Below are positions 1 through 64,000 of a stretch of 64,000 bases of DNA, piece after piece. How positions within the stretch are numbered: the first letter of the stretch is position 1; every line of letters begins with the position of its first letter. The position numbers were made by a program, and so were the translations under genes. Origin of the DNA: Melioribacter roseus (GTDB lineage Bacteria; Bacteroidota; Ignavibacteria; Ignavibacteriales; Melioribacteraceae); assembly GCA_020722005.1 (NCBI GenBank), contig DYLP01000010.1:1-64000 (forward strand). The letters run 5' to 3'. The notes beneath the pieces were generated by a model. The model worked only from the letters and a program-made list of their open reading frames with translations. It did no database searches and was not told the origin of the DNA.

Positions 1-1
1 A

Positions 2-892
2 ACTAACTATGTTTTTTTATTTATATTGTTTTACCTTTTTAGAGTGAACTCATTAGATGAAATCGAGAAATCTATAAACGACAAAACATGCCTTATATTT
101 CTTGAATCGATCAGCAATCCGAAACTTGAAATTTATGACCTCAAAAAAGTTTCAGATCTTGGACATAAATATAATCTTCCCGTTGTAACAGACAATACAT
201 TAACCACGCCTTATTTATGGCGTGCAAAAGAATATGGAGCAGATGTAATAATTCACTCTGCCACTAAGTTTATTACTGGAAATGGTACAGCTATCGGCGG
301 TATTTTAATTGACACTGGAAATTACAATTGGGGTCTACACCCATCACCCAAAATAAAATCGTTTGTCGAAAAAGCTGGCTCGCTTGCCTTTATTGCTGCA
401 GCTCGTTCTAAAGTATATCAAAATTTTGGCTTTACACCTGCCCCTCAAAATGTATTTTTTCATCTACTGGGGCTGGAGACTTTGGCATTAAGAATGGAAA
501 AACATTGTTTGAATGCTTTGAAACTAGCTGAATTTTTTTTGAAACATCCTAAAATTAAATCTGTTAATTATCCTGGACTTAAAGACTACAGATACTATCA
601 ATTAGCTAAGAACCAGTTTAAAAATCGATTCGGTGGATTAATTACAATTGAATTAAACACAAAAGAAGACTGCTTCCGTTTAATCGATAACCTTAAATAT
701 ACAAAGAATTCAGCCAACCTTGGCGACTGTCGCACTCTCATAATTCATCCTGAATCGACCATTTATTCAAATTGCAGTCATGAAGAAAAAGATAATGCAG
801 GTGTTACACCGTATTTAGTTCGTATTTCTGTTGGTATTGAAAACATAGAGGACATAAATGAAGACTTCAGCAATGCACTAGACAAAATTTAA
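2..892 (+). CDS. metY: O-acetylhomoserine sulfhydrylase (Cys/Met PLP enzyme), 5' end cut by window
   Basis: C-terminal two thirds of a Cys/Met-metabolism PLP enzyme, best matched to O-acetylhomoserine sulfhydrylase, which makes homocysteine from O-acetylhomoserine and a sulfide donor. Visible signatures are DNTLTTPYLWR followed by the PLP-lysine motif HSATKF, the GNGTAIGG loop, and the C-terminal RISVGIENIEDI. The family is about 420-430 residues long; only about 290 are here. The frame is open to base 2, so the start lies upstream; the in-frame TTG at 26 is not a credible start. The first dozen residues (TNYVFLFILFYL) are more hydrophobic than the family usually shows there, so an upstream frameshift cannot be excluded. 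It is followed closely by a ThiF-like gene, a TusA-like carrier and a JAMM protease, which points to a protein-thiocarboxylate sulfur donor. Family certain, exact substrate inferred. Confidence 0.85.
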   Translation, partial: TNYVFLFILFYLFRVNSLDEIEKSINDKTCLIFLESISNPKLEIYDLKKVSDLGHKYNLPVVTDNTLTTPYLWRAKEYGADVIIHSATKFITGNGTAIGGILIDTGNYNWGLHPSPKIKSFVEKAGSLAFIAAARSKVYQNFGFTPAPQNVFFHLLGLETLALRMEKHCLNALKLAEFFLKHPKIKSVNYPGLKDYRYYQLAKNQFKNRFGGLITIELNTKEDCFRLIDNLKYTKNSANLGDCRTLIIHPESTIYSNCSHEEKDNAGVTPYLVRISVGIENIEDINEDFSNALDKI

Positions 893-901
893 GAGGATAA
901 A

Positions 902-1702
902 ATGAATTTTACCGAAGAGCAAATATATCGATATAGCAGGAACATAATTCTAAAAGAAGTAGGGGGAAAAGGACAGGAAAAGTTACTCAATTCGAAAGTA
1001 CTTGTGGTAGGTGCTGGCGAACTCGGCTCTCCCTTACTTCTCTACCTTGCTGCAGCAGGGGTAGGAACGCTCGGAATTATCGACAGCGACGTTGTCGACC
1101 TGAGTAATCTCCAGCGGCAGGTTATTCATTTTACAGACGATCTTACCAGATACAAAGTAGAATCCGCTGCCGAAAAAATTTCTCGTATCAATGCCGACGT
1201 TAATGTTATTCCATACAAAGTTAGACTCGATTCTTCGAACATTGAGGGAATAATCAAAGACTACGATTTCATTATCGACGGAACGGACAATTTTCCTACT
1301 AAATTTTTAATTAATGATGCATGCGTTATGCATGGTAAATCATTTTCGCATGCTAGAATACTTAGATTCGACGGACAAACTTTCACACATGTACCCGGCA
1401 GTATGTGTTACAGATGCATTTTCAAAGAACCCCCTCCGAAGGACGCTGTTCCAACATGCAGTGAAGCAGGCATTCTTGGCGCTGTTGCCGGTGTCATCGG
1501 GAGCATTCAAGCAGTCGAAACACTGAAATATTTAATCGGCACAGGAGATTTGTTGACTAATCGACTTCTTACATTCAATGCTCTCAAAGGAAGCTTCAGA
1601 GAAGTTAAACTCAACAAAAATAAAAATTGCCCGCTCTGTGGAGTAAATCCGACCATAACAGAACTCACAGATTACGAACAACCAGCGTGTGATTTAAAGT
1701 GA
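902..1702 (+). CDS. ThiF/MoeB/HcyF-type adenylyltransferase
   Basis: E1-like enzyme of 266 residues that should adenylate the C-terminus of a ubiquitin-like sulfur carrier so that it can become a thiocarboxylate. Visible: nucleotide loop GAGELGS (37-43), acidic DSDVVDLSNLQRQ (61-73) holding the Asp and Arg finger used for ATP binding, DGTDNFPTKFLINDAC (126-141), zinc pairs CYRC (169/172) and CPLC (243/246), and the mobile cysteine in PTCSEAG (Cys186). Full family length. It starts 9 bases after the metY stop and overlaps the next gene's translation region, so it is part of one operon. MoeB, ThiF and HcyF cannot be separated by sequence alone; the MetY and JAMM neighbours favour an HcyF-like role in homocysteine synthesis. 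No moa or thi genes are present nearby. Confidence 0.88.
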   Translation: MNFTEEQIYRYSRNIILKEVGGKGQEKLLNSKVLVVGAGELGSPLLLYLAAAGVGTLGIIDSDVVDLSNLQRQVIHFTDDLTRYKVESAAEKISRINADVNVIPYKVRLDSSNIEGIIKDYDFIIDGTDNFPTKFLINDACVMHGKSFSHARILRFDGQTFTHVPGSMCYRCIFKEPPPKDAVPTCSEAGILGAVAGVIGSIQAVETLKYLIGTGDLLTNRLLTFNALKGSFREVKLNKNKNCPLCGVNPTITELTDYEQPACDLK

Positions 1703-1713
1703 GGATGATGGAG

Positions 1714-2193
1714 ATGGCTAATAAAAAGAAAATATCAATAGTTCTTTTCAGCGGCGATTTCGACAGAGCTATTGCAGCTTTTACAATAGCTTCTGGAGCT
1801 GCCGCAGTTAATTACGAAGTAAATCTGTTTTTTACTTTTTGGGGTCTTAATACCATCAAAAAAGAAAAAGGAAGAAAAGCTTTAGGTAAGGGCTTACTTG
1901 CAAGAGCATTTAATTTTTTGATGGGAGGATTCAAAAACTTGCCGCTCAGTCGTCTTAACTTCGGCGGAATAAGTCCAAAATTAATGACCGGTTTAATGAA
2001 AAATAGAAACGTCGCCACGCTCAAAGAACTTCTCGAAGCGTCAATTCAATTGAAAACAAATTTTTTTGCCTGCGAAATGTCGATGAATATTCTCGGTCTA
2101 AAAAAAGAAGACTTCATTCCGGAAATAAAGGAAGTTTTGGGTGTAGCAAAATTCTTAAAATTATCAGAAGATGGGGAGATACTATTCATATGA
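1714..2193 (+). CDS. DsrE2-like (DsrE/DsrF/DrsH) sulfur-relay protein
   Basis: 159-residue protein of the DsrE/DsrF/DrsH-like family (the DsrE2 or 'peroxiredoxin family' branch). These proteins carry persulfides or interact with TusA in sulfur relays. It opens with a Rossmann-like strand and loop, ISIVLFSGDFDRAIAAF, then a hydrophobic second segment, VNYEVNLFFTFWG, and ends with the conserved cysteine motif FFACEMSMN (Cys120), the expected persulfide site. Several in-frame starts exist (GTG 1699, ATG 1705, 1708, 1714); ATG 1714 is chosen because GAGG sits 9 bases before it and the protein then begins MANKKKIS. The hydrophobic first half suggests membrane association. It overlaps the TusA-like gene by 4 bases, so a DsrE2-TusA sulfur hand-off is likely here. 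Function inferred from family and context. Confidence 0.78.
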   Translation: MANKKKISIVLFSGDFDRAIAAFTIASGAAAVNYEVNLFFTFWGLNTIKKEKGRKALGKGLLARAFNFLMGGFKNLPLSRLNFGGISPKLMTGLMKNRNVATLKELLEASIQLKTNFFACEMSMNILGLKKEDFIPEIKEVLGVAKFLKLSEDGEILFI

Positions 2194-2414
2194 GATATAA
2201 ACTCGACATAACAAAAGACCATTGCCCGATGACCTACGTAAAAACAAAACTTGAATTGGAAAAACTCTCCAGCGGGGACATTCTTGAAGTAATACTAAAA
2301 AAAGGAGAGCCTCTCGAAAACGTTCCCCGCACAGCAGAGGAACAAGGCAATAAAATAATTGAAATTAAACATCTTCAAGACGATATACATATTGTGGTAA
2401 TAGAAAAAGGATGA
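2190..2414 (+). CDS. TusA/SirA-like sulfur carrier (CPMT variant)
   Basis: 74-residue TusA/SirA-fold protein. TusA proteins carry a persulfide on the cysteine of a CPxP motif. Here the motif is HCPMTYVKTKLELEKL with Cys12; the second proline of CPxP is replaced by Thr, as in the TusA-like subgroup found next to ThiF and JAMM genes. The body GDILEVILKKGEPLENVPRTAEEQG fits the alpha-beta sandwich. The ORF starts inside the previous gene (ATGA-type overlap) and its own stop overlaps the start of the JAMM gene, so all are translationally coupled. The C-terminus ends IEKG, not GG, so it is unlikely to serve as the ThiS-like thiocarboxylate carrier without change. Probable role: passing sulfur from a cysteine desulfurase or DsrE2 to the thiocarboxylate system. 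Confidence 0.82.
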   Translation: MRYKLDITKDHCPMTYVKTKLELEKLSSGDILEVILKKGEPLENVPRTAEEQGNKIIEIKHLQDDIHIVVIEKG

Positions 2415-2809
2415 ATATGATTAGCATACCAAAACAGATAATCGAAAAAATAACAGAACATGCGATACAAGATTATCCGACTGAAGCCTGCGGATACCTG
2501 ACAGGAAAAGATGACGTGGCATTCGATATAATTAAAATGACAAATACCGATAAGTCAAACGAGCACTTCTCGTTTGACCCGAAGGAGCAGTTTCAAGCCG
2601 TTAAATATGCCCGCAGCCGCGGCGAAAGTCTGATTGCCGTATATCATTCTCATCCGAATACTCCCGCCCGAATGTCGCAAGAAGATATTCGTCTGGCAAA
2701 CGATACAGAAATAAATTACATTATATTTTCAGTCAGAGACAATACGGTCAAATGCTTTAAAGTCGATAAAAACAAAAACGTAATTGAAGTTCCAATTCGA
2801 GTAATTTGA
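2411..2809 (+). CDS. M67 JAMM/MPN+ metallopeptidase (HcyD/Mec-like)
   Basis: 132-residue single-domain JAMM protease. Zinc and catalytic residues are visible: Glu25 in PTEACGYL, the HSHP motif (His79, His81) and Asp92 in MSQEDIRLA, with Ser89 preceding it, giving the HxHPx(7)SxxD pattern. In bacteria such enzymes trim the C-terminus of ubiquitin-like sulfur carriers or release the finished amino acid from the carrier: Mec in mycobacterial cysteine synthesis, and HcyD in Wolinella homocysteine synthesis. It is the last gene of the metY-thiF-dsrE2-tusA-JAMM run, overlapping the TusA gene by 4 bases. An alternative ATG at 2417 has better spacing to AAGG. Assignment of the family is firm; the homocysteine role is inferred from the neighbours. 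Confidence 0.85.
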   Translation: MNMISIPKQIIEKITEHAIQDYPTEACGYLTGKDDVAFDIIKMTNTDKSNEHFSFDPKEQFQAVKYARSRGESLIAVYHSHPNTPARMSQEDIRLANDTEINYIIFSVRDNTVKCFKVDKNKNVIEVPIRVI

Positions 2810-2828
2810 TTTAAATCATAAGCTACAC

Positions 2829-2857
2829 TTGACTTAATTGGTCTCATAACTTAATAT
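2829..2857 (+). promoter_or_regulatory. candidate sigma-70 type promoter
   Basis: TTGACT at 2829-2834, a 17-base spacer and TAATAT at 2852-2857, followed by AAAGGGA and the ATG at 2880. The spacing is ideal and the -35 is five of six to consensus. It would make the following unknown gene an independent transcription unit. Pattern match only. Confidence 0.4.
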
Positions 2858-2879
2858 TGAGTGTGAAAAAGGGATACGT

Positions 2880-3374
2880 ATGAATATAAGTGCGAATATA
2901 GCGATACATCCATTACACGAGTATGTCAATACAAAACTCGACCCCAATAATATTCGCACAATCAGCCAGTTGCAAAAAGATGCGCAATATGATTCCTTTC
3001 ATAAATATCTAATTCCAGAAGAGGTTAGCAAAACAATAACGGAAAACTCTGATGAGAGGAAATCTGAAGAATTAAGATTCAGAGAAAACTCACCGATTGC
3101 CCGTCCGCTTGAAGGCACTCAAGTTTTCAACAATACGGTTAAAATCAACAAGAAAAAATTAGAAAGATACTTTTCGTTCAACAAAGGATATCAATCCGAA
3201 GAAGAAGTAAGAGAAACGAAAGAAAATTTTGAATTTTACATTGTTACGAACGATAAATTAGAATTTAATTCGAATACACAAAAGCCATTAACCTACTTAG
3301 AGAGAATTGTCAAGAAAACCTACCGGGCTGGATACGTAAAAGACCCCGGCACACTTGTGAATTTATCCGCTTAA
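2880..3374 (+). CDS. hypothetical protein, 164 aa
   Basis: I do not recognise this protein. It is 164 residues, soluble, rich in Asn, Lys and Glu, with no signal peptide or membrane segment. A low-complexity charged middle (about 45-75, NSDERKSEELRFRENSP) separates an N-terminal stretch from a C-terminal part ending YRAGYVKDPGTLVNLSA. The start ATG has GGGA at a good distance and a promoter-like TTGACT/TAATAT pair upstream. It converges on the next gene with interlocked stops (TTAA at 3371-3374). The reading frame is credible because of the upstream signals and because codon use resembles the neighbours. No function can be proposed. Confidence 0.65.
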   Translation: MNISANIAIHPLHEYVNTKLDPNNIRTISQLQKDAQYDSFHKYLIPEEVSKTITENSDERKSEELRFRENSPIARPLEGTQVFNNTVKINKKKLERYFSFNKGYQSEEEVRETKENFEFYIVTNDKLEFNSNTQKPLTYLERIVKKTYRAGYVKDPGTLVNLSA

Positions 3375-3745
3375 TTCTTGTAGTATCCTTTCTTCTTGTA
3401 TAACTTTGCACCGTAAGTTCTTTCGTTGCCTATTTGGTTTACAATATAATGCTTTTCCGGTTTACCATTTATTTCCAGTACCTCATATCCCACGATCCCT
3501 CTCTTAATTAGAGCAGCCAGCATTTTCATGAATTCTTCTTTCTCAGCTTCGTTCAGATCACTGAGATCAAGTCTATCCTTCCTGCCGAGATTTAAGAATT
3601 TATCAAGTTTATCGAAAACTCTTGCTGTATTTGAAATTTCAGCAGAGTCGAGAGAATTGGCATTACTATCGGTTCGCGATGTTTCGGATTTCAATTGAGC
3701 AAAGAGAGTACTAAGAAAATATTTATTCCCAGATACTGGTTCCAT
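3371..3745 (-). CDS. hypothetical protein, 124 aa
   Basis: Unknown small cytoplasmic protein. The N-terminal third is Ser/Asn-rich and probably disordered. From about residue 40 it becomes helical and charged (DKLDKFLNLGRKDRLDLSDLNEAEKEEFMKMLAALIKRG), then forms a short beta-rich tail, VGYEVLEINGKPEKHYIVNQIG. The last part reads like a small folded domain of the kind that binds a partner. No signal peptide. No Shine-Dalgarno precedes the ATG. Its stop codon interlocks with that of the facing gene. The two unknown genes may be related in function, but nothing in the sequence proves it. Confidence 0.6.
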   Translation of the reverse strand: MEPVSGNKYFLSTLFAQLKSETSRTDSNANSLDSAEISNTARVFDKLDKFLNLGRKDRLDLSDLNEAEKEEFMKMLAALIKRGIVGYEVLEINGKPEKHYIVNQIGNERTYGAKLYKKKGYYKN

Positions 3746-3780
3746 AATTTTTTTATTTTATTATCGACTACGGGGCTCAA

Positions 3781-4719
3781 TTAGTTAAGTATTTTTTTCA
3801 AAAAGTCGTCGACCCAATTGACCACCTGCTCCTGCCAGGGATGAAAAAGCCAGAAAGGATGGGGTGTATTTTCAATTGTATGAACTTCGGCATAAATACC
3901 GTGTTCGTTTAGTATTTTAATCGCCTCATCTCGTCCCGCATGAAAACGTGGTAATGAACTATTGATAAAAAGCATGGGCGGAGATGTACTGTCGACATAT
4001 TTAAGAGGAGAGGCTTCGATCCACAAGGAGGGTTTTTCTTTATACGTAAATCCGAGCCATTGTTTTGCTGCCGAAGGTTTTGAAGGGATGGTATCCTTCG
4101 CACTTTCAGAAGGTGTTGTCATATCGTAAACACCATCGATATCAATAATTGCAGCTGCATTAATAGCGCATTTTTTTATCGATAATTTTTCAATTTTATC
4201 CGTTAATGCTGTCATGGCTGCAATTTGACCACCCGCAGACATTCCCATTACAACAATTTTAGAAGTATCAATTTTATAAATGTCTGAATTTTCTTTAAGC
4301 CAACAAATCGCTCTTTTAATATCGAGTATTGCCGTCGGATAGAGAGCTTCCGTCGAAAGTCTGTATTGGACCGTAGCAGCAATATAATTTTTTCCCGCTA
4401 TTCGGGAGGCAATCGGATGTTCCATTTCTTTATGACCCGAGCGCCAGCCTCCGCCGTGAACAATTACAATCAAGGGCAATCTTGTATTGAAATTTTCGGG
4501 CACAAATAAATCGAACGTTAGCTTTTTTGCACCTTCCTTGTAATAAACAATGTTTTTGAATATTTGTAATCCTTGCAAGTTGACTTCAGCCGGTTTAACG
4601 AACGGATAATCTTTTTTTACTTTTTCATATGTACTTCTTGTAGTAAAAGAAGTATCTCTGTTAATTTGCGCAAAAGCAAGTATTGGCAGAAAAAAAATTA
4701 ATGCAAATGTTTTTTTCAT
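3781..4719 (-). CDS. secreted alpha/beta-hydrolase, carbohydrate-esterase-like
   Basis: 312-residue esterase with a signal peptide (MKKTFALIFFLPILAFAQ). The fold is an alpha/beta-hydrolase of the BD-FAE/lipase-esterase kind: oxyanion motif HGGGW (88-92), nucleophile elbow GMSAGG with Ser161, and a C-terminal catalytic His in TPHPFWLFHPW (His287 or His293). The acid residue is probably an Asp near 264. It lies directly downstream of the pectinesterase and in the same orientation, but the two are separated by a strong hairpin terminator, so it is probably transcribed on its own. The context suggests removal of acetyl or methyl groups from pectin or hemicellulose in the periplasm. Family sure; substrate inferred. 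Confidence 0.8.
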   Translation of the reverse strand: MKKTFALIFFLPILAFAQINRDTSFTTRSTYEKVKKDYPFVKPAEVNLQGLQIFKNIVYYKEGAKKLTFDLFVPENFNTRLPLIVIVHGGGWRSGHKEMEHPIASRIAGKNYIAATVQYRLSTEALYPTAILDIKRAICWLKENSDIYKIDTSKIVVMGMSAGGQIAAMTALTDKIEKLSIKKCAINAAAIIDIDGVYDMTTPSESAKDTIPSKPSAAKQWLGFTYKEKPSLWIEASPLKYVDSTSPPMLFINSSLPRFHAGRDEAIKILNEHGIYAEVHTIENTPHPFWLFHPWQEQVVNWVDDFLKKILN

Positions 4720-4850
4720 AACGAAGACATTTAATAATTATTCACAAAATATTTATCAGGTTGCTCAATTTTAAATTACAGCTTTTTTCATTTAATCGAT
4801 ATGAAAAGATTAATTGCACAATAAATTATATAACTGCATTAAACAAACAT

Positions 4851-4883
4851 TAAAAAGGAAGCCCTTTTTATTCAGGGCTTCCT
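4851..4883 (-). terminator. rho-independent terminator after pectinesterase
   Basis: Perfect 9-bp stem AGGAAGCCC (4856-4864) and GGGCTTCCT (4875-4883) around a 10-base loop. Read on the minus strand the stem is followed by TTTTTA, 11 bases after the pectinesterase stop. This is the clearest intrinsic terminator in the window. Confidence 0.85.
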
Positions 4884-4893
4884 GTATTGAAGT

Positions 4894-7800
4894 TTATTTT
4901 AAAAGGAGCATTTTGCGGGTAATTATTTTTTCATTTGTTTTCAGCTGGTAAAAATAAATTCCGCTTGCCAAATTCGAAGCATTAAATCGTACTTCGTAAT
5001 TGCCCGGATTCTGTCTTCCATTAACTAGTGCTTTAACTATTTGCCCGGTCAGGTCGTATATAATCAATTTAACGTTACTTTGGGCAGGCAGAGAATAATT
5101 GATTTTAGTTTCCGGGTTAAATGGATTTGGGTAATTTTGTGATAAAGAATATTCTGAGGGTATTTCGTTGTTACTGGAATTAGACTCATCAACGGAAGTA
5201 ATTATATCGGGCATCCAGCTATATCCAAAGTTCGGATGAGAATCTTTCGAGAAGATCTTTTCTATTGTATAATTACGTGCTTCTTCGTCCGAAAGCTGTC
5301 GGGCAATTGATGTGAGTCGTTTAGTAGTGTCGGCGCCGGGTCCGTAACATTTATATTCAGCGTATAATGCCGGCGTAACATTCCACGTAGACCAGCCTGC
5401 TGGATTTAACGACGCCGGTTCATAGCAATTAATAAAAACTGTTCTCGGTTTATCCTGCCAGGGTCTGCCCAGAACGAAAGTTGTAATCGGTCTTCCGTCG
5501 AAACCTATTGAATCTGCTGAAATAATACAGTCTTTAAACACATAACCATATTTCGACACAGCTTCGGTACTGGCAGCTGTAAGAGTTCCTCCTTCACGAT
5601 TAATATGAATTCCGCAAGAATCAAAGAGAACAATATCTCTGCCGAATATAAAATCAACAGAACCTTCGATGTAACAATTCTTCATATAAATTCTTCCGGT
5701 ACCTCTACCTCCCCACGTGTAATAAGTATCCTGATAACCGAGTAGCCTGCAGTTATAATATTGTTGCCTGTCTCCGTTAACTCTCAAAGCTACTGCTTGT
5801 TCACCGCTGCCGTGTGTTCCGTCGTTTTTGATTGTATTTTGAAAAGTTATGTTGATTGCAGTAAAATCGTCGGCGTCAATTGCCACGCTATACGATTTTG
5901 ACGTTCCCAGATTGTTTTTTCCTGCATAATCGTCGTATGTAAGAATCGTGCTGTCCCTATCCTCGCCTTCCAATATAACATTTGTTTTTGTTGAAGGGAG
6001 TAAAAGTTTTTCGTAGTAAATTCCTTTCTTCACAAAAATTTTGTATTTACCCGTATAATAATCCGGCACGTCGTCAAAAGCAGCCTGAACGGATGTATAA
6101 TCACCCGTACCGTCGAGTGCAACAATCTTGGTTACATCTGGAGCGGGTTCCTGTGTTGTAAAAGAAAATTCTTCGCCGTAACCTGTACCAATACTATTTG
6201 TCGCATAAGCTCGTATGTAATAGGTGGTATTCGGTTCAAGAGGATACATTATACTTTTGAACGTACCAAGTCCACTACCATTTTCCGTTTTATTATCGTT
6301 AACTGTTGGATTTCCTTTTGTATTCCAGCAAACACCGCGGACTATGACCGTATCGCCTCCCCATTTTTCTACAGTTCCTCCGGTTACAGCGGTTTTGGTC
6401 ATAATTTCGGTAACCTCTGAGGTTGTAACCGTAGGCACCATTAACGAATCGAGCGTTTCGAATTCCACTTCATTTCCATAAGCAACACCTGCATCATTAA
6501 TTGCATATGCGCGGACGTAATATTTGGTACCTGGTTGCAGTCCCGTTAATTTACTTACGAACGTTCCCGAGCCGCCACCGTCATCAGTTTTGAAGTCGTC
6601 GATAGTCGGGTTACCAGTAATATTCCAGCAAACGCCGCGCATGGTAACTACTGCTCCTCCATCGGAAGGAATGTTACCGCCACCTGTAGCAAACGTTGTT
6701 GATATATCCGTTATTTCAGAAGTTACAACTTCGGGAGGATCAGCGGTAACTCCTAAAACATTGCCGTATATCATCACGCTGTCGACTGCGATTAATTTTG
6801 CCCATCCTTCAGCTTTTGTATTATGAGGATAAATTAGTAGATAGAATGATTCGCCTGTATTTATGGTCTCTTCGAGTTTAGCTCCAAATTTTGCAATCTT
6901 ATTTCCAGGCAGTGAAGTATCTGCAATCAATACAGTTTTGTTGATAAATGTAGAATCTTTCGAATAATATACTTCTGCTCTTAAATTACTCGAAAACCAT
7001 CCGCCCAGATAAAATGAAACAGAATCGACATAAAGTGTACCGCCAAATTTTGGTTTAATTGAATATCCGAAATAGAGTGAATCGGTTGGTAACGGTTCTG
7101 CATACCATTCTTTCGAGACTGTTTGAACAGCCCCTCCCGTATGTTCGCCACCTTCTGTATCGGGAAGCTTTGTAGTACCGTAAAATTTCATTGCACTGCT
7201 GTAAAATGGTTTTTGAGCAAGTACGGGTCCTGTCGATTCCCATTCTTCGCCTGTTTCATAAGGCCATAGTACATTTGACGAAACCGGACTCCCTTCCACT
7301 TCTCCGGCAATAAGAATATTTTGGAGGCACAAGTATTTACCGGTTTTTACCGATGGGTCTTCGTTCCACGGATAAACTCTAAAATAAAATTTTTGACCCG
7401 GCATCACTTTAACGTTAAGGTCAAAAGCAAAACTTTCGAGCGCTGTAGCATTTAAATAATTATTCCCACTCTGGTCGCTTGTATGATATTCGAGTTTTAC
7501 TGCATTTGAAAAATCAGAATTTGTGGAATACCATAAATTGGCTTTAAAGGTACTTGAACTTTTTGCGCCCATATCGAGGCTCAATGAATTAATATAAAGA
7601 GTATAGCCTGCTTTAGGAGCTACTGTAAACTGAACATATACCGTGTCGATCTGGTCGGTTAAATTAGCAGGCCAGGTATTATTAGTGTTAGCCATACGAA
7701 TTCTTTGGCTATTGTTTGACCCGGTATAGCCGTTAATTTCTGTATTTACAAAAAGTTCTTCTTCGGCTACGACCTGTCCGGTAGTAACAACGCTGAATCC

Positions 7801-8472
7801 CGTTCCCCCCTCGTCGGGATTTGTAAGAGGCCAGGAAGCGCTTGCTGGATATGTAATGCCTTTTGTTTCACCCCAGATAATAACGTCCTGCACATAAAGA
7901 TATTTGGATGTTGAAGGCGAGCCTTCGTACCAAGGATAAATGCGCACATAGAGAGTGTCGCCGTCGTTTACCTTTTCATTAATTCGGAAAGAGAAAAGCG
8001 TATCGCTTCCGTTGCCCAGCACAAGTGGATTTTCGTTTAATTTTTTCGGATTGTCAAACGAGAAATTTAAATCGTAGACGACATCGGCACGCATATAACT
8101 TGTACCGCCACCGCCGAGATACATTGAGACTGAATCGGCATAAAATGTAAAGTTGGGTTTAGGAACGACTGCAAATTGCACCCATCTCGAAGCGACAGGT
8201 CCTGTTTCATTTCCCCATTGTATCGGATTTGTGCCGTCGTGGGGCCACCATCTCTGGTTAGTTCCCAACGGACCCGGACTGCTACCCGAATAACTTCGCA
8301 CTACAAAGCCGGGACTTCCTGTTTCAGGCAAACCAATTAAATTACCCTGAACTACCGAGACATTCTGACTGTCCGGCGGAACGCATTTCCATTCGACAAA
8401 AGATTGACTTTGTGAAAATGCGGTAATGAAAGGAATAAATAAGAAGAGTAAAACGATAAATTTCTTTTTCAT
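4894..8472 (-). CDS. multidomain secreted pectinesterase (CE8) with type IX sorting domain
   Basis: Exported 1192-residue pectin methylesterase, removing methyl groups from homogalacturonan outside the cell. ATG 8472 is preferred over GTG 8478 because the protein then opens with the signal peptide MKKKFIVLLFLFIPFITAFS and GGGG precedes it. Domains in order: three related modules of about 180 residues (about 28-203, 204-393, 398-573), each with an F/L-Y-x-D/N-S-V/L-S core; two Fn3-like repeats (580-675, 680-775) sharing RGVCWNxxGNPT; the CE8 beta-helix (779-1083) with QAVAL, GYQDTYY (Asp915), VDFIFG (catalytic Asp940) and LGRPW (Arg1003); and a type IX C-terminal domain (1107-1192) starting LSQNYPNPFNPET. 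The three N-terminal modules are unassigned and probably bind carbohydrate. A terminator follows the gene. Confidence 0.93.
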   Translation of the reverse strand: MKKKFIVLLFLFIPFITAFSQSQSFVEWKCVPPDSQNVSVVQGNLIGLPETGSPGFVVRSYSGSSPGPLGTNQRWWPHDGTNPIQWGNETGPVASRWVQFAVVPKPNFTFYADSVSMYLGGGGTSYMRADVVYDLNFSFDNPKKLNENPLVLGNGSDTLFSFRINEKVNDGDTLYVRIYPWYEGSPSTSKYLYVQDVIIWGETKGITYPASASWPLTNPDEGGTGFSVVTTGQVVAEEELFVNTEINGYTGSNNSQRIRMANTNNTWPANLTDQIDTVYVQFTVAPKAGYTLYINSLSLDMGAKSSSTFKANLWYSTNSDFSNAVKLEYHTSDQSGNNYLNATALESFAFDLNVKVMPGQKFYFRVYPWNEDPSVKTGKYLCLQNILIAGEVEGSPVSSNVLWPYETGEEWESTGPVLAQKPFYSSAMKFYGTTKLPDTEGGEHTGGAVQTVSKEWYAEPLPTDSLYFGYSIKPKFGGTLYVDSVSFYLGGWFSSNLRAEVYYSKDSTFINKTVLIADTSLPGNKIAKFGAKLEETINTGESFYLLIYPHNTKAEGWAKLIAVDSVMIYGNVLGVTADPPEVVTSEITDISTTFATGGGNIPSDGGAVVTMRGVCWNITGNPTIDDFKTDDGGGSGTFVSKLTGLQPGTKYYVRAYAINDAGVAYGNEVEFETLDSLMVPTVTTSEVTEIMTKTAVTGGTVEKWGGDTVIVRGVCWNTKGNPTVNDNKTENGSGLGTFKSIMYPLEPNTTYYIRAYATNSIGTGYGEEFSFTTQEPAPDVTKIVALDGTGDYTSVQAAFDDVPDYYTGKYKIFVKKGIYYEKLLLPSTKTNVILEGEDRDSTILTYDDYAGKNNLGTSKSYSVAIDADDFTAINITFQNTIKNDGTHGSGEQAVALRVNGDRQQYYNCRLLGYQDTYYTWGGRGTGRIYMKNCYIEGSVDFIFGRDIVLFDSCGIHINREGGTLTAASTEAVSKYGYVFKDCIISADSIGFDGRPITTFVLGRPWQDKPRTVFINCYEPASLNPAGWSTWNVTPALYAEYKCYGPGADTTKRLTSIARQLSDEEARNYTIEKIFSKDSHPNFGYSWMPDIITSVDESNSSNNEIPSEYSLSQNYPNPFNPETKINYSLPAQSNVKLIIYDLTGQIVKALVNGRQNPGNYEVRFNASNLASGIYFYQLKTNEKIITRKMLLLK

Positions 8473-8495
8473 AAACACCCCATTTGAGTTAGTTA

Positions 8496-8524
8496 ATAAT
8501 AGTCTGAAGGACTATAATCAACAA
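8496..8524 (-). promoter_or_regulatory. candidate promoter for pectinesterase gene
   Basis: On the minus strand TTGTTG (8524-8519), a 17-base spacer and TATTAT (8501-8496) precede the pectinesterase ATG by 23 bases. The -10 is five of six to consensus, the -35 weaker. Pattern match only. Confidence 0.3.
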
Positions 8525-8615
8525 TAAAGTTATCGATTAAGTACTTTTAAATAAAGCTTTTTTCGACCAAAAGGGAAATTTGAAAGTTAAAATGGATTTT
8601 TTTGCGGTGAAATTA

Positions 8616-9407
8616 TCAAAACGATGCAGACATTTTATTTAATGCTTCTTTGTAGTTTCTGCTCATCTTTAATTTAACGCCCGATTTTAGAATAACGAGA
8701 TAATCTCCGTGGTCGCCTGTAACCAGCCTATCTATCATCTCAATATTTACAATAATCGACCTGTGTATTCGAACAAATTTTGATGGATCGAGTTTCTTTT
8801 CGATAATGTGAAGTCTACCCCGCTCCAGAAATTTCTCCTCCCGTGTAAAAATGTTCAGATAGTCGCCTTCCGCTTCAATATATTCAATATCGTCTACGTC
8901 GATTAATTTAATTACGTTCTTACGTTTGATTGTAATCCTTCTAAGATAATCTCTATCTTTGAATTGGTTTCTGACTACCGAATTAAAGTACTCATCAATC
9001 AATTTTTTGATGCTTGAGCCATATTCTCGCTGATTGTTTTTTTCAATTAGTTCGAGTGCATATTTAACAGCGGCGTCAAATCTCGATGTATTTATTGGTT
9101 TCAATAAATAATCCGTAGCGTGTACTTCGAAAGCCTGCAAAGCATATTTATCGTACGCAGTTACGAATATGACCACTGGAATTTCTTCTGCTTTCAACCT
9201 CTTGAGCATCTCAAAGCCACTCATACCGGGCATTTGAATATCCAGAAAAACAAGTTCGGGTTTATACTTATTAATTGCGCTTATGCCCTCCTTCCCATCG
9301 CTGCATTCGGCAACAACACTAATATTGTTAAACTTTTTCAAACGGAGAAGAATCCCTTCGCGGGCGTGCTCTTCGTCGTCTATAATAATCGCTTTGATAT
9401 CGGACAT
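8616..9407 (-). CDS. LytTR-type response regulator
   Basis: 263-residue response regulator. The N-terminal receiver (about 1-125) has the acidic pair Asp10/Asp11, phospho-acceptor Asp56 in VFLDIQMPG and the KP motif in LLKPINTSRF. The C-terminal LytTR DNA-binding domain (about 160-260) shows IEYIEAEGDYLNIFT and FVRIHRSIIVNI. It is the partner expected for a LytS-type kinase, and lies directly after two LytS-like genes with 1-base gaps, so kinase, pseudokinase and regulator are co-transcribed. Target genes are not visible; the serine hydrolase and heme protein upstream are candidates. The divergent start region between this operon and the pectinesterase is short. Confidence 0.92.
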   Translation of the reverse strand: MSDIKAIIIDDEEHAREGILLRLKKFNNISVVAECSDGKEGISAINKYKPELVFLDIQMPGMSGFEMLKRLKAEEIPVVIFVTAYDKYALQAFEVHATDYLLKPINTSRFDAAVKYALELIEKNNQREYGSSIKKLIDEYFNSVVRNQFKDRDYLRRITIKRKNVIKLIDVDDIEYIEAEGDYLNIFTREEKFLERGRLHIIEKKLDPSKFVRIHRSIIVNIEMIDRLVTGDHGDYLVILKSGVKLKMSRNYKEALNKMSASF

Positions 9408-9408
9408 A

Positions 9409-10362
9409 TTATATCTTCCGGAAAGTGTTTGTAATTGTCAATATTTTGTTTTCTAATTTTATTTCCAGATAATTGTCGTTTTCCAATTTTATAATTTCAC
9501 AATTATTTGCATTTGGGTCTGTCGTCCTATTCTTTTGCAGCAAATTTATTACCGCACAAAAGAATGAATAAGTAGGTAGTTTCTTTTCGCCTATAATATC
9601 AACTCCAACCGTTATGAGTTTGATGTTTTCATCGAATAATATTTTTCTTAAATCGATATACTTTTTAATAAGTAAAACCTGTGAATTAATATCAATATAG
9701 TTTTCTTCATTATAAAGTATCAATCTTATATAATCGCTCAGTTCGGTCAATATTTCTTCGGCAAGTTTGTATTCCGAATTTGCAATTAATAATTTCATTT
9801 TAACCAGAGCATTATCAATCAGCTCGGGTTGAATTTTTGAATGGATATCCGTTAATTCAATCCGTGCAAGCTCTTCCTGGATTTTATAAAGGTTTACTTC
9901 TTTTTCTGTGACCTTATTGCGGGTTTGAATCGAATAAAACGCTGCTAAAAACAATATACACAATCCGTAATCTGTCCATAGTTGAGGATTAACAATTAGC
10001 ATTTTATATAAATTGGAATAATCCGCTTTTTTTATAAAAAACAAATCCGTCTCTCGTTGCAAGAACTGGTGCGTTACAATTAAGAAAGTAAATACTATCG
10101 AAATCAGGGAAGCCTTAAGCAAACGGCTTTCAATCTTTGCGTTAATAATTAAATAACCTGCGATTGCAAATAGTATCAAATACCAATTATAAATCAGATT
10201 CGACATAAAAAGCGAGAAGAAATGCTTTGTTTTATGAAATACAAAATATTCCTGCAGCGTATTTAAGCCTGCAATAAATGTGAGCAATAAAAGAAACGGA
10301 AGAAAATATTCAATCTCACGCGATTGACTTTTACTCTCCTGTATATCGTTTTTTGTTTTCAT
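9409..10362 (-). CDS. LytS-like membrane protein lacking the phospho-acceptor His (pseudokinase)
   Basis: 317-residue protein built like a LytS/His_kinase family member: four hydrophobic segments in residues 18-150, a short coiled stretch, then the dimerisation-helix region. Where the family has PHFxFN the sequence is QPELIDN (178-184), so the phospho-acceptor His is Glu180. The nucleotide-binding half is also degenerate: no PLVENxxxHG motif is found (CAVINLLQKN instead) and there is no G-box, and the protein ends soon after. It therefore looks unable to bind ATP or autophosphorylate. It sits between an intact kinase and the LytTR regulator with 1-base spacings, so it is probably a sensory or inhibitory partner of that kinase. 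The open frame and clean joints argue against random decay. Confidence 0.8.
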   Translation of the reverse strand: MKTKNDIQESKSQSREIEYFLPFLLLLTFIAGLNTLQEYFVFHKTKHFFSLFMSNLIYNWYLILFAIAGYLIINAKIESRLLKASLISIVFTFLIVTHQFLQRETDLFFIKKADYSNLYKMLIVNPQLWTDYGLCILFLAAFYSIQTRNKVTEKEVNLYKIQEELARIELTDIHSKIQPELIDNALVKMKLLIANSEYKLAEEILTELSDYIRLILYNEENYIDINSQVLLIKKYIDLRKILFDENIKLITVGVDIIGEKKLPTYSFFCAVINLLQKNRTTDPNANNCEIIKLENDNYLEIKLENKILTITNTFRKI

Positions 10363-10363
10363 T

Positions 10364-11449
10364 TTAATACGATTTTTTGACTATCGGAATCAACAGTCGG
10401 TTCACAAATCCTTTTTTTGTTTGTTCCGCGTTGAAAATATAGTCGTTTTTGAAGAGGTAAGATAATTGACGTTTCACTATTTTGAGACCAACTCCGTTTC
10501 TTTTCGTTTGGATACCGTTGTTTCCCGTGCAATTGTCTTCCACACCAATTTCAAGTTTATTATTATTTATTCTTGCGAAAATTTTGATAATTCCATCTCT
10601 TCCGGATTTAGATATTCCGTGTCGGATCGAATTTTCAACCAGAGGCTGAATTATAAAGGGAGGAATCAAAAGATGTGATAAATTCGTATCTATTTCATAC
10701 TTTACTTCCAGTCGCTTGCCTAATCGGACTTTTTCAATTTGTAAATAGTTTTGCACAAACGACATCTCTTCTTCGAGGGTAATCAATTTATTCGTTCCTT
10801 CTTCGGCGGCTTTTTGAAACAATAACCTCAGATTTTCAATAACCTCGATTGCTTTTCCTTTCTCTCTTTTTAAGATAAGTGTGGAAATCGTATTGAACGT
10901 ATTAAAAACGAAATGCGGATGGAATTGATTTTTCAGTCGCTTCAAACGCGCAGCCGCAAGTTGGGATTTCAATTTCCACGATTCAATTTCCTCTAGTTGA
11001 TATTTCTTTTGAGATTCAGTTATGCTAATACCGACAGCGATTATAAAATAGACTACCAGATCGACCCATGCCCATTGACTTCTAAATATCCTTTTGTAGA
11101 TCAAAGTTTTCACATCGAGGAAATCGAGAAAGCCGTATATAATTATTGCAGAAAGAATCTGATGCAAAGAAACTATAACTAAAGGTAGCAGTATATACAA
11201 AATCGCTTTACCGCCGATTGTCTTCTTTTCACAACGTATAAACGTTATAAAAATCAAAGGCGTAACGAACAACCAGTAATGCCAGTAAAACAAATTGAAA
11301 GGAATATGCCAAAAGAGACTGAAGTTTTGATTTGCCCCGGGATCAAACACAAAATAATGCTGCATTGCGACTGTAAATGCAATTACAGTCAACGCAAGAG
11401 CTTCAATTATTAAAAGGCGCAAATAATATTCGTTTTTCGATTTTATCAT
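10364..11449 (-). CDS. LytS-family sensor histidine kinase
   Basis: 361-residue sensor kinase of the His_kinase (LytS/YehU) family. Four membrane helices occupy about residues 10-145. The dimerisation/phosphorylation motif is NQFHPHFVFNTFNTI with His179. The ATP-binding domain keeps PLVENSIRHGISK and a C-terminal GVGLKIVKRQL. It should phosphorylate the LytTR regulator encoded two genes on. Its start overlaps the stop of the serine hydrolase by 4 bases (ATGA). There is no extracellular sensor domain, so the signal is probably sensed in the membrane or passed by the adjacent pseudokinase. Assignment of family and activity is firm; the stimulus is unknown. Confidence 0.92.
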   Translation of the reverse strand: MIKSKNEYYLRLLIIEALALTVIAFTVAMQHYFVFDPGANQNFSLFWHIPFNLFYWHYWLFVTPLIFITFIRCEKKTIGGKAILYILLPLVIVSLHQILSAIIIYGFLDFLDVKTLIYKRIFRSQWAWVDLVVYFIIAVGISITESQKKYQLEEIESWKLKSQLAAARLKRLKNQFHPHFVFNTFNTISTLILKREKGKAIEVIENLRLLFQKAAEEGTNKLITLEEEMSFVQNYLQIEKVRLGKRLEVKYEIDTNLSHLLIPPFIIQPLVENSIRHGISKSGRDGIIKIFARINNNKLEIGVEDNCTGNNGIQTKRNGVGLKIVKRQLSYLFKNDYIFNAEQTKKGFVNRLLIPIVKKSY

Positions 11450-12429
11450 TTATTGTTAAGCAAGAACTTATCAATCAAATCGAATATCATATAAGTTGAG
11501 CCAAGCACATTCCATCGGGAAGTGTTAACAACAACCATTTTTAATTCTGGTATTACAATTAAGAATTGTCCTCCCCATCCAGCAGCCAGATAAGAATTAT
11601 ATTTATCAAATTTTCGCGTATGCCAGTGATATCCGTAACCGCCGATTTGTTCGAATCCGTCAAAATATTTTCTGGTCGATTTCTCAATCCACTTATCGCT
11701 TACTATCACCTTATTTTCCCACACTCCTCTGTTCAGTAACATAATTCCGATTTTTAGCAGGTCTTTCGGCTTCATCCACAGTTCAGAATTTCCTTTATAA
11801 ATTCCGTCTCTGGCTTTCGACCATTTTATGTCGTTAATTCCAAGTGGGTTAAATAAGTATTTGCGTGCAAATTCGAGAGTACTCATTCGTGATGTCCGTG
11901 TAATTATGACAGAAAGCAAGTGGGACAATCCACTGTTGTAATTCCATTTATCACCCGGATTATTTACAAGCGGGATATTTTGAATTAAGTATCGCGATGG
12001 ATTTTCGCTTTTGTCCCATCCACTTCTTCTTTTTCCGCCCAAATTATTCCACTGGAATCCGGCAGACATCGTAAGCAAATCTCGAACGGTTATCTCAAAT
12101 TTGCGTTTATCCCTAACTCCTTCAAATAATTCGGGTAACAGCTCCGACACTTTTACACTCTCACTTACTATATATCCTTTGTCGATAGCAATGCCAATCA
12201 GGAGTGAAACAATACTCTTGGTTACCGATTTAAGATTGTTCAACTTTTCCGGATTAAAATTATTAAAGTAGTTCTCGTAGAGAATATTTCCGTTTTTATA
12301 GATTATAACTGAGTGAGTTAACGGATTTCTTTCGTTATACTCTTTTACGTATCGTTCTATTAATTCAGTCTGCGCGTATAGACTCGTCATACTAATAATA
12401 AACACCATATAATTTTTTATAAGTTGCAT
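11446..12429 (-). CDS. exported serine hydrolase, beta-lactamase/PBP4* family
   Basis: 327-residue beta-lactamase-fold serine hydrolase with a signal peptide (MQLIKNYMVFIISMTSLYAQ). Catalytic motifs: SxxK as SVTK (Ser68-Lys71), YxN as YNS (164-166), and a C-terminal AAGWGGQ in place of the HxG/KTG box. Such proteins act as esterases, D-aminopeptidases or peptidoglycan-related hydrolases; true beta-lactamase activity is not indicated. Transcribed from a heme-binding protein gene upstream (14-base gap) into the LytS kinase (4-base overlap), so hydrolase and signalling genes form one unit. The hydrolase may generate or remove the ligand sensed by the kinase; that is inference. Confidence 0.85.
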   Translation of the reverse strand: MQLIKNYMVFIISMTSLYAQTELIERYVKEYNERNPLTHSVIIYKNGNILYENYFNNFNPEKLNNLKSVTKSIVSLLIGIAIDKGYIVSESVKVSELLPELFEGVRDKRKFEITVRDLLTMSAGFQWNNLGGKRRSGWDKSENPSRYLIQNIPLVNNPGDKWNYNSGLSHLLSVIITRTSRMSTLEFARKYLFNPLGINDIKWSKARDGIYKGNSELWMKPKDLLKIGIMLLNRGVWENKVIVSDKWIEKSTRKYFDGFEQIGGYGYHWHTRKFDKYNSYLAAGWGGQFLIVIPELKMVVVNTSRWNVLGSTYMIFDLIDKFLLNNK

Positions 12430-12443
12430 AAATTAAGCAACTG

Positions 12444-12869
12444 TTAATAGCCGGTCGCCCATTTTTTAATAATATTTTTTTTGACAAAATCGAGTCTCGC
12501 GTTAGGTCTGCTTAAAGTATAAACGGCTTTCGGCATTTCGTCGTTTTCAACTTCTTCCCATAATTCTTTCTTGAGATGTAATTTCTTATTTGTATCGTAC
12601 GTCTCCCATTCAGAAAAATTTAATTCACTTCTCCCCTTCTTCACGTCTTTTTCGATCAGAAAAGAAATTGGTGCGATGTAAGAATACCAGGGCCATTTAG
12701 TTTCGTTCGAATGACAGTCGTAACACGATTCTTTTAATATTTTTTTAACTTCCTGAGGTGCTTTCAAATCGCCTTTTACCATCGGGTTTTTACGGTCTAC
12801 CTTAATAAATTGAATGCCAATTAAACCCACTGTCAGTATAACGATGAATATTTTTATATAAAATTTCAT
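12444..12869 (-). CDS. membrane-anchored heme-binding domain protein
   Basis: 141-residue Haem_bd family protein. A single N-terminal hydrophobic helix (about 4-21) anchors it, and the rest is periplasmic. The heme-attachment motif CYDCH (Cys49, Cys52, His53) is followed by the family hallmark SNETKWPWYSYIAP. A later Met in NDEMPKAVYTL may be the second axial ligand. A strong Shine-Dalgarno (GAGGA) fixes the start. It leads the minus-strand operon with the serine hydrolase and LytS kinase. It requires a cytochrome c maturation system; a CcmE-like protein at 29836 is the only related gene in this window. Electron partner unknown. Confidence 0.87.
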   Translation of the reverse strand: MKFYIKIFIVILTVGLIGIQFIKVDRKNPMVKGDLKAPQEVKKILKESCYDCHSNETKWPWYSYIAPISFLIEKDVKKGRSELNFSEWETYDTNKKLHLKKELWEEVENDEMPKAVYTLSRPNARLDFVKKNIIKKWATGY

Positions 12870-12951
12870 TATTCCTCTTCATGAGTTATGCTCAATATAA
12901 AACATTTACCGTACTATAATCAATCGTTTATGATTTTAATTTAGATGTTCG

Positions 12952-12959
12952 TAATTTTG
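12952..12959 (+). promoter_or_regulatory. Bacteroidota-type -7 element (TAATTTTG)
   Basis: TAATTTTG matches the TAnnTTTG -7 consensus of Bacteroidota housekeeping promoters. It ends 21 bases before ATG 12981, which would place the transcript start inside the longer reading frame from ATG 12945 and so supports the shorter start. Pattern match; no clear TTTG -33 box. Confidence 0.35.
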
Positions 12960-12980
12960 TTATCATCAAACACGGATTCG

Positions 12981-13580
12981 ATGTATAAAAAACTACCCCT
13001 GTCGTTTTACAGACGCGATGTGCACACAGTAGCCCGCGAATTGCTTGGCAAAGTGTTTATGAAAAAAGAGAAGAATACCATTCTCTCCGGCATGATTATC
13101 GAAGTAGAAGCCTACGATGGACGTATTGATATGGCGGCTCACTCTTATAATGGTAAAACCCAGAGGAACAAGGTAATGTTCGAAGGCGGCGGAAATTTGT
13201 ATGTTTATTTCACATACGGGATGCATTTCTGTGCCAATGTTGTAACAGGCAATGAAGGCGAGGGATGTGCAGTTTTAATTCGCGCAATCGAGCCGCTTGG
13301 AGGAATTGACATAATGGCTTTAAATCGCTTCGGTAAAATCGAAATCGACGAACGGGAAAAGCTAAACTTAACAAACGGTCCAGCGAAATTTTGCAAGGCA
13401 TTCAACATCGACAAAACATACAACGGCATCCCCTTGACCGGCGACCTGATATTTATTGTTGAAGGAGAAAATCCAGCTCCAGAGAACATTGCGGTTACAA
13501 AAAGAATTGGCATTAAAAAGTCAGCCGAACTTGAATGGCGCTATTTTATCAAGCACAATCGATACGTCTCTTCAAAATGA
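12981..13580 (+). CDS. 3-methyladenine DNA glycosylase (AAG/MPG family)
   Basis: 199-residue base-excision repair glycosylase that removes alkylated purines. Motifs: LLGKVF, IIEVEAYDG with the catalytic Glu43, AAHSYNGKTQRNKVMF, the MHFCANVVT strand, VLIRAIEPLGG, and LTNGPAKFCKAF. The C-terminus RYFIKHNRYVSSK matches the family end. The ATG at 12981 is preferred over ATG 12945: it gives the family's usual MYKKLPLSFY opening, and a -7-like element sits between the two ATGs. The stop overlaps the next gene's ATG (ATGA). The genome also had an AlkD-like alkylation repair gene, now decayed, at 47632-48065, so this enzyme may carry more of that burden. Confidence 0.92.
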   Translation: MYKKLPLSFYRRDVHTVARELLGKVFMKKEKNTILSGMIIEVEAYDGRIDMAAHSYNGKTQRNKVMFEGGGNLYVYFTYGMHFCANVVTGNEGEGCAVLIRAIEPLGGIDIMALNRFGKIEIDEREKLNLTNGPAKFCKAFNIDKTYNGIPLTGDLIFIVEGENPAPENIAVTKRIGIKKSAELEWRYFIKHNRYVSSK

Positions 13581-14599
13581 ATAAGCCCGGAAAAATATTA
13601 ATTATCAGAACAGATAGAATTGGCGATGTTACGTTAACACTTCCGATGGCTCATGCTATCAAAAAATTTTATCCCGATTCTCAAGTTACTTTTCTTGTAA
13701 GACAATATACCAGACCACTTGTAGATAATAATAGATACATTGACGAAGTGCTTATCTTAAAAGAGAAGAATGGTCGGATCAACTTCAGAGAGAATCTCGA
13801 TCTACTGAAAAATTACGATACTTGTTTTCTTGTACATCCTACTTTTGAGTTAGCTGCATTAATCTTTATGGCAGGCATTAGAGTCCGAATCGGAACAGGT
13901 TATCGCTGGTATTCTTTTTTATTTAACAGAAAAATATATGAACACCGCAAATACGCCGGAAAACACGAACTCGAATTCAACCTGTCGATGCTCAAATTAA
14001 TTGGCATCAACCACGACACAAATATTGAAAGCGCTGACTTCGGATTGAAACCCGACACTACAGCATTAAAGAATGTAAAAACAGTTCTCAGTAAAAGTGG
14101 AGTAAACTTAAACTCAAAGATAATAATTGTCCATCCTGGTAGCGGAGGCAGTTCCGTCGATTTACCGTTTGACAAGATGAAACAATTGACAACTAAATTA
14201 TCCGAGATCAACGGCGTTGAGATTTTAATCACGGGCAATAAATCCGAAGCGGAACTTTGCAGCCGCCTGATTGTAAGCCAAAAAACAAAAAATTTTGCAG
14301 GTGTATTTAATCTGAATGAATTAATCGCTCTTATAAATTTATCGGACATATTAATAGCGAATTCAACCGGTCCCATACATATAGCGGCTGCACTGAATAA
14401 ATTCGTAGTAGGATTCTATCCCAAAATAGTCTCATGCTCGGCTGAACGATGGGGACCTTACACGAATAAGAAAGCTGTATTCAAGCCGGAGACAGAATGC
14501 AGTAATTGTAGTATAAAAAAATGTTTACATACAAATTGTATGGCAACTATCGACATTGATAAAGTCTTCAATGTCTTAGCAAATAAATTGAGCGTATAG
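13577..14599 (+). CDS. glycosyltransferase family 9 (heptosyltransferase-like)
   Basis: 340-residue GT9 enzyme, the family of LPS heptosyltransferases that move a heptose from an ADP-sugar to the core oligosaccharide. It begins MNKPGKILIIRTDRIGDVTLTLPM, the family's N-terminal signature with the RxDxIGD motif. The C-terminal donor half shows VHPGSGG, ITGNKSEAELC, LNELIALINLSD and ANSTGPIHIAAALNK. ATG 13577 overlaps the stop of the glycosylase gene by 4 bases and is the correct start; an earlier in-frame codon at 13535 lies within the glycosylase. A cysteine cluster near the end (CSNCSIKKCLHTNC) is common in this family. The following DUF3108 gene is 1 base away. Confidence 0.88.
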   Translation: MNKPGKILIIRTDRIGDVTLTLPMAHAIKKFYPDSQVTFLVRQYTRPLVDNNRYIDEVLILKEKNGRINFRENLDLLKNYDTCFLVHPTFELAALIFMAGIRVRIGTGYRWYSFLFNRKIYEHRKYAGKHELEFNLSMLKLIGINHDTNIESADFGLKPDTTALKNVKTVLSKSGVNLNSKIIIVHPGSGGSSVDLPFDKMKQLTTKLSEINGVEILITGNKSEAELCSRLIVSQKTKNFAGVFNLNELIALINLSDILIANSTGPIHIAAALNKFVVGFYPKIVSCSAERWGPYTNKKAVFKPETECSNCSIKKCLHTNCMATIDIDKVFNVLANKLSV

Positions 14600-14600
14600 A

Positions 14601-15410
14601 ATGGCTAATAAATTAAACGACATCGTCAAAATTTTAGCAGCCTCTTTTATTTTAATTTTGGGACACAATATAAATTACGCACAAAGTAGTAAAAACGAAT
14701 TTAGAGTAATCGAGAATGATGCGTTCACGACCGGCGAAATTTTAAGATTCGAAGTAAGATACGGTTTTATAACAGCAGGCATTGCCGAATTTTCAATACC
14801 TCGCATTGTCAAAATAGCAGGCAGAGAAACATACAACGTTGTGTTTAAGGTTAACTCTATTCCTGCCTTCGATTTGTTTTATAAAGTTCGGGATCGTTAC
14901 GAAACTTATATCGACAGAGAAGGAATATTTCCCTGGCGATTCGAACAACATATACGAGAAGGCGGATATTCGCGCGATTTTTCGGCATTCTTCGACCAAA
15001 GACGTGGCATTGCAAGAACCTCTGAAGACTCTTATGAAATTCCCCGATATATTAACGACATTGTTTCCGCATTTTATTTTACCAGAACGTATGATTTTTC
15101 CAAACTTAAGCCCGGTGATAAAATTCAGCTTGAAAACTTTTATAAAGATAAAGTATATCCTCTCGATGTAATTTATCGTGGCAAGGAAAAAATTAGCGTC
15201 GATGCTGGAACTTTTAAGTGTATAATTCTTGAACCGATAATTCGAGAAGGTGGATTGTTCAAAAGTGAGGGCACTATCGTTATCTGGTTAACAGACGACG
15301 AATTGAAAATCCCGATTAAGGTAAGAACGAAAATATTGATCGGCTCAATCGATGCCGACCTGATTTATTACGAAGGACTAAAGTCTAAACTAAAATCGAA
15401 GGTCAAGTAA
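14601..15410 (+). CDS. DUF3108 periplasmic protein
   Basis: 269-residue exported protein of the DUF3108 family, with an N-terminal signal segment (about 9-28, ending NYAQ). The body is beta-rich: GEILRFEVRYGFITAGIAEFSI, YKVRDRYETYID, SAFYFTRTYDF, and a final segment, TIVIWLTDDELKIPIKVRTKILIGSI. Proteins of this kind sit in the periplasm of Bacteroidota and Proteobacteria and are suspected of binding lipids or polysaccharide, but the function is unproven. Its coupling to the GT9 gene, one base upstream, hints at an envelope or LPS role. It meets the propeller kinase gene tail to tail, with 4 bases between stops. Confidence 0.82.
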   Translation: MANKLNDIVKILAASFILILGHNINYAQSSKNEFRVIENDAFTTGEILRFEVRYGFITAGIAEFSIPRIVKIAGRETYNVVFKVNSIPAFDLFYKVRDRYETYIDREGIFPWRFEQHIREGGYSRDFSAFFDQRRGIARTSEDSYEIPRYINDIVSAFYFTRTYDFSKLKPGDKIQLENFYKDKVYPLDVIYRGKEKISVDAGTFKCIILEPIIREGGLFKSEGTIVIWLTDDELKIPIKVRTKILIGSIDADLIYYEGLKSKLKSKVK

Positions 15411-15414
15411 GCAT

Positions 15415-18400
15415 TTATTTTTTGTTGAGCAGAACTGTAAAATAAAATTTTGTCCCCTTTCCAGGTTCACTTTCCACCCAGATTTTACCGCCATTACTTT
15501 CGACGTGTTCTTTACACAGTATCAATCCGAGTCCTGTACCTTTTTCACCCTGTGTGCCTCTTTTGGTAAAATTTTCGTGCGGATCGAAAATTCTATTTAT
15601 TTCCTCCTGTTCTATCCCGATACCACTATCCTCTACACATACTTCAAGAAACCTATCGTCCTTAACGCTCGTTTTAATTAAAATAGTCCCCCCCGAATAA
15701 GAAAATTTAATTGCATTCGAAATTAAATTGAGAAGTACTGACTCGATTGCTGTTTTATCTGCATAAACGCTTTCTTTGCTACCTAAAATATATTTAATCA
15801 TTATATTTTTTTGTTCTGTATACGTGCGAAGAAGTGCAATAATATTGTTAATCGATTCTGATATATCAAACTCGATTTTTCGATATTCGATTCTGCCAGA
15901 TTGAATTCGAGCCCACGCAAGTAAATTTTCAATTAAATTGTTCAACAAAAGCGTTGAATTCTTTATCAAACTTATCAGTTCATCTATTTCGTTGTCTTTT
16001 AATTCCTTTCTGCCATTCATCAGAAAATCGGCAGACGAAGCAATTGAATAGAGTGGATTCCTGAGGTCGTGCGATATGATCGAGAAGAGTTTGTCTTTTG
16101 TCCTATTTAATTCTTCCAGTTTCCCGGCATATTCCTTTAATTCTTTCTGAACAGCTTCCTTTTCTCTAATTTCATTTTTTAATTCTTCTGTGCGAATATC
16201 GACAATCCTTTCTAACAGTGCAGTTTGTTTTTTCTGCTTATGGAGTCGCCTTTTAATAGCAAGATAACCTAAAACTATCAATAATAGGGGCGCAATGACC
16301 TTGAAATAAATTGTTTGGTAGATTGCTGGCGGTATGTAAATGTATACTTTCGCTTCTTGACTATTCCAAACATCGTATTGATTTGAAGAAGTAATCCTGA
16401 AAACATATTCTCCAGGCTCAAGGTTATAATAAATTACACTTCTTCTATTTTCCCATATTTTCCACTCATCTTCAAAGCCTTCGAGCTTATACTTATATTT
16501 TATTTTTCCCGGTTTGTAAAAAGAAGGTGCAATAAAATCGAATCGAATTATAGAAGTGCCTACTGGGGCTTTCATACTTTTCGTAATATCAAACGGAACA
16601 AAATTGAACAATACCCTTTTGATTTTAACCGAAGGCACATAATCGCTATAATACTGCGATTTAGGATTGACCGATACAACCCCCTGAATTGTAGGGAACC
16701 AGATTTTTCCCGACGAATCGATTGCAACGGCGCCCTGCACTCCGCCATTGCACTCATTATTTTTCATACCATCTTCGGTTCCATATTTTTCTGCATGAAC
16801 CAATTTGATTTTTCCATCGGCGACTTTATTTAGTTCATTCTTACTCACTTTAAATATACCGCTATTGCTGCTCCCCCAGACATAACCATTAACATCCTCC
16901 ACAATAGCATGCACGGCATCAGTCGGCAATCCCTCGCGTCTGGTTATTTGCCTAACTTTTCCATTTTTAATTCTGAGTATCCCCTTGCCACTCGTTGCTA
17001 TCCAGAGAGTTCCGGATTTATCACAAATTATATGACGTACTAAATTCGACGGAAATCCATTCGATTCTTCGTAATATTTGTACCTTCCGTTATTATAAAC
17101 AATGAATCCATTTCCAGCCGTTCCGAGGAGTAGATTTCCTCTATCGTCCTCTGTTATAAAGCGCACACGTAAAAGTGATGATTTTTCGTCAACGGATTTT
17201 TTAATAAGTTTCCCCTTGCCGTATAAAAATAATCCGCCACCGTCCGTGCCAGTCCAAAGATTTCCTTTCTTATCGACATAAAGCGCATATATTTGACTGC
17301 AATTGTAGCATTCTTCTTTGTTTATTTTCCCCACTTTTCCGTTAACAAAAAAATAGAGCCCTTTGTTTGTGCCCATCCATAAAGTATCGTTCCGTAAAGC
17401 ATAAGTTTGTATCATTAAATCCGGTTCTCTGTTATAAATATAATTGTACAGCTTCCCGCCGACTATACTTGTAATGTTATTAGTGCGCGTACTTATCCAA
17501 ACACCTTTTTTGTCGGCTACAACTGAAAGGACAAAATTTTCTGGCAAACCTTCTTCTTTTGCAAAAGTTGTAAACGTACCGTCGTGAATTCTATAGAGAC
17601 CGTTACTATAAGTACCCAGCCATAAATTATTTTCCTTATCGAAGTAGAGGTCGATTATATTATTATAATTCGTTTGAGAGGATAAAACAAAACTGTCGAT
17701 TTGTCCTTTGTTGTATCTGTAAAGTCCGCTCTCTGTGCCAATATAAATAATGCCGTTTTCGTCTTCTTCGAAATCGAGAGCCGACAATCGTTTTAATTTG
17801 TTCTTCCCCTTAATATAGACCGGTTTACCGTCCTTTATTAATTCAATTCCTGCATTCAGTGTCCTGACCCATAATTGTTCTTTACTATCCAGGTAAACCG
17901 ATCGTATTGAATTACTGATCAATCCCTGTTTCGTAGTAATAGCACTGAATTTAATTCTACTGCGGTCATATTCTACAACATTTACGCCACCCTCACGAGT
18001 TGCAAGATAAACTTTTCCTTTTTTATTGCCAGAAATTTTATATATATAGTCGTTTGTCAAACCATCTTTCAGCGTATAACTTTTTACTTTATCCTCATCG
18101 ATTATATTCAACCCGCTAGACGTCCCAGCCCATATTCTGCCGTATTCATCTTCGAATAGTGTTCGTACGGAATTGTTCGAAAGGCCATTACTTAAATCGA
18201 ACAACTTAATTTCATTTTCAGAATATTTTAACAATCCTCCAAATGTGCCCACCCAGAAAATGCCTTTTGAATCCTCAAGCATTGTTACGACAAGATTGTT
18301 GTTCATTAAACTAATATTATCGGAGCTGGAGACTTCGAAATGAACGCCGTCGTATCTGACAAATCCCTCCTCTGTACCGAACCAGATAAATCCATCCTTC

Positions 18401-18582
18401 GATTGCATAATACCATAAACAGAATTCTGTGGCAGCCCTTCATTATTTGTCCATTTCTTGATGACGTACTGGCTGAATTTCCTGGAAGGATCTAATGACT
18501 GTCCGATACTTATATGAACGATAAAAGTAAAAACAATTACCGTTCTGATTATTAACCGATAATGTTTGAAATTATAGTGCAT
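15415..18582 (-). CDS. two-component propeller sensor histidine kinase, no receiver domain
   Basis: 1055-residue membrane sensor kinase. Signal peptide (to about 28); periplasmic Reg_prop repeats from about 30 to 640 (recurrent WxGTxxGLxxY/NG units such as IWFGTEEGFVRYDG and LWIATSGKGILRI), expected to form two seven-bladed propellers; a Y_Y_Y domain (about 660-750, ending GEYVFRITSSNQYDVW); one membrane helix (756-776); a coiled coil (780-825); HisKA with phospho-acceptor His838 in IISHDLRNPL; and HATPase_c with NLISNAIKFS (952-961) and GTGLGLIL (1015-1022). Hybrid relatives in Bacteroides continue with a receiver and an AraC domain; this one stops after the kinase and so needs a separate regulator, none of which is adjacent. 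Ligand unknown, often a carbohydrate in this family. Confidence 0.9.
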   Translation of the reverse strand: MHYNFKHYRLIIRTVIVFTFIVHISIGQSLDPSRKFSQYVIKKWTNNEGLPQNSVYGIMQSKDGFIWFGTEEGFVRYDGVHFEVSSSDNISLMNNNLVVTMLEDSKGIFWVGTFGGLLKYSENEIKLFDLSNGLSNNSVRTLFEDEYGRIWAGTSSGLNIIDEDKVKSYTLKDGLTNDYIYKISGNKKGKVYLATREGGVNVVEYDRSRIKFSAITTKQGLISNSIRSVYLDSKEQLWVRTLNAGIELIKDGKPVYIKGKNKLKRLSALDFEEDENGIIYIGTESGLYRYNKGQIDSFVLSSQTNYNNIIDLYFDKENNLWLGTYSNGLYRIHDGTFTTFAKEEGLPENFVLSVVADKKGVWISTRTNNITSIVGGKLYNYIYNREPDLMIQTYALRNDTLWMGTNKGLYFFVNGKVGKINKEECYNCSQIYALYVDKKGNLWTGTDGGGLFLYGKGKLIKKSVDEKSSLLRVRFITEDDRGNLLLGTAGNGFIVYNNGRYKYYEESNGFPSNLVRHIICDKSGTLWIATSGKGILRIKNGKVRQITRREGLPTDAVHAIVEDVNGYVWGSSNSGIFKVSKNELNKVADGKIKLVHAEKYGTEDGMKNNECNGGVQGAVAIDSSGKIWFPTIQGVVSVNPKSQYYSDYVPSVKIKRVLFNFVPFDITKSMKAPVGTSIIRFDFIAPSFYKPGKIKYKYKLEGFEDEWKIWENRRSVIYYNLEPGEYVFRITSSNQYDVWNSQEAKVYIYIPPAIYQTIYFKVIAPLLLIVLGYLAIKRRLHKQKKQTALLERIVDIRTEELKNEIREKEAVQKELKEYAGKLEELNRTKDKLFSIISHDLRNPLYSIASSADFLMNGRKELKDNEIDELISLIKNSTLLLNNLIENLLAWARIQSGRIEYRKIEFDISESINNIIALLRTYTEQKNIMIKYILGSKESVYADKTAIESVLLNLISNAIKFSYSGGTILIKTSVKDDRFLEVCVEDSGIGIEQEEINRIFDPHENFTKRGTQGEKGTGLGLILCKEHVESNGGKIWVESEPGKGTKFYFTVLLNKK

Positions 18583-18724
18583 AATTTTCTCATATCTTCA
18601 CACAATATCCCCCTCGTATCAGTATGTAACATCTCAATTTTCCAAACATCGCAATCTTTCCCTTTTATTATCGTAGCGACTTAAAAAAAGTTAAATAGAA
18701 TTTAATCAATTCGCCTTAATTTAT

Positions 18725-18732
18725 TATTTTTG
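18725..18732 (+). promoter_or_regulatory. Bacteroidota-type -7 element (TATTTTTG), possible leaderless start
   Basis: TATTTTTG matches TAnnTTTG and ends 9 bases before ATG 18742. Initiation 5-7 bases downstream of such an element would leave a leader of only a few bases, and no Shine-Dalgarno is present. Inference from pattern only. Confidence 0.35.
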
Positions 18733-18741
18733 CCACAAAAA

Positions 18742-19380
18742 ATGCTTAAAAAATACCGACATATAATCTGGGACTGGAACGGAACAATTCTAAACGATGT
18801 CGATCTCGGAATTGAAATCATCAATCGAATCCTTAGCGAAAGGAGCCTACCGAAAATAACAAAAGAAATTTATAAAAACGTCTTTACAATTCCCGTTAAG
18901 GATTATTATGCAAAATTAGGATTCGATTTCGAAAAGGAGCCATTTGAAGTTGTAGGTAGGCTCTGGATTGAGGAATATGAAAAAAGAAAATACGAATGCT
19001 CAATCTATGATGGTGTTCTCGATGTAATGGAAAGAATTAAAAATAGCTCGATCGAACAATCGATACTTTCGGCTTACTCACAACACACTCTCGAAGAAAT
19101 GGCAACACGTCATGGCATCGATAAATATTGTAGCCACATAGTGGGACTCGATAATATTTATGCCGCAGGAAAACTTCATCTTGGACTGGAATTACTCAAA
19201 AAGATTGGAAACGGCAATGGCAGGCTATTGCTTCTTGGCGACACATTGCACGATTATGAAGTTGCAAAAGCAATTGGTGCCGATTGCATTCTATTGTCGA
19301 CCGGACATCAGTCGAAGGAAATATTAAAATCGGCTGGAGTTAAAATTATAGATGATATCCGTGAACTTCTCAATTATTAA
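18742..19380 (+). CDS. HAD-family hydrolase (phosphoglycolate phosphatase-like)
   Basis: 212-residue HAD phosphatase with a C1-type cap. Motif I is WDWNGT, with nucleophile Asp11; the second residue of the usual DxD pair is Asn13, a variant seen in a subset of these enzymes, and this could lower phosphatase activity. Motif II is SAYSQ (Ser), motif III Lys in YAAGKLH, and motif IV GDTLHDYEVAKAIG. Full length for the family. Start ATG 18742 is chosen over an upstream in-frame TTG at 18730, which lies inside the promoter-like element. Its stop interlocks with that of the M23 peptidase gene (TTAA at 19377-19380). Substrate unknown; small sugar phosphate is most common. Confidence 0.8.
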   Translation: MLKKYRHIIWDWNGTILNDVDLGIEIINRILSERSLPKITKEIYKNVFTIPVKDYYAKLGFDFEKEPFEVVGRLWIEEYEKRKYECSIYDGVLDVMERIKNSSIEQSILSAYSQHTLEEMATRHGIDKYCSHIVGLDNIYAAGKLHLGLELLKKIGNGNGRLLLLGDTLHDYEVAKAIGADCILLSTGHQSKEILKSAGVKIIDDIRELLNY

Positions 19381-20192
19381 TTTGCGCTGAGATTCAAAAT
19401 ACTCAGTGGGTCAATTCTTTTGGAATACAATTGAACTCCCCAGTGGAGATGCGGTCCGGTGGTTCGCCCTGTCGATCCAACTTCGCCAATCACTTCCCCT
19501 TTCTTAACAAATTGACCATCGGTAACGTACAATTTATTCAGATGCAGATAAATTGTATTTAAGCCCAGCCCGTGGTCGATTAGAACGAAATTTCCGTTGA
19601 AGTAGAAATTTTCCCCGGCAAGTACAACGATACCGTCCGCGGCGGCTTTTACGGGAGTGCCTTCTTCAACATCCCCGATATCAATTCCATTATGAGGCTT
19701 CTTGGGAATGCCATTGAGAATTCTCTGACTGCCGAAAACACTTTTAATTCTGCCACCTTCCACCGGCATAACAAATCCGTCATCAAACATCATCGAATCG
19801 ACCTGCCCAATTTTTTTGCGGGCTACTTTCATAATTTCCAACTCCCGTTCTATTCTTTCCATTTCTTCTTCGGGAGGATTAACGTATCCATCCTTGATTT
19901 TTAAGCGCTGAATTTCATATTTCCGCTTTTTAATGGTTAATCTCTCGGTTTTTACACTACCATCTTTGAATTTTATTTTTAGTTTTCTTAAACCTTTTTC
20001 GTTTCTGTCGAAACCGATTACAAATCTACCGTTTTTATCTACCGGAACCGGCTTGTTATTTAGATATACTCCCAATACATTTTCTGCACTTCCAATTATA
20101 ATCGAGCCCTGAATAGCTTCACCTGTCAATTTATAATTCTGTGCATTACAGATAATAAACAACAAAAAGAAAATCAAAAAAAATTGTCTCAT
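19377..20192 (-). CDS. secreted M23 (LytM) peptidase
   Basis: 271-residue exported peptidase with a signal peptide (MRQFFLIFFLLFIICNAQ). The N-terminal part (25-115) is a small beta domain followed by a basic coiled linker; the C-terminal M23 domain (about 150-265) has the zinc motif KPHNGIDIG, the IYLHLNKL loop, and TGPHLHWGVQLY with HxH. All metal ligands (His, Asp, His) are present, so it should be a real endopeptidase on peptidoglycan cross-links, or its activator. It lies 9 bases downstream of the TPR-barrel gene in the same orientation and is probably co-transcribed with it. Confidence 0.88.
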   Translation of the reverse strand: MRQFFLIFFLLFIICNAQNYKLTGEAIQGSIIIGSAENVLGVYLNNKPVPVDKNGRFVIGFDRNEKGLRKLKIKFKDGSVKTERLTIKKRKYEIQRLKIKDGYVNPPEEEMERIERELEIMKVARKKIGQVDSMMFDDGFVMPVEGGRIKSVFGSQRILNGIPKKPHNGIDIGDVEEGTPVKAAADGIVVLAGENFYFNGNFVLIDHGLGLNTIYLHLNKLYVTDGQFVKKGEVIGEVGSTGRTTGPHLHWGVQLYSKRIDPLSILNLSAN

Positions 20193-20201
20193 TTTCTTTC
20201 C

Positions 20202-23096
20202 TTAAAAAGCCGTCCAATAAATAGATAATTGAGTTGAAAAATATCTGTAGCTTGAATCGTCTCTGGATGTGCTACCCATTCCCATCCGTCCACTGATTGT
20301 AAGGTTTTCTAAAGGTCGGTAGAACATTTCGAAATGTCCTTCGAGAGCAATAAATTTACTGAAAGGGATGTATCCAATTTTTCCACCGAGTATCACGGTT
20401 AAATCTTTCTTTTTTTCAAGCTCGTTGTCCAGCCAGAAACTGTGGGATTCGAAATTTTGCGGTGAGTAATAATATTGAGATTTGAATTTATAATTAGTGT
20501 AATAATATTCGTAACCGAGTATTAAATCGCTGTAGATGTATTTACCGAGTCGTATTATCAAGTCGTTGCCTTCGTTGATATCCGAGACGGAAATGTATTG
20601 AAAAGACCCGCTAATTTTGAGTCCGTTTTTGTGAATATAATATCCACCGACACGATAGAGCGAAGCATAATACGTCTGGTCGATTAAATAAGGCGAATAG
20701 AGAATCAAAGCGCCATCCGAATTTTGATAAGTAAACGATACCGAAACAGTATCTTTGATTTCAAAATTTGCAAAAACTTCTTTTTCATCTCGTTGTAACC
20801 TACCCGTCGAATTTGTAACTCCCAATCCCGTTCCGGCATAGAAATATTTCGAAATACGGATTGTAACCAAACCTTTTAATGTCCTATAATTCCTTGTTCC
20901 AATATAATTATAGGTAGAAATTATGTCGGGATTTAGAATTTGTGAATTCGAATTTAGTCGAGTAGAACTGAACAGAAATCCCCCCGACAAATAATTATTA
21001 ATACCGAGGTCGGCACGTATTCCGAAAGTGGAAAGACTAAAACTTATATTATCGGAATAATATTGTGATAGAGGTGCGACTCCGACATAATAGGGAAATG
21101 TTTCGAGGATGGCGGTTATTCCAGTAATTGGCAGCCATCCTTTACGTAGTTTTACCAATTCGACTTTTGAAGAGTCGAGGTCCCAGGTTTCGAGCAACAT
21201 ATTATAAATTTTACGAGCCGAATCGGGCTCGCCAAGTTTCGAATAAGAATCGCCCAGATACAATTGCGCTTCGAAATCTGTCGAATCTTCTTCGACCAAT
21301 TCTTTAAATGCGCGCACGGCATTTACCGAATCGTCCATTGCATAATAAACTTTTGCTCTTTGCATTGCTGCATCGTAATTATATCCCGATTCAAGTACTT
21401 GATTATAAGCTTCTAGAGCTCTTTGATACTTTTTAGCACAAAATAGAACGTCGCCATATTCTTTGAGTATCAACAAATTCGGCTCGGCTTTCGACATATA
21501 TTCTTCATAATAAGTCAATCCATCTTCGCAATGACCGTCGAGAACTTCTTTTCGTCCCTTCTCCAAAATACTATAAAGTTTTTCTTCCTCTTCTCTCAGT
21601 TTTTGCCAGTCAATATCCGACTGTAATTTAATTACTTCGTCGTTAGTGGGGTCGATATTGCGGGCTTTGTCGGCGTACTTTTGCGCTTCTTCAAAATTTC
21701 TTTCAATCAACATTAATGAACCCATCGCGATATTTGCGTCCAGATTATTCGGCTTTTTCTGCAAAACGTTATTGAGATATTCTCTGGCAAGTTCCATATC
21801 TCTTTTAGTCCATACTGAGAGCTGGGCTCTAAACAATTTATAATCGAGATTATCGGGAAATTTTCCCAGAAGCTTATCCATTATTTCAATGGATTTATCG
21901 AACTCGCGATTCCACGCTAATATTCTGGCGTACTGATAAATCAATTCGGGGTCATTTTCTTCTGGTACTTGTTCAAAGTATTTGTTGAGATAAGTCAGGG
22001 CACTGTCGTAAAATTGTAGATACTCATAATAGCGGGAAAGTATTTTAAGGGCATCTTTGTCGAGAGAATTATTTGCCAATCTCAATTTAGCTCTATCGAG
22101 ATTAAGCCGATAAAGACTGTCGCGAAACTGTAGTACATAATCCCATTTAGACTGAAAACGTTCGTCGTCGCTATGCGCAAAACCAATTATTTGAAGTTGC
22201 TGGTAAGCCTCTTCAATTCTTTTGGCTTTAAGCAATTCGTCGACGAGTTTAAATCTCATTTCAACATCGGAGGGATTTTTTTTAAGGAGACGATAATAGC
22301 GATCAATTGGGTATTCTTTTTCAAAGGCTCGTGGATTTTGCTGCGTTACATAAGCCTGCCTGTTAACGATATCCAGACCGTCGCGGGCTTCTTTGAAGAA
22401 GGGTTTTATTGCAAGTGCTTTTTCGAAAGCATCTTTGGCAATATTGTATTTGCTAAGCCACATAGTAAAATAACCATACCTGCTCCAGAGCCGCCAGTCG
22501 TCGGGATATCTTTCTACGTATTTCTTGAGTATCGTTTCTCCTTTTTTAATGCTTCCGGTTTTGGCAAGTATTTCAGTATATCGTATAATTTCATCGGGCG
22601 ACGCATTATCGTCCCGTTTCAAATATTCGTCATACCATTCTTCTGCTTTGTTCCAGATTTCCATCCAGCGATAACATTTTCCTATTTCGAGGTAATTGAT
22701 CGGCTTGTCGGGATTAATTGCAATTTCTCTCAGGTGACCTTCAATCTTTTTGTTGAGGATGTTATACCACACTTCCTGAACTCTTCTTAGATTTTTGAGA
22801 TATTCATTTCTTCTGGCATTGTTCTTTTCGAGTGCGATGGCTCTTCTAAAATCGAGTACAGCATTTTCATATTGTTTTCGCTGTTCGAAACACTGCGCAC
22901 GTAAATTATAGCCTTCGGGATTTTGTGGTACTGCAGAGATATACTTATTTAGCTGGTCAATTGCTTCGCCGTACCTGCCGTTTTTCATATGTTCGAGAGC
23001 AGTTTTGCGATATATTTCTACATCCTTATTCTGCGCCTGTAAAAATTGCGCAATCATAATAATTATTAACAGAATTGTAAATCGCTCTCTAATCAT
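20202..23096 (-). CDS. TPR-repeat protein with C-terminal outer-membrane beta-barrel
   Basis: 964-residue exported protein. ATG 23096 is chosen (protein then begins MIRERFTILLIIIMIAQFLQAQ, a signal peptide) over the upstream TTG at 23123. Residues about 25-640 are tetratricopeptide repeats (such as YGEAIDQLNKYISAVPQNP and EFDKSIEIMDKLLGKFPDN). From about 665 to the end, the sequence is aromatic and alternates like an outer-membrane barrel (YYHKNGLKISGSF-type strands, final STQLSIYWTAF with the C-terminal Phe). TPR plus barrel is the layout of BcsC/PgaA/YaiO-type exporters or of porin-like assembly proteins. No polysaccharide synthase is near, so cargo is unknown. An M23 peptidase gene follows 9 bases later. 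Confidence 0.82.
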   Translation of the reverse strand: MIRERFTILLIIIMIAQFLQAQNKDVEIYRKTALEHMKNGRYGEAIDQLNKYISAVPQNPEGYNLRAQCFEQRKQYENAVLDFRRAIALEKNNARRNEYLKNLRRVQEVWYNILNKKIEGHLREIAINPDKPINYLEIGKCYRWMEIWNKAEEWYDEYLKRDDNASPDEIIRYTEILAKTGSIKKGETILKKYVERYPDDWRLWSRYGYFTMWLSKYNIAKDAFEKALAIKPFFKEARDGLDIVNRQAYVTQQNPRAFEKEYPIDRYYRLLKKNPSDVEMRFKLVDELLKAKRIEEAYQQLQIIGFAHSDDERFQSKWDYVLQFRDSLYRLNLDRAKLRLANNSLDKDALKILSRYYEYLQFYDSALTYLNKYFEQVPEENDPELIYQYARILAWNREFDKSIEIMDKLLGKFPDNLDYKLFRAQLSVWTKRDMELAREYLNNVLQKKPNNLDANIAMGSLMLIERNFEEAQKYADKARNIDPTNDEVIKLQSDIDWQKLREEEEKLYSILEKGRKEVLDGHCEDGLTYYEEYMSKAEPNLLILKEYGDVLFCAKKYQRALEAYNQVLESGYNYDAAMQRAKVYYAMDDSVNAVRAFKELVEEDSTDFEAQLYLGDSYSKLGEPDSARKIYNMLLETWDLDSSKVELVKLRKGWLPITGITAILETFPYYVGVAPLSQYYSDNISFSLSTFGIRADLGINNYLSGGFLFSSTRLNSNSQILNPDIISTYNYIGTRNYRTLKGLVTIRISKYFYAGTGLGVTNSTGRLQRDEKEVFANFEIKDTVSVSFTYQNSDGALILYSPYLIDQTYYASLYRVGGYYIHKNGLKISGSFQYISVSDINEGNDLIIRLGKYIYSDLILGYEYYYTNYKFKSQYYYSPQNFESHSFWLDNELEKKKDLTVILGGKIGYIPFSKFIALEGHFEMFYRPLENLTISGRMGMGSTSRDDSSYRYFSTQLSIYWTAF

Positions 23097-23177
23097 CCGA
23101 GTTTTATAAAGTTGTCGAGTCAAAGTTATTAAATTATCTATAATTATGCCGTAATTAAGTTCATTCGCGGAATACTA

Positions 23178-23222
23178 AAAAAAATCCCGGAATAATTTTA
23201 CGTTTGGATTAATCCGGGATTA
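23178..23222 (-). terminator. rho-independent terminator after the radical SAM gene
   Basis: 9-bp stem AATCCCGGA (23184-23192) and TCCGGGATT (23214-23222) with a 21-base loop; on the minus strand it is followed by a T run (23185-23178). It lies 22 bases downstream of the KamA-family stop. Confidence 0.75.
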
Positions 23223-23243
23223 ATAGTTAAATCCATTTATCTT

Positions 23244-24581
23244 TTATTCGAAATCTTCAGATTCGTCGTCATAGATATGTTCGTGAAAGAGCGATTCAAG
23301 TTCATCTTCGAAGAAGAATTTATCTTCTCCGAAAGCGGGCTTTAGCTGGTCAATCCAGATTGCATTTTCATCGTATTTGGCAAAGAATGGTCTTGCGACC
23401 CAATCCGGATTCCTTCCCTGTAAAAATCTCAGTACGATTGTCTTTTCCCCGTTAATTTCGCTTACTCCGAGAATTTGAATTTTTCCCGGAGTTGCACTCA
23501 TGCTCGGACCTCTAACCGTACGGCAGACACCGCTCACATTTTGATAGGCATTGCGATAAATATTCCATGCCTCAACAAGTGGAATGCCAAAGAATTCCTG
23601 AGCACCAGTATCGCGTGCAATAAACATGTAATACGGGATACAATTCAAGTTAACCTGTTTTCGCCACATTTCAGCCCATATTTCAGGAGAAGCATTGATA
23701 TGCCTCAATAGCGGCGATTGAGTTCTTATTTGAGCACCAGTAGCTCTTATTCTTCTAATTGCCGTTTCCGCTTCAGGTGTGCTTAATTCCACAGGATGAT
23801 TGAAGTGAGCCATTATTGCTAGATTTTTCCCTTTTGCAACTATCTTTTCGAAAAGTTTTATTAAGTCGTCCGCATCGGGATCATCAATGAAACGATATGG
23901 CCAATAACCAATTGCTTTCGTTCCGATTCTGATTGTCTGCAGGTGCTCCAAATCGGCATCAAGAATTTGTTCGATATAAGAGGCAAAAATTTTGGTTCTC
24001 ATTATTAACGGGTCGCCGCCTGTAAAAAGAAGATCGGTTACTTCGCCATGTTCTTTCAAATACTTAATCAACAATTCGGTTTCTTTCATGGCAAATTTCA
24101 ATTCGTTCATACCGACGAATTGAGGCCATCTGAAACAGAAAGTGCAATAAGCATGACACGTTTGTCCCTGACTCGGGAAAAACAAAACGGTTTGTCTGTA
24201 CTTATGCTGAACTCCAGTTAATTCGATTCCGTCAATTTTCGGTACGTTGTGTTTTTGTCCAGCAGGGTGAGGATTTAGCTCCCATCTAATGTTATTGACT
24301 ATTTCTTTGATTTTATCCTGAGGCGTACTGGAATCGAGGAGTTTTTCGATTTCTCCGAAATGTTCCTGGCTTAGCATTTCTGCTCGTGGAAATGTAAGTG
24401 TAAAAATTGGATCATCCGGAACTTTATTCCAATCTATAAGTTCTTCCACTACATAATTATTTGTTTTGAAAGGAAGAACCGTACCAACAACTTCAATGGC
24501 TTTTTTCTCACGGTCGCTCAATTTTTGTACTTGTGGCAATTCCTTCCAATTTCTAAGCGTATAACTCTTATAATTTCTCAT
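23244..24581 (-). CDS. KamA-family radical SAM protein (lysine 2,3-aminomutase-like)
   Basis: 445-residue radical SAM protein. The cluster motif is CxxxCxxC in QTCHAYCTFCFRWPQF (Cys142, Cys146, Cys149). A second family motif, TGGDPL, follows, as in lysine 2,3-aminomutase and its relatives. The C-terminal half has TPGKIQI, where PLP-type aminomutases have GGGGK, so the PLP-binding lysine is plausible but not certain. It has an unusual acidic tail (SLFHEHIYDDESEDFE). The length exceeds EpmB-type enzymes (about 340 residues) and fits the larger KamA group. A strong Shine-Dalgarno (AGAGGAA) fixes the start, and a terminator follows. Substrate cannot be settled: beta-lysine, beta-glutamate or another. 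Confidence 0.85.
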   Translation of the reverse strand: MRNYKSYTLRNWKELPQVQKLSDREKKAIEVVGTVLPFKTNNYVVEELIDWNKVPDDPIFTLTFPRAEMLSQEHFGEIEKLLDSSTPQDKIKEIVNNIRWELNPHPAGQKHNVPKIDGIELTGVQHKYRQTVLFFPSQGQTCHAYCTFCFRWPQFVGMNELKFAMKETELLIKYLKEHGEVTDLLFTGGDPLIMRTKIFASYIEQILDADLEHLQTIRIGTKAIGYWPYRFIDDPDADDLIKLFEKIVAKGKNLAIMAHFNHPVELSTPEAETAIRRIRATGAQIRTQSPLLRHINASPEIWAEMWRKQVNLNCIPYYMFIARDTGAQEFFGIPLVEAWNIYRNAYQNVSGVCRTVRGPSMSATPGKIQILGVSEINGEKTIVLRFLQGRNPDWVARPFFAKYDENAIWIDQLKPAFGEDKFFFEDELESLFHEHIYDDESEDFE

Positions 24582-24729
24582 GACTGGTTCCTCTCTTTTA
24601 TTTTAAGAAAAAAGATAATCGAAACGGAAACAGCGGGCTCACCAATAAATAGCAAGCCTAATTCTCTTCGACCGGATAGTGGAGATACGACTACGGACTT
24701 TCGACAGGATAATTCGGAATAAAAAGATG

Positions 24730-24894
24730 TTATTTTATAGATGTAACTTTATTTACGTCGTCAAGTTTTACGAATTTTTCCTGAAATTTGTATTTACCGT
24801 TTTCGGATTTAACAGTAGATACCACTTTAACATTAACGAAAGCTGCCTTTGCTTTGCTTTTTGCCTTATCTGCAAAACTTTGTTGTTTTGCCAT
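24730..24894 (-). CDS. small basic protein, 54 aa (DUF4295-like?)
   Basis: A 54-residue protein starting MAKQQSFADKAKSKAKAAF, basic and soluble, ending DDVNKVTSIK. It has a strong Shine-Dalgarno (AAGGAG, 10 bases before ATG) and a TAnnTTTG-like promoter element at 24919-24926. The middle, VVSTVKSENGKYKFQEKFV, weakly resembles the small DUF4295 proteins that Bacteroidota encode beside ribosomal-protein genes (family recall, not tested). It is unlinked to ribosomal genes here. Composition (13 Lys, no Cys) fits an RNA- or ribosome-binding role, but that is speculation. Confidence 0.72.
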   Translation of the reverse strand: MAKQQSFADKAKSKAKAAFVNVKVVSTVKSENGKYKFQEKFVKLDDVNKVTSIK

Positions 24895-24918
24895 TCAATA
24901 TTCTCCTTTTTTTGATTT

Positions 24919-24926
24919 CAAATCTA
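24919..24926 (-). promoter_or_regulatory. TAGATTTG -7 element upstream of the 54-aa gene
   Basis: Minus-strand TAGATTTG fits TAnnTTTG. A start 7 bases downstream would give a short leader just long enough to hold the AAGGAG ribosome site of the 54-residue gene. Pattern only. Confidence 0.4.
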
Positions 24927-24963
24927 AGAAAAAACGGCATAAAATAAAAATAAAACGGTAAGG

Positions 24964-25442
24964 TTATTTTAACAGGTCAGCCCACGTGGCATTAGTTATA
25001 TTTTTCAAATTATCTGGTGAAATTAGCAATTGCATACCTCGAACTCCCGCACTTACGTATATTTTATCCCACACTTGTGCCGTTTCGTCGATAAATGTCG
25101 GGTAGTTTTTTTCATCCCAATTGGCGAGCATCCACCCCTGATATATCCCGTCAGAGGTAATAACTCTCTAACTTTAACGAGCTCGACTTTTTTTACATTG
25201 GCGGCATTAGCTGCTTTCTTCAGGTCGATTTCGTAGCTACCTGGAATAACAAAAACAAAAATTTCACCGTCGCCTTTTGCAACAAGTGTTTTAAAGACCC
25301 GCTCCGCTTCAGCATTGATTTTCTTAGCCACAGAAAGTGCGTCGATTTCATCCTCGTTAAATTCATAAACAACCGTTTCGTACTCGACATTCAATTTATC
25401 GAGCAGTCCTAGAGCATTAGTTTTTTGGATTTTATTCGCCAT
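24964..25442 (-). pseudogene. ybaK: ybaK Cys-tRNA(Pro) deacylase, frameshifted at an A7 run
   Basis: YbaK/ProX-family editing enzyme that hydrolyses mischarged Cys-tRNA(Pro). The first frame encodes MANKIQKTNALGLLDKL through GYIRGGCSPIGMKK and then runs into out-of-family residues and stops. The -1 frame continues the family perfectly: YPTFIDETAQVWDKIY, then SAGVRGMQLLISPDNL, ending TWADLLK at 24964. Restoring one A to the seven-A run at about 25107-25113 (ATG AAA AAA AAC TAC) yields an intact protein of about 159 residues. So this is a one-base deletion, an assembly error, or a functional gene read by -1 slippage on A7. The 5' end overlaps the sigma-54 regulator gene by 11 bases. Confidence 0.85.
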
Positions 25443-26778
25443 CTTCAGTTAAACCGTAATTTTCAATTTTTGAATATAAAGTAGGCAACGAAATTCCCAG
25501 AATCTTCGCTGCTTCTGGTTTGTTCCAGCTGGTCTGTTCGAGAACAAATTTGATATGTTTTTTTTCAACTTCTTTGAGTGTTATTAATTTATTAGAGTCG
25601 TTGTAGACTCCAGCTTTTATCAAAAGATTTTCTTTGTGCAAAATTTCATCTTTTGAAAGAACAATAGCCTGCATGAGAGTATTTTCAAGTTCGCGTATGT
25701 TACCGGGCCAATCGTATTCAATTAACGATTCGATTGCTTCCGATGAAATTTTATTCACATTCTTATGCAGCTCGGCGTTTAATTTATGGAGGAAATAGTT
25801 AACCAGCAATGGAATATCTTCTTTTCGTTGTCTGAGAGGGGGAACATCGATCGAAACAACTTTCAATCTAAAAAACAGATCTTCACGGAATTTGCCTTCG
25901 TTAACAAATTGCTCCAGATTCCTGTTTGTAGCTGCAATGATACGAGCTTTCATCGGTATCAAAGATTCGCCCCCGACGCGTTCGAATTCTTTTTCCTGCA
26001 ATACTCTCAACAATTTCACCTGGAGATGGGGAGACATTTCAGAAATTTCATCGAGAAAAATCGTTCCCTCGCCGGCTAATTCGAACTTACCTTTTTTTAA
26101 TCTGTCGGCTCCCGTAAAGGCACCTTTTTCGTGTCCAAACAATTCGCTCTCAAGGAGCGATTCTGTAATGGCAGTACAATTGATGGCAACAAATGGTTGA
26201 TTCTGAGTAATTCCGCTGTAATGAATTGATTTTGCAATCAGTTCTTTTCCCGTGCCACTTTCGCCTTGAATAAGAATAGTTACTCTGTTTGTGGACACCT
26301 GTCCAATAATCTTATAAATTTCTTTCATGGAAGAAGATTTGCCGATCAATCTTTTTTCTGGCTTGAATTCTTCGGCTTCTTTTTCGATTATCGAGTCGAT
26401 TCGTTCGCTTAATTGTTTTGATTCTAAAGCGCGTTCAACCGCAATTTTAAGCTTCTCGATGTCGAGCGGCTTCTCGAAATAATCATACGCCCCTTTCTGC
26501 ATTGCTTCGATGGTTGTTTTATAATCGTCGTGAGCCGTAATCAGGATGATTTTTGCATGTGAGTCTATCTCTTTTGCCTTCTGTAAAAATTCTATTCCCG
26601 AAAGACCCGGCATTCTTATATCGGAAATAATAAGGTCGTGTAAATCGGCATCAAGTATTTCGAGTCCTTCTTTTCCATCGCTGGCCGATGCAATGTCATA
26701 ACCGAGTTTCTTGAAATAGTTGGTTAACGTTTGACGTATCGAATCGTCGTCGTCAATGATTAATAATTTGGGCTTCAT
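25432..26778 (-). CDS. NtrC-family sigma-54 response regulator
   Basis: 448-residue sigma-54 activator. Receiver (1-125) with phospho-acceptor Asp53 in IISDIRMPG; AAA+ domain (140-380) with Walker A GESGTGKE (172-179), the sigma-54-contact loop GAFTGA (219-224) and a FFRLKVV/PPLRQRKEDIP region typical of the family; Fis-type helix-turn-helix at the end (EAAKILGISLPTLYSKIENYG). All activation motifs are intact, so it should drive RpoN promoters. The start overlaps the kinase gene by 4 bases, and its 3' end overlaps ybaK by 11 bases. Regulated targets are unknown; the DUF3078 barrel gene upstream in the operon is one candidate. Confidence 0.93.
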   Translation of the reverse strand: MKPKLLIIDDDDSIRQTLTNYFKKLGYDIASASDGKEGLEILDADLHDLIISDIRMPGLSGIEFLQKAKEIDSHAKIILITAHDDYKTTIEAMQKGAYDYFEKPLDIEKLKIAVERALESKQLSERIDSIIEKEAEEFKPEKRLIGKSSSMKEIYKIIGQVSTNRVTILIQGESGTGKELIAKSIHYSGITQNQPFVAINCTAITESLLESELFGHEKGAFTGADRLKKGKFELAGEGTIFLDEISEMSPHLQVKLLRVLQEKEFERVGGESLIPMKARIIAATNRNLEQFVNEGKFREDLFFRLKVVSIDVPPLRQRKEDIPLLVNYFLHKLNAELHKNVNKISSEAIESLIEYDWPGNIRELENTLMQAIVLSKDEILHKENLLIKAGVYNDSNKLITLKEVEKKHIKFVLEQTSWNKPEAAKILGISLPTLYSKIENYGLTEDGE

Positions 26779-28871
26779 TTTTCATACGGTATTTTAATTT
26801 GAAAGACTGTTTCTCCCAGTTGAGATTTTACGAGTATGAGGTCTCCGCCGTGAAGTTCAATTATTTTCCTGGATATCGAAAGTCCGAGTCCGGTTCCGGA
26901 AGCTTTCGTAGTATAAAAAGGGTCGAATATTTTATCTCTTTCTTCAATTCCTTTTCCGGTGTCTTTTATGTATAAACAAAAAAATTCATCTTCGAAAGAC
27001 GAGTAAAATTCGAGTATACCATTTTTATCCATTGCTTCAAGCGCATTTTGAGCAAGGTTAATCAACACCTGTTTGAATTTATCCGGGTCCACCTTCAGTG
27101 TAACTTCTGCAACCTTATTAACAATCGACGCTCTTTTGTTGGACAGCCTCGGCAGCGCCTGCCTGATTACGTCTTCACATAAAGAATGAATCTCAATTTC
27201 GTTTTTTGAAATTGTCAATTCTCTCGAAAACTGAAGAACTTCTTTAACAAGATTTGTAAGCCTTGTAATTTCCCTGTTGATAATTAAAAATGATTCTTTT
27301 TCGTCATCTGTAAGGTCGAGCGATTTGTATAAGATATCGGCGTTCATTTTAATCGAAGTAAGCGGAGTTTTTATTTCATGGGCTAAAATCGCAGACATCT
27401 TACCGAGTGAAGCAAACTTTTCTGATCTTATTATTTCGGCTTCCAATTTCTTCCTGTCGCTTATGTCGATTTCCACAAATAGAAATCCATTGCCGGAGTC
27501 TCCGTTTTCCGATACTGAAATCAAGAGATCTTTTTCGTTTCCGCTCTGAGTAGTTACTCGAATCTCACCAAAATAAATATTTTTTTGTTTTACCGTATTT
27601 ATAATTTCGTCGAGTGTTTTTTCGGACAAACTGAATTGCACTTCCCGAATCGATTTACCTTTCAGGTCAAATTGAAATTCGCATCCGCAAATTTCGCAGA
27701 ATCGGCTGTTTGCTTCGATAATCTTTAAATCCTCGTCGATAATTGCAATAGCTGCAAGCGATTTTTCGAATGCATTCAACAGCACTGAAATTCTCTCTTC
27801 CTTTCTGTTTATTTCACTGATATTATTACTCAACGTTTCAGCCATATTGTCGAAAGCGCGGGACAATTCGCCTATTTCATCATTCGAGCGAATATTTGTC
27901 TTAACATTAAAATTACCTCGCTCAATTTCGTTTACTTTTTCTGTTAAAATCGATATCGGCTGCGCTATAATTTTCGAAAATGCAAAAGAAAGAGTAATGC
28001 TGACAATAATTCCAACTAATGCGCTGTAAAGAAAAAATCTTATCTGTTCATTTCCAGGTTCTATGCCAAAAACTATTCTACCGATAGGAATTTGAATCAA
28101 CAGAATTATAATAGGAACGAAGACCAGTGCGACAAAAAATATCTTTTTATTAAGACTGAAAGCCGCAACCCTCCCCTTTGCAACGGGAAACATATTGTAT
28201 TTACCCACAGCAATTGATGTAAAGAATATGAATCCAATCATAAAAGCAAGGGGACTAATTTCAACGAGATAATAAAAACCGAGTATCCAAGGCAAAAGCA
28301 AACCGAAAATGTACGTTGCAGTATTGGTAATGATGAGTCCAAACATATACACCATTAATTGTTTTTTATGGAGAATGTTTTCAGTCGACCTGTATTTTGA
28401 AATTATCCAGAAATAATTCAGAAGGATCAAGAGCAAATACCAGATTAAATAGAGTGGATAAAGATTACTGAAATATGGATAGAAACCGTGATTGTGAGCG
28501 TGCGATTCTCTTACCAACCAACCTTTCCATAGCATCACCAGCAAAATTACGGAAGGAATTATTATCAAAAATTCCGCCAGCTTCGTCCTTAAAATTTTAC
28601 GGGGATAATAAATTGTAAAAAAAGTAATTGATACCATAATCAAAAGAAGCAATGAATGGCACGAGCGGTCGAGCAATGTAACATCGTAGGAAGGCATGAA
28701 TACGAAATGAATTGTATGAGAAATTAAGTATGCGATTACAAGAAAAAGCGTCAGCAAGAAGATTCTTGAATTTATCGATTCATCAGCTCGAGCATAGATT
28801 ACATAAATTAATCCACCCGCTGCAATAAATGACGAGGAGAGAAAAATTATTTGATTTAATAACATTCCCAT
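26775..28871 (-). CDS. multi-span sensor histidine kinase with HAMP and PAS domains
   Basis: 698-residue sensor kinase. Residues 1-225 hold seven or eight membrane helices, followed by two more (243-262, 280-300), HAMP (about 296-350), PAS (360-475, containing a Cys-x2-Cys-x-Cys stretch CEICGC), HisKA with His498 in LAHEIKTPLTSI, and HATPase_c with NLAQNALEAMD and GTGLGLSISRKI. It should phosphorylate the NtrC-type regulator, with which it overlaps by 4 bases. The multi-helix N-terminus suggests sensing within the membrane. The PAS cysteines could bind a metal or respond to redox. Two in-frame ATG starts are possible (28871 and 28865). Confidence 0.9.
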   Translation of the reverse strand: MGMLLNQIIFLSSSFIAAGGLIYVIYARADESINSRIFLLTLFLVIAYLISHTIHFVFMPSYDVTLLDRSCHSLLLLIMVSITFFTIYYPRKILRTKLAEFLIIIPSVILLVMLWKGWLVRESHAHNHGFYPYFSNLYPLYLIWYLLLILLNYFWIISKYRSTENILHKKQLMVYMFGLIITNTATYIFGLLLPWILGFYYLVEISPLAFMIGFIFFTSIAVGKYNMFPVAKGRVAAFSLNKKIFFVALVFVPIIILLIQIPIGRIVFGIEPGNEQIRFFLYSALVGIIVSITLSFAFSKIIAQPISILTEKVNEIERGNFNVKTNIRSNDEIGELSRAFDNMAETLSNNISEINRKEERISVLLNAFEKSLAAIAIIDEDLKIIEANSRFCEICGCEFQFDLKGKSIREVQFSLSEKTLDEIINTVKQKNIYFGEIRVTTQSGNEKDLLISVSENGDSGNGFLFVEIDISDRKKLEAEIIRSEKFASLGKMSAILAHEIKTPLTSIKMNADILYKSLDLTDDEKESFLIINREITRLTNLVKEVLQFSRELTISKNEIEIHSLCEDVIRQALPRLSNKRASIVNKVAEVTLKVDPDKFKQVLINLAQNALEAMDKNGILEFYSSFEDEFFCLYIKDTGKGIEERDKIFDPFYTTKASGTGLGLSISRKIIELHGGDLILVKSQLGETVFQIKIPYEK

Positions 28872-28873
28872 AA

Positions 28874-29713
28874 TTACAAAATAGAATAAGTAATCCCTAT
28901 TTGCAACGCTTCTTTAGTCTGCGTTTTTAACGACTGCGCTTTTTCATAAAGCAAAAGATATGTAAAGTTCACGCTTAACCAATTATTTACATTTGCAGTA
29001 ACTACATTATCCCATCGAACATCCCAAATATCAAGACTTTCGAATCGGGTGAAAAATCTTAATTTACTCGCAAGAACGATATTATCATCGAGTTTAAAAT
29101 TCATATCTGTCACCGACTCGAATCCAGTCTCGAATTTAAACGTTTCGATTTCGCTCGTTTCCGGGTCGTCGGTATAATGAGTAAACCTGTTCGATATAAC
29201 TTCTTGAAATGCGATGCCAATTCGCGTAGTAATATGAGAATATTTATCGTAAGCAAAACCGAGAGTTTGAGTAATATATCCGGGGTCGAAAAAGTCCGAC
29301 ACGTTTGGAGCCCCGGTTAACTTATAATCGTATCCTTTAGTAACCTGAGTTCTCATAGAATTCGAAAAGAACGGATCGACAGCCCAGCCCGCTTTATATG
29401 AAAGGACATCTTCCATAAAGAGGTCGTTCTCGGTTGTTTTGTAAGTAGTTTCTCCAATTTTTGCCCTTCCGTACGTAGCTTTCAATTGATGTTTAAAATT
29501 CCACTTTTCAGCTTCACGTTTTAATTTAAAGTCACCATATAAAGTCCAGGCGATTGAATTTTCGCCTCCCTTTACCCAATTATTGAAAGAGACCTGATTA
29601 ATGCCCAGTCCCGTCGTAAGTCCCGGAATCCACTTCCCTTTTAACGAATCGGGAGTCTGGGAATAAATTATGCCAAAGGAAAACAAGCAAATTACTATTA
29701 TTCTTAACTTCAT
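28874..29713 (-). CDS. DUF3078 outer-membrane beta-barrel protein
   Basis: 279-residue protein with a signal peptide (MKLRIIVICLFSFGIIYSQ). The rest is beta-strand-rich and aromatic, with the family start WIPGLTTGLGINQVSFNNWVKGGENS and strands such as TLYGDFKLKREAEKWNF, FFDPGYITQTLGFAYDK and NNWLSVNFTYLLLYEKA. DUF3078 proteins are Bacteroidota outer-membrane barrels of unknown function. ATG 29713 is preferred to the in-frame TTG at 29728 because GAGG lies 7-10 bases before it. It is 2 bases upstream of the kinase gene and is probably co-transcribed with that kinase and the NtrC-type regulator. Confidence 0.85.
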   Translation of the reverse strand: MKLRIIVICLFSFGIIYSQTPDSLKGKWIPGLTTGLGINQVSFNNWVKGGENSIAWTLYGDFKLKREAEKWNFKHQLKATYGRAKIGETTYKTTENDLFMEDVLSYKAGWAVDPFFSNSMRTQVTKGYDYKLTGAPNVSDFFDPGYITQTLGFAYDKYSHITTRIGIAFQEVISNRFTHYTDDPETSEIETFKFETGFESVTDMNFKLDDNIVLASKLRFFTRFESLDIWDVRWDNVVTANVNNWLSVNFTYLLLYEKAQSLKTQTKEALQIGITYSIL

Positions 29714-29835
29714 AAATAACCTCTTCAATTTAGGGATATTAAATTTAATAAATAAAACAGCTTCATTACTAATTTGCTCCTGTCTTAAGAGATTTTATAT
29801 ATTTATTGTCCAATTAATCGAATCGAAAGTGTTTT

Positions 29836-30183
29836 ATGAAAATAAATAAATTAATTTTACCAGTAATGATCATAGCTATTGTTTTAGTTGTTTACATTAC
29901 ATATTTCAATCCAAAGGACGATCTGGGACTCTTTTCTGATTTCGATAAAAACAGCAACGTAAATAGGGATATAATTGTTAAAGTAATTCACGATAAAGGA
30001 TTCTTTGTCGATCAGGCTGCGGGTGGAACGATATTCTACGTCGAGGATAAAGCCGGCATTCAAATGAAAGTAGTCGGTCCTATTTCATTGCCGCCCGGCA
30101 TGGACGTAACAAACAGAGTAACATTGAGAGGACATTTGCACGACGGTTATTTTCATGCAGCTGAAGTCAGGACACGTAATTGA
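29836..30183 (+). CDS. CcmE-like OB-fold membrane protein without the heme-binding end
   Basis: 115-residue protein with one N-terminal membrane helix (about 7-26) and a periplasmic OB-fold-type domain. The end [17 protein letters not shown] resembles the last strand of CcmE, the cytochrome c maturation heme chaperone, but stops before the KHDENY segment that carries the covalent-heme His and Tyr. It is therefore a CcmE-family relative that should not act as a classical heme chaperone. Its stop (30181-30183) is followed 2 bases later by the uvrB ATG, so the two genes are adjacent and probably co-transcribed. Identity is moderate: general OB-fold protein is the fallback. Confidence 0.6.
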
Positions 30184-30185
30184 GT

Positions 30186-32204
30186 ATGAATTTTGAATTA
30201 GTTTCCAGTTATCAGCCTTCTGGTGATCAGCCGAAGGCTATTAAAGAATTGGTCGAGGGACTCAATAAAGGACTGAAGCATCAGGTATTGCTTGGAGTAA
30301 CAGGCAGCGGAAAAACTTATACCATTTCAAATGTTATTAAAGGAGCCAATCGACCGACTCTCATAATTTCACACAATAAAACTCTTGCAGCTCAACTCTA
30401 TTCTGAATTCAAATCTTTCTTTCCGCATAACGCGGTCGAATTTTTCATCAGTTACTACGATTATTATCAGCCGGAAGCCTATGTGGTAAAAAGAGATTTG
30501 TATATAGAAAAAGATTTTTCTGTAAATGAAGAAATTGATCGACTACGACTTAAGGCAACAACGGCATTAATTGAAGGTCGCCGTGACGTTATTATCGTCG
30601 CCAGCGTTTCGAGCATTTACGGTATTGGTGCACCTGATGAATATGCCCGTCAGATATTATTCCTCAGAAAAGGTCAGGAAATAAATCGCAAGAAACTTAT
30701 GAGGGATTTAATCGACATTTATTACACCCGCAACGATATCGAATTTTCGAGAGGAACTTTTAGAGCTCGGGGTGACGTTATTGAAATCATTCCTGCTTAT
30801 CAATACGAAGAAGCCATTAGAGTAGAATTCTGGGGCGACGAAATCGAACGAATGTCGGTAATCGATTCAATTACAGGCGAAACAATAAAAGAAATAGATT
30901 CAGCACCGATTTATCCGGCTAAATATTTCGTAACAACGAAAGAACAAATCAACCGAGCAATTAAATCGATTGAAGAGGAACTTAAAGAACGAATTCAGTA
31001 CTTCTGGTCGCAGGAAAAATATGTTGAAGCGCAGCGGCTCGAACAGCGTACCCGTTTTGATATCGAAATGATGCGCGAAATTGGTTATTGTTCCGGAATT
31101 GAAAATTATTCGCGCCATATTGACGGCAGACCTCCCGGTTCAAGACCTTACTGCCTGTTCGACTATTTTCCAAAAGATTATCTTTTGATAATCGACGAAT
31201 CGCACGTTACAATTCCTCAAATAAGAGGAATGTACAACGGCGATCGCTCCCGTAAAGAAACTCTCGTTGAATACGGATTTCGACTCCCTTCTGCTCTGGA
31301 CAATCGCCCTTTGAAATTCGAGGAATTCGAAAATCTTGTCAATCAGGTAATCTACGTAAGTGCCACGCCAGGTGATTATGAACTCGAAAAAAGCGGCGGC
31401 TCGTATGTTGAACAGATTATTCGTCCCACAGGACTGCTCGACCCTGAAATTGAAGTACGTCCCGTTGCAGGTCAAATTGATGATTTAATTGGCGAAATTC
31501 GAAAACGTGTCAAAAATAAAGAACGAACTCTTGTAACTACTTTAACGAAAAAAATGGCTGAAGACCTTACCGATTATCTCGACAAACTCAACATCAAGGT
31601 GCGTTACATCCATAGTGATATCGACGCTCTGGAAAGAGTCGAAATTATACGCGACCTGCGGATGGGGGACTTCGATGTACTTGTGGGAGTTAATTTATTA
31701 CGTGAAGGTCTGGATTTACCAGAAGTTTCGCTCGTTGCAATTCTCGATGCCGATAAAGAAGGCTTTTTGAGAAGCGAACGCTCGCTTATGCAAACTGCCG
31801 GAAGAACCGCACGGAACATAAACGGCAAGGTAATTATGTACGCAGACGTTATAACAGAATCAATGCGTAAGACAATCGATGAAACTTACCGCCGAAGAAA
31901 ACTCCAGCAAGAATATAACGAAAAACACGGCATTACACCCAAAACCGTTTATAAAAGTGTCGAGGAAATTCTCAGTTCGACCTCAATTGCGGATGTTCGT
32001 AAAAAAGAGAGCGAATCAACCGAGACTTCTGTGCTTAAAGTAGTAGAACCGGTTATTAAGTATATGACAGACGAGCAGAAAAAAGAATTGATTGAACAAA
32101 TGACCGAGGAAATGTACACCGCAGCAAAAGACCTCGAATTCGAACGTGCTGCTTTTCTGAGGGATGAAATTGAAAAATTGAAAAAAAACATCAAAGATAA
32201 TTAA
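30186..32204 (+). CDS. uvrB: excinuclease ABC subunit B
   Basis: 672-residue UvrB, the damage-verifying helicase of nucleotide excision repair. Begins [19 protein letters not shown]; Walker A GVTGSGKT (38-45); beta-hairpin region [11 protein letters not shown]; the DEAD-like [12 protein letters not shown]; helicase motif [20 protein letters not shown] with QTAGRTARN; and a C-terminal UVR domain ([18 protein letters not shown]) that binds UvrC. ATG 30186 is chosen; the earlier in-frame TTG at 30180 overlaps the previous stop. It lies 2 bases after the CcmE-like gene and meets the exported MEMO gene tail to tail (4-base gap). Complete and intact. Confidence 0.97.
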
Positions 32205-32208
32205 GATA

Positions 32209-33273
32209 TCACCTGCTTTCTCTATCTATATAAAATCCCAGCGTAAAGAATCCTACCCAGTGGTCGAGAGAATAAGGCGCAGTTGTACCCATTGAACTTC
32301 CTTCAAAGGGAAGAAGTTTTTCAGTGTATGTATCGGAATATTTTATTAATGCACCGTGAATGCTACCGAGATTCAATTTATCAACGACATTTTTAACAGT
32401 CATAAGACCGAACAAAAGTGGATATCTACCACACCAGAGAGGTTGCGTGTTTTGATTTCCGCCATCGATTAATTCGCCGTAAAGACCGATAATTTTTTCC
32501 CTGCCGATAACACCCACGAGATAATTATTTATAATCCTGAGGTCGTTGTTAATTGCGGCGTTATGAGCTGCTTCGTCGAGTCCGTAGGGATAATTATTGA
32601 AATCAACGCCGTAATGATTCGCGTCGTTCGATATAAGTATAAAAATATCCTTGCCGAGTGTAAGTTTGTTTTCTTTGATGTAGTCGGAAATTATTTCCGA
32701 TAAATCTTCGGAAATTAATTCCATCGTATCGCGGCTCATCGCAGGAACCATCAAAGGCGTTATTCTTATTTCTTTATTATAAAATTGCAAAAAAGGAATT
32801 ACCGCTTCGATCGAATGTTCGATTTGATGAGCGCGGTTATTGACCGTATAATAATCTTTGGATAATTTTTTCTTTATAATTTCCCTCAGTGGCGAAATAT
32901 TGACGTCGTTGTATATTCCCGTCCACGCGTTATGATTTTCGAGTATTAATTTATTTTTGAAAGCCCCCAATTCTTTTCTGACGGTCGAATGTGTAACTCC
33001 GAGAATAACTACTTCTTTTGCATCGATCAATTTGAAAAGAGGATGATAAACTTTACCGGCATAGAGATAATCGTCGTGAACAGAAATTGCAGCAATCAAA
33101 CGTCCTTTGAAATTAATATTGTCGCTCGAATTTTGATTCAACCAATTAACAAAACGTTCCATCTCGCCTGCATCCCAGCAAAAACCAACTTTATCTCGAA
33201 CATCTCTTTTCCCCTGTGTGTAATGTTCAGCAAAAGGCAGAAGCAAAAGCAATATGACCAATATTTTTTTCAT
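32209..33273 (-). CDS. exported MEMO/AmmeMemoRadiSam-B family protein
   Basis: 354-residue MEMO1-family protein, one of the 'AmmeMemoRadiSam' B proteins whose bacterial role is still poorly known. Unusually it starts with a signal peptide (MKKILVILLLLLPFAEHYTQG), placing it outside the cytoplasm. Family motifs: HDDYLYAG in place of PHAGYxxSG, HQIEHSIEAVIPFLQ (EHSIE), ISNDANHYG in place of SSDLSHY, and a Cys in LWCGRYPLLFGL. The metal-type ligands His and Asp survive. The gene follows a lipoprotein gene at 33281 with a 7-base gap and faces uvrB tail to tail. Start ATG 33273 is favoured over GTG 33279. The function is unknown; copper binding has been proposed for MEMO proteins. Confidence 0.83.
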   Translation of the reverse strand: MKKILVILLLLLPFAEHYTQGKRDVRDKVGFCWDAGEMERFVNWLNQNSSDNINFKGRLIAAISVHDDYLYAGKVYHPLFKLIDAKEVVILGVTHSTVRKELGAFKNKLILENHNAWTGIYNDVNISPLREIIKKKLSKDYYTVNNRAHQIEHSIEAVIPFLQFYNKEIRITPLMVPAMSRDTMELISEDLSEIISDYIKENKLTLGKDIFILISNDANHYGVDFNNYPYGLDEAAHNAAINNDLRIINNYLVGVIGREKIIGLYGELIDGGNQNTQPLWCGRYPLLFGLMTVKNVVDKLNLGSIHGALIKYSDTYTEKLLPFEGSSMGTTAPYSLDHWVGFFTLGFYIDRESR

Positions 33274-33280
33274 ATTCACT

Positions 33281-34123
33281 CTATTTCATCACCAGCTCTG
33301 CTGGCGCAGGTAATTTAATATATCCGTCTTTAATTAACAAGTCTGTAACCCTGTCTGCCACAATATAGCCAGTCCAAAAAAGCCATTCTCTGAAACTGCA
33401 CTGGTCTTTAAAACTGCTATTAAGATAATATTTTACCAGCTTTGGAATTTGTCTTTCAAAGTATTCTACTAAATCTCTTTGAGTAATCTTTGAAATATTT
33501 TCAATTGTCTTTAATTCATCTTTCTCAAAAATAATTCTACTTCTTAATCTGCTATTGTTCAGAATTTCTTTTTCAAATAATACTGCATAGAACCGTTCTC
33601 CACTTCTGAGCGGTGGTTCAACCTTAATAATATAATCGGAAATATTTTTCATAATGGAATAATCGCGAATTATAAAGTATGCAATGTCTTTAAAAGGCTT
33701 GTTCATTTTGTTTTTGTTGTATTCGTTCTCGATACTATCGAGCCGCTCTAAAATAATCACCCTTACATCTTTAATTAATGAATCGAGTCTGTTTAAAATA
33801 TCATTATAGTCTTTGGAGGAAATTACGGGGAACGCCGGCAGAAAATTATCGTCGTATTTTTTTATGAGGTTGTTTGAAAAGAGGAAATTGATTTCTTCGT
33901 TAAATTGCATCTGATTTATTTTGAAATATTTCCTGATTTCATCGCTGGAAAATCTGTGTTTGAAAAGTATCAGATAATCTTTCTGGCGCTTGCTTAAATC
34001 GAAATTGCGTTGAGGTACAGTAATAAGAACAAAATTGGAATTGAGAAAATCTTCCGGAGATTTTTCTTTACTGCAGGCATTAAATAACACTGCAGCAATT
34101 ATTAAAGTTAATAGTCGCTTCAT
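33281..34123 (-). CDS. hypothetical lipoprotein, 280 aa
   Basis: Lipoprotein by sequence: signal segment MKRLLTLIIAAVLFNAC with lipobox LFNAC. The mature part is alpha-helical and charged, without repeats. The stretch SSDEIRKYFKINQMQFNEEINFLFSNNLIKKYDDNFLPAFPV looks like a small winged-helix-like unit, and the C-terminal half contains helices such as LKTIENISKITQRDLVEYFERQIPKL. No family recognised. It lies between a methyltransferase and the exported MEMO protein, co-directional with gaps of 7-9 bases, so these may form an operon; function unknown. Confidence 0.7.
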   Translation of the reverse strand: MKRLLTLIIAAVLFNACSKEKSPEDFLNSNFVLITVPQRNFDLSKRQKDYLILFKHRFSSDEIRKYFKINQMQFNEEINFLFSNNLIKKYDDNFLPAFPVISSKDYNDILNRLDSLIKDVRVIILERLDSIENEYNKNKMNKPFKDIAYFIIRDYSIMKNISDYIIKVEPPLRSGERFYAVLFEKEILNNSRLRSRIIFEKDELKTIENISKITQRDLVEYFERQIPKLVKYYLNSSFKDQCSFREWLFWTGYIVADRVTDLLIKDGYIKLPAPAELVMK

Positions 34124-34132
34124 AATTTTCTC

Positions 34133-35110
34133 CTATTTATAACCGATGTAAAGTGCAGGTCCGAATCCGGTTTCTTTTTTTACTGTTCGCAGAATGCCGG
34201 CGTTGCTTAGCCATTCTTTCATTTCGACTTCCGAATAAGAACGTCCTTCTTTTGTGGAGACAAGCATGTTTACGGAAAACAGAGCCGCTTCTGAAGGTTC
34301 CGTCAGATTTTCATTCATCACCCAATCTCTTATTACAATAAAGCCACCAGGAGCGAGAGCATCGGCTGATTTTTTTATCAATTTTTTGTTTTGTTCGTAA
34401 CTGTTCATATGAATTATCGAAGATATGAAGACCATATCATAATTTTGACCGAAATCAACAGTTAAATAATTGCCTTCGATAAATTCGGCTCTATCGGTCA
34501 TCTGTTCTTTGGATGCATACCATTTTGATAGCGGGATTACTTCAGGTAAATCGATTATTACTGATGTTAATTCAGGATTACGTTTCATGAATGCGTATGA
34601 AAACGCACCAGAGCCGCCGCCTATGTCGAGCATTTTTTTAATACTGCCTATATCGATCATGTACGAAATGATATCCGCTTGCAAACTGGCTCTATAATGC
34701 ATAGCTGCAATAAATTGCTCTCTTCCTGTTTCGTTTTTCTCAAAAGTTTCGACGTTCCTTCCTTTTTTAACAACTTCTGTAAGCTTTGTCCATCTTTGCC
34801 ATAGATTTGCAGTATGATAAAGATTTGCCATATAATCGGCGCTTTTACGTGACAGGTATTTAGAAGCTGTTTTCGTACAGTAATATTTATTTTTAGATTT
34901 TTTTAAAAGACCAATAGCACAAAGTGCATTGAGTAAAATACAGGTTGCGGCTTCGTCAGTGTTCAAATCCTCGGCAATTTCCTTACAGGTTAGTAACCTA
35001 CCGTCGAGCGTTGTAAAAAGATCGAGTTCAACTGCCGACAGTAAAATTCTGCTTTCGCGAAACGACGAAGCAATTTTGTCAATTTCCTTTTTGTCGAGCA
35101 ATTCACTCAT
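34133..35110 (-). CDS. SAM-dependent O-methyltransferase (class 2-like)
   Basis: 325-residue methyltransferase with the two-part layout of plant-type O-methyltransferases: an N-terminal helical dimerisation/wHTH-like domain (about 10-100; SAVELDLFTTL, IAEDLNTDEAATCILLNALCAIGLL) and a C-terminal Rossmann domain with the SAM loop DIGGGSGAFSYAF (162-174), IIDLPEVIPL, and GGFIVIRDW. Relatives in bacteria methylate small aromatic or quinone-like molecules, but the substrate is not evident. It ends 9 bases before the lipoprotein start and its own start is 3 bases after the YitT stop, so YitT, methyltransferase, lipoprotein and MEMO may be one transcript. Confidence 0.82.
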   Translation of the reverse strand: MSELLDKKEIDKIASSFRESRILLSAVELDLFTTLDGRLLTCKEIAEDLNTDEAATCILLNALCAIGLLKKSKNKYYCTKTASKYLSRKSADYMANLYHTANLWQRWTKLTEVVKKGRNVETFEKNETGREQFIAAMHYRASLQADIISYMIDIGSIKKMLDIGGGSGAFSYAFMKRNPELTSVIIDLPEVIPLSKWYASKEQMTDRAEFIEGNYLTVDFGQNYDMVFISSIIHMNSYEQNKKLIKKSADALAPGGFIVIRDWVMNENLTEPSEAALFSVNMLVSTKEGRSYSEVEMKEWLSNAGILRTVKKETGFGPALYIGYK

Positions 35111-35113
35111 AAA

Positions 35114-36049
35114 TCAAATCCTTCTTCTGAATCCTTCGCCGAGCACCTCGTGCACGTTATAAACGATTACAAATGCAGACGGATCGATGCTTTTAACAAG
35201 GTCAACCAGTTTTGATACTTCGCGTAGTGGAACAACAGTCAAAATCATTTCGCGTTCCACATTTCGATAAACGCCTCTGGTTTTGACAGCAGTGCATCCT
35301 CTTCCCAGTTCAGTCAATATCGTATCGATAATTTCATTGTATTTGTCCGATATAACGTAAGCTGCTCTTGCGTAATCGAAACCGTCAATAATTGCATCGA
35401 TGAGTCGGGAAGAAACAAACAAAAGAAAAATTGCATAAAATGTGAGAGTAAGAGCAGGACGATTGGGCGAAAGATTTTTTAGTTCAATTATCATTCCGGC
35501 AAATGCAATCACAAAAAAGTCGATTATCATTATTGCCTGACCGGGCTTCATTCCAAATCGCTTGTGCAAAATCGAAGCTACGATATCGGAACCCGCAGTT
35601 GTACCTTTGAATTTGAACACAAGACCAAGTCCGATACCCAGTAGAACGGCGCCAATAAGTATCAGAAATAGAAAATCATTTTTGTACAAATCCTGAATTG
35701 GCTTGGTATTTTGCAAGCGAATAAAAGAAAGCCCCGGTATATCGCCCCTAAAAAGGTCGATAAAAATTGAATTGAAAGTAAAACCAACGAAAGTACGGAG
35801 ACCGAATTTACTGCCGAGTTCTTTAATTCCCCAAATGAACAAAGGAACATTAAAAACCCAAATCAGCATACCGACGGGAATTTTATTGCCGGATAAATAA
35901 TGAAATGCCATCGCCAGTCCGCTTACCCCACCTGGCACTACCTGTGCATCCACAAGAAATACTCCGATACCCACAGCCATTATAGCAGAGCCGATTATAA
36001 TAACGGTATAATCTATTATCGGATACTTCTTAAAAAGTAACTTTATCAT
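35114..36049 (-). CDS. YitT-family membrane protein (DUF161 + DUF2179)
   Basis: 311-residue polytopic inner-membrane protein. Five or six hydrophobic segments in the first 200 residues, with the family motif VDAQVVPGGVSGLAMAFHY in the first third and GTTAGSDIVASILHKRFG in the second. Residues 220-300 form the cytoplasmic DUF2179 domain (AAYVISDKYNEIIDTIL, GRGCTAVKTRGVY, REMILTVVPLREV). Family transport substrate is unknown, with some members linked to amino-acid or metal effects. It leads the possible operon ending with the exported MEMO protein. Confidence 0.88.
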   Translation of the reverse strand: MIKLLFKKYPIIDYTVIIIGSAIMAVGIGVFLVDAQVVPGGVSGLAMAFHYLSGNKIPVGMLIWVFNVPLFIWGIKELGSKFGLRTFVGFTFNSIFIDLFRGDIPGLSFIRLQNTKPIQDLYKNDFLFLILIGAVLLGIGLGLVFKFKGTTAGSDIVASILHKRFGMKPGQAIMIIDFFVIAFAGMIIELKNLSPNRPALTLTFYAIFLLFVSSRLIDAIIDGFDYARAAYVISDKYNEIIDTILTELGRGCTAVKTRGVYRNVEREMILTVVPLREVSKLVDLVKSIDPSAFVIVYNVHEVLGEGFRRRI

Positions 36050-36120
36050 GTTACTCCAATAATTTATTTTTTGAGGACTAAAATAGTCAGATGGGAATTG
36101 TTAAAAAAGTTATAAAGTTT

Positions 36121-36441
36121 TTAAAGTTTGCCGTTGCGGTACATCATGCGTGTTTTAATTCTGAGAAGCTGTCGTTCAATTATCAAATCGGCAAGTCTGG
36201 CGGGGATAGCAGATTTATTTCTATCATACATAATTTCACTTACCTTCTTTTCGTCGACGTCGATTCTGTACAAATTATTTATGAATCTTCCGTAGTCACG
36301 TGCCATTAATTCTTTTATTTTCTCTACGAGATAAACGCGGATGAATTCAATATCGTCCTTTGCAGGAAGATTAGTTTCATCGAGCGAAAAATCTTTATTT
36401 AAAGTATTCACCAATTCGGAATAGATGTCTACCTCGCTCAT
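36121..36441 (-). CDS. hypothetical protein, 106 aa
   Basis: Small acidic cytoplasmic protein of unknown family: MSEVDIYSELVNTLNKDFSLDE, helical, ending RLADLIIERQLLRIKTRM. ATG 36441 is chosen because GGAG sits 6 bases before it; the longer frame from 36495 has no such site. Helical content and the ILMARDYGRFINNLYRID segment are compatible with a small adaptor. It stands between the YitT operon (its promoter side) and the ABC operon's terminator. No function can be assigned. Confidence 0.65.
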   Translation of the reverse strand: MSEVDIYSELVNTLNKDFSLDETNLPAKDDIEFIRVYLVEKIKELMARDYGRFINNLYRIDVDEKKVSEIMYDRNKSAIPARLADLIIERQLLRIKTRMMYRNGKL

Positions 36442-36551
36442 TTTTTTCTCCGAAATCAAAATTGACTTGTTAAAACTATCTATGGACAGAATCAAAGAAA
36501 TGACTGTTTATTACGAAGAACAAGTTAATAAATCGTTTCGACAGGGTCAAA

Positions 36552-36592
36552 TTAAAAAACGGCAAACACGCATCGAAGTTTGATGCGCGTTT
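36552..36592 (-). terminator. rho-independent terminator after ABC permease
   Basis: 11-bp stem with one mismatch (AAACACGCATC at 36564-36574 and GATGCGCGTTT at 36582-36592) and a 7-base loop. On the minus strand it is followed by GTTTTTT (36560-36552), just after the permease stop at 36599. Confidence 0.75.
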
Positions 36593-36598
36593 ACCATA

Positions 36599-37858
36599 TT
36601 ACTGTTTAAGCCAACGAACGACTTCCGACCATTTGGGTTTCTTGCCGGTTATTAAAATCCCCACGCGATAAATTTTTCCGGCTACAGGGAATATGGCAAT
36701 TATGGTAAGAATATTTATTAGAATTGCGGCTATCAACTGCCAGGTCGGTACGTCAATTAACGTCATTCTCGCTGGCATTACGATTACCGATGAAAATGGG
36801 AACAAAGAGGCAATCTCAGCGTAAGGTTTATTCGGATTCTCCATAATCGAAAAAGCTATGAAAAATGGGATTATGATCAGCATCATTATCGGCATTGTAC
36901 CTGATGAAGCATCCTGTGGATTGTCGAATATTGCTCCTACAGTTGCGAACAATCCAATGAACAATACCAATCCAATAAAGAAATTAGCCAGAACGTAAAG
37001 AACCACCTTAGTATCGATTTCAAGAACCAGATTATCTGGGAGTGTTATCCAGGAAGATGAAACGACACCCATAATTGTAAAAAGCCAGATTCCCATTTGA
37101 ACCAATCCGGTTATCGACGCTCCGAGTATTTTGCCTGTCATCAATTCTTTCGGCTCGACCGACGAAAGAACAATTTCGACAATCTTATTACTCTTTTCTT
37201 CAATTACAGACTGAAGTGTAATCTGACCGATAATAAGCAAACTCATATAAAGTAGAAACGTGAAGGCGTAGGCAAGAATTATATTGCCGTATCCTTCTTC
37301 TTTAATTTGTTCTTCTTCTGATACTTTAAAACCGGCAAAATCGACCCCACGTCGTGCAAATTCAAGTTCTTCTGGATTTAGCGTCTTATTCATAAAATAA
37401 GCGTCGACCAGCACTTTGTTTATCGGTCCGTTCAACTCTCTGGAGAGCGCAATGTTTTGAGGCGACTTTGAATAATATTCTATTTTCTTATCTTTAAGCG
37501 CTGATGAAGGGACGAATATCACACCTGTTAAGGATTCGTCAGTTATTTTGTTTCTTATTTCCTCTAAGTGTTTTTTTAATTCCTCCTTTGTCATCGTCTT
37601 GTAAAGGAACACATAATTTTTTTCTTTGACAAAATCCGCATTCGAAAATTCATATACAAAAGCAGAGGTCAGTTCTTCGTTCTCGGTAATCAATTCGAAA
37701 TTGAGATTTTTACTTTCAGTGCTGTAAAGTAATGCCTGTACACCAAAAATTACGATTATAAGTCCGGGAATCAATAATGTTGTGGTAATAAAAGCTTTCG
37801 AAAAAAGGCGCTCTCTCAATTCTCTTTTAATGATTGCAAGTACTCTGTAATTAAACAT
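36599..37858 (-). CDS. ABC-2 type permease (NatB-like)
   Basis: 419-residue exporter subunit with the ABC-2 layout: one N-terminal helix (21-45), a large extracytoplasmic domain to about 195, then five helices (205-400) including a PFFIAFSIMENP segment. It resembles NatB/YhaP, the membrane part of sodium or drug exporters. It pairs with the ATPase gene upstream, which overlaps it by 8 bases; the pair ends at a hairpin terminator. Substrate unknown. Confidence 0.85.
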   Translation of the reverse strand: MFNYRVLAIIKRELRERLFSKAFITTTLLIPGLIIVIFGVQALLYSTESKNLNFELITENEELTSAFVYEFSNADFVKEKNYVFLYKTMTKEELKKHLEEIRNKITDESLTGVIFVPSSALKDKKIEYYSKSPQNIALSRELNGPINKVLVDAYFMNKTLNPEELEFARRGVDFAGFKVSEEEQIKEEGYGNIILAYAFTFLLYMSLLIIGQITLQSVIEEKSNKIVEIVLSSVEPKELMTGKILGASITGLVQMGIWLFTIMGVVSSSWITLPDNLVLEIDTKVVLYVLANFFIGLVLFIGLFATVGAIFDNPQDASSGTMPIMMLIIIPFFIAFSIMENPNKPYAEIASLFPFSSVIVMPARMTLIDVPTWQLIAAILINILTIIAIFPVAGKIYRVGILITGKKPKWSEVVRWLKQ

Positions 37859-38804
37859 TTATGCCCTCCCTATCCGATAACGAAAATTGTGATTCTGAAT
37901 CGACTTCGTTGCCAACCGTTTCAACAAATATTTCGTGAAGCGAGATATCGTTGGCATCGAATTTTTTTATTTCCACTCCATTGTCAATCAGTAGTTTCAA
38001 TAACTCCTGTATTTGTGATTCTTTCCGTACTTTTATTCCAGTGGAATTGCCAAAGTCTTCTATTTTTTCAACTATTTCATTATGTTTTTTCAGGAATGAA
38101 ATATCTCCTTTATAAGCGAGACTTACATTCCTGTTTGCATATTTTGATTTCAGTTCATCGATAGAACCTTTCAGAACAATTTTCCCTTTTTCGATAATTG
38201 CTAAGTGGTCGCACATTTTTTCGGCATAATCAATCAGGTGAGTCGAAAGGATTATTACTTTCCCTCTCCTTTTCATTTCAAGAATTATTTCTTTAAGGAT
38301 ATTTGTATTAATCGGGTCGAGTCCAGAAAACGGTTCATCGAGAATAATAAACTCCGGGTCGTGAAGAATGGTAGTAATAAACTGAATCTTCTGCTGGTTT
38401 CCTTTGGAGAGGTCTTCTATTTTCGACATCCGTCGGTCGTAGAGTTCGAATTTTTTCAAGTATTCGACCGCTTTTTTTTGCACCTCTTTGCCGGTTTTGC
38501 CTTTGAGTTCAGCAAAGTAGAGAAGAGTTTCGAGGACTTTCATTTTTTTGTAGAGTCCTCTTTCTTCGGGCAGGTAGCCCACATTACTTTTAAATTCCCT
38601 GCCGACTTTGGTGCCTTTAAGAATCACTTCGCCTTCGTCGGGCAGATAGATGCCCATCATCATTCTGATGGTTGTAGTTTTGCCGGCGCCGTTTCTGCCA
38701 ATTAGTCCAAATATAGAGCCGTCGGGCACCTCGAAAGAGGCGCCGTCGACAGCTACAATTTTATCGAATCTTTTGGTAAGATTACGTACTTCTAAAGAAT
38801 TCAT
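37851..38804 (-). CDS. ABC transporter ATPase (NatA-like)
   Basis: 317-residue ABC ATPase. Walker A GRNGAGKT (36-43), Q-loop region, signature LSKGNQQ (about 137) with a less common Gly-Asn end, Walker B FIILDEPFSGLDP and His switch STHLIDYAE. A C-terminal extension of about 100 residues (from 210) has the DUF4162-type fold seen in NatA/YhaQ partners. It is translationally coupled to the permease gene (8-base overlap) and lies 26 bases downstream of the M13 peptidase stop. Substrate unknown; sodium or drug efflux is typical for NatAB. Confidence 0.88.
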   Translation of the reverse strand: MNSLEVRNLTKRFDKIVAVDGASFEVPDGSIFGLIGRNGAGKTTTIRMMMGIYLPDEGEVILKGTKVGREFKSNVGYLPEERGLYKKMKVLETLLYFAELKGKTGKEVQKKAVEYLKKFELYDRRMSKIEDLSKGNQQKIQFITTILHDPEFIILDEPFSGLDPINTNILKEIILEMKRRGKVIILSTHLIDYAEKMCDHLAIIEKGKIVLKGSIDELKSKYANRNVSLAYKGDISFLKKHNEIVEKIEDFGNSTGIKVRKESQIQELLKLLIDNGVEIKKFDANDISLHEIFVETVGNEVDSESQFSLSDREGINV

Positions 38805-38830
38805 TCTACCCTCGAAAAATAAAAATCAAT

Positions 38831-40858
38831 TTACCATATTTTAACGATTTTATCATCCGGTATTCTCATCGGATCTCCAGGCTGCACGTCGTAAGCTTCG
38901 AAGAATTGTGGCATTGTCATCAAAGGACCGTTGACTCTTTGAACAGCAGGAGAATGGACGTCGGTTTTTACCTGGAGTTTAAGCGCTTGGGGTCGAATAT
39001 TCGTTGCCCATACCTGAGCCCATCCGAGAAAGAATCTTTGAGCCGGAGTAAAGTCATCTATTTTTTCACCTTTTTTGAATTGTTCGGTTTTTTTGAATGC
39101 ATTAAACGAAATGGTCAATCCGCCAAGGTCAGCAATATTTTCGCCCAGAGTCAAAGCTCCATTAACTTTGAATGTATCGATAACCACAAAGCCGTTATAA
39201 AGGTCGACCAATTTTTGTGCTCTCTGCTGGAATTTTTCGTTGTCTTCTTTCGTCCACCAATCGTTCAGGTTTCCGTTTTCATCATATTTTCTTCCCTGGT
39301 CATCAAAGCCATGAGTGATTTCATGACCGATTACTGCTCCCATTGCGCCGTAATTGATTGCATCGTCCGCATTTGGATCAAAGAAAGGTGGTTGCAATAT
39401 GCCCGCAGGAAATGTAATATCGTTTCGTGTGGGAGAATACATTGCATTGACAGTTTGAGGATTCATCGACCATTCGGTTTTGTCGGCAGGATTACCGATT
39501 TTTTTCAGGTTGTCTTTAATTTCCCATTCCCAGGCTCTCATCAAATTTTTGAGATAAGAATCGCGTTTTATTTCGAGTTCCGAATAATCTTTCCATTTAT
39601 CGGGATATCCAATTTTTACACCGAATGTGCTAAGTTTTTTCAAAGCTCTGGCTTTAGTTTCATCGCTCATCCAGGCAAGATTTTGAATGCTTTCCTTCAT
39701 CGAGACGAGTATATTATCGACAATTGCTCTGGCTTTTGCTTTCGATTCAGGCGGAAAAGCTTTTTCAACATAAACCTGACCGAGCAACTGTCCGAGAGTT
39801 CTGTTCATAACGTTGATTACCCTTTTCCAGCGCGGTTGAATTTGTTGTTGCCCTCTCAAAAATTTGCCTTCGAATTCGAATTTTTCCATAACAAAGGGAG
39901 TACTAAGAGCTTCGGCAGTTTCATTAATTACATTCCATTTCAGATAAATTTTCCAGTCGTTAAGCGTTACATCGTCAATCAGAGCTGCCATACCTTTAAT
40001 AAATTCCGGCTGCCTGATTATTATAATATTCAGATTTTCGACTCCAAGTCCTCCAAAGTATCGGTCCCAGTCAAACGAAGGAGCCAATTTTCTAAGAGCA
40101 TTGATTGTCATTTTGTTATATGTTTTTATCGGGTCTCTGTTTTCCAGACGTGTATTGGAAACTTTTGCAAGTGCTGTTTCAATCTTCATTACCTTGTCGG
40201 CAAAATCATTAGCGTTCTTCTCTTCGCCGGCTAACGCAAACATCTTTGCAACGTGCTGGAGATATTTTTCTCTTATTTCTTTCGATCTTTCGTCATCTTT
40301 GGTATAATATTCCACGTCCGGAAGCCCAACTCCGCCTTGATAAATATGCGCTGCCATTAAATCGCTTTTTTTAGCATCGCTGGTAACGTAAAAATTAAAG
40401 AATGGAGAAATTCCAGTTTTATGAAATTGTGCCACCGCTTCAATAAGTTCGTTTTTGTTTTTGATTTTGTCAATTTGGTCGAAAAGAGGAAGAATTGGCT
40501 TGTAACCATATTTTTCGATGCGTGCCGAGTCCATTGCTGTTACATAAAAATCGGCAATCTTTTGCTTTGCTGTGCCCTTTTCCCAATTAGGATTCGAAGC
40601 TACTTCTTCCACAATGGAACGGAGCAATTCATTATTCCTCTCGTTTAGAACATTGAACATTCCCCACTGACTCTGGTCCGGTGGAATTGGATTGTTTTTA
40701 ACCCAGTTACCGACTGCAAATTCATAAAAATTTTCTCTGGGCGATACAGATTTGTTCAAGTTACTGGTGTCGAATCCTTTTTCTCCTCCTGATGCATTTA
40801 CATTAATTAAAAATGCCGGTAGGAGGAATAGACCTAATAGAATGATTTTAACTCGCAT
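38831..40858 (-). CDS. exported M13-family metallopeptidase (neprilysin-like, PepO)
   Basis: 675-residue zinc peptidase of family M13 with a signal peptide (MRVKIILLGLFLLPAFLINVNA). The N-terminal helical domain (40-440) leads to the catalytic part: VIGHEITHGFDDQGRKYD with HExxH and GENIADLGG carrying the third ligand Glu, followed by the WAQVWATNIRP and HSPAVQRVNGPL motifs. The whole protein is close to the usual length, so it is probably active on extracellular or periplasmic peptides. AAGGAG precedes the ATG. The 442-codon open frame on the opposite strand is only its mirror image. It is followed by the NatAB-like exporter, with a 26-base gap. Confidence 0.95.
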   Translation of the reverse strand: MRVKIILLGLFLLPAFLINVNASGGEKGFDTSNLNKSVSPRENFYEFAVGNWVKNNPIPPDQSQWGMFNVLNERNNELLRSIVEEVASNPNWEKGTAKQKIADFYVTAMDSARIEKYGYKPILPLFDQIDKIKNKNELIEAVAQFHKTGISPFFNFYVTSDAKKSDLMAAHIYQGGVGLPDVEYYTKDDERSKEIREKYLQHVAKMFALAGEEKNANDFADKVMKIETALAKVSNTRLENRDPIKTYNKMTINALRKLAPSFDWDRYFGGLGVENLNIIIIRQPEFIKGMAALIDDVTLNDWKIYLKWNVINETAEALSTPFVMEKFEFEGKFLRGQQQIQPRWKRVINVMNRTLGQLLGQVYVEKAFPPESKAKARAIVDNILVSMKESIQNLAWMSDETKARALKKLSTFGVKIGYPDKWKDYSELEIKRDSYLKNLMRAWEWEIKDNLKKIGNPADKTEWSMNPQTVNAMYSPTRNDITFPAGILQPPFFDPNADDAINYGAMGAVIGHEITHGFDDQGRKYDENGNLNDWWTKEDNEKFQQRAQKLVDLYNGFVVIDTFKVNGALTLGENIADLGGLTISFNAFKKTEQFKKGEKIDDFTPAQRFFLGWAQVWATNIRPQALKLQVKTDVHSPAVQRVNGPLMTMPQFFEAYDVQPGDPMRIPDDKIVKIW

Positions 40859-40988
40859 TACAAAACTCCTTTTAATTTTTTGTACTTATTTTGACGGAAT
40901 AAACAACTATTTTGTTCTGTTGTTCAAAAAATAAGTAAAATAATGGAGTTCGTAAAATTTTCTGTGGTAATAATCCTGGGTCAAAAAA

Positions 40989-42365
40989 TTATTCAGAAGC
41001 GAGTTTTCTCTTCCACTTACGCAAAGCTTTATTAACTTCTTCGGGAGAAGTACTTCCTTCGGAGATTTTTTTCTTTATGCTGTTCAGTGGAGAGAGGAGC
41101 AGGTATAAATCTTTTTCGAATGCGGGAGAAAATTTTTTATATTCACTCAACTCGAGTTGATTTAATTTAATCCCCTTTTCTACACAATGTGCAACAATTT
41201 TCCCAACCATATGATGAGCTTCTCTGAAAGGCACATTCTTTCGTACGAGATAATCGAGCAGGTCAGTTGCAAGCGACAGATCTCCGGTTAATTCTTCCTC
41301 AAATCTGTCGGTTTTAAATTCTGTATGGTTGATCATGCTGGCTGCAATTTTTAAAGAATCTTTCGTTGTATCGAGTGCGGAAATTAAATGATACTTGTCT
41401 TCCTGCATATCTCTGTTGTAAGCCAGCGGAAGACCCTTCATTAAGGTTAAAATTCCGGTCAAAGCGGCGATAACTCTTCCTGACTTACCTCTTATCAGCT
41501 CGGCAAAATCAGGGTTTTTTTTCTGTGGCATCAAACTACTACCCGTTGCATACGTATCGTCTATTTGAGCAAACGCAAATTCGGAACTACTCCACAAAAT
41601 AAATTCTTCGGAAAGTCGACTTAAATTCATCATTATTATTGACATTGCCGAAATAAATTCGACAATAAAGTCCCTGCTGCTGACGGCGTCGATGCTGTTT
41701 TCAACAATACCTCCGAAGCCGAGCAATTTAGCAGCATAACTTCTGTCGATCGGGAGCGACGTGCCGGCGAATGCTGCCGCACCCAGAGGCGATTTGTCGC
41801 TCCGTTTCAAACAATCTTTTAATCTCTCTTTATCTCTTTCGAGCATTTCGATATATGCTATCAGATGGTGGTCAAAGAGTATAGGTTGTGCTCTTTGCAA
41901 ATGCGTATATCCAGGTATAACAGTGGTTTTATACTTTTCTGCTTTCTTCAATAACGATTTTTGTAAACCCACAATCAGGTTAATTAACAAGTTGATTTCT
42001 TTCTTCAGGAACAGTCGTTCGTCAAGTGCTACCTGGTCGTTGCGGCTTCGCGCTGTATGAAGTCGTTTGCCGACGTCCCCAATTTTCTGAACGAGTCGCT
42101 CTTCAATTGCCGAATGAATATCCTCTTTAGTCCAATCGATTTGATATTTGCCATTTGATATTTCATTACGTATTTCTTCAAGCGCCTTTACAATCTTTTT
42201 CGATTCGACAGCAGTAATAATTTTCTGCCTTGATAGCATTTTGACGTGTGCAATGCTACCGTCAATATCTTCATTATACATTCTTGAGTCGAGATCAATC
42301 GACGAAGAAAATTTCAAAGCTTCATCGTCCAGCTTCTTTTTAAAGCGACCGTTCCATACAGTCAT
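40989..42365 (-). CDS. argH: argininosuccinate lyase
   Basis: 458-residue ArgH, splitting argininosuccinate into arginine and fumarate. Signatures: DIHSAIEERL, HTARSRNDQ, PGYTHLQRAQP with the catalytic His155, and the mobile loop GSSLMPQKKNP (275-285) with Ser276. It ends the arg operon, 1 base after argG, and no other arg gene follows before the M13 peptidase gene. Full family length, all catalytic residues intact. Confidence 0.97.
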   Translation of the reverse strand: MTVWNGRFKKKLDDEALKFSSSIDLDSRMYNEDIDGSIAHVKMLSRQKIITAVESKKIVKALEEIRNEISNGKYQIDWTKEDIHSAIEERLVQKIGDVGKRLHTARSRNDQVALDERLFLKKEINLLINLIVGLQKSLLKKAEKYKTTVIPGYTHLQRAQPILFDHHLIAYIEMLERDKERLKDCLKRSDKSPLGAAAFAGTSLPIDRSYAAKLLGFGGIVENSIDAVSSRDFIVEFISAMSIIMMNLSRLSEEFILWSSSEFAFAQIDDTYATGSSLMPQKKNPDFAELIRGKSGRVIAALTGILTLMKGLPLAYNRDMQEDKYHLISALDTTKDSLKIAASMINHTEFKTDRFEEELTGDLSLATDLLDYLVRKNVPFREAHHMVGKIVAHCVEKGIKLNQLELSEYKKFSPAFEKDLYLLLSPLNSIKKKISEGSTSPEEVNKALRKWKRKLASE

Positions 42366-42366
42366 T

Positions 42367-43590
42367 TTACACCGTAATGTTTGTTTCGTTAGCTTTTTGT
42401 TCGACTCTGTTCATTGTTTTGTAAGGCAATCCGTAGATTTTAATAAATCCTTCTGAGGCTTTATGGTCAAACTGATCCTCAATGGTATAAGTTGCCAGCG
42501 ACGGGTCATACAAAGAGTAAGGGGACGTTCTACCGACTACTCTCATTGTACCTTTGTAGAGTTTAACTTTAACAAGACCTGTTACTTTTCCCTGGGTTTT
42601 ATCGACGAAAGCCTGGAGTGATTCTCTCAATGGAGTAAACCAGAGTCCATTATAAATAAGATTCGCAAATTCATGGGAGACGATACTCTTGTAATGCATA
42701 ACGGCTTTATCGAGAGTAAGTCTTTCGAGTTCGGTATGTGAAAAATGAAGAATCGATGCTGCTGGAGCTTCATAAACTTCGCGGGATTTTATTCCGACCA
42801 ATCGGTCTTCAATCATATCGATTCTGCCTATTCCGTGCTTACCTCCAATTTCGTTCAGATAATTAACCAGCTCTATTGGGTTTAACTCTTTGCCATCTAC
42901 TTTAACAGGAATTCCTTTTTCAAATTCGACCGTGATAGTTTCGGCGTAATCGGGAGCTTTTTCGGGTGAAACGGTATGGAGGAAGGCATCTTCAGGTGGT
43001 TCCTGCATTGGATCTTCGAGAATGCCGCATTCGATTGCCGTTCCCCAGATATTATCGTCAATGGAATATGGATTGTCCTTAGTAATTTTTACGGGGATAT
43101 TGTTTTCTTTCGCATATTCAATTTCTTCTTCGCGGGATTTAAACTCCCAGGTTCTCAATGGTGCAATACATTTTAGATCAGGGGCCAGCGCTCCGACAGA
43201 TACTTCAAATCTTACCTGGTCGTTTCCCTTTCCGGTGCAGCCGTGAGCTACCATAGTTGCATTTTCTTTCAGAGCAATCTCGACGAGTGATTTTGCCAGT
43301 AATGGTCGCCCAATTGCCGTTGCCATTGGATATGCATTTTCGTAGAGAGCGCCCGATCTAAGAGCGGGAAAAGCGTAATTGGTCAAGAATTCTTCCGTTA
43401 AATCTTCTATATAAACCTTAGAAGCACCGGATTTAAGAGCTTTTTCCTCCAATCCTACTAATTCTTTCGACTGACCCAGATTACCTGTAAAGGTAATTAT
43501 ATCGGCGTCGTAATTTTTTTTGAGCCAGTGAACCATTACCGATGTATCGAGTCCACCGGAATATGCAACAACTATTTTCTGTTTACTCAT
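42367..43590 (-). CDS. argG: argininosuccinate synthase
   Basis: 407-residue ArgG, joining citrulline and aspartate with ATP. ATP-pyrophosphatase loop SGGLDTS (11-17), [14 protein letters not shown], and the family's [14 protein letters not shown] region. It lies between argR and argH: 4-base overlap with the argR stop upstream and a 1-base gap to argH. The direct adjacency of a repressor gene inside the operon suggests self-regulated arginine control. No degenerate residues seen. Confidence 0.97.
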
Positions 43591-44051
43591 TTTTCTATTC
43601 CTAATAATGTTTTTAATTCTTCGACTACTTTTTTAATGTTCTTGATTGATTTTGGTATAACGAGAATTGTATCGTCTCCAGCAACCGTACCTAAAAGACC
43701 GGGAAGGTTTTCTTTATCAATTTGAATTGCTACTCCCTGAGCGCGCCCTAAAAATGTTTTTACCACAATCACACATTCATTAAAGTCGATAGACAGTACT
43801 TCTTCCGCTATGTAACTTTTAAGGGTGCTTTCGCCTCCTTCCTGATTAATTTGATATACAAGTCCATTTGGCGTGGGTACGCGCACCACTCCCAGTTCGT
43901 TCAAATCCCTGGAAAGAGTAGCCTGAGTAACTTTAATTCCTTTGCTTCTCAAAAGTTTACCCAGTTGCGTCTGATTAAATACTTCCTGCGAAGTAATAAT
44001 CGATTTAATTAATGAATGACGTTTTTGAATTTCCTCTAATTTCTTTCCCAT
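43587..44051 (-). CDS. argR: arginine repressor ArgR
   Basis: 154-residue ArgR. The N-terminal winged helix ends in the recognition element [14 protein letters not shown]; the C-terminal hexamerisation/arginine-binding domain contains the family [14 protein letters not shown], with the GDDT motif that binds arginine. The start at 44051 is chosen because AGGGA sits 6 bases before it; the earlier in-frame ATG at 44072 overlaps the argB stop and has no site. It is embedded in the operon it should repress, and the phased palindromes before argC (47170-47202) are its probable target. Confidence 0.93.
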
Positions 44052-44064
44052 AGTTTCCCTAAGT

Positions 44065-44913
44065 TTATTCATCGACTATTTCTGTTCCAACACCTTCTTT
44101 AGTAAAAATTTCGAGCAAGAGTGCATGAGGAATTCGGCCGTCGATAATGTGAACCTTTTTTACGCCGGCTTCGAGTGCTCTAAAAGCCGACTCGACCTTG
44201 GGAATCATACCGCCATTGATAATTCCCTCTTCAATCATTTTCTGAGCTTCCGAACGCGTTAAATGAGTCAAAAGTCGATCGCCGTCTTTGATACCTTCAA
44301 CATCGGTCAAAAATACCAATTTAGAAGAACTTACTGCACCGGCAATGTGACAGGCGGCTATATCAGCGTTTACGTTGTAAATTGTACCTCTGGCATCAAC
44401 TCCAACGGGAGCAATAACTGGCATATATCCGTCCTTCATCAGTTTTGAAAGAAGACGGTCATTAACATTTTCGATTTCACCAACCAATCCGAGATCCTCT
44501 TTCTCATACTTTTTTACGCCGAGCAAATTTCCGTCGATACCGCTAATTCCGACCGCTCTACCGCCGTGCATATTTATTCTTCTTACAATATCTTTATTAA
44601 TCTGTCCGGCAAGCACCATCTGAACTACGCCAATTGTATCCTGATCAGTATATCTTTGTCCGTTTATAAAATTTGTTTTTAGATTGAGTTTATTTGAAAG
44701 CGAAGTTATTTCTTTACCTCCGCCGTGAACAACAATTATATTGATACCAATCTTACGAAGCAGAGTTACATCCTGCGCAACCATCTGTTTAAGATTTTCT
44801 TCTTCCATTACGGCGCCGCCGTATTTAATAACGAAAGTTTTGTTTTCAAATTCCTGGATGTATGGCAGAGCTTCTACCAGTACATCTTCTTTTCTGAATT
44901 TAGGAAGTGTCAT
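44065..44913 (-). CDS. argB: acetylglutamate kinase
   Basis: 282-residue ArgB, phosphorylating N-acetylglutamate. It has the amino-acid-kinase KYGGAVM and HGGGKEI loops, GISGIDGNLL, NVNADIAACHIAGA and, near the end, GMIPKVESAFRALEAGVKKVHIIDGR. Overlaps argJ by 4 bases. Feedback inhibition by arginine would need an N-terminal helix; the protein starts directly at TLPKFRKEDVLVEALPYI, a short helix that may serve. All residues usual. Confidence 0.96.
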   Translation of the reverse strand: MTLPKFRKEDVLVEALPYIQEFENKTFVIKYGGAVMEEENLKQMVAQDVTLLRKIGINIIVVHGGGKEITSLSNKLNLKTNFINGQRYTDQDTIGVVQMVLAGQINKDIVRRINMHGGRAVGISGIDGNLLGVKKYEKEDLGLVGEIENVNDRLLSKLMKDGYMPVIAPVGVDARGTIYNVNADIAACHIAGAVSSSKLVFLTDVEGIKDGDRLLTHLTRSEAQKMIEEGIINGGMIPKVESAFRALEAGVKKVHIIDGRIPHALLLEIFTKEGVGTEIVDE

Positions 44914-46142
44914 GTTCTGTAGCTCCCGTTAATCTTAACATATTCTTCCGAAAAATCGCACGTCCAGTAATTGGCTTTTCCGTAGCCATCGTTCAATTTT
45001 ATCAATAATTCGATCTGCTCCGATTTCAAAGTTTTATTTGCTTCTTCAATCGAGAGCTTCACTTCATAGTTCTTGCCGAGGATGCAGGTTCCGTTAATAT
45101 AAATTTCGGTATCGTCAGGATAGAATGTGATACCAGAATACCCGACTGCTGCTAAAATCCTTCCCCAATTGGCATCTTCGCCGTGTACTGCAGTTTTAAC
45201 AAGAGGAGATTTAGCAACGCTGCGGGCGGCTTTCAATGCATCGTTATCATTTAGCGCTCCTTCCACTATTACTTCGATAAATTTTGTAGCCCCTTCACCG
45301 TCTTTAACAATATCGGTAGCGAGTTTTTTCATTACTTCGAACAAGGCATTTTCAAAAACCTGTGCACTAACGTCACCTTCTTTTATTTCCACTCCCGATA
45401 ATCCGTTTGCCAATGCAATCACCATATCGTTTGTACTTGTGTCGCCGTCGACTGTTATTCTGTTAAAGGTTCGGTCGGCTGTTTTCTTTAATAAATTTTG
45501 AAAATGACTTTTTTCAATCTGCACATCTGACGTAATAAACGCCAGCATTGTTGCCATATTGGGATGAATCATCCCGGAACCTTTTGCAATGCCACCGACT
45601 GTTCCAGTTTTCCCATTCACATCAAATTTTATCGAAGTAAATTTTGGGAAAGTATCTGTAGTCATAATTGCTTCGGCTGCTGCAATCCCCTCATCTTCGG
45701 AAAGGATATCAACTATCTTATCGATTCCTTTTCTTATCTTTTCCATCGGAAGCGGCTCGCCTATAACTCCTGTTGACGAGACGAATACTTCTTCTGGTTT
45801 AACATTCAATCTTGAAGCTGTTAAGAAAGCCATTTCGATTGCATCCCGCATACCTCGTTCACTCGTGCAGGCATTTGCATTGCCGCTGTTAACTATAATT
45901 GCACGAAATGTATCGTTTGAGATTAGATGCTTTTTAGATAGCAATACAGGTGCGGCTTGAACTTTGTTTTGAGTAAAAATAGCCGCTGCTGTAGCCGGGA
46001 CTTCAGACATAATAAGTGCAAGATCCTTTTTGTATCTCTTGATACCGCAGTGAATGCCTGCACTCAAAAAGCCAATCGGCGCAGTTATTCCGTGTTTCAT
46101 TTCTTTATCCGATGTTATTTCCAAATACTTGTTTTCATTCAT
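44910..46142 (-). CDS. argJ: bifunctional ornithine acetyltransferase / N-acetylglutamate synthase
   Basis: 410-residue ArgJ. It recycles the acetyl group from acetylornithine to glutamate (and may also use acetyl-CoA). The autocleavage site is the MATML motif with nucleophile Thr198, preceded by GIAKGSGMIHPN. Other family segments: NSGNANACTSERG, SSTGVIGEPLP, DGDTSTNDM and VKDGEGATKFI. Presence of argJ indicates the acetyl-cycle route; argA is not needed. It overlaps argC and argB by 4 bases at each end. Confidence 0.96.
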   Translation of the reverse strand: MNENKYLEITSDKEMKHGITAPIGFLSAGIHCGIKRYKKDLALIMSEVPATAAAIFTQNKVQAAPVLLSKKHLISNDTFRAIIVNSGNANACTSERGMRDAIEMAFLTASRLNVKPEEVFVSSTGVIGEPLPMEKIRKGIDKIVDILSEDEGIAAAEAIMTTDTFPKFTSIKFDVNGKTGTVGGIAKGSGMIHPNMATMLAFITSDVQIEKSHFQNLLKKTADRTFNRITVDGDTSTNDMVIALANGLSGVEIKEGDVSAQVFENALFEVMKKLATDIVKDGEGATKFIEVIVEGALNDNDALKAARSVAKSPLVKTAVHGEDANWGRILAAVGYSGITFYPDDTEIYINGTCILGKNYEVKLSIEEANKTLKSEQIELLIKLNDGYGKANYWTCDFSEEYVKINGSYRT

Positions 46143-47149
46143 AACAATCCCATTGTTTGCTCATAATTAAAAATTAAATTCATATTCTGAACAGCCTGAC
46201 CTGCAGCGCCTTTGATGAGGTTGTCAATGGCAGACATAATAATCAAATCATTACCAGCTGTGCTGAATCCGATATCACAAAAATTTGTATATGCAACATT
46301 TTTTATTTCCGGAATACCTTCTCCAAGCAATCGAACAAAGGGTTTATCCGAATAATATTTCTCATAAATTTTTTCAATATTGTGAACGTCAGTCGAATTA
46401 TTGATTTTGCAATGAATGGTCGTATAAATTCCTCTGGTAATCGGCATAAGATGCGGTACAAAAGTGAAAGAAGCAGCGATATTACCGAACTTTTGCAGAT
46501 AAAGATCGATTTCCGGAATGTGTTGATGATTACCAATTTTATACGCTCTTACATTTTCGTTGACTTCTGTGAAAATCATCGAGGGACTGACCGATTTTCC
46601 CGCTCCCGATGTACCACTGTATGAATTTATTGAAATAAAATCCGGATTGACAAGTTTTTCTTTCAGCAGTGGAATTAATGGCAGAAGAATGCTCGTCGGA
46701 TAACAACCGGGGTTGGCAACAATTTTCGCATTTTTAATTTCGTTTGAATTCCATTCGGGTAATCCGTAAACTGTCTCATCCAGCAATTCAGGTGTTAAGT
46801 GTTCGTGCTTATAATATTTTTTATAAAGATTCACATCCTTGAGTCGAAAATCGCCACCTATGTCAATTACTTTTACATTCTTTTTATACGCTTCCGAAAC
46901 AATCGATTGGGCTTCTCCAGAAGGAAGTGCAACAAACAAAACGTCAGTATTTTTTAGCGATGTCGCCTCAAAAGGGACAATTTCTTTTGAAAGCACATAT
47001 CTAAAAGACGGATGAACTTCGTCTATTTTCTTTCCAGCCGTTGAATAACCGAAGAGCTTATCTATTTTTACGCCCGGATGCCGCAGCAGCAGTTTAATCA
47101 ATTCCGCTCCCGAATACCCTGCAGCACCAGCTATCGAAACATTAATCAC
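46139..47149 (-). CDS. argC: N-acetyl-gamma-glutamyl-phosphate reductase
   Basis: 336-residue ArgC. NADP loop GAAGYSGAELIKLL (8-21), the catalytic Cys149 in ANPGCYPTS, and the family's HRHTPEI-like segment as GNHQHIPEIDLYL. First gene of the argCJBRGH operon. The start codon is GTG (47149) with GGAG 8 bases before it; the alternative internal starts lack a site. The operator candidate lies 21-53 bases upstream. argD and argF are not in this operon and not in the window. Confidence 0.95.
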   Translation of the reverse strand: MINVSIAGAAGYSGAELIKLLLRHPGVKIDKLFGYSTAGKKIDEVHPSFRYVLSKEIVPFEATSLKNTDVLFVALPSGEAQSIVSEAYKKNVKVIDIGGDFRLKDVNLYKKYYKHEHLTPELLDETVYGLPEWNSNEIKNAKIVANPGCYPTSILLPLIPLLKEKLVNPDFISINSYSGTSGAGKSVSPSMIFTEVNENVRAYKIGNHQHIPEIDLYLQKFGNIAASFTFVPHLMPITRGIYTTIHCKINNSTDVHNIEKIYEKYYSDKPFVRLLGEGIPEIKNVAYTNFCDIGFSTAGNDLIIMSAIDNLIKGAAGQAVQNMNLIFNYEQTMGLL

Positions 47150-47169
47150 TTATTTCTCCATTTTATAAA

Positions 47170-47202
47170 GCATAATTATACATAATTATGCATAATTATG
47201 CA
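47170..47202 (-). promoter_or_regulatory. candidate ArgR operator: three phased CATAATTAT(G/A) palindromes over a TATAAT box
   Basis: Three tandem 10-base units, CATAATTATA (47171), CATAATTATG (47181) and CATAATTATG (47191), each palindromic or nearly so; TGCATAATTATGCA (47189-47202) is a perfect 14-base palindrome. The period of 10 bases is one helical turn, which suits a hexameric repressor. ArgR boxes are AT-rich palindromes of this type in many bacteria. On the minus strand a TATAAT lies at 47180-47175 and TTGCAT 17 bases before it, so the sites overlap the promoter of argC. Inference, no binding data. Confidence 0.7.
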
Positions 47203-47275
47203 AATTTTTCATTCATTGTTTTTTAATTTTTTTATTTGAACAAATAATTCTTTTTTCATTACATCAATGGTTGTT

Positions 47276-47526
47276 ATGAAAAATCTATTTTACTTGTACT
47301 CGTAGATAAAAGAAAAGAAGAAGTCATTAAAGTGCAACAGATACTGACTGTATGGTTAAAACTCGACCTGACATTCACGACGTGCGCGGGATAATTGTTC
47401 AGACAGTGACTTAATAATGCTGGAGCTGGCAGACAATGATGAAAAGAAAGAAGAACTCTATAGAGAAAACTCTCCGTGCTGCCCTGAGTAATGGCTAGAC
47501 TCGTTAATCTGGAAGCAAAAGAATAA
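47276..47526 (+). pseudogene. decayed small regulator-like gene (about 80 aa, ferredoxin-fold type)
   Basis: Pieces of one protein can be read in all three plus-strand frames: MKKSILLVLVDKRKEEVIK and VQQILTVWL (after restoring one A in the run after ATG), then VKTRPDIHDVRG, then CSDSDLIMLELADNDEKK and EELY, then RKLSVLPxVMARLVNLEAKE to the stop at 47524-47526. At least three or four frameshifts and a stop separate them, so it cannot be functional. The order of pieces resembles the short ACT/NikR-C-like (ferredoxin-fold) proteins that accompany hydrogenase or amino-acid regulation; this family link is from memory and not certain. Reads as recent decay, because the protein pieces are still clear. 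Confidence 0.62.
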
Positions 47527-47631
47527 TAAAAACAAAAGTTTGAACGTACTTTGATCTGTATGAATTTAATAAAAGAGTTAGACAAGTAAAGATATTCCGT
47601 TATTGCAAACGCCTTATAATCTCGGGTTTTG

Positions 47632-48065
47632 TTAATTCCCTGAAAGCGTGGCAATCAATATAAATGCAGCCCTGCGTATAAACTCTTTGTTGCTTTTTAT
47701 CCATTTATCAATTTTATCGTAGGCAAAAGACGCTTTCCGGAACAAATGAATGCATATCCCGTCACAAATATCCCACGAATCAAAATCGTTAACCCATTTG
47801 TCCATTTGGGTTTTAGTCACTTTGTCTTCTTCATCAATCATCACCTCCAAATGCTTGACTTCGTGGTAGCCTGACTCTCACAATTCCATTGCAAGTTCGT
47901 GATTCTTTCCAATCATTTTTGCAAGTTCCCTAAATTCATTTACACTTATGCCAAATGCTTTTTGAACGTTATTGGTGTATCTCACCATTCAAGATTTGTT
48001 CTTTTCGTTATTTCTCGACGAAAGGATGTTCACAACTTTTTCTTTTGTCCATTTGTTTTTTTCAT
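47632..48065 (-). pseudogene. decayed DNA alkylation repair protein (AlkD-like)
   Basis: AlkD-family remnant. In one frame: MVRYTNNVQKAFGISVNEF and RELAKMIGKNHELAMEL, then a TGA where the family has TGG (ELW), then ESGYHEVKHLEVMIDEEDK, WVNDFDSWDICDGICIHLF, KASFAYDKIDKWIKSNKEF and RRAAFILIATLSGN, followed by an early stop. The N-terminal part (KWTKEKVVNILSSRNNEKN) is in another frame. The C-terminal third of the family is missing. The former start (48065) overlaps the stop of the SdiA-type lipoprotein gene by ATGA, so the two were probably translationally coupled. It once would have excised alkylated bases. No mobile element boundary is seen. Confidence 0.85.
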
Positions 48066-48775
48066 TTTAATTTGAGTTCGTATAATTTTTCTTCATTATC
48101 GGATACTAAATAAATCAACTTGTTTTGATGATCGATGGCAATTCCTTCCAGCTGAATAATATTGATGTCATACGATTCAATAATTTTGAATTCTGTATCC
48201 ATTTTTAACAGCTTCTTGTCCTCATCACTAATCATCCAGAGGGAATTGTCCATGTAGTCATAACACAGACCCGATACGTCACTTACAAAATCAATTTCTT
48301 TTCTTTCGATTTCATTAAAAAGGCTGTCATATTTTATAATCATTGCAGGATTTTTTTCGTTTGCCACCCAATATATTTTATTATTTGTATCGTAAGCAAT
48401 CCCTTCTGGACCGTTGTTGAAAATGCCATTGTCGTACACGTGTTTTCTATCGATAATATCTCCGCTTGTAGATACGAAAACTACATTTCGTTTCTCCTCG
48501 CTTAAAACTGCAAGAGTAGAATCGTTTACAAGAGTTATTCCTTCCAGGTCTTCGTCGGGAATTTCAAAGCTTTTTATTATTTCCCCATTTATATTCAGCA
48601 AATATATTCGGCTGGTCTCGTCACTGACACTCCAGAGTTTGTTACGCAAGGTATCGTAAGCCAATCCGGATGGTTCGGGTATACTTAGCACTATACTTAG
48701 GTTTTTATTTTCTTGTTCGCACGAAACCAGAAAACAAAAGACAAACATGGCGATTAGCAATTTAAGATTTGGCAT
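48062..48775 (-). CDS. SdiA-regulated-family lipoprotein (beta-propeller)
   Basis: 237-residue lipoprotein with a signal segment and lipobox LVSC. The mature part forms the SdiA-regulated (YjiK-like) propeller: PEPSGLAYDTLRNKLWSVSDETSRIY, LEGITLVNDSTLAVLSEE, GPEGIAYDTNNKIYWVANE, VSGLCYDYMDNSLWMISDE, LEGIAIDHQNKLIYLVSD. Function of the family is unclear; it is often found near nuclease or sensor genes. ATG 48775 is chosen over GTG 48784 (weak site GTGAG before it). Its stop overlaps the former AlkD start. Confidence 0.82.
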   Translation of the reverse strand: MPNLKLLIAMFVFCFLVSCEQENKNLSIVLSIPEPSGLAYDTLRNKLWSVSDETSRIYLLNINGEIIKSFEIPDEDLEGITLVNDSTLAVLSEEKRNVVFVSTSGDIIDRKHVYDNGIFNNGPEGIAYDTNNKIYWVANEKNPAMIIKYDSLFNEIERKEIDFVSDVSGLCYDYMDNSLWMISDEDKKLLKMDTEFKIIESYDINIIQLEGIAIDHQNKLIYLVSDNEEKLYELKLK

Positions 48776-49175
48776 GGTTCTCACATAAAATTATTTTTTA
48801 AAAAACTTGGTATTAACAGAGTGCAATTTACTATATCCATAGTAGAAAATAATATTATTCATTTAATATGCAATAGCCAGAAAAATTTATTTTCAACCGG
48901 CTGGATTTTACCAGTAACATTATTGGAATTATCTCAATCAATTCTTTTTATTTTACTGCATACCAGAAATTTTTAAAGAAGGTATTGCATATTTCGAATA
49001 GCAATTATCATAACACAAATGCGCAAATATTTATCTACCCAATTATTTAATTGTTCCTACAATCATTGGTGTTCAAGAACTATTTTAATAAAACAGATTT
49101 AGTGTAGAAGTAGCTGATTTGGAACATCTTCTTTTTAGATAATAACTGCGTTAGTTATATTCCATTGGTTATACT
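48776..49175. other. 400-bp AT-rich gap with no gene seen
   Basis: No open frame of credible length, no tRNA-like structure and no strong hairpin terminator. Both strands have frequent stops. It may hold promoters for the lipoprotein (minus strand). I see no remnant that I can name. Confidence 0.5.
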
Positions 49176-51239
49176 TTACCAGTTAAGAGCCCTTTCAATT
49201 TTATCGTCGCTACCGAATAAAATCAACTCGTCGCCTTGCTGAATTATATAATTTGGGTCTGGAACAACCACCTCTTTTTCGTTGTCGTCAAACGGAGAGT
49301 TAGTTTTTTTAACAACGAGCACTTCCAATCCGTAACGACTCCTAATTTTTAGTTCAATTAATGATTTGCCCACAAATTGGGGAGGAGCTGTCTTTTCCAA
49401 TATAGAATAGCCCTCAAACACCTGAGTCTTCTTAATTTTTGATATATTCAAAAGTTCGTGAGATAATCCTTCTACAATGTCGGTTTTGAGACTTTCTTTA
49501 TTATAAGCAGTTATTACGTCATGGCGACTGATAGTACCCAGGATTTTATTCGAGTTCGAAGCGCTGACAACGGGAAATTCATCGGCTCCTTTTGCTTCGA
49601 ATTTTTTAAGCACGTTATCGAGTGTTTCATCTTCTCGAATTAAGGTAACCGAAGACGAAGCTACATCTCTTGCCACGAGAACATTCCTTATGTGTTCGTA
49701 CTCTGTTATTATCGGTCTTAGTTCAGTCTCAGTAATTGTACCTGTGATTTTTCCGTTATCGTCAATCATATAAAAAGTATTATGTGCACTTTCTATAAGA
49801 TGTTTTACAATTTCCGGCAGAGGTGTATCCTCTTTTACCAGAACGATATCGTTTTTCATAACTTGTTTTGCAGTCAACGATTTAAGCAAATTAATTTCTC
49901 CCTTAGCCGAAACCCTGTAACCTTGCTTTTCGAGGTGGCGTTCGTGAATCGATTTTTTCAAAATAATTTGGACAATCATAGTGCTTGTAACAACAGCAAG
50001 CATCAACGGTAGAATAAAGGAATAATCTTTTGTCATTTCGAAAATGATAAGGATGGAAGATATGGGAATGAAATTTATTCCTCCCAGTACCGCGCCCATC
50101 GCCACCAATACAAATGCAGTCGTATCGAATTGATTACCGGACAAATAATTCAAACCGGTGGCGTAAAGGAATCCGAGGCAGGCACCCATAAACAACGAAG
50201 GAGCAAATATTCCTCCGAAGCCACCCGAGTTTAATATCATAGGAACGAGTAAAAATTTTAGTATCAACAATACTGCTACAATATGCCAGGCAAGCGAACT
50301 TGAAAGGATATGATTTATTCCGTAATAACCAATTCCGAAAATATCTTTATAAAAATAACCCGATATTCCCATAATTATACCTACGAAGGTCATTAACACC
50401 CAGCGGGGTATTTTTTTCAATATTTTTTTACTGATAAAATTGTCGAGGAAATTTGAATACCTTATAAAAGAGAGCGATAAAATCCCAGCCATCACTCCGA
50501 GTATTGCATAATAATAAAGATTGAGATAATCGCCCACTTGAGGCGAGGAGAAGTAAAAAACTGATTTGTTACCTAAAAACACGCGAGAGACGGCACTCGA
50601 AGTTACGGAAGAAAGTATCAGCGCCGGAAAAGTTGAAGTGGAAAATTCATTTAGAAGTACGATTTCCAGAGCAAAAAAAATGCCGCCCATTGGAGTGTTA
50701 AATATTGCAGCAATCGCGGCGCCTGAGCCGGCTGCCGTTAAAACCTTCTTTTTTGTATCTGAGAGATTGAAAAGATATGCAAGTTTATTTGCCAATCCGC
50801 CGCCCAGTTGTGCAGCCGGTCCTTCTGGTCCTACCGTATTACCCGAACCGATACTGATTACTGGAGCAATAAAATGGAAAATAGTGTTGCGTAACGGTAT
50901 CCTGTAACCCTTCGTAGCAACGGCTTTGATAACTTCGACAACGCCTCGATTCTTTGCAATCTCAGGCGCACCATAAATCATCAAGCTCTGAATTAACATA
51001 CCTATTGCCGGCAAAGCTATAACCGCTGCAGCTCCTAAAAAATAGAGTCCCTTTGCCGTTTGTTTAAAAAAGAGTTCGTTGAAGAAGTCGATCGATTCGT
51101 GAAATATTACAGTGGCAAAGCCGACTACAATTCCCATAATTACAGAATAAATCACATAACTTGTATAATCGTAATCGAGAATTTTTTTTGTATTAAAGAC
51201 ATTTAATTTTTCTTTTAGTACAACGTGTTTTTTTTTCAT
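49176..51239 (-). CDS. ClC-family chloride channel/transporter with CBS and RCK-C domains
   Basis: 687-residue ClC protein (ATG 51239 chosen, beginning MKKKHVVLKEKLNVFN; a longer frame from 51293 overlaps the phosphatase gene). Selectivity motifs: GSGNTVGPEGPAAQ (131-144) with the gating Glu139, and GGFGGIFAPSLFMGA. The usual GKEGP is GPEGP here. Ten or so helices precede a cytoplasmic part with two CBS repeats (about 440-570) and an RCK/TrkA-C domain (about 600-687) ending DPNYIIQQGDELILFGSD. The addition of TrkA-C to CBS is seen in some prokaryotic ClC proteins. Gene lies 8 bases after the SpoIIE phosphatase stop. Chloride/proton antiport is likely because the Glu is kept. Confidence 0.88.
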   Translation of the reverse strand: MKKKHVVLKEKLNVFNTKKILDYDYTSYVIYSVIMGIVVGFATVIFHESIDFFNELFFKQTAKGLYFLGAAAVIALPAIGMLIQSLMIYGAPEIAKNRGVVEVIKAVATKGYRIPLRNTIFHFIAPVISIGSGNTVGPEGPAAQLGGGLANKLAYLFNLSDTKKKVLTAAGSGAAIAAIFNTPMGGIFFALEIVLLNEFSTSTFPALILSSVTSSAVSRVFLGNKSVFYFSSPQVGDYLNLYYYAILGVMAGILSLSFIRYSNFLDNFISKKILKKIPRWVLMTFVGIIMGISGYFYKDIFGIGYYGINHILSSSLAWHIVAVLLILKFLLVPMILNSGGFGGIFAPSLFMGACLGFLYATGLNYLSGNQFDTTAFVLVAMGAVLGGINFIPISSILIIFEMTKDYSFILPLMLAVVTSTMIVQIILKKSIHERHLEKQGYRVSAKGEINLLKSLTAKQVMKNDIVLVKEDTPLPEIVKHLIESAHNTFYMIDDNGKITGTITETELRPIITEYEHIRNVLVARDVASSSVTLIREDETLDNVLKKFEAKGADEFPVVSASNSNKILGTISRHDVITAYNKESLKTDIVEGLSHELLNISKIKKTQVFEGYSILEKTAPPQFVGKSLIELKIRSRYGLEVLVVKKTNSPFDDNEKEVVVPDPNYIIQQGDELILFGSDDKIERALNW

Positions 51240-51247
51240 TATCTTTT

Positions 51248-52441
51248 TTATGGTATTCTTTTTATTACAACCACTGTAGCGTCGTCTTCCCAATCTTTTT
51301 TTCCACCATATACATAAATCGTATCAAAAATTATTTCGATAATTTGCTCGGGTGTTTTATCATAATGTTGTTCGATTATTTTTTTAAGACCCGAAACGTC
51401 GAAGTCGTTTTGTTTGCCGTTTTTTCTTTCGATAATACCGTCGCTATAGAATACAACGAGGTCGTTCGGTTTCAGAAAGGCATAACCTCTTTGGAGTTTA
51501 ATTTCCGGTAAAGCGCCGAATACCAATCCGGTAGACGGCATTTCCCTGAATTCTTTACCGTCATAAATTAACGGTGACGGATGCCCTGCATTTACATAAA
51601 GAATATTTCCGTTCTTTTCAATTTCGGCATATACCAACGATACAAAACTTGTCGAATAGACGCTGCGATAAATCACATTATTCAGTTTCTTAAAGGTATA
51701 GACCATTTTCATATGTTTTTCGAGTCCCATTCTTAAACCAGTTACAACGTCGCGCACAAGGAGCGCTGCCGGCAAACCGTGACCGCTGGCGTCGCCTACA
51801 CACACCCCGAATTGATCGTCCTCGAAATTGAAGAAATCATAAAAGTCGCCGCCGACCAATTCTGCCGGGATTGAACGTGCTGCGATTTGGAAACCTTCAA
51901 CTTCCGGGGTATTGACCGGCAATAAACTTTGCTGAATTTGAACAGCCTGTTCCATTTCGCCTTTGACAGCCTCCGAAGCAAGACGATAATTCAGAACCGT
52001 TCTTACAGCGTTAAAACAAAATTCAATTTCCTCACGTATCCATCCGCTTTTTAATTCAAAGACAAATATCCATCTGTTATCGGGACTTTTAACGCTTATT
52101 GCAGCGGGTATTCTGTAATCTTTTTTCAACAATACAGAAGAATCAATCGTAAAATTCGGATCGTCAAAAATATAAGTTTTCGATTTAAGCAGTGCTTGCA
52201 ACGGTTCTGAGTCGATTGGAATTTCGGTCAAATAATTTTTCTTATTTTCTTTTGGTGAAATTAGTACGAATTGACCATCCTGCTCTACATAAACTCGACC
52301 GTTACAAATATGTAAATCTTCTCCGAAAGTCTTTTCGAGTTCCTGCACAATTGTAAACAAAAAGTCCTCACCTGATTTTTCGTTGCCTATTTTTGCCAGC
52401 AGAGAATCGAGTTTTCTGTAAAATATTTTCGGGTCTATCAT
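51248..52441 (-). CDS. SpoIIE/PP2C-type serine phosphatase with N-terminal sensor
   Basis: 397-residue phosphatase of the RsbU/SpoIIE group. The N-terminal region (about 1-160) is a GAF-like sensor. The linker is VKGEMEQAVQIQQSLLP, the RsbU-type 'switch' helix. The catalytic domain (180-395) has ELVGGDFYDFF, GDASGHGLPAAL, LVVFYSDGIIERKN and WEDDATVVVIKR, with all metal Asp residues. It is expected to dephosphorylate an anti-anti-sigma factor; none is encoded nearby. The next gene is ClC, 8 bases on. Confidence 0.88.
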   Translation of the reverse strand: MIDPKIFYRKLDSLLAKIGNEKSGEDFLFTIVQELEKTFGEDLHICNGRVYVEQDGQFVLISPKENKKNYLTEIPIDSEPLQALLKSKTYIFDDPNFTIDSSVLLKKDYRIPAAISVKSPDNRWIFVFELKSGWIREEIEFCFNAVRTVLNYRLASEAVKGEMEQAVQIQQSLLPVNTPEVEGFQIAARSIPAELVGGDFYDFFNFEDDQFGVCVGDASGHGLPAALLVRDVVTGLRMGLEKHMKMVYTFKKLNNVIYRSVYSTSFVSLVYAEIEKNGNILYVNAGHPSPLIYDGKEFREMPSTGLVFGALPEIKLQRGYAFLKPNDLVVFYSDGIIERKNGKQNDFDVSGLKKIIEQHYDKTPEQIIEIIFDTIYVYGGKKDWEDDATVVVIKRIP

Positions 52442-52497
52442 AAAGCATCCTCTATTTAATTTACAAAATTAGTAAAAAGAAGAGAATTGATTGGGAA

Positions 52498-53160
52498 TCA
52501 AAGTATAAAATTAGCGTTAATATTTTCCAGTACTCGATTGAACGAATCAGATAAATCAACGCTTAATCTGTAAGACTTGCCACCATAATCAAATCTAATC
52601 GATTCGGCGTGTAACATAAGGCGCGGATATTTTTTTTGAACTTCACGATTCCCATATTTCAAATCGCCAGCTATCGGACAACCGATCAAATACATATGCA
52701 CCCTTAACTGATGACGCCTTCCGGTAAGCGGATTTAATTTAACAAGCGCGTGTCCATTATAATATTTCAAAACTTCGAAATAAGTTTCGGAGGGCTTTCC
52801 TTTCTTGTGATCAATCCCCATTCGACCCGACCCAAATTGTCGTAATGGAAAATTGATAATCCCCCCCTCTGCTTCCGGCTTTCCGATAACAAGAGCTTTA
52901 TATGTTTTCCGAACATTTCTATTCTCGAAAAGTAGATTCAATTCCCGGTGTGTCTCGCTTTTAAGTGCAAATAGAATTATGCCACTTACCTCCTTGTCCA
53001 GCCGATGTACTACGTAAATTTTACGCCCATATTTTTCTGATAGCATCTGGTATAAATTTTCAGCTGTTTTATTGCTCTCAGGAATTGCAGCTATACCCTC
53101 CGATTTATTTACCGCTATCAGACAATCGTCTTCGTAAATTATATCTATCTCCACCTTCAA
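52498..53160 (-). CDS. RluA-family rRNA pseudouridine synthase, short form
   Basis: 220-residue pseudouridine synthase lacking the N-terminal S4 domain. The core begins IIYEDDCLIAVNKSEGI; the catalytic motif is VHRLDKEVSGIILFA (Asp55), followed by YKALV, the strand FGSGRMGIDHKKGKPS, and LTGRRHQLRVHMYLIGCPIAGDLKYG. Substrate (23S or tRNA) cannot be told. It overlaps the YgjV gene by 4 bases, so they are coupled. Confidence 0.88.
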   Translation of the reverse strand: MKVEIDIIYEDDCLIAVNKSEGIAAIPESNKTAENLYQMLSEKYGRKIYVVHRLDKEVSGIILFALKSETHRELNLLFENRNVRKTYKALVIGKPEAEGGIINFPLRQFGSGRMGIDHKKGKPSETYFEVLKYYNGHALVKLNPLTGRRHQLRVHMYLIGCPIAGDLKYGNREVQKKYPRLMLHAESIRFDYGGKSYRLSVDLSDSFNRVLENINANFIL

Positions 53161-53774
53161 TCCCTTAAAGTAAGTTCGTATTTGCCTTCTGTAGTTTCTA
53201 CGAATCCCATTTTTTTCAAATACTTCCGATGCACTTTGTTGCCAGGATCGCTTATTATTTTTTTTACATTTCTTTTTCTGAAAAAATTTTGAAAGACAAA
53301 CCTGCCCACTTTGAAATCACGATAACCGGGGATAACATAGTCCAGCTTAACTGAGAGTGAACCGTCGGATAAAGTTTCAGCGCATATAATTCCTGCAGGA
53401 ACTGAATTTCTGAGTACAAATAGGATTGTCCAATCATGCTGAGGTTTGAAAGTAAATGTAGGAATAAATTTTCTGATATCTTTTTCGTGGAATTTCAAAA
53501 AATATTCGAGGAACCCTGAGTCGTGTTTTACTTCAAGGATATCAAAGTATTCCTTTCTAGAAAAAATTTCAGTTAGGTAATAGATATTAACGACGGCGAC
53601 AAATCCGTTTACAAGCGCTACAGGATAAGCGTTTATTATTATACCATAGATGGTAAAAATTAGGGAGCCAATGAAGTTTATAACCCTGAGTTTTACAATC
53701 GAACTCATCATCAATGATAGTGCGACCATCACTGAGGCAACATATCCGATTAATTCTACAATTGGGATTTCCAT
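53157..53774 (-). CDS. YgjV-type membrane protein fused to a GNAT-like domain
   Basis: 205-residue protein beginning MEIPIVELIGYVASVMVALS (ATG 53774, with GAGG upstream; the longer frame from 53813 is less likely). Residues 1-85 have three membrane helices of the YgjV kind. Residues 95-200 form a soluble alpha/beta domain ending KVHRKYLKKMGFVETTEGKYEL, with the GNAT-like end motif KxGFxxxxGKYxL and a IISDPGN strand. It may acetylate a substrate at the membrane. The fused form is common in Bacteroidota. The next gene (RluA) overlaps by 4 bases. Confidence 0.72.
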   Translation of the reverse strand: MEIPIVELIGYVASVMVALSLMMSSIVKLRVINFIGSLIFTIYGIIINAYPVALVNGFVAVVNIYYLTEIFSRKEYFDILEVKHDSGFLEYFLKFHEKDIRKFIPTFTFKPQHDWTILFVLRNSVPAGIICAETLSDGSLSVKLDYVIPGYRDFKVGRFVFQNFFRKRNVKKIISDPGNKVHRKYLKKMGFVETTEGKYELTLRD

Positions 53775-53852
53775 GCTAAAATCCTCGTGGTTTTCAATTA
53801 CATTCTTTAACAATAAATCTTATTTTTACACTACAAATAAAAACAATTTATC

Positions 53853-54995
53853 ATGGAAAACCACCCCGTTATCAGTTTGGACGACGTAATCAGACCGACA
53901 CATTTAGTAATCGATCTGAACATAATAAAAGAAAATTTCCACAGAATCAAAGAGGCTGTCGAGCCATCGAAAGTAATGCCGATATTAAAAGCCAATGCAT
54001 ACGGACACGGCTTAATAAAGATAGCTCAGACGCTTGAAAAAGAAGGAGCAGACTATCTTGGCGTAGCATTCCTGGAAGAAGGAATACTTTTGCGTCGACA
54101 GGGAATTAAAATGCCAATACTCGTACTCGGTGGCATCTGGGGAAATCAAATACCAACTTTTCTCAAATACAATCTTACCATGACAGCTTCGTCAATCGAC
54201 AAAGCGCGCCAGATTGATTATGAAGCCAGCAAACAAAATTTAAAAGCAAAAGTGCATCTGAAAATCGATACTGGAATGGAACGCATTGGTGTTCATTATT
54301 ACAATGCCGACAAATTTTTTGACGAAGTAGTGAAACTGAAAAATATCGAAATAGAAGGCATCTATTCTCACTTTGCCAATGCCGACAATAGCAACATTGA
54401 CCACACAAAACTTCAGTTCGACAGATTCAAACAAGCAATCGACTATTTCGAACACCTCAATTACGGTCCGATTATAAAGCACATTTCAAATTCTGGCGGA
54501 ATACTACAACTGCCCGAAGCAAATCTCGACATGGTAAGACCTGGCATTATGCTTTACGGTGTTTATCCTTCTGATAAAATAAAGAAAACCATTGAAGTCA
54601 AACCTGCTCTTATATGGAAGTCACTCGTTATTTACTTTAAAGTTATTAAAGCAGGTCACCCTGTGGGATATGGCTCAAAGTGGACTGCCAGCAAAGATGT
54701 ACGAGCAGTTACTGTTCCCGTTGGCTACGGCGACGGTTACATGAGAAGAATGAGCGATAAGGCTCAGGTGATAATCAACAAAAAGAAATATCCGGTTATT
54801 GGAACTATATCAATGGATCAAATTGTAGTGAACATCGAAAAAGATTCTGCATACAACGGAGACGAAGTTATTTTGATTGGCAAACAAGGCGATTGCGAAA
54901 TAACAGTTGAAGACCTTGCCTCCTGGGCAGAAACAATCCCTTACGAAATTTTAACCGGGATAAACACTCGCGTACCCCGAATTTATATCGACTAA
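53853..54995 (+). CDS. alr: alanine racemase
   Basis: 380-residue PLP-dependent alanine racemase, supplying D-alanine for peptidoglycan. PLP-lysine motif ILKANAYGHG (Lys46), the EGIYSHFANADN strand, MVRPGIMLYGVYP, and the second catalytic Tyr in GHPVGYGSKW; the C-terminal GYGDGYMRRMS. It diverges from the YgjV gene, from which it is 78 bases away, and meets the unknown coiled-coil gene with interlocked stops (54992-54995). Complete. Confidence 0.95.
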   Translation: MENHPVISLDDVIRPTHLVIDLNIIKENFHRIKEAVEPSKVMPILKANAYGHGLIKIAQTLEKEGADYLGVAFLEEGILLRRQGIKMPILVLGGIWGNQIPTFLKYNLTMTASSIDKARQIDYEASKQNLKAKVHLKIDTGMERIGVHYYNADKFFDEVVKLKNIEIEGIYSHFANADNSNIDHTKLQFDRFKQAIDYFEHLNYGPIIKHISNSGGILQLPEANLDMVRPGIMLYGVYPSDKIKKTIEVKPALIWKSLVIYFKVIKAGHPVGYGSKWTASKDVRAVTVPVGYGDGYMRRMSDKAQVIINKKKYPVIGTISMDQIVVNIEKDSAYNGDEVILIGKQGDCEITVEDLASWAETIPYEILTGINTRVPRIYID

Positions 54996-56224
54996 TTATT
55001 CAATCCGTAAGTTTTACGTCTATTGTAGTATATTAAATATCCAGCCACGACAGCCACCAGCAAAATTACTGCCCAGTAATACCATTTGGATTTTTCTTCC
55101 GGTCCTAATTTATTTTTCCAGTTCATCAGTTGGGCTTCTATTGTATCTTTATCTGCCTCAGTAATCATATTATTATCGATCAAAACGGGAATCCATTCGG
55201 GAAGGACTTTTTCATAATATACCGTATCGCTAAAAGTCTTAAAAACTTCCTCCGATTTGTCTTTTCCTTTAATTTCCATATTCTTTATTTCATCTTCTAC
55301 GAATGATTTTATACTGTAGACAAACTCCTCGCCATTATTGAAAGGTAGAACGGGCAATTCTTTGGATCGGAATTCAGTATAAATTGCGTTCCATATTTCT
55401 TTATCTATTCTGTTTCTCCATTCATAAAAAAGATTATTAATATTTGCCAGTTGCACTTCTTTTTCTTTTTTGTCGAGATAAATCTCGCTCAGTTTTGGCG
55501 ATATTCTTTTCCACTGTTTATTAAATTCCACCTGATGTTTTTTAATTTCAGCAATGTCTTCCGGTTTTAGTTCAGTAACTTTCATAAACTGGATATTATC
55601 CACCAATGTTCTCTCAATATTGAAGAACAATTCTGCATTATCAATTTTCATTCTGTAAGAAAGCTTTTCTGCTTCGTTTAATGAGGAGGAAACCTGGGCG
55701 AAATCCAGGATAAGCGAATCAATAATATCGCGAATCAAAAGGTCTCTTTTTTCCAGATTGCTTTTCAACTGTGCAATCATGTTGTTAAGAGCTGCGATCG
55801 TGGCTGCGTCTTTATCAACCTGGCGCCGCAACACAGTTATTCTCGCAAGCAAGTCTTTGTTTTGTTCATTAAGCTCTGTCAGCTCGGTTTTAAGATTCAC
55901 AATTTCGGTTTTCAATTCGGTAATCTGAGTGAATTCATTTTGACGGAGAGAGATTGCATTAAAAAGTTTCTCGAAAGAAGATTCGAAACTTTCCGGATAA
56001 AGTGAGTTATCGAGCAAGGATGAATGTCTTGAATATTCTTCGTATAATTCTTTAGCCCGCGAATAAATTGAATTGCAGTCGTCGAGCGATTCAGCTTTTT
56101 TTATTTGCTCCATCAAAGTGTTGTATTTTTGTTTGAAAGACTGCACAATTTCATAATCCGACTGGCAGAAGTAATTATTGTACGCAATAAGTATTAATAT
56201 GAAAATTCCTATAAACTTTTTCAT
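54992..56224 (-). CDS. exported coiled-coil protein with C-terminal membrane anchor
   Basis: Unknown 410-residue protein. Signal peptide (MKKFIGIFILILIAYNNYFC) with a possible lipobox; then helical, with a coiled coil of about 50 residues at 100-160 (ELKTEIVNLKTELTELNEQN and following). The C-terminal end has a membrane helix (about 388-405, WAVILLVAVVAGYLIYY). Both ends being hydrophobic suggests an envelope-spanning or periplasmic tethered protein. ATG 56224 has GAGG 9 bases upstream. It is co-directional with, and just after, a small lipoprotein gene. No family recognised. Confidence 0.75.
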   Translation of the reverse strand: MKKFIGIFILILIAYNNYFCQSDYEIVQSFKQKYNTLMEQIKKAESLDDCNSIYSRAKELYEEYSRHSSLLDNSLYPESFESSFEKLFNAISLRQNEFTQITELKTEIVNLKTELTELNEQNKDLLARITVLRRQVDKDAATIAALNNMIAQLKSNLEKRDLLIRDIIDSLILDFAQVSSSLNEAEKLSYRMKIDNAELFFNIERTLVDNIQFMKVTELKPEDIAEIKKHQVEFNKQWKRISPKLSEIYLDKKEKEVQLANINNLFYEWRNRIDKEIWNAIYTEFRSKELPVLPFNNGEEFVYSIKSFVEDEIKNMEIKGKDKSEEVFKTFSDTVYYEKVLPEWIPVLIDNNMITEADKDTIEAQLMNWKNKLGPEEKSKWYYWAVILLVAVVAGYLIYYNRRKTYGLNN

Positions 56225-56226
56225 CA

Positions 56227-56673
56227 CTACCTCACTATACCATTTTTATTGATAAGAAATTTTTCTTGAGCATCTATCAACTCGATGTATGGCAGACGCT
56301 GATTCATGGCTGGATTCTCGAGTGTTTTATCGGTATAAACATTTATTTTTTTATACAGCTTCATACCTCTTTCAGTCGGGAAAAACAAGTAGATATTTTT
56401 AAAACCCTGCGACGTTATATAATAGTATCCTTCTAAATCTCTTATTATACGCACTTGTTTATTAACTGTATTCGACGAGTCCCCGGTTTCTTCAAAGAAA
56501 AGGGGATTTAAATTGATCGAAAACGAATGACGTTTTTCGTGCACATATCCATTTTCGTCGACATTAAGGACCGATTCGATCGGCCAGGAAAAATCCGCAG
56601 GTTTCAGTATCAACGCGGTGCACGAACAAATTATTAAAGAAAAAGCGAGAAGTACAAATATCTTCTTAATCAT
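56227..56673 (-). CDS. small hypothetical lipoprotein
   Basis: 148-residue lipoprotein: MIKKIFVLLAFSLIICSC with a lipobox-like LIIC/ICSC. The mature part is beta-rich and ends FLINKNGIVR. Not recognised. ATG 56673 is chosen because the longer frame (to 56742) adds a run that does not look like a leader. It precedes the coiled-coil protein gene with no gap, so the two may act together in the envelope. Confidence 0.65.
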   Translation of the reverse strand: MIKKIFVLLAFSLIICSCTALILKPADFSWPIESVLNVDENGYVHEKRHSFSINLNPLFFEETGDSSNTVNKQVRIIRDLEGYYYITSQGFKNIYLFFPTERGMKLYKKINVYTDKTLENPAMNQRLPYIELIDAQEKFLINKNGIVR

Positions 56674-56804
56674 CTCTAAGCCCCTTTTTGAACAGCAATT
56701 AACATACATAATTTCTATTATAAATTGAATAATTTCATTCATATTTTTTTCTAAACATTTTTTTAACTAAGTTAATTATCATTTTAATCTATGAAAGGGG
56801 TACT

Positions 56805-57374
56805 ATGAAAAAACTAATTTCACTTTTATCCTTAATAATGTTTATAGAGGGAGTTTCATACGGACAGGACGACCCGGGGACAATGGAAGCCTGGATGAAA
56901 TATATGACGCCTGGTCCGATGCACGAGATGCTTTCCTCGATGGTAGGCGACTGGAAAACTGCAATGACAATGAAAGGTCAGGGCGGTCAGGAAATGAAAA
57001 GCGAGGGTACGGCAAAATTCGAAATGATTTTGGGCGGCAGGTACCTGAAATCGACCTTCGAGAGCGACATGATGGGAATGACAATGGAGGGAATGGGTAT
57101 TGATGCCTACGACAATGCAAAAAAAGAATTTATTAGTGTCTGGATCGATAATATGGGAACTGGTGTGACAGTGTTAAACGGCAAACTCGACGAAGCTACA
57201 AAAACGCTGACCTATTATGGAACAACTGTCGACCCTGCCACTGGCGAGGATTCCAAAATCAAATCCGTCACAAAAATAATTGACGAGGACAATCACAAAT
57301 TCGAAATGTACAACGTTATGCCCGACGGTTCGGAAGTTTTGATGTTTGAGATGGATTATATCAGAATAAAATAA
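56805..57374 (+). CDS. DUF1579 secreted protein
   Basis: 189-residue protein with a signal peptide (MKKLISLLSLIMFIEGVSYGQ). DUF1579 family by MLSSMVGDWKTAMTM, GGRYLKSTFESDMMGM, GIDAYDNAKKEFISVWIDNMGTG and the final EMDYIRIK. The sequence is beta-rich, Met- and Gly-rich in the first half. Function unknown. AGGGG is 4-7 bases from the start. Ends 1 base from the stop of the facing TolB-like gene. Confidence 0.85.
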   Translation: MKKLISLLSLIMFIEGVSYGQDDPGTMEAWMKYMTPGPMHEMLSSMVGDWKTAMTMKGQGGQEMKSEGTAKFEMILGGRYLKSTFESDMMGMTMEGMGIDAYDNAKKEFISVWIDNMGTGVTVLNGKLDEATKTLTYYGTTVDPATGEDSKIKSVTKIIDEDNHKFEMYNVMPDGSEVLMFEMDYIRIK

Positions 57375-57375
57375 A

Positions 57376-58416
57376 TCATTCAGTAAACGGCTTAAAGTTA
57401 GCAGAAAAATTATTTGCATTGAAACCGGGCATCTCGTGGAGTTGACCGGTTCCTCGATTAAAAAACCAGAGGTTTTTCTTCAATCGATTATCCACCGTAA
57501 TACAGACAATTTTGCCATCGGGAGAGATTACAGGGTCGTCTGCAAAATCCGAAAAACTTACAAGTTGCCTTTGATTGCTGCCGTCGGAATTCATCACAAA
57601 AATTTCAGACCTGCCGTTTCTGTTACTGACAAAGATGATTTCTTTACCATCGGGAGTAAATACAGGTTTATTGTTCCACTCGGTTGTGCCCGTTAACTGA
57701 TTTCTGTTAGATCCGTTGTTATCCATAATAAAAATCTGAGCCACTGAATTTGTATAAGCTACAGAAATAATTTTAGAACCATCCGGAGAATAATTACACA
57801 AAACCTCGTAATCTTTATTGTCGGTTAGTTTATTCAAATTCGACCCGTCTATATTTACTGTATAAATTTCAGAAGAATAGTTGTTCTGTAAAACGAAAAT
57901 TAATTTGCTACCGTCGGGCGAAAAATTAATCGAGCGCGGTTTCCCTTCAGGTAAATTTAATTTAATTCTGTTTGTTCCGTTGCTATTGATAAGAGCAATA
58001 CTCCCGTCGTACAAAAATGCAATCTTACTCCCATCCTTTGAAAAAACAGGTTCTTTTCCTTCACTCAGAATTTTTTGCGTTTTAGTTGCAAGATCGTACA
58101 ATACAATATTCGAATTTGATTCGTTGTCGAAAACCGTATATACAATTTTAGAACCATCCGGGGAATAGACAGGAGCGAAATCCCACGTTTGATTAAATGT
58201 CAGTCGTTTCTGAGAAATGCTGTCGAGTCCTGTGGTATAAAGCTCCGTTTTGTTACCCAATTCCAGATTAGTCTCTCCACCGTAATCTCTGTCGGAAACA
58301 AAAACAATCTCGTATTTTTTTATAATTTCAATATCGGGTTCAAACGGATTTTCTTTATTGCAAGAAACAATTGATATAAGAAAAAACAACAAAGACAGAT
58401 ACCGGGCTTTTTTCAT
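57376..58416 (-). CDS. TolB-like beta-propeller lipoprotein
   Basis: 346-residue lipoprotein (lipobox SIVSC). Six PD40/WD40-like blades are visible, each with the [FYI]SPDGSKI motif: YSPDGSKIVY, FSKDGSKIAF, FSPDGSKLIF, YSPDGSKIIS, FTPDGKEIIF, ISPDGKIVCI. This is the fold of TolB and the DPP IV propeller, but no peptidase domain or Tol gene is present. It is probably a surface or periplasmic binding protein. It converges with the DUF1579 gene (1-base gap). Confidence 0.85.
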   Translation of the reverse strand: MKKARYLSLLFFLISIVSCNKENPFEPDIEIIKKYEIVFVSDRDYGGETNLELGNKTELYTTGLDSISQKRLTFNQTWDFAPVYSPDGSKIVYTVFDNESNSNIVLYDLATKTQKILSEGKEPVFSKDGSKIAFLYDGSIALINSNGTNRIKLNLPEGKPRSINFSPDGSKLIFVLQNNYSSEIYTVNIDGSNLNKLTDNKDYEVLCNYSPDGSKIISVAYTNSVAQIFIMDNNGSNRNQLTGTTEWNNKPVFTPDGKEIIFVSNRNGRSEIFVMNSDGSNQRQLVSFSDFADDPVISPDGKIVCITVDNRLKKNLWFFNRGTGQLHEMPGFNANNFSANFKPFTE

Positions 58417-58471
58417 TTAATCACCTTTTAGTCGTTTTGTAAGTTATAGTTATAACACAATAATGTCAAAT

Positions 58472-59614
58472 TCATTCCAGTCTTTTGTGAAATCTTTTTG
58501 CGGCGAGGAAAAGTATCAATGCACCCATCAGAGCCAGTATTAATGTTTCCTGCCACAAATCTGCTATTCCGATACCCTTTAGAATGACACCGCGAATAAT
58601 GGTAATAAAATATTTCAACGGAATTATGTAGGTTACATACTGAATTATCCTGGACATATTTTCAATCGGGAAGACAAATCCCGAAAGATAAATCATCGGC
58701 ATCATGGCTCCGAAAACCGTCACCATCATCGCTTGCTGCTGTGTTCTGGAAACTGTTGATATAAAAAGTCCTATTCCCAGTGTAGAAAGTATAAAGAGCA
58801 AAGATGCAAAAAAGAAAAAAAGTAAGCTGCCTTTTATCGGAATGCCGAACCAAAATATCATAACTGAATTTACCAGCAGTATCATTATTAATCCAAGTGT
58901 GGTAAAGGGCAATATTTTGCCGAGGAGCATTTGCCACGGTTTAATCGGAGTTACAATTAACTGTTCCAGAGTTCCGAATTCTTTTTCTTTTACTATTGCC
59001 AGTGATGTAAGCAGAGTAGTAACTATCATTAACAACAATGCTGTTATGCCAGGCACCATAAATACCCGGGTTTTTAATTCAGGATTATACCAGATTCTGG
59101 TTTCTGCATTTACCGATTTCAACGGCACCCTTATGCCATTTCTTTCTATTTTATCGAGCAGAATTGTTTTTGCATAAGCAGCAGTTATCGCCTGAATGTA
59201 TCCGAAAGCAATGGAGCCTTTATTCCCATCAGAGCCATCGACAATTATCTGAACTTTTGTTCCGTTATTGTTTTCGATGTCCTTTTCAAATTCTCGAGGT
59301 ATAATCAAACCTATCACGGCTTTTCCGTTCATAATAGCATTTTCAATTTCCTCATAATTTTCTGTGTTCCCTTTAATCGTGAAATAACCAGAATTTATAA
59401 TCTTTTCAACATATTTACGGCTGACAGAAGATTTATCTCTGTCGAGTAAATAGAAGTCGACATTATTTACATCAAATGTAGCCGCGTATCCTAAAATTAT
59501 TGTTTGTAGAACAGGTGCAGCAAGAACTATAGCCAACATTTTCGGGTCGCGCTTAAGTTGCTGGAATTCTTTAATAATAAAATGGATTACCGTTGCGAAA
59601 CCATTTCCTTTCAA
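58472..59614 (-). CDS. ABC-2 permease (YbhR-like), second subunit
   Basis: 380-residue ABC-2 exporter permease. One N-terminal helix (28-48), a large periplasmic domain with NAETRIWYNPELKTR, and a C-terminal half with five helices including MPMIYLSGFVFPIENM, a hallmark of YbhR/YhhJ proteins. It overlaps its partner permease by 4 bases and is the last gene of the exporter operon. Likely substrates: drugs or toxic organic molecules, on family grounds. Confidence 0.88.
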   Translation of the reverse strand: MKGNGFATVIHFIIKEFQQLKRDPKMLAIVLAAPVLQTIILGYAATFDVNNVDFYLLDRDKSSVSRKYVEKIINSGYFTIKGNTENYEEIENAIMNGKAVIGLIIPREFEKDIENNNGTKVQIIVDGSDGNKGSIAFGYIQAITAAYAKTILLDKIERNGIRVPLKSVNAETRIWYNPELKTRVFMVPGITALLLMIVTTLLTSLAIVKEKEFGTLEQLIVTPIKPWQMLLGKILPFTTLGLIMILLVNSVMIFWFGIPIKGSLLFFFFASLLFILSTLGIGLFISTVSRTQQQAMMVTVFGAMMPMIYLSGFVFPIENMSRIIQYVTYIIPLKYFITIIRGVILKGIGIADLWQETLILALMGALILFLAAKRFHKRLE

Positions 59615-60753
59615 CTGCTTAATTCCTTCAATTGTTTTTTATTATATATTTTCGAAGCAGCGACTACAACTATCACAGTGAAGATTACCATATAGAGCAA
59701 CTGCTCCCAAAAAACTTCTATTCCGGCTCCTTTGAGCAATATTGATCGGAGGCACACAATATAAAATTTCGTTGGAGTAACATTCGAAAAGATGCGAATA
59801 ACATAAGGCATACTTTCAATCGGGAAAACAAAACCCGACAGGAGCATTGAAGGCAAAAGCGAAATTAACGTACCGGCTAGAAATGCCACCTGAAGAGAAT
59901 CTGCAATTACGGAAACCAAAATCCCGATACCAATTGAAGCCGCCAGAAAGAATAATGTACTAATCAGCAACCACAAATAACTTCCTTTTACTTCAATACC
60001 GAAAAATAAATATCCTGCCGCAAGTATTATCCCAGCATTTATAAATGCTATTACTATATACGGTATTGCCTTCCCCGTTAAGAGTTCAGGGATTTTGATT
60101 GATGAAACGTTTAATTGCTCGATGGTTCCACGTTCTTTTTCCCTTACAATTGATAACGAAATTGTTACAACAGCAATTATAATTAGTATCATTCCTATCA
60201 GACCTGGAATTAGAAACCGTGTTGAATTTAAATCAGGATTGAACCAGAATCGCGGTTCCAGTGATACTGAGGATGATAATTTTATTCCTCTTGAAGAAAG
60301 AAATTCATAGTTCAGATTATTTGAATAACTTGCTACGGCAGCATTAACATAATTCATTATGATTGTAGCTGTATTTCCGTCGACTCCATCGATAAGAAAT
60401 TGAATCTTAGCAACTTCGTTTCTGTAAATCTCATTTGAAAAATTGGACGGAATAACAGCAATGCACTGCGCTTTCTTTCTGTCGAGGAACTCTCGAATTT
60501 CTCTATCCGATTTAAGATAAGTTACAAGGTCGAAGTAATCTGTACTCAAGAGAGAATTAATAAATTCCCTGCTTTCAGGGGAATTGTCCCTGTCCAATAC
60601 AGATAGCTGTATGTGCTGAACATCGAAATTAATCGCATATCCGAATACAACGAGTAGGAAAACCGGGAATAGAAAAATTACACCCATCATTCTTACGTCG
60701 CGCAACAATTGCCGCGTTTCTTTAACTGCAATGGCTTTAATTCTGTTGAGCAT
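59611..60753 (-). CDS. ABC-2 permease (YbhS-like), first subunit
   Basis: 380-residue ABC-2 permease starting MLNRIKAIAVKETRQLLRD; ATG 60753 is chosen because GGGAG precedes it and earlier in-frame codons (to 60807) lie inside the ATPase gene. It has the same layout as the following permease: N-terminal helix, periplasmic domain with SLEPRFWFNPDLNSTRF, and LLSGFVFPIESMPYVIR. The two permeases probably form a heterodimer. It overlaps the ATPase by 17 bases. Confidence 0.88.
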   Translation of the reverse strand: MLNRIKAIAVKETRQLLRDVRMMGVIFLFPVFLLVVFGYAINFDVQHIQLSVLDRDNSPESREFINSLLSTDYFDLVTYLKSDREIREFLDRKKAQCIAVIPSNFSNEIYRNEVAKIQFLIDGVDGNTATIIMNYVNAAVASYSNNLNYEFLSSRGIKLSSSVSLEPRFWFNPDLNSTRFLIPGLIGMILIIIAVVTISLSIVREKERGTIEQLNVSSIKIPELLTGKAIPYIVIAFINAGIILAAGYLFFGIEVKGSYLWLLISTLFFLAASIGIGILVSVIADSLQVAFLAGTLISLLPSMLLSGFVFPIESMPYVIRIFSNVTPTKFYIVCLRSILLKGAGIEVFWEQLLYMVIFTVIVVVAASKIYNKKQLKELSS

Positions 60754-61681
60754 TCTTACTCCCGTGTTCCAGTAGATGAATAAATACATCTTCAAGTGTT
60801 GGGACAATACGTGTTATTCTGTCGATCTTAAATTCATTTTGAGTACAGTAATTTTCTAATTCGTCGGGCTTTTCAAATTGCTTTTTCGTAATGACATGTA
60901 TTTTTTTTCCAAAAATTGAAACGTCTATAATAAACTTCGCCTTCTTCAAAATATCCATCAGCTCGACAGGGTTTTCTGTTTCGATTTCAAAAGCATTGCC
61001 GTCGATATATTCGGTTTTTAATCTTTGCGGGTTTCCTTCGGCAATTAATCTTCCAGCATTGATCAGAATAATATCGTTGCAGTATTCAGCTTCTTCCAGA
61101 TAATGTGTTGTTACAAGAACAGTTGTCCCTTCGTCCGAGAAGCGATTAATTAAATCCCAAAAATTTCTTCTCGAAATTGGGTCGACGCCGCTGGTTGGTT
61201 CATCGAGAAACAATATTTTCGGTTTATGAATTACCGCAACGCCCAGAGCCAGGCGTTGTTTGATACCCCCCGGCAAATCTCCGGTAAGTGTTCTTTCTTT
61301 TCCAATGAGATTCGAAATTTCAAGCACCCATTTTTTTCGCTTTTCAAGTAACTTACCTTTAAGACCATAAACTGCACCGAAAAATTCGATATTTTCTTCA
61401 ATAGTCAGGTCATTATATAGTGAAAAGCGCTGTGACATATAACCAATGCTTTGCTTGACTTTATCGGGTTCATTCATAATGCTGAATCCACCGACGACGG
61501 CGTCTCCGGATGTCGGTTCTAGTAAGCCACACAGCATTCGTATTGTAGTCGATTTACCTGCACCGTTGGCGCCAAGGAATCCAAAGATTTCTCCTTTTTC
61601 AACTTTGAATGAAACGGAGTCTACTGCAGTAAAATCGCCGAACTTTTTTGTTAAATTTTCCGCAACGATACTATAGTTCAT
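60737..61681 (-). CDS. ABC transporter ATPase, second NBD
   Basis: 314-residue ABC ATPase. Walker A GANGAGKS, signature LPGGIKQRLAL (unusual first residue P for S), Walker B ILFLDEPTSGVDPISRR and VTTHYLEEAEYC (His switch). It overlaps the first ATPase gene by 4 bases. In E. coli YbhF the two nucleotide-binding domains are on one chain; here they are separate. Confidence 0.9.
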   Translation of the reverse strand: MNYSIVAENLTKKFGDFTAVDSVSFKVEKGEIFGFLGANGAGKSTTIRMLCGLLEPTSGDAVVGGFSIMNEPDKVKQSIGYMSQRFSLYNDLTIEENIEFFGAVYGLKGKLLEKRKKWVLEISNLIGKERTLTGDLPGGIKQRLALGVAVIHKPKILFLDEPTSGVDPISRRNFWDLINRFSDEGTTVLVTTHYLEEAEYCNDIILINAGRLIAEGNPQRLKTEYIDGNAFEIETENPVELMDILKKAKFIIDVSIFGKKIHVITKKQFEKPDELENYCTQNEFKIDRITRIVPTLEDVFIHLLEHGSKNAQQN

Positions 61682-62598
61682 CCGTTCAATTTCCTGTGTT
61701 TAATCAAATTCATAAATACATTTTCTATAGAAGGTTCGGTCAATCGTCTGTCCACAACTTCCACATTTCCGGAATTTAATATTCTCAAAATGCTATCCGT
61801 TTCTCCCTGGCTTTTTACCAATACATTAATCCTATCGCCGAAAAGTTGTATATCATTATTAATTTCAGAGGACAATAATTCATAAGCTACTTTTATTGGT
61901 TTGCATACAATTTCGAGACTCATCAAGCCAATAGATTTTTTTATATTGTCTGGAGTATCGCAGGTAATAATTTCACCGTTATTAAACATTGCAACTCGGC
62001 TGCATCTTTCGGCTTCGTCGAGATAAGGAGTTGCCATAACTATAGTAATTTTTTCTTTAATCAAATCGGCTAGTATTTTCCAGAAGTCGCGTCTCGAAAC
62101 CGGGTCGACACCCGTCGTCGGTTCATCGAGAAACAATATTTCAGGTTTATGGATTAAACTGCATGCCAACGCGAGTTTTTGTTTCATACCACCCGAGAGT
62201 TTTTCTGCCAGTCGTTTTCTAAAAGGTTTCAATCTCGTAAATTCGAGCAGCTCATCCCTTCTTCTTTTGTAATCAGTTACGTTGTGGATTTCTGCAAAGA
62301 ATTCGATATTCTCATCGACAGTAAGATCGCCGTAAAGACTAAATTTTTGCGATAAATATCCGATTCTTTTTTGAATGACATTTCTCTTTTCAAGGATATC
62401 TTCGTCGAATAAACGAACGGTTCCTTCACCTGGATTAAGTAATCCGCACATAATTCTTATTGTAGTTGTTTTCCCCGCTCCGTCCGGCCCAACAAATCCA
62501 AACATTTCGCCTTTTTTTATTCTCAAGGATATGCCACGGAGGGCAACGGTTTCTCCGTATCTGCGGTGCAGGTTATTAATTTCTATAATTCCGTTCAT
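61678..62598 (-). CDS. ABC transporter ATPase, first NBD
   Basis: 306-residue ABC ATPase. Walker A GPDGAGKT, signature LSGGMKQKLALA, Walker B ILFLDEPTTGVDPVSRR, then VMATPYLDEAERC: the switch His of ATH(Y)L is replaced by Pro (ATPYLDEAE), so its ATP hydrolysis may be weakened and the partner ATPase may dominate. It directly follows the HlyD-like gene (0-base gap). Confidence 0.88.
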   Translation of the reverse strand: MNGIIEINNLHRRYGETVALRGISLRIKKGEMFGFVGPDGAGKTTTIRIMCGLLNPGEGTVRLFDEDILEKRNVIQKRIGYLSQKFSLYGDLTVDENIEFFAEIHNVTDYKRRRDELLEFTRLKPFRKRLAEKLSGGMKQKLALACSLIHKPEILFLDEPTTGVDPVSRRDFWKILADLIKEKITIVMATPYLDEAERCSRVAMFNNGEIITCDTPDNIKKSIGLMSLEIVCKPIKVAYELLSSEINNDIQLFGDRINVLVKSQGETDSILRILNSGNVEVVDRRLTEPSIENVFMNLIKHRKLNG

Positions 62599-63561
62599 TC
62601 AATTCAAACCCAGTTGAATTGTTGCGTCTGCAGGTATTCCAACTTTAAGAATGAAATCTGGGTTCGGTATTTCGATTTTAACTTCGAATACAAGTTTAGT
62701 TCTTTCGTCTCTGGTCTGAATGTTTTTGGGAGTAAATTCTGCTTCGGGAGAAATGTAAATTATTCTGCCTTTGAAAATTCTATCGGGATAAGCGTCTACT
62801 GCAACATCTACTTTCTGCCCAAGCTTAATTTTCGGCAAATCAGTTTCAGGAATATAAATCGACATTTCAACCTTGCTCAAATCGGATATTTTGAATAGAG
62901 CCGACAACATTGTAACCGTTTCGCCTTTTTCAATGAATTTTTTTACAACGAATCCGTTAATAGGTGATACGACGAAGCAATCGTTCAAATTTTTCTTTAG
63001 GAGATTAACTGACGCTTTTGCTTTTTCTACATTCGCCTCGGCTTGTTTTATTTCTTCGGGTCTTGCGATGTTTTTGAGTTTTCTCAGATTTTCTTTGGCT
63101 GAATTATACTGAGCCGCCATAATTTGATATCGCGTTTCGGCATCGTCGAGTTGTTTCTTGTTCACAGCTCCAGTATCATATAAATTTTTGATTCTTTCGA
63201 AATCTGTTTTAGCGGAATTTAAATTGGCTTCCGCTTGTTTTAGAACTTCTTCGGCTTGTTTTATATCTTCACTCCTGGTTCCTTTTACGAGTAGAGTCAA
63301 CTGAGCTTCCGCCATTTTCAAAGCAGCTTCGGCTTGTTTTAATTGCAGATGGTACGATGTCGTATCTATTATACAGAGAGTATCGCCTTTATTAACCTGT
63401 TCGCCTTCATCCTTTAATAGAGCGATTATCTGTCCGCTTACCTGAGAACTAATCAACGCTTCAGTCGATTCGATTGTCCCCGATTCAACAATATTTTCTT
63501 TTTCTTTATTACTGCAGCCATATAAAAAGACTGCCAAGAGAAGAATAAAAATCTTTTTCAT
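62599..63561 (-). CDS. HlyD-family periplasmic adaptor, lipoprotein form
   Basis: 320-residue membrane-fusion protein. Lipoprotein signal: MKKIFILLLAVFLYGC. Then a barrel-sandwich hybrid (SSQVSGQIIALLKDEGEQVNKGD), a long coiled-coil hairpin (about 85-195) rich in KQAEA, a second lipoyl half (CFVVSPINGFVVKKFIEKGE), and a beta-barrel ending. ATG 63561 has GGAAG upstream and gives the lipobox; the longer frame reads into TetR. It corresponds to YbhG/YhiI, linking inner-membrane exporter to an outer-membrane channel. Confidence 0.88.
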   Translation of the reverse strand: MKKIFILLLAVFLYGCSNKEKENIVESGTIESTEALISSQVSGQIIALLKDEGEQVNKGDTLCIIDTTSYHLQLKQAEAALKMAEAQLTLLVKGTRSEDIKQAEEVLKQAEANLNSAKTDFERIKNLYDTGAVNKKQLDDAETRYQIMAAQYNSAKENLRKLKNIARPEEIKQAEANVEKAKASVNLLKKNLNDCFVVSPINGFVVKKFIEKGETVTMLSALFKISDLSKVEMSIYIPETDLPKIKLGQKVDVAVDAYPDRIFKGRIIYISPEAEFTPKNIQTRDERTKLVFEVKIEIPNPDFILKVGIPADATIQLGLN

Positions 63562-64000
63562 TTTCTTCCGACCGTTTGTTTTTGATAATTTTTTTATAAA
63601 CTTCTTTTCCTTTCTCCGTAAGAATTCCATTAATGAAAATTCCCAAAGTATAATCCACCGCTTCTTTCAATGAAAAACTATTATCAAGTATAAAGTCGGG
63701 ATTAATAACTGTTTTAACAGAACTCAAAAAGACAGTTAAAATAATCTGCGGGGGAATATCGACTATGTAACCTTCGTCAATGCCTTGCAAAAAAACTTTG
63801 TAAATATGTTTATTAATAATTTTAGTTCGCGTATCGTCGATTTCTTTCCAGATTTCGGGCTTATACACACGAACATCATTTATCCAATTAGAACTCATCC
63901 TGTTTGCAGCCATTGATTTGAACATATCGCTCAGGAGAATTATTTTCTCGATAGAATGAAGTTCGTCATTCATAATTCTACCGACATTCTTTTTAATTTC
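63509..64000 (-). CDS. TetR/AcrR-family regulator, 5' end beyond window
   Basis: C-terminal 163 residues of a TetR-family repressor; the frame is open to base 64000, so the DNA-binding half lies outside. The visible part fits the TetR ligand domain with helices MNDELHSIEKIILLSDMFKS, ILTVFLSSVKTVINPDFILD, and LKEAVDYTLGIFINGILTEKG. It overlaps the HlyD-like gene by 53 bases and so must be transcribed with it. It is likely the repressor of this exporter operon, with an operator beyond the window edge. Confidence 0.8.
   Translation of the reverse strand, partial: EIKKNVGRIMNDELHSIEKIILLSDMFKSMAANRMSSNWINDVRVYKPEIWKEIDDTRTKIINKHIYKVFLQGIDEGYIVDIPPQIILTVFLSSVKTVINPDFILDNSFSLKEAVDYTLGIFINGILTEKGKEVYKKIIKNKRSEENEKDFYSSLGSLFIWLQ

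Follow-up and report, generated by a model that had tools for sequence, protein, structure and literature searches.

The window, a stretch of 64,000 nucleotides of Melioribacter roseus, encodes a two-component system whose sensor probably combines an active LytS-type kinase with a dedicated pseudokinase subunit. Histidine kinases are usually pictured as homodimers of identical active subunits. In our main reading, to which we assign a probability of roughly 0.6, kinase and pseudokinase form a heteromeric, polysaccharide-responsive sensor that controls a pectinesterase gene via a LytTR regulator. The sequences themselves show that the pseudokinase has lost catalytic residues, arose once, is inherited with the kinase and is under purifying selection, and that gene order and a repeat before the pectinesterase gene are conserved. 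That the two proteins assemble physically, that the pseudokinase modulates the kinase, what the ligand is and that the target is activated and not repressed are inferred. The heteromer is proposed because the genes are co-inherited and coupled and because the membrane and dimerisation parts of the pseudokinase are retained; a coupled operon by itself is no proof of a kinase-pseudokinase complex.

On the minus strand, the genes of the kinase (10364..11449), the pseudokinase (9409..10362) and the response regulator (8616..9407) follow one another, the last encoding a protein with a receiver domain (PF00072) and a LytTR DNA-binding domain (PF04397). Single intergenic bases at 10363 and 9408 separate the pseudokinase gene from the kinase and regulator genes, respectively, in agreement with the one-base spacing to both neighbours claimed in the sequence-only reading. 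The frame 9409..10362 is intact, as also claimed there, and the corresponding frames are open in 17/17 loci. PF06580 has three matches in the whole genome, namely the kinase, the pseudokinase and one further protein; kinase and pseudokinase of the window share 26% identity over 202 residues. Two further genes upstream (11446-12869, minus) form one apparent operon with the sensor genes. One of them (11446..12429) encodes a serine hydrolase that belongs to the beta-lactamase fold family (PF00144) and overlaps the start of the kinase gene by 4 bases; the other (12444..12869), with which the presumed operon of Melioribacter-type loci begins, encodes a small haem-binding-domain protein (PF14376). 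Among the loci compared, the serine hydrolase is confined to Melioribacter-type loci: it is supported by Pfam in the window, G001, G007 and G038, and in G050 a frame 5' of the kinase is similar to it in size only. The haem-binding-domain gene precedes it in four of the five Melioribacter-type loci (window, G001, G038, G050). Both proteins may have a bearing on the signal.

By motif, the kinase of the window is active. It carries His179 (codon CAT, 10915-10913), the N-box VENSIRH and the second G-box GVGL, and matches PF06580 with 77.6 bits and HATPase_c with 20.2 bits, the latter under its cut-off of 26.4 bits. Kinase and regulator together have the hallmarks of a LytS/LytTR two-component pair, with His, N and G boxes in the one and a phospho-acceptor Asp in the other; this Asp56 is invariant among six aligned orthologues. 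The pseudokinase matches PF06580 with 39.7 bits (cut-off 25.2) and has no HATPase_c match in Pfam. The residue that aligns with His179 is Glu180, encoded by GAG (9825-9823), and alignment and codon thereby bear out the replacement of the phospho-acceptor His by Glu claimed for the middle gene. The claimed loss of the N- and G-boxes stands in part. The G-boxes are gone, with loss of the ATP-binding Asp and of both Gly of the second G-box, and the C-terminal ATPase part is short. At the N-box the flanking Glu and His are lost and one Asn still aligns, for which reason a complete loss of the N-box was dropped.

The same pattern extends to all 17 pseudokinases compared. Their phospho-acceptor position holds Gln in eight, Glu in two (window and G001), Thr in two, Ser in two, and Ala, Asp and Asn in one each. 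His is found there in 0/17 pseudokinases, in 17/17 partner kinases and in all six single LytS kinases. The N-box Asn is present in four of the pseudokinases (window included), the Asp in two and Gly321 in none; N273, D305, G319 and G321 occur together in no pseudokinase, and each is kept in every one of the 17 partner kinases. The concern that a catalytic motif had gone undetected is answered by this comparison, as 0/17 pseudokinases have an intact catalytic set. As background we used 102 distinct LytS-type frames from loci fetched by similarity to this system, which therefore are not a random LytS sample; 85 have His, and the 17 non-His frames are exactly the 17 pseudokinase orthologues. Judged by motif, the pseudokinase is catalytically dead.

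The kinase-pseudokinase-LytTR order, whose conservation across Ignavibacteria the sequence-only reading had proposed to check, is found in 17 loci of 15 genomes from four families within the class; 14 of these genomes are among the 391 class genomes, and G050 is the fifteenth. With one protein as the query against 97 genomes, including that of the window, orthologues were found in G001 (76% identical), G007, G038, G050 and G035. A profile built from six pseudokinases (A2) was run on the 391 class genomes at E<=1e-12 and has some match in 193 of them, with the best five candidates per genome scored, by which a weak copy could be missed. The resulting list has a break: pseudokinases score E<=6.6e-47, partner kinases 5.5e-46 to 2.6e-31, and the first single kinase 7.3e-32. 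Occurrence of the system is patchy, with 14/391 genomes in the class as a whole, 4/32 in the family of G314 and 4/13 in the family of G103. In a scan of 395 genomes of the phylum all strong matches fall inside the class, and the best match outside (1.4e-54, G591) is of partner- or single-kinase strength. Distances between the genes are -29 to +20 bases in the eleven loci from other families and similar in the family of the window, and the gap between pseudokinase and regulator is -4 in nine of ten loci measured.

Kinase and pseudokinase are inherited together. The partner-kinase profile has 16 matches at E<=2.4e-150 in the 391 genomes, all adjoining a pseudokinase, and the next match is at 2.4e-83; no lone partner kinase was found in these class genomes. 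Conversely, the pseudokinase profile gives no strong match without a partner kinase in the class, the phylum set and two families, and the sporadic loss of the pseudokinase alone, named beforehand as evidence that would count against a preserved subunit, is seen nowhere in the genomes searched. The 17/17 copies in which a dead paralogue is kept beside its active sister represent a natural test of what a pseudokinase contributes.

A tree of 40 rows, in which the six single LytS kinases serve as outgroup, resolves all 17 pseudokinases into a clade with support 100/100 and all 17 partner kinases into a second one with 98/96. Both clades persist when the tree is restricted to the membrane columns (100/99 and 97/95) and when the H-box and ATPase columns are removed (100/99 and 98/96). 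The pseudokinase thus appears to have arisen beside the kinase by one duplication, with a single origin. Some rows have long branches, the G279 pseudokinase most of all, and pseudokinases change faster than their kinases. In a comparison of the window with G001 (Nei-Gojobori, 200 bootstraps), dN/dS is 0.198 (0.140-0.290) for the pseudokinase and 0.121 (0.084-0.164) for the kinase, with overlapping intervals; it is 0.054 for the LytTR regulator and 0.045 for the pectinesterase, and dS is near saturation for some genes (2.2 for the regulator). The ratio of synonymous to nonsynonymous change, which had been proposed as a check, thus indicates purifying selection, and relaxation is unseen for the pseudokinase gene as a whole. 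Degradation of all catalytic motifs and the faster evolution would be expected of a functionless duplicate in decay. Such decay is very improbable, given a dN/dS of 0.198 (0.140-0.290), frames that are open in all 17 loci of four families, one ancient origin and a conserved gene order. The earlier description of a preserved inactive paralogue is strongly upheld by the single clade, the lack of the phospho-acceptor His in 17/17, the constant company of the kinase and purifying selection.

Selection is unevenly spread over the protein. By part, dN/dS of the pseudokinase is 0.14 in the membrane part, 0.21 in the dimerisation part and 0.32 in the ATPase part; the membrane part of the kinase has 0.125. 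Sequence identity was compared for 16 of the 17 pairs, G394 left out. In the ATPase part, pseudokinases have a mean identity of 0.22 and no invariant column, and partner kinases 0.44 and 16 invariant columns. The dimerisation part of the pseudokinases reaches 0.44 with 5 invariant columns and the membrane part 0.34 with 3. In G394 (L091:6938-8580), the pseudokinase of 276 aa ends ahead of the ATPase part and is directly followed by an intact LytTR regulator frame, which is apparently an independent loss of the ATPase part. The pseudokinases have thus kept their membrane and dimerisation modules and given up the ATPase.

This pattern bears on the question of what the pseudokinase binds. The dimerisation domain of kinases is the docking place of regulators. 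The pseudokinase could, similar to DivL, use its dimerisation domain to bind the LytTR regulator, or the phosphorylated form of it, as feedback sensor, decoy or phosphatase. DivL itself is a known precedent (PMC4211667), the pseudokinase gene is coupled to the regulator gene, and the dimerisation domain is the best conserved part of the protein. We nevertheless regard regulator binding of this kind as unlikely, since the membrane part of the pseudokinase is constrained almost as in the kinase (0.14 vs 0.125), which regulator binding alone does not need, and since the ATPase part is absent in G394 and shortened in the genus of the window while DivL keeps its ATPase motifs. The pseudokinase could also be an independent second receptor, a homodimer with its own output that is merely co-expressed with the kinase. 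Pseudokinases and kinases do form distinct clades, and their interaction is one that we infer. An independent receptor is still decidedly improbable, as the pseudokinase never occurs without its partner in the genomes searched, its ATPase output part is left without an invariant column, and Pfam finds no other output domain in it.

Membrane helices had been claimed for the pseudokinase and are found by both approaches, with three in the window by hydropathy, which gives four in most orthologues, and four in the AlphaFold2 model. The AlphaFold2 models, each from four sequences, place four membrane helices ahead of the dimerisation helices (pLDDT 65.5 for the pseudokinase, 61.4 for the kinase). 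Their confidence is moderate and too low for interface claims, and the pseudokinase model was used for the helix count only. In the kinase model there is a late helix at 320-333 with strands after it, both of which the shorter pseudokinase lacks. A fold search with the pseudokinase model gives nothing at E<=0.001, with histidine-kinase cores among the weak matches. Co-evolving contacts between the partners are not claimed here, because distances to the own and to a foreign partner are nearly equal in the membrane part (0.201 vs 0.194). Among solved structures, a sequence search with the pseudokinase profile finds only the kinase domain of GanS from Geobacillus stearothermophilus (PDB 6swj; E 5.2e-16). 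GanS has a role in galactan sensing and to our knowledge is not described as a pseudokinase.

The system shares with the LytS/LytTR systems BtsS/BtsR, YpdA/YpdB and LytSR a PF06580 kinase, a multi-helix membrane domain, a LytTR regulator, a direct-repeat operator and a near target. Unlike these systems, all 17 loci have a second LytS-type subunit that is catalytically dead and whose gene sits between those of the kinase and the regulator. A few terms tried in the open-licence literature returned no description of a LytS-type pseudokinase, and an earlier account may exist elsewhere. The closest functional precedent would be RocA-CovS of group A Streptococcus. RocA is likewise a membrane pseudokinase of kinase ancestry, and the likeness drawn here is of function only. 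According to PMC7028121, RocA co-precipitates with CovS, a form without the ATPase part still complements, and the association is ascribed to the membrane regions. RocA is an accessory to CovR/S, whereas here kinase, pseudokinase and regulator are coupled genes of LytS type whose products would interact. The phospho-acceptor His is replaced in orthologues of DivL from Caulobacter as well, and DivL works without kinase activity, but it otherwise keeps the H, N, G1, F and G2 boxes and reads DivK-P (PMC4211667), while here the ATPase motifs are lost. RetS of Pseudomonas is a sensor with a degenerate ATPase domain that directly controls another kinase, GacS (PMC5992135); unlike RetS, which has receiver domains and a phosphatase motif, the pseudokinase has no attached receiver domain. 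In Corynebacterium, a ChrS frameshift pseudokinase that is ATPase-dead alters the signalling of the paralogous kinase HrrS (PMC9491836); this variant stems from laboratory evolution, whereas the pseudokinase here is ancient and natural.

The sequence-only reading had missed that the three genes belong to a wider unit with a downstream pectinesterase and a conserved tandem repeat ahead of its gene. In the window, a secreted pectinesterase (4894..8478, minus; PF01095 204 bits, C-terminal sorting domain PF18962 44.6 bits) follows the regulator and is its predicted target. A pectinesterase gene (PF01095) comes next to the regulator gene on its downstream side in 13 of the 17 loci, namely in the window, G001, G007, G038, G050, G035, G201, G103, G122, G314, G259, G380a and G148, where G148 rests on a local profile and the other twelve on a Pfam scan. 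PF18962 is present in 10/12 of the Pfam-scanned proteins; the exceptions are short (G259) or cut by the contig end (G380a). Further carbohydrate genes adjoin some loci: a GH28 polygalacturonase lies directly 5' of the kinase in G314, G259 and G380a, GH43 is found in addition in G314 and G259, and a glucuronate isomerase further along in G259. In the remaining four loci, a TonB-plug receptor takes the place of the pectinesterase in G380b, the contig of G394 ends within the start of the frame after the regulator, and no pectinesterase or other carbohydrate gene was identified adjoining the system in G380c and G279.

The tandem repeat has a 20-21 bp period with a consensus of about CTCCGTTTYRTC and lies directly after the regulator stop, 5' of the pectinesterase. 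In the window, the predicted LytTR operator (8565..8597, minus) consists of two 12-base half-sites with a 21-bp period, ATCCATTTTAAC - 9 bases - TCCCTTTTGGTC, and is located 86 bases 5' of the pectinesterase start. By computation, it has the form of a LytTR operator, a direct repeat of about 20-24 bp period ahead of the putative target gene. Known LytTR sites have two repeats of 9-11 nt with spacers of 11-13 nt and no common consensus, according to PMC4847170. A two-part matrix was tested with the tested locus and its near twin left out and with 500 dinucleotide shuffles. In this test the repeat reaches p<=0.008 in 12 of the 13 pectinesterase loci (window p<=0.004) and fails in G007 (p 0.078), a leave-one-out result that is not fully independent because the training sites were placed by iteration over all 13 loci. 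The matrix site is shifted by one repeat unit in G050 and G259. Among the four loci outside the training, the repeat is found in G394 (p 0.001) and is not significant in G380b, G380c and G279. Over both strands of the window, 8597-8565 (minus) is the top-scoring site with 19.9 vs 14.3 for the next, by a matrix trained with this site included. Two of five single-kinase LytTR control loci also score (p 0.021 and 0.005). The matrix is therefore not specific to this clade, and a repeat unique to the kinase-pseudokinase system was dropped as a claim; such control scores would be expected of a matrix that recognises LytTR sites of any kind.

According to the genome description, M. roseus has two pectin methylesterase genes, Mros0879 and Mros2353, growth on pectin is unconfirmed and another inducer was suggested (PMC3534657). 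As this locus lies near 1.0 Mb of 3.3 Mb, its pectinesterase may be Mros0879. Neither pectin nor the locus-tag stems tried were found in PMC5492636. The system is an evident candidate regulator of one of the two genes, which bears on the unconfirmed growth on pectin (PMC3534657).

For the heteromeric sensor we propose the following mechanism. The pseudokinase would be made in coupled translation with its partner kinase and would assemble with it by way of the membrane domain with its four helices and of the helices for dimerisation. It would then set the kinase output, either by contributing specificity for a ligand or by keeping the kinase inactive or active. Only the kinase would autophosphorylate and pass the phosphate to the LytTR regulator, which would bind the tandem repeats ahead of the pectinesterase gene and control that gene. 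The signal may be a plant cell-wall polysaccharide or a product thereof. More tentatively, and at somewhat less than even odds, the pair could be an ancient obligate hetero-oligomeric receptor, in which the signal is read only by kinase and pseudokinase together, sharing one four-helix sensor fold. The signal of such a pair could be pectin-derived and perhaps shaped by the co-encoded serine hydrolase. If so, a two-component sensor would have a dead subunit as a permanent element of its structure, and the pair would be the bacterial equivalent of receptor kinases that depend on a pseudokinase as partner. Our findings suggest that a dead partner is a built-in part of plant-material sensing in these Ignavibacteria.

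Some loci have additional features. G380 holds three kinase-pseudokinase-LytTR units (L086, L087, L088), one beside a pectinesterase and one beside a TonB-plug receptor. A PspC-domain gene lies ahead of the system in G103, and LiaF-like membrane genes lie ahead of it in G103 and G122 (L083:3152-4404, L089:10018-11966); G122 also has a gene for an MFS sugar transporter that overlaps the start of the kinase gene. The single-kinase LytTR locus of G193 has a direct repeat CACGGTTCATC with a 21-bp period after the regulator (L092:5643-5705, minus), likely a LytTR site with another half-site.

Follow-up and report, generated by a model that had tools for sequence, protein, structure and literature searches.

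An ARG-box pair within the argC promoter of Melioribacter roseus as the probable ArgR operator of argCJBRGH

Operator and promoter of the arginine operon

Upstream of the arginine operon argCJBRGH of Melioribacter roseus lies a repeated palindrome that is very probably the docking site where ArgR shuts off arginine synthesis. Judged from sequence and comparison, we consider it highly probable that positions 47169-47202 form the operator-promoter of this operon, with the two outer palindromic boxes as the operator and with repression by ArgR that would be autoregulatory. Binding by ArgR, the participation of arginine as a co-repressor, and the repressive effect itself are predictions. The DNA comes from assembly GCA_020722005.1 (contig DYLP01000010.1), of which positions 1-64,000, the whole stretch analysed, are referred to as the window.

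Three palindromic units with centres 10 bp apart, as described in an earlier note on this DNA, are indeed present at 47170-47202, which reads GCATAATTAT ACATAATTAT GCATAATTAT GCA; Tandem Repeats Finder reports a period of 10 and 3.8 copies at 47170-47206. The exact triple CATAATTAT at 10-bp spacing occurred in 0 of 300 dinucleotide shuffles of the window, as did the exact pairs and the exact 14-mer (0/300 each). A perfect copy of the 14-mer, TGCATAATTATGCA, is confined to 47189-47202, copies with one and two mismatches lying at 47179-47192 and 47169-47182, respectively; genome-wide, 26 sites match it with at most two mismatches, versus 4 for the reversed pattern. Measured against TGNATWWWWATNCA, which we take to be the core of the ARG box, an 18-bp imperfect palindrome, box 1 carries no mismatch and box 3 carries one.

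The layout is compact, the same letters serving operator and promoter. A TATAAT box and a TTGCAT element 17 bp apart, proposed earlier to overlap the palindromes, do so on the minus strand (Table 1), where a promoter scan also returned the overlapping variant TTTGCA-18-TATAAT. Between the operator-promoter and argC, which lies downstream on the minus strand, are 19 nt; the minus strand across operator, promoter, GGAG, and the argC GTG reads TTTGCATAATTATGCATAATTATGTATAATTATGCTTTATAAAATGGAGAAATAAGTG. Because the outer boxes contain letters of both the -35 and -10 elements, bound ArgR would exclude RNA polymerase: a repressor seated on both boxes would cover the two hexamers and block the enzyme.

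All six genes of the operon, in the order argC-J-B-R-G-H, score above NCBIfam cut-offs, and a genome search with PF01316 gave a single match, so that argR is the only Arg_repressor-family gene found. Its product aligns with 1f9n and 1b4a over both domains (winged-helix N-terminal domain and C-terminal arginine-binding domain with GDDT); in the comparison with AhrC 1f9n (E=2e-22), the GDDT motif and the DNA-binding domain are kept. Since argR is the fourth gene of the operon, repression is predicted to be autoregulatory, in agreement with the feedback that the earlier note had thought likely.

Table 1. Features of the argC operator-promoter, the argCJBRGH operon, and two further ARG-box pairs of the same genome (window positions unless a contig handle is given)
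Feature	Position	Strand	Remarks
-35 element TTGCAT	47198..47203	-	17 bp from TATAAT
Distal ARG box (box 1), TGCATAATTATGCA	47189..47202	-	holds most of the -35
6-bp gap TAATTA	47183..47188	-	makes two boxes look triple (middle unit 47179-47192)
Proximal ARG box (box 3), TGTATAATTATGCT	47169..47182	-	holds the -10 TATAAT
-10 element TATAAT	47175..47180	-	third letter of box 3 is T
Shine-Dalgarno-like GGAG	47156..47159	-	6 nt 5' of argC GTG start; read from sequence
argC	46139..47149	-	TIGR01850, 405.6 bits; first gene of operon; GTG start
argJ	44910..46142	-	TIGR00120, 501.6 bits
argB	44065..44913	-	TIGR00761, 258.6 bits
argR, presumed binder	43587..44072	-	TIGR01529, 139.6 bits, above cut-off; fourth operon gene
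argG	42367..43590	-	NF001770 / TIGR00032
argH	40989..42365	-	TIGR00838, 613.7 bits
ARG-box pair at proB	G000:C54:5369-5402 (L186)		18 nt upstream, 1 mismatch; conserved in sister species G001
lysW operon with ARG-box pair	G000:C17:10660-16639 (L055)		coordinates of the operon; pair with 3 mismatches

Conservation of a two-box architecture

Promoters of argC were gathered from the whole genomes and named contigs of relatives, which yielded 24 promoters of the operon type from 10 genera, including the uncultured Chlorobi CHB1 and one Ignavibacteriales MAG. The two outer boxes lie exactly 20 bp apart, centre to centre, in 24/24 of these orthologous promoters, and their mean genus-weighted information content per position (1.72 bits for box 1 and 1.61 bits for box 3) exceeds that of the 6-bp gap (0.95 bits) and of the flanks (0.60-0.70 bits). 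This constancy of spacing, together with the higher information content of the boxes than of the gap, points to two 18-bp boxes with a 2-bp spacer as the functional unit, and it supports the earlier proposal of a putative ArgR operator that overlaps the argC promoter on one helical face. Of the 10-bp spacing reported before, the unit centres stand, but the units kept in relatives are the outer two, 20 bp apart; as this is the spacing published for Streptomyces and Bacillus, the supposed departure from known operators finds no support. A search of the genome for pairs at 21-bp spacing returned two weak hits, with three mismatches each.

The middle unit consists mostly of letters that belong to the outer boxes. 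As TGCA, the half-site, is its own reverse complement, the inner halves of any pair at this spacing mimic a third box, and only the six gap letters can vary; in M. roseus these are TAATTA, which produces the apparent third palindrome. An exact TAATTA gap, and with it a perfect middle unit, occurs in only 5/24 promoters (other gaps are AGATAA, AGAAAA, and GAAAAG). The perfect triple is restricted to the genus of M. roseus, two of three g7 species, and one g12 species, and the middle unit is absent in the two most distant relatives, CHB1 and CG07. The third dyad is thus not conserved like the other two (0.95 versus 1.6-1.7 bits), and its symmetry is weak.

Two asymmetries between the boxes are those predicted by promoter selection acting on top of operator selection. 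All 24 promoters have T at alignment position 0, beyond the 14-bp box core, where it completes TTGCAT, whereas the mirror position 15 varies; the third position of box 3 (alignment position 23) is T in 24/24, giving TATAAT, where box 1 usually has C.

The middle unit and alternative readings

Pure chance as the origin of the middle unit is weakened by the gap letters. Across 23 target-genus groups, these match TAATTA at 4.17 of 6 positions, versus 2.75 for shuffled gap letters (p<0.001, a value that, like the others given here, is optimistic because the genera are related, some of the genomes also being incomplete). We consider it unlikely that ArgR recognises a true third ARG box in the middle unit, overlapping the other two as part of a ladder of TGCA half-sites read in two registers or by more than four DNA-binding domains. 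Such a ladder would account for the match to TAATTA beyond composition, seen at argC and, as an independent case, in 13 target-genus groups other than argC, for the recurrence of exact TAATTA in the lysW, gltB, and ilvD operators of relatives, for the 10-bp doublets of sister clades, where box scores peak 8, 18, 49, and 59 bp before the -35 (TTGACA), and for the paired doublets at two standalone argR genes (G009 and G022; see below). However, a perfect 12/12 box score was never reached by the middle unit in the 23 operator groups, compared with 15 for box 1 and 8 for box 3; the dyad symmetry of the gap is marginal (p=0.08 overall and 0.37 in non-argC operators), whereas AATT is strongly represented in it; CHB1 and CG07, the most distant relatives, do without the unit; and any score taken 10 bp from a box is raised by the letters in common. 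Nothing points to an ArgR hexamer seated on three boxes at once, as the third box would need the same two inner half-sites. The gap statistics are better explained by a minor groove of AATT type being favoured between the boxes than by a third recognised dyad, and the partial conservation of the gap most likely reflects a requirement that this groove be rich in AT and bendable. This AT-rich, partly palindromic filler, more conserved than the flanks, may have an auxiliary role.

Recent tandem duplication of 10 bp by slippage, which would confine function to two old boxes, would fit the narrow phylogenetic distribution of the perfect triple and the repeat reported by Tandem Repeats Finder. We regard it as very improbable, given that the constant length and 20-bp spacing in all 24 promoters reveal no expansion and that relatives display intermediate gap sequences at that same length, perfect gaps arising by substitution in a fixed frame. 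Least credible to us, by a little, is that a regulator other than ArgR, e.g., of the Lrp/AsnC type, reads the palindromes. The motif also precedes ilvD, gltB, trpE, and thrA, and Lrp typically occupies phased arrays on the upstream side of the -35; since E. coli Lrp classically acts at ilvD and gltB, the motif at those genes could be shared with a second protein. Against this, the operator is found both at argC and at standalone argR, its core TGNATWWWWATNCA matches what we take to be the ARG box, and most genomes lacking ArgR contain such sites at background level only.

The two-box ArgR operator remains the preferred reading, and the distribution of paired boxes is in line with it. Pairs at 20-bp spacing with at most two mismatches number 33 (control 3) in 14 ArgR-positive genomes, a count in which the argC sites are guaranteed, as most of these genomes were picked for having the operon, and which leaves about 20 other sites; 16 genomes without detectable ArgR hold 4 (control 0). 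The paired boxes are thus linked to operon-bearing genomes. In one relative (G079), argR stands apart from argC-J-B, and a near-identical operator-promoter lies directly upstream of it.

Comparison with known arginine operators

By its sequence, the argC site is the published two-box ARG operator design. The argC gene of Streptomyces clavuligerus is preceded by two 18-nt ARG boxes with a 2-bp gap (PMC3293853), and a 2-bp gap is called normal for Bacillus (PMC5839063). The argCJBDR operator of S. clavuligerus and the arg genes of S. coelicolor share the 20-bp distance between centres and an operon that includes argR, although they belong to a different phylum and the passage concerned does not describe a spacer that completes a middle palindrome (PMC3293853). 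ArgR operators of E. coli have a 3-bp spacer and 21-bp spacing (PMC6245113, PMC6640053); those of carAB P2, artJ, and artP likewise consist of two 18-bp palindromes on one face that overlap promoter elements, and at carAB P2 ArgR and RNA polymerase are mutually exclusive (PMC6245113, PMC6640053). The Melioribacter spacer, at 2 bp, is 1 bp shorter, and its boxes span both the -35 and the -10. On palindromes in tandem, ArgR uses four of its six subunits (PMC7248756). For AhrC of Bacillus subtilis, an ArgR-family protein like that of Melioribacter, a model has been presented in which a hexamer touches three ARG boxes at argC (PMC3293853); in that case the distance between two boxes is 11 bp and the third is inside argC, whereas the three units of Melioribacter overlap within 33 bp. 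The site extends a known repressor-operator design to relatives of Ignavibacteriales/Chlorobi; a literature search on ArgR in Ignavibacteria found nothing. More novel are putative helically phased ARG-type boxes upstream of the attenuator-controlled ilvD, trpE, and argC promoters.

A putative amino-acid regulon

Similar sites elsewhere in the genome, called for by the earlier note, were found: 20-bp pairs occur at proB, lysW, and, weakly, trpE, and those of relatives at argC, argR, lysW, gltB (genus g54), and ilvD, as well as at metY-like, aspartokinase, and aspartate-aminotransferase genes, the gene names at gltB, ilvD, and these further sites of relatives having been read from the sequences without family scans. 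Together, the related operators of the group appear to belong to a wider amino-acid regulon, and the comparison yields a candidate ArgR regulon that is open to experiment. Proline synthesis may be under ArgR control, given the pair at proB. The lysW-type lysine/ornithine operon comprises lysW, homocitrate synthase, lysX, lysY, a class II amidotransferase-like gene, lysZ, and lysJ/argD; its acetylornithine-aminotransferase-like gene may be the reason for its putative control by ArgR. Description of the lysW sites as 10-bp pairs was dropped once genera were added, the sites proving to be 20-bp pairs with a variable middle. Control of gltBDF in E. coli by ArgR, Lrp, IHF, and Crp (PMC1784095) makes glutamate synthase a precedent for the gltB sites of g54, which are a motif match alone.

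Upstream boxes and leader peptides

In sister clades, argC lacks a promoter-embedded operator; instead, a TTGACA promoter is preceded by ARG-type boxes whose phase is fixed, the best box of each promoter lying at 8, 18, 38-39, 49, 59-60, or 69 bp (Rayleigh R 0.91, uncorrected for relatedness). These promoters are followed by a short ORF with Arg codons clustered near its end, and at least three Arg are found in the last 16 residues in 18/24 cases. Examples of such ends are ...LRPRRPLLG, ...PRPRRRRPLLG, and ...FRPRLRRMPRRR, with the stop 45-90 nt before argC (L144, L051, L070, L074, L049, L048, L071, and L151), making the ORF a candidate arginine leader-peptide attenuator. Rfam at the gathering threshold returned no family in eight leader-type loci, and, at the level of titles and abstracts, no arginine leader-peptide attenuator of the sister-clade argC type was evident in the literature. 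Loss of ArgR by the sister genera with leader peptides was considered and rejected, as the gene is present in 11 of 14 genomes tested. The clades would differ by a switch between a promoter-embedded operator (20 bp, no leader) and upstream ArgR boxes combined with an Arg-codon leader peptide.

Boxes upstream of promoters with leader peptides are also seen in M. roseus. At ilvD, a perfect single ARG-type box (G000:C48:12582-12595; L225) lies 19 nt upstream of TTGACA-17-TATAAT, and the promoter is followed by a leader peptide ending in ...NLLGIINLIIINIISLVIILG, rich in Ile/Leu/Val. In several relatives, the ilvD promoter carries boxes in helical phase with the -35; several ArgR-positive relatives have no box at ilvD. 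At trpE, an ARG-type box (G000:C27:57507-57540; L228) lies 19 nt upstream of TTGACT, and a trp leader peptide, MNRNHWWWRRDISVISVIT (Trp-Trp-Trp), is accompanied by a terminator-like hairpin. This arrangement suggests that ArgR, or another protein that recognises this motif, may work together with attenuation at amino-acid operons. A broader proposal, tentative and in our judgement somewhat unlikely, is that ArgR in this order reads a 10-bp TGCA ladder and is a broad amino-acid regulator, repressing from inside the promoter at argC and probably activating from phased boxes 8, 18, 28-29, 38-39, or 59 bp upstream of the -35 at the attenuator-controlled ilvD, trpE, and sister-clade argC with its Arg-rich leader.

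Standalone argR genes of two genera (L135 and L136, in G022 and G009, respectively) are each preceded by two 10-bp-overlapping doublets 51 bp apart, a layout that suggests one hexamer bridging two sites.
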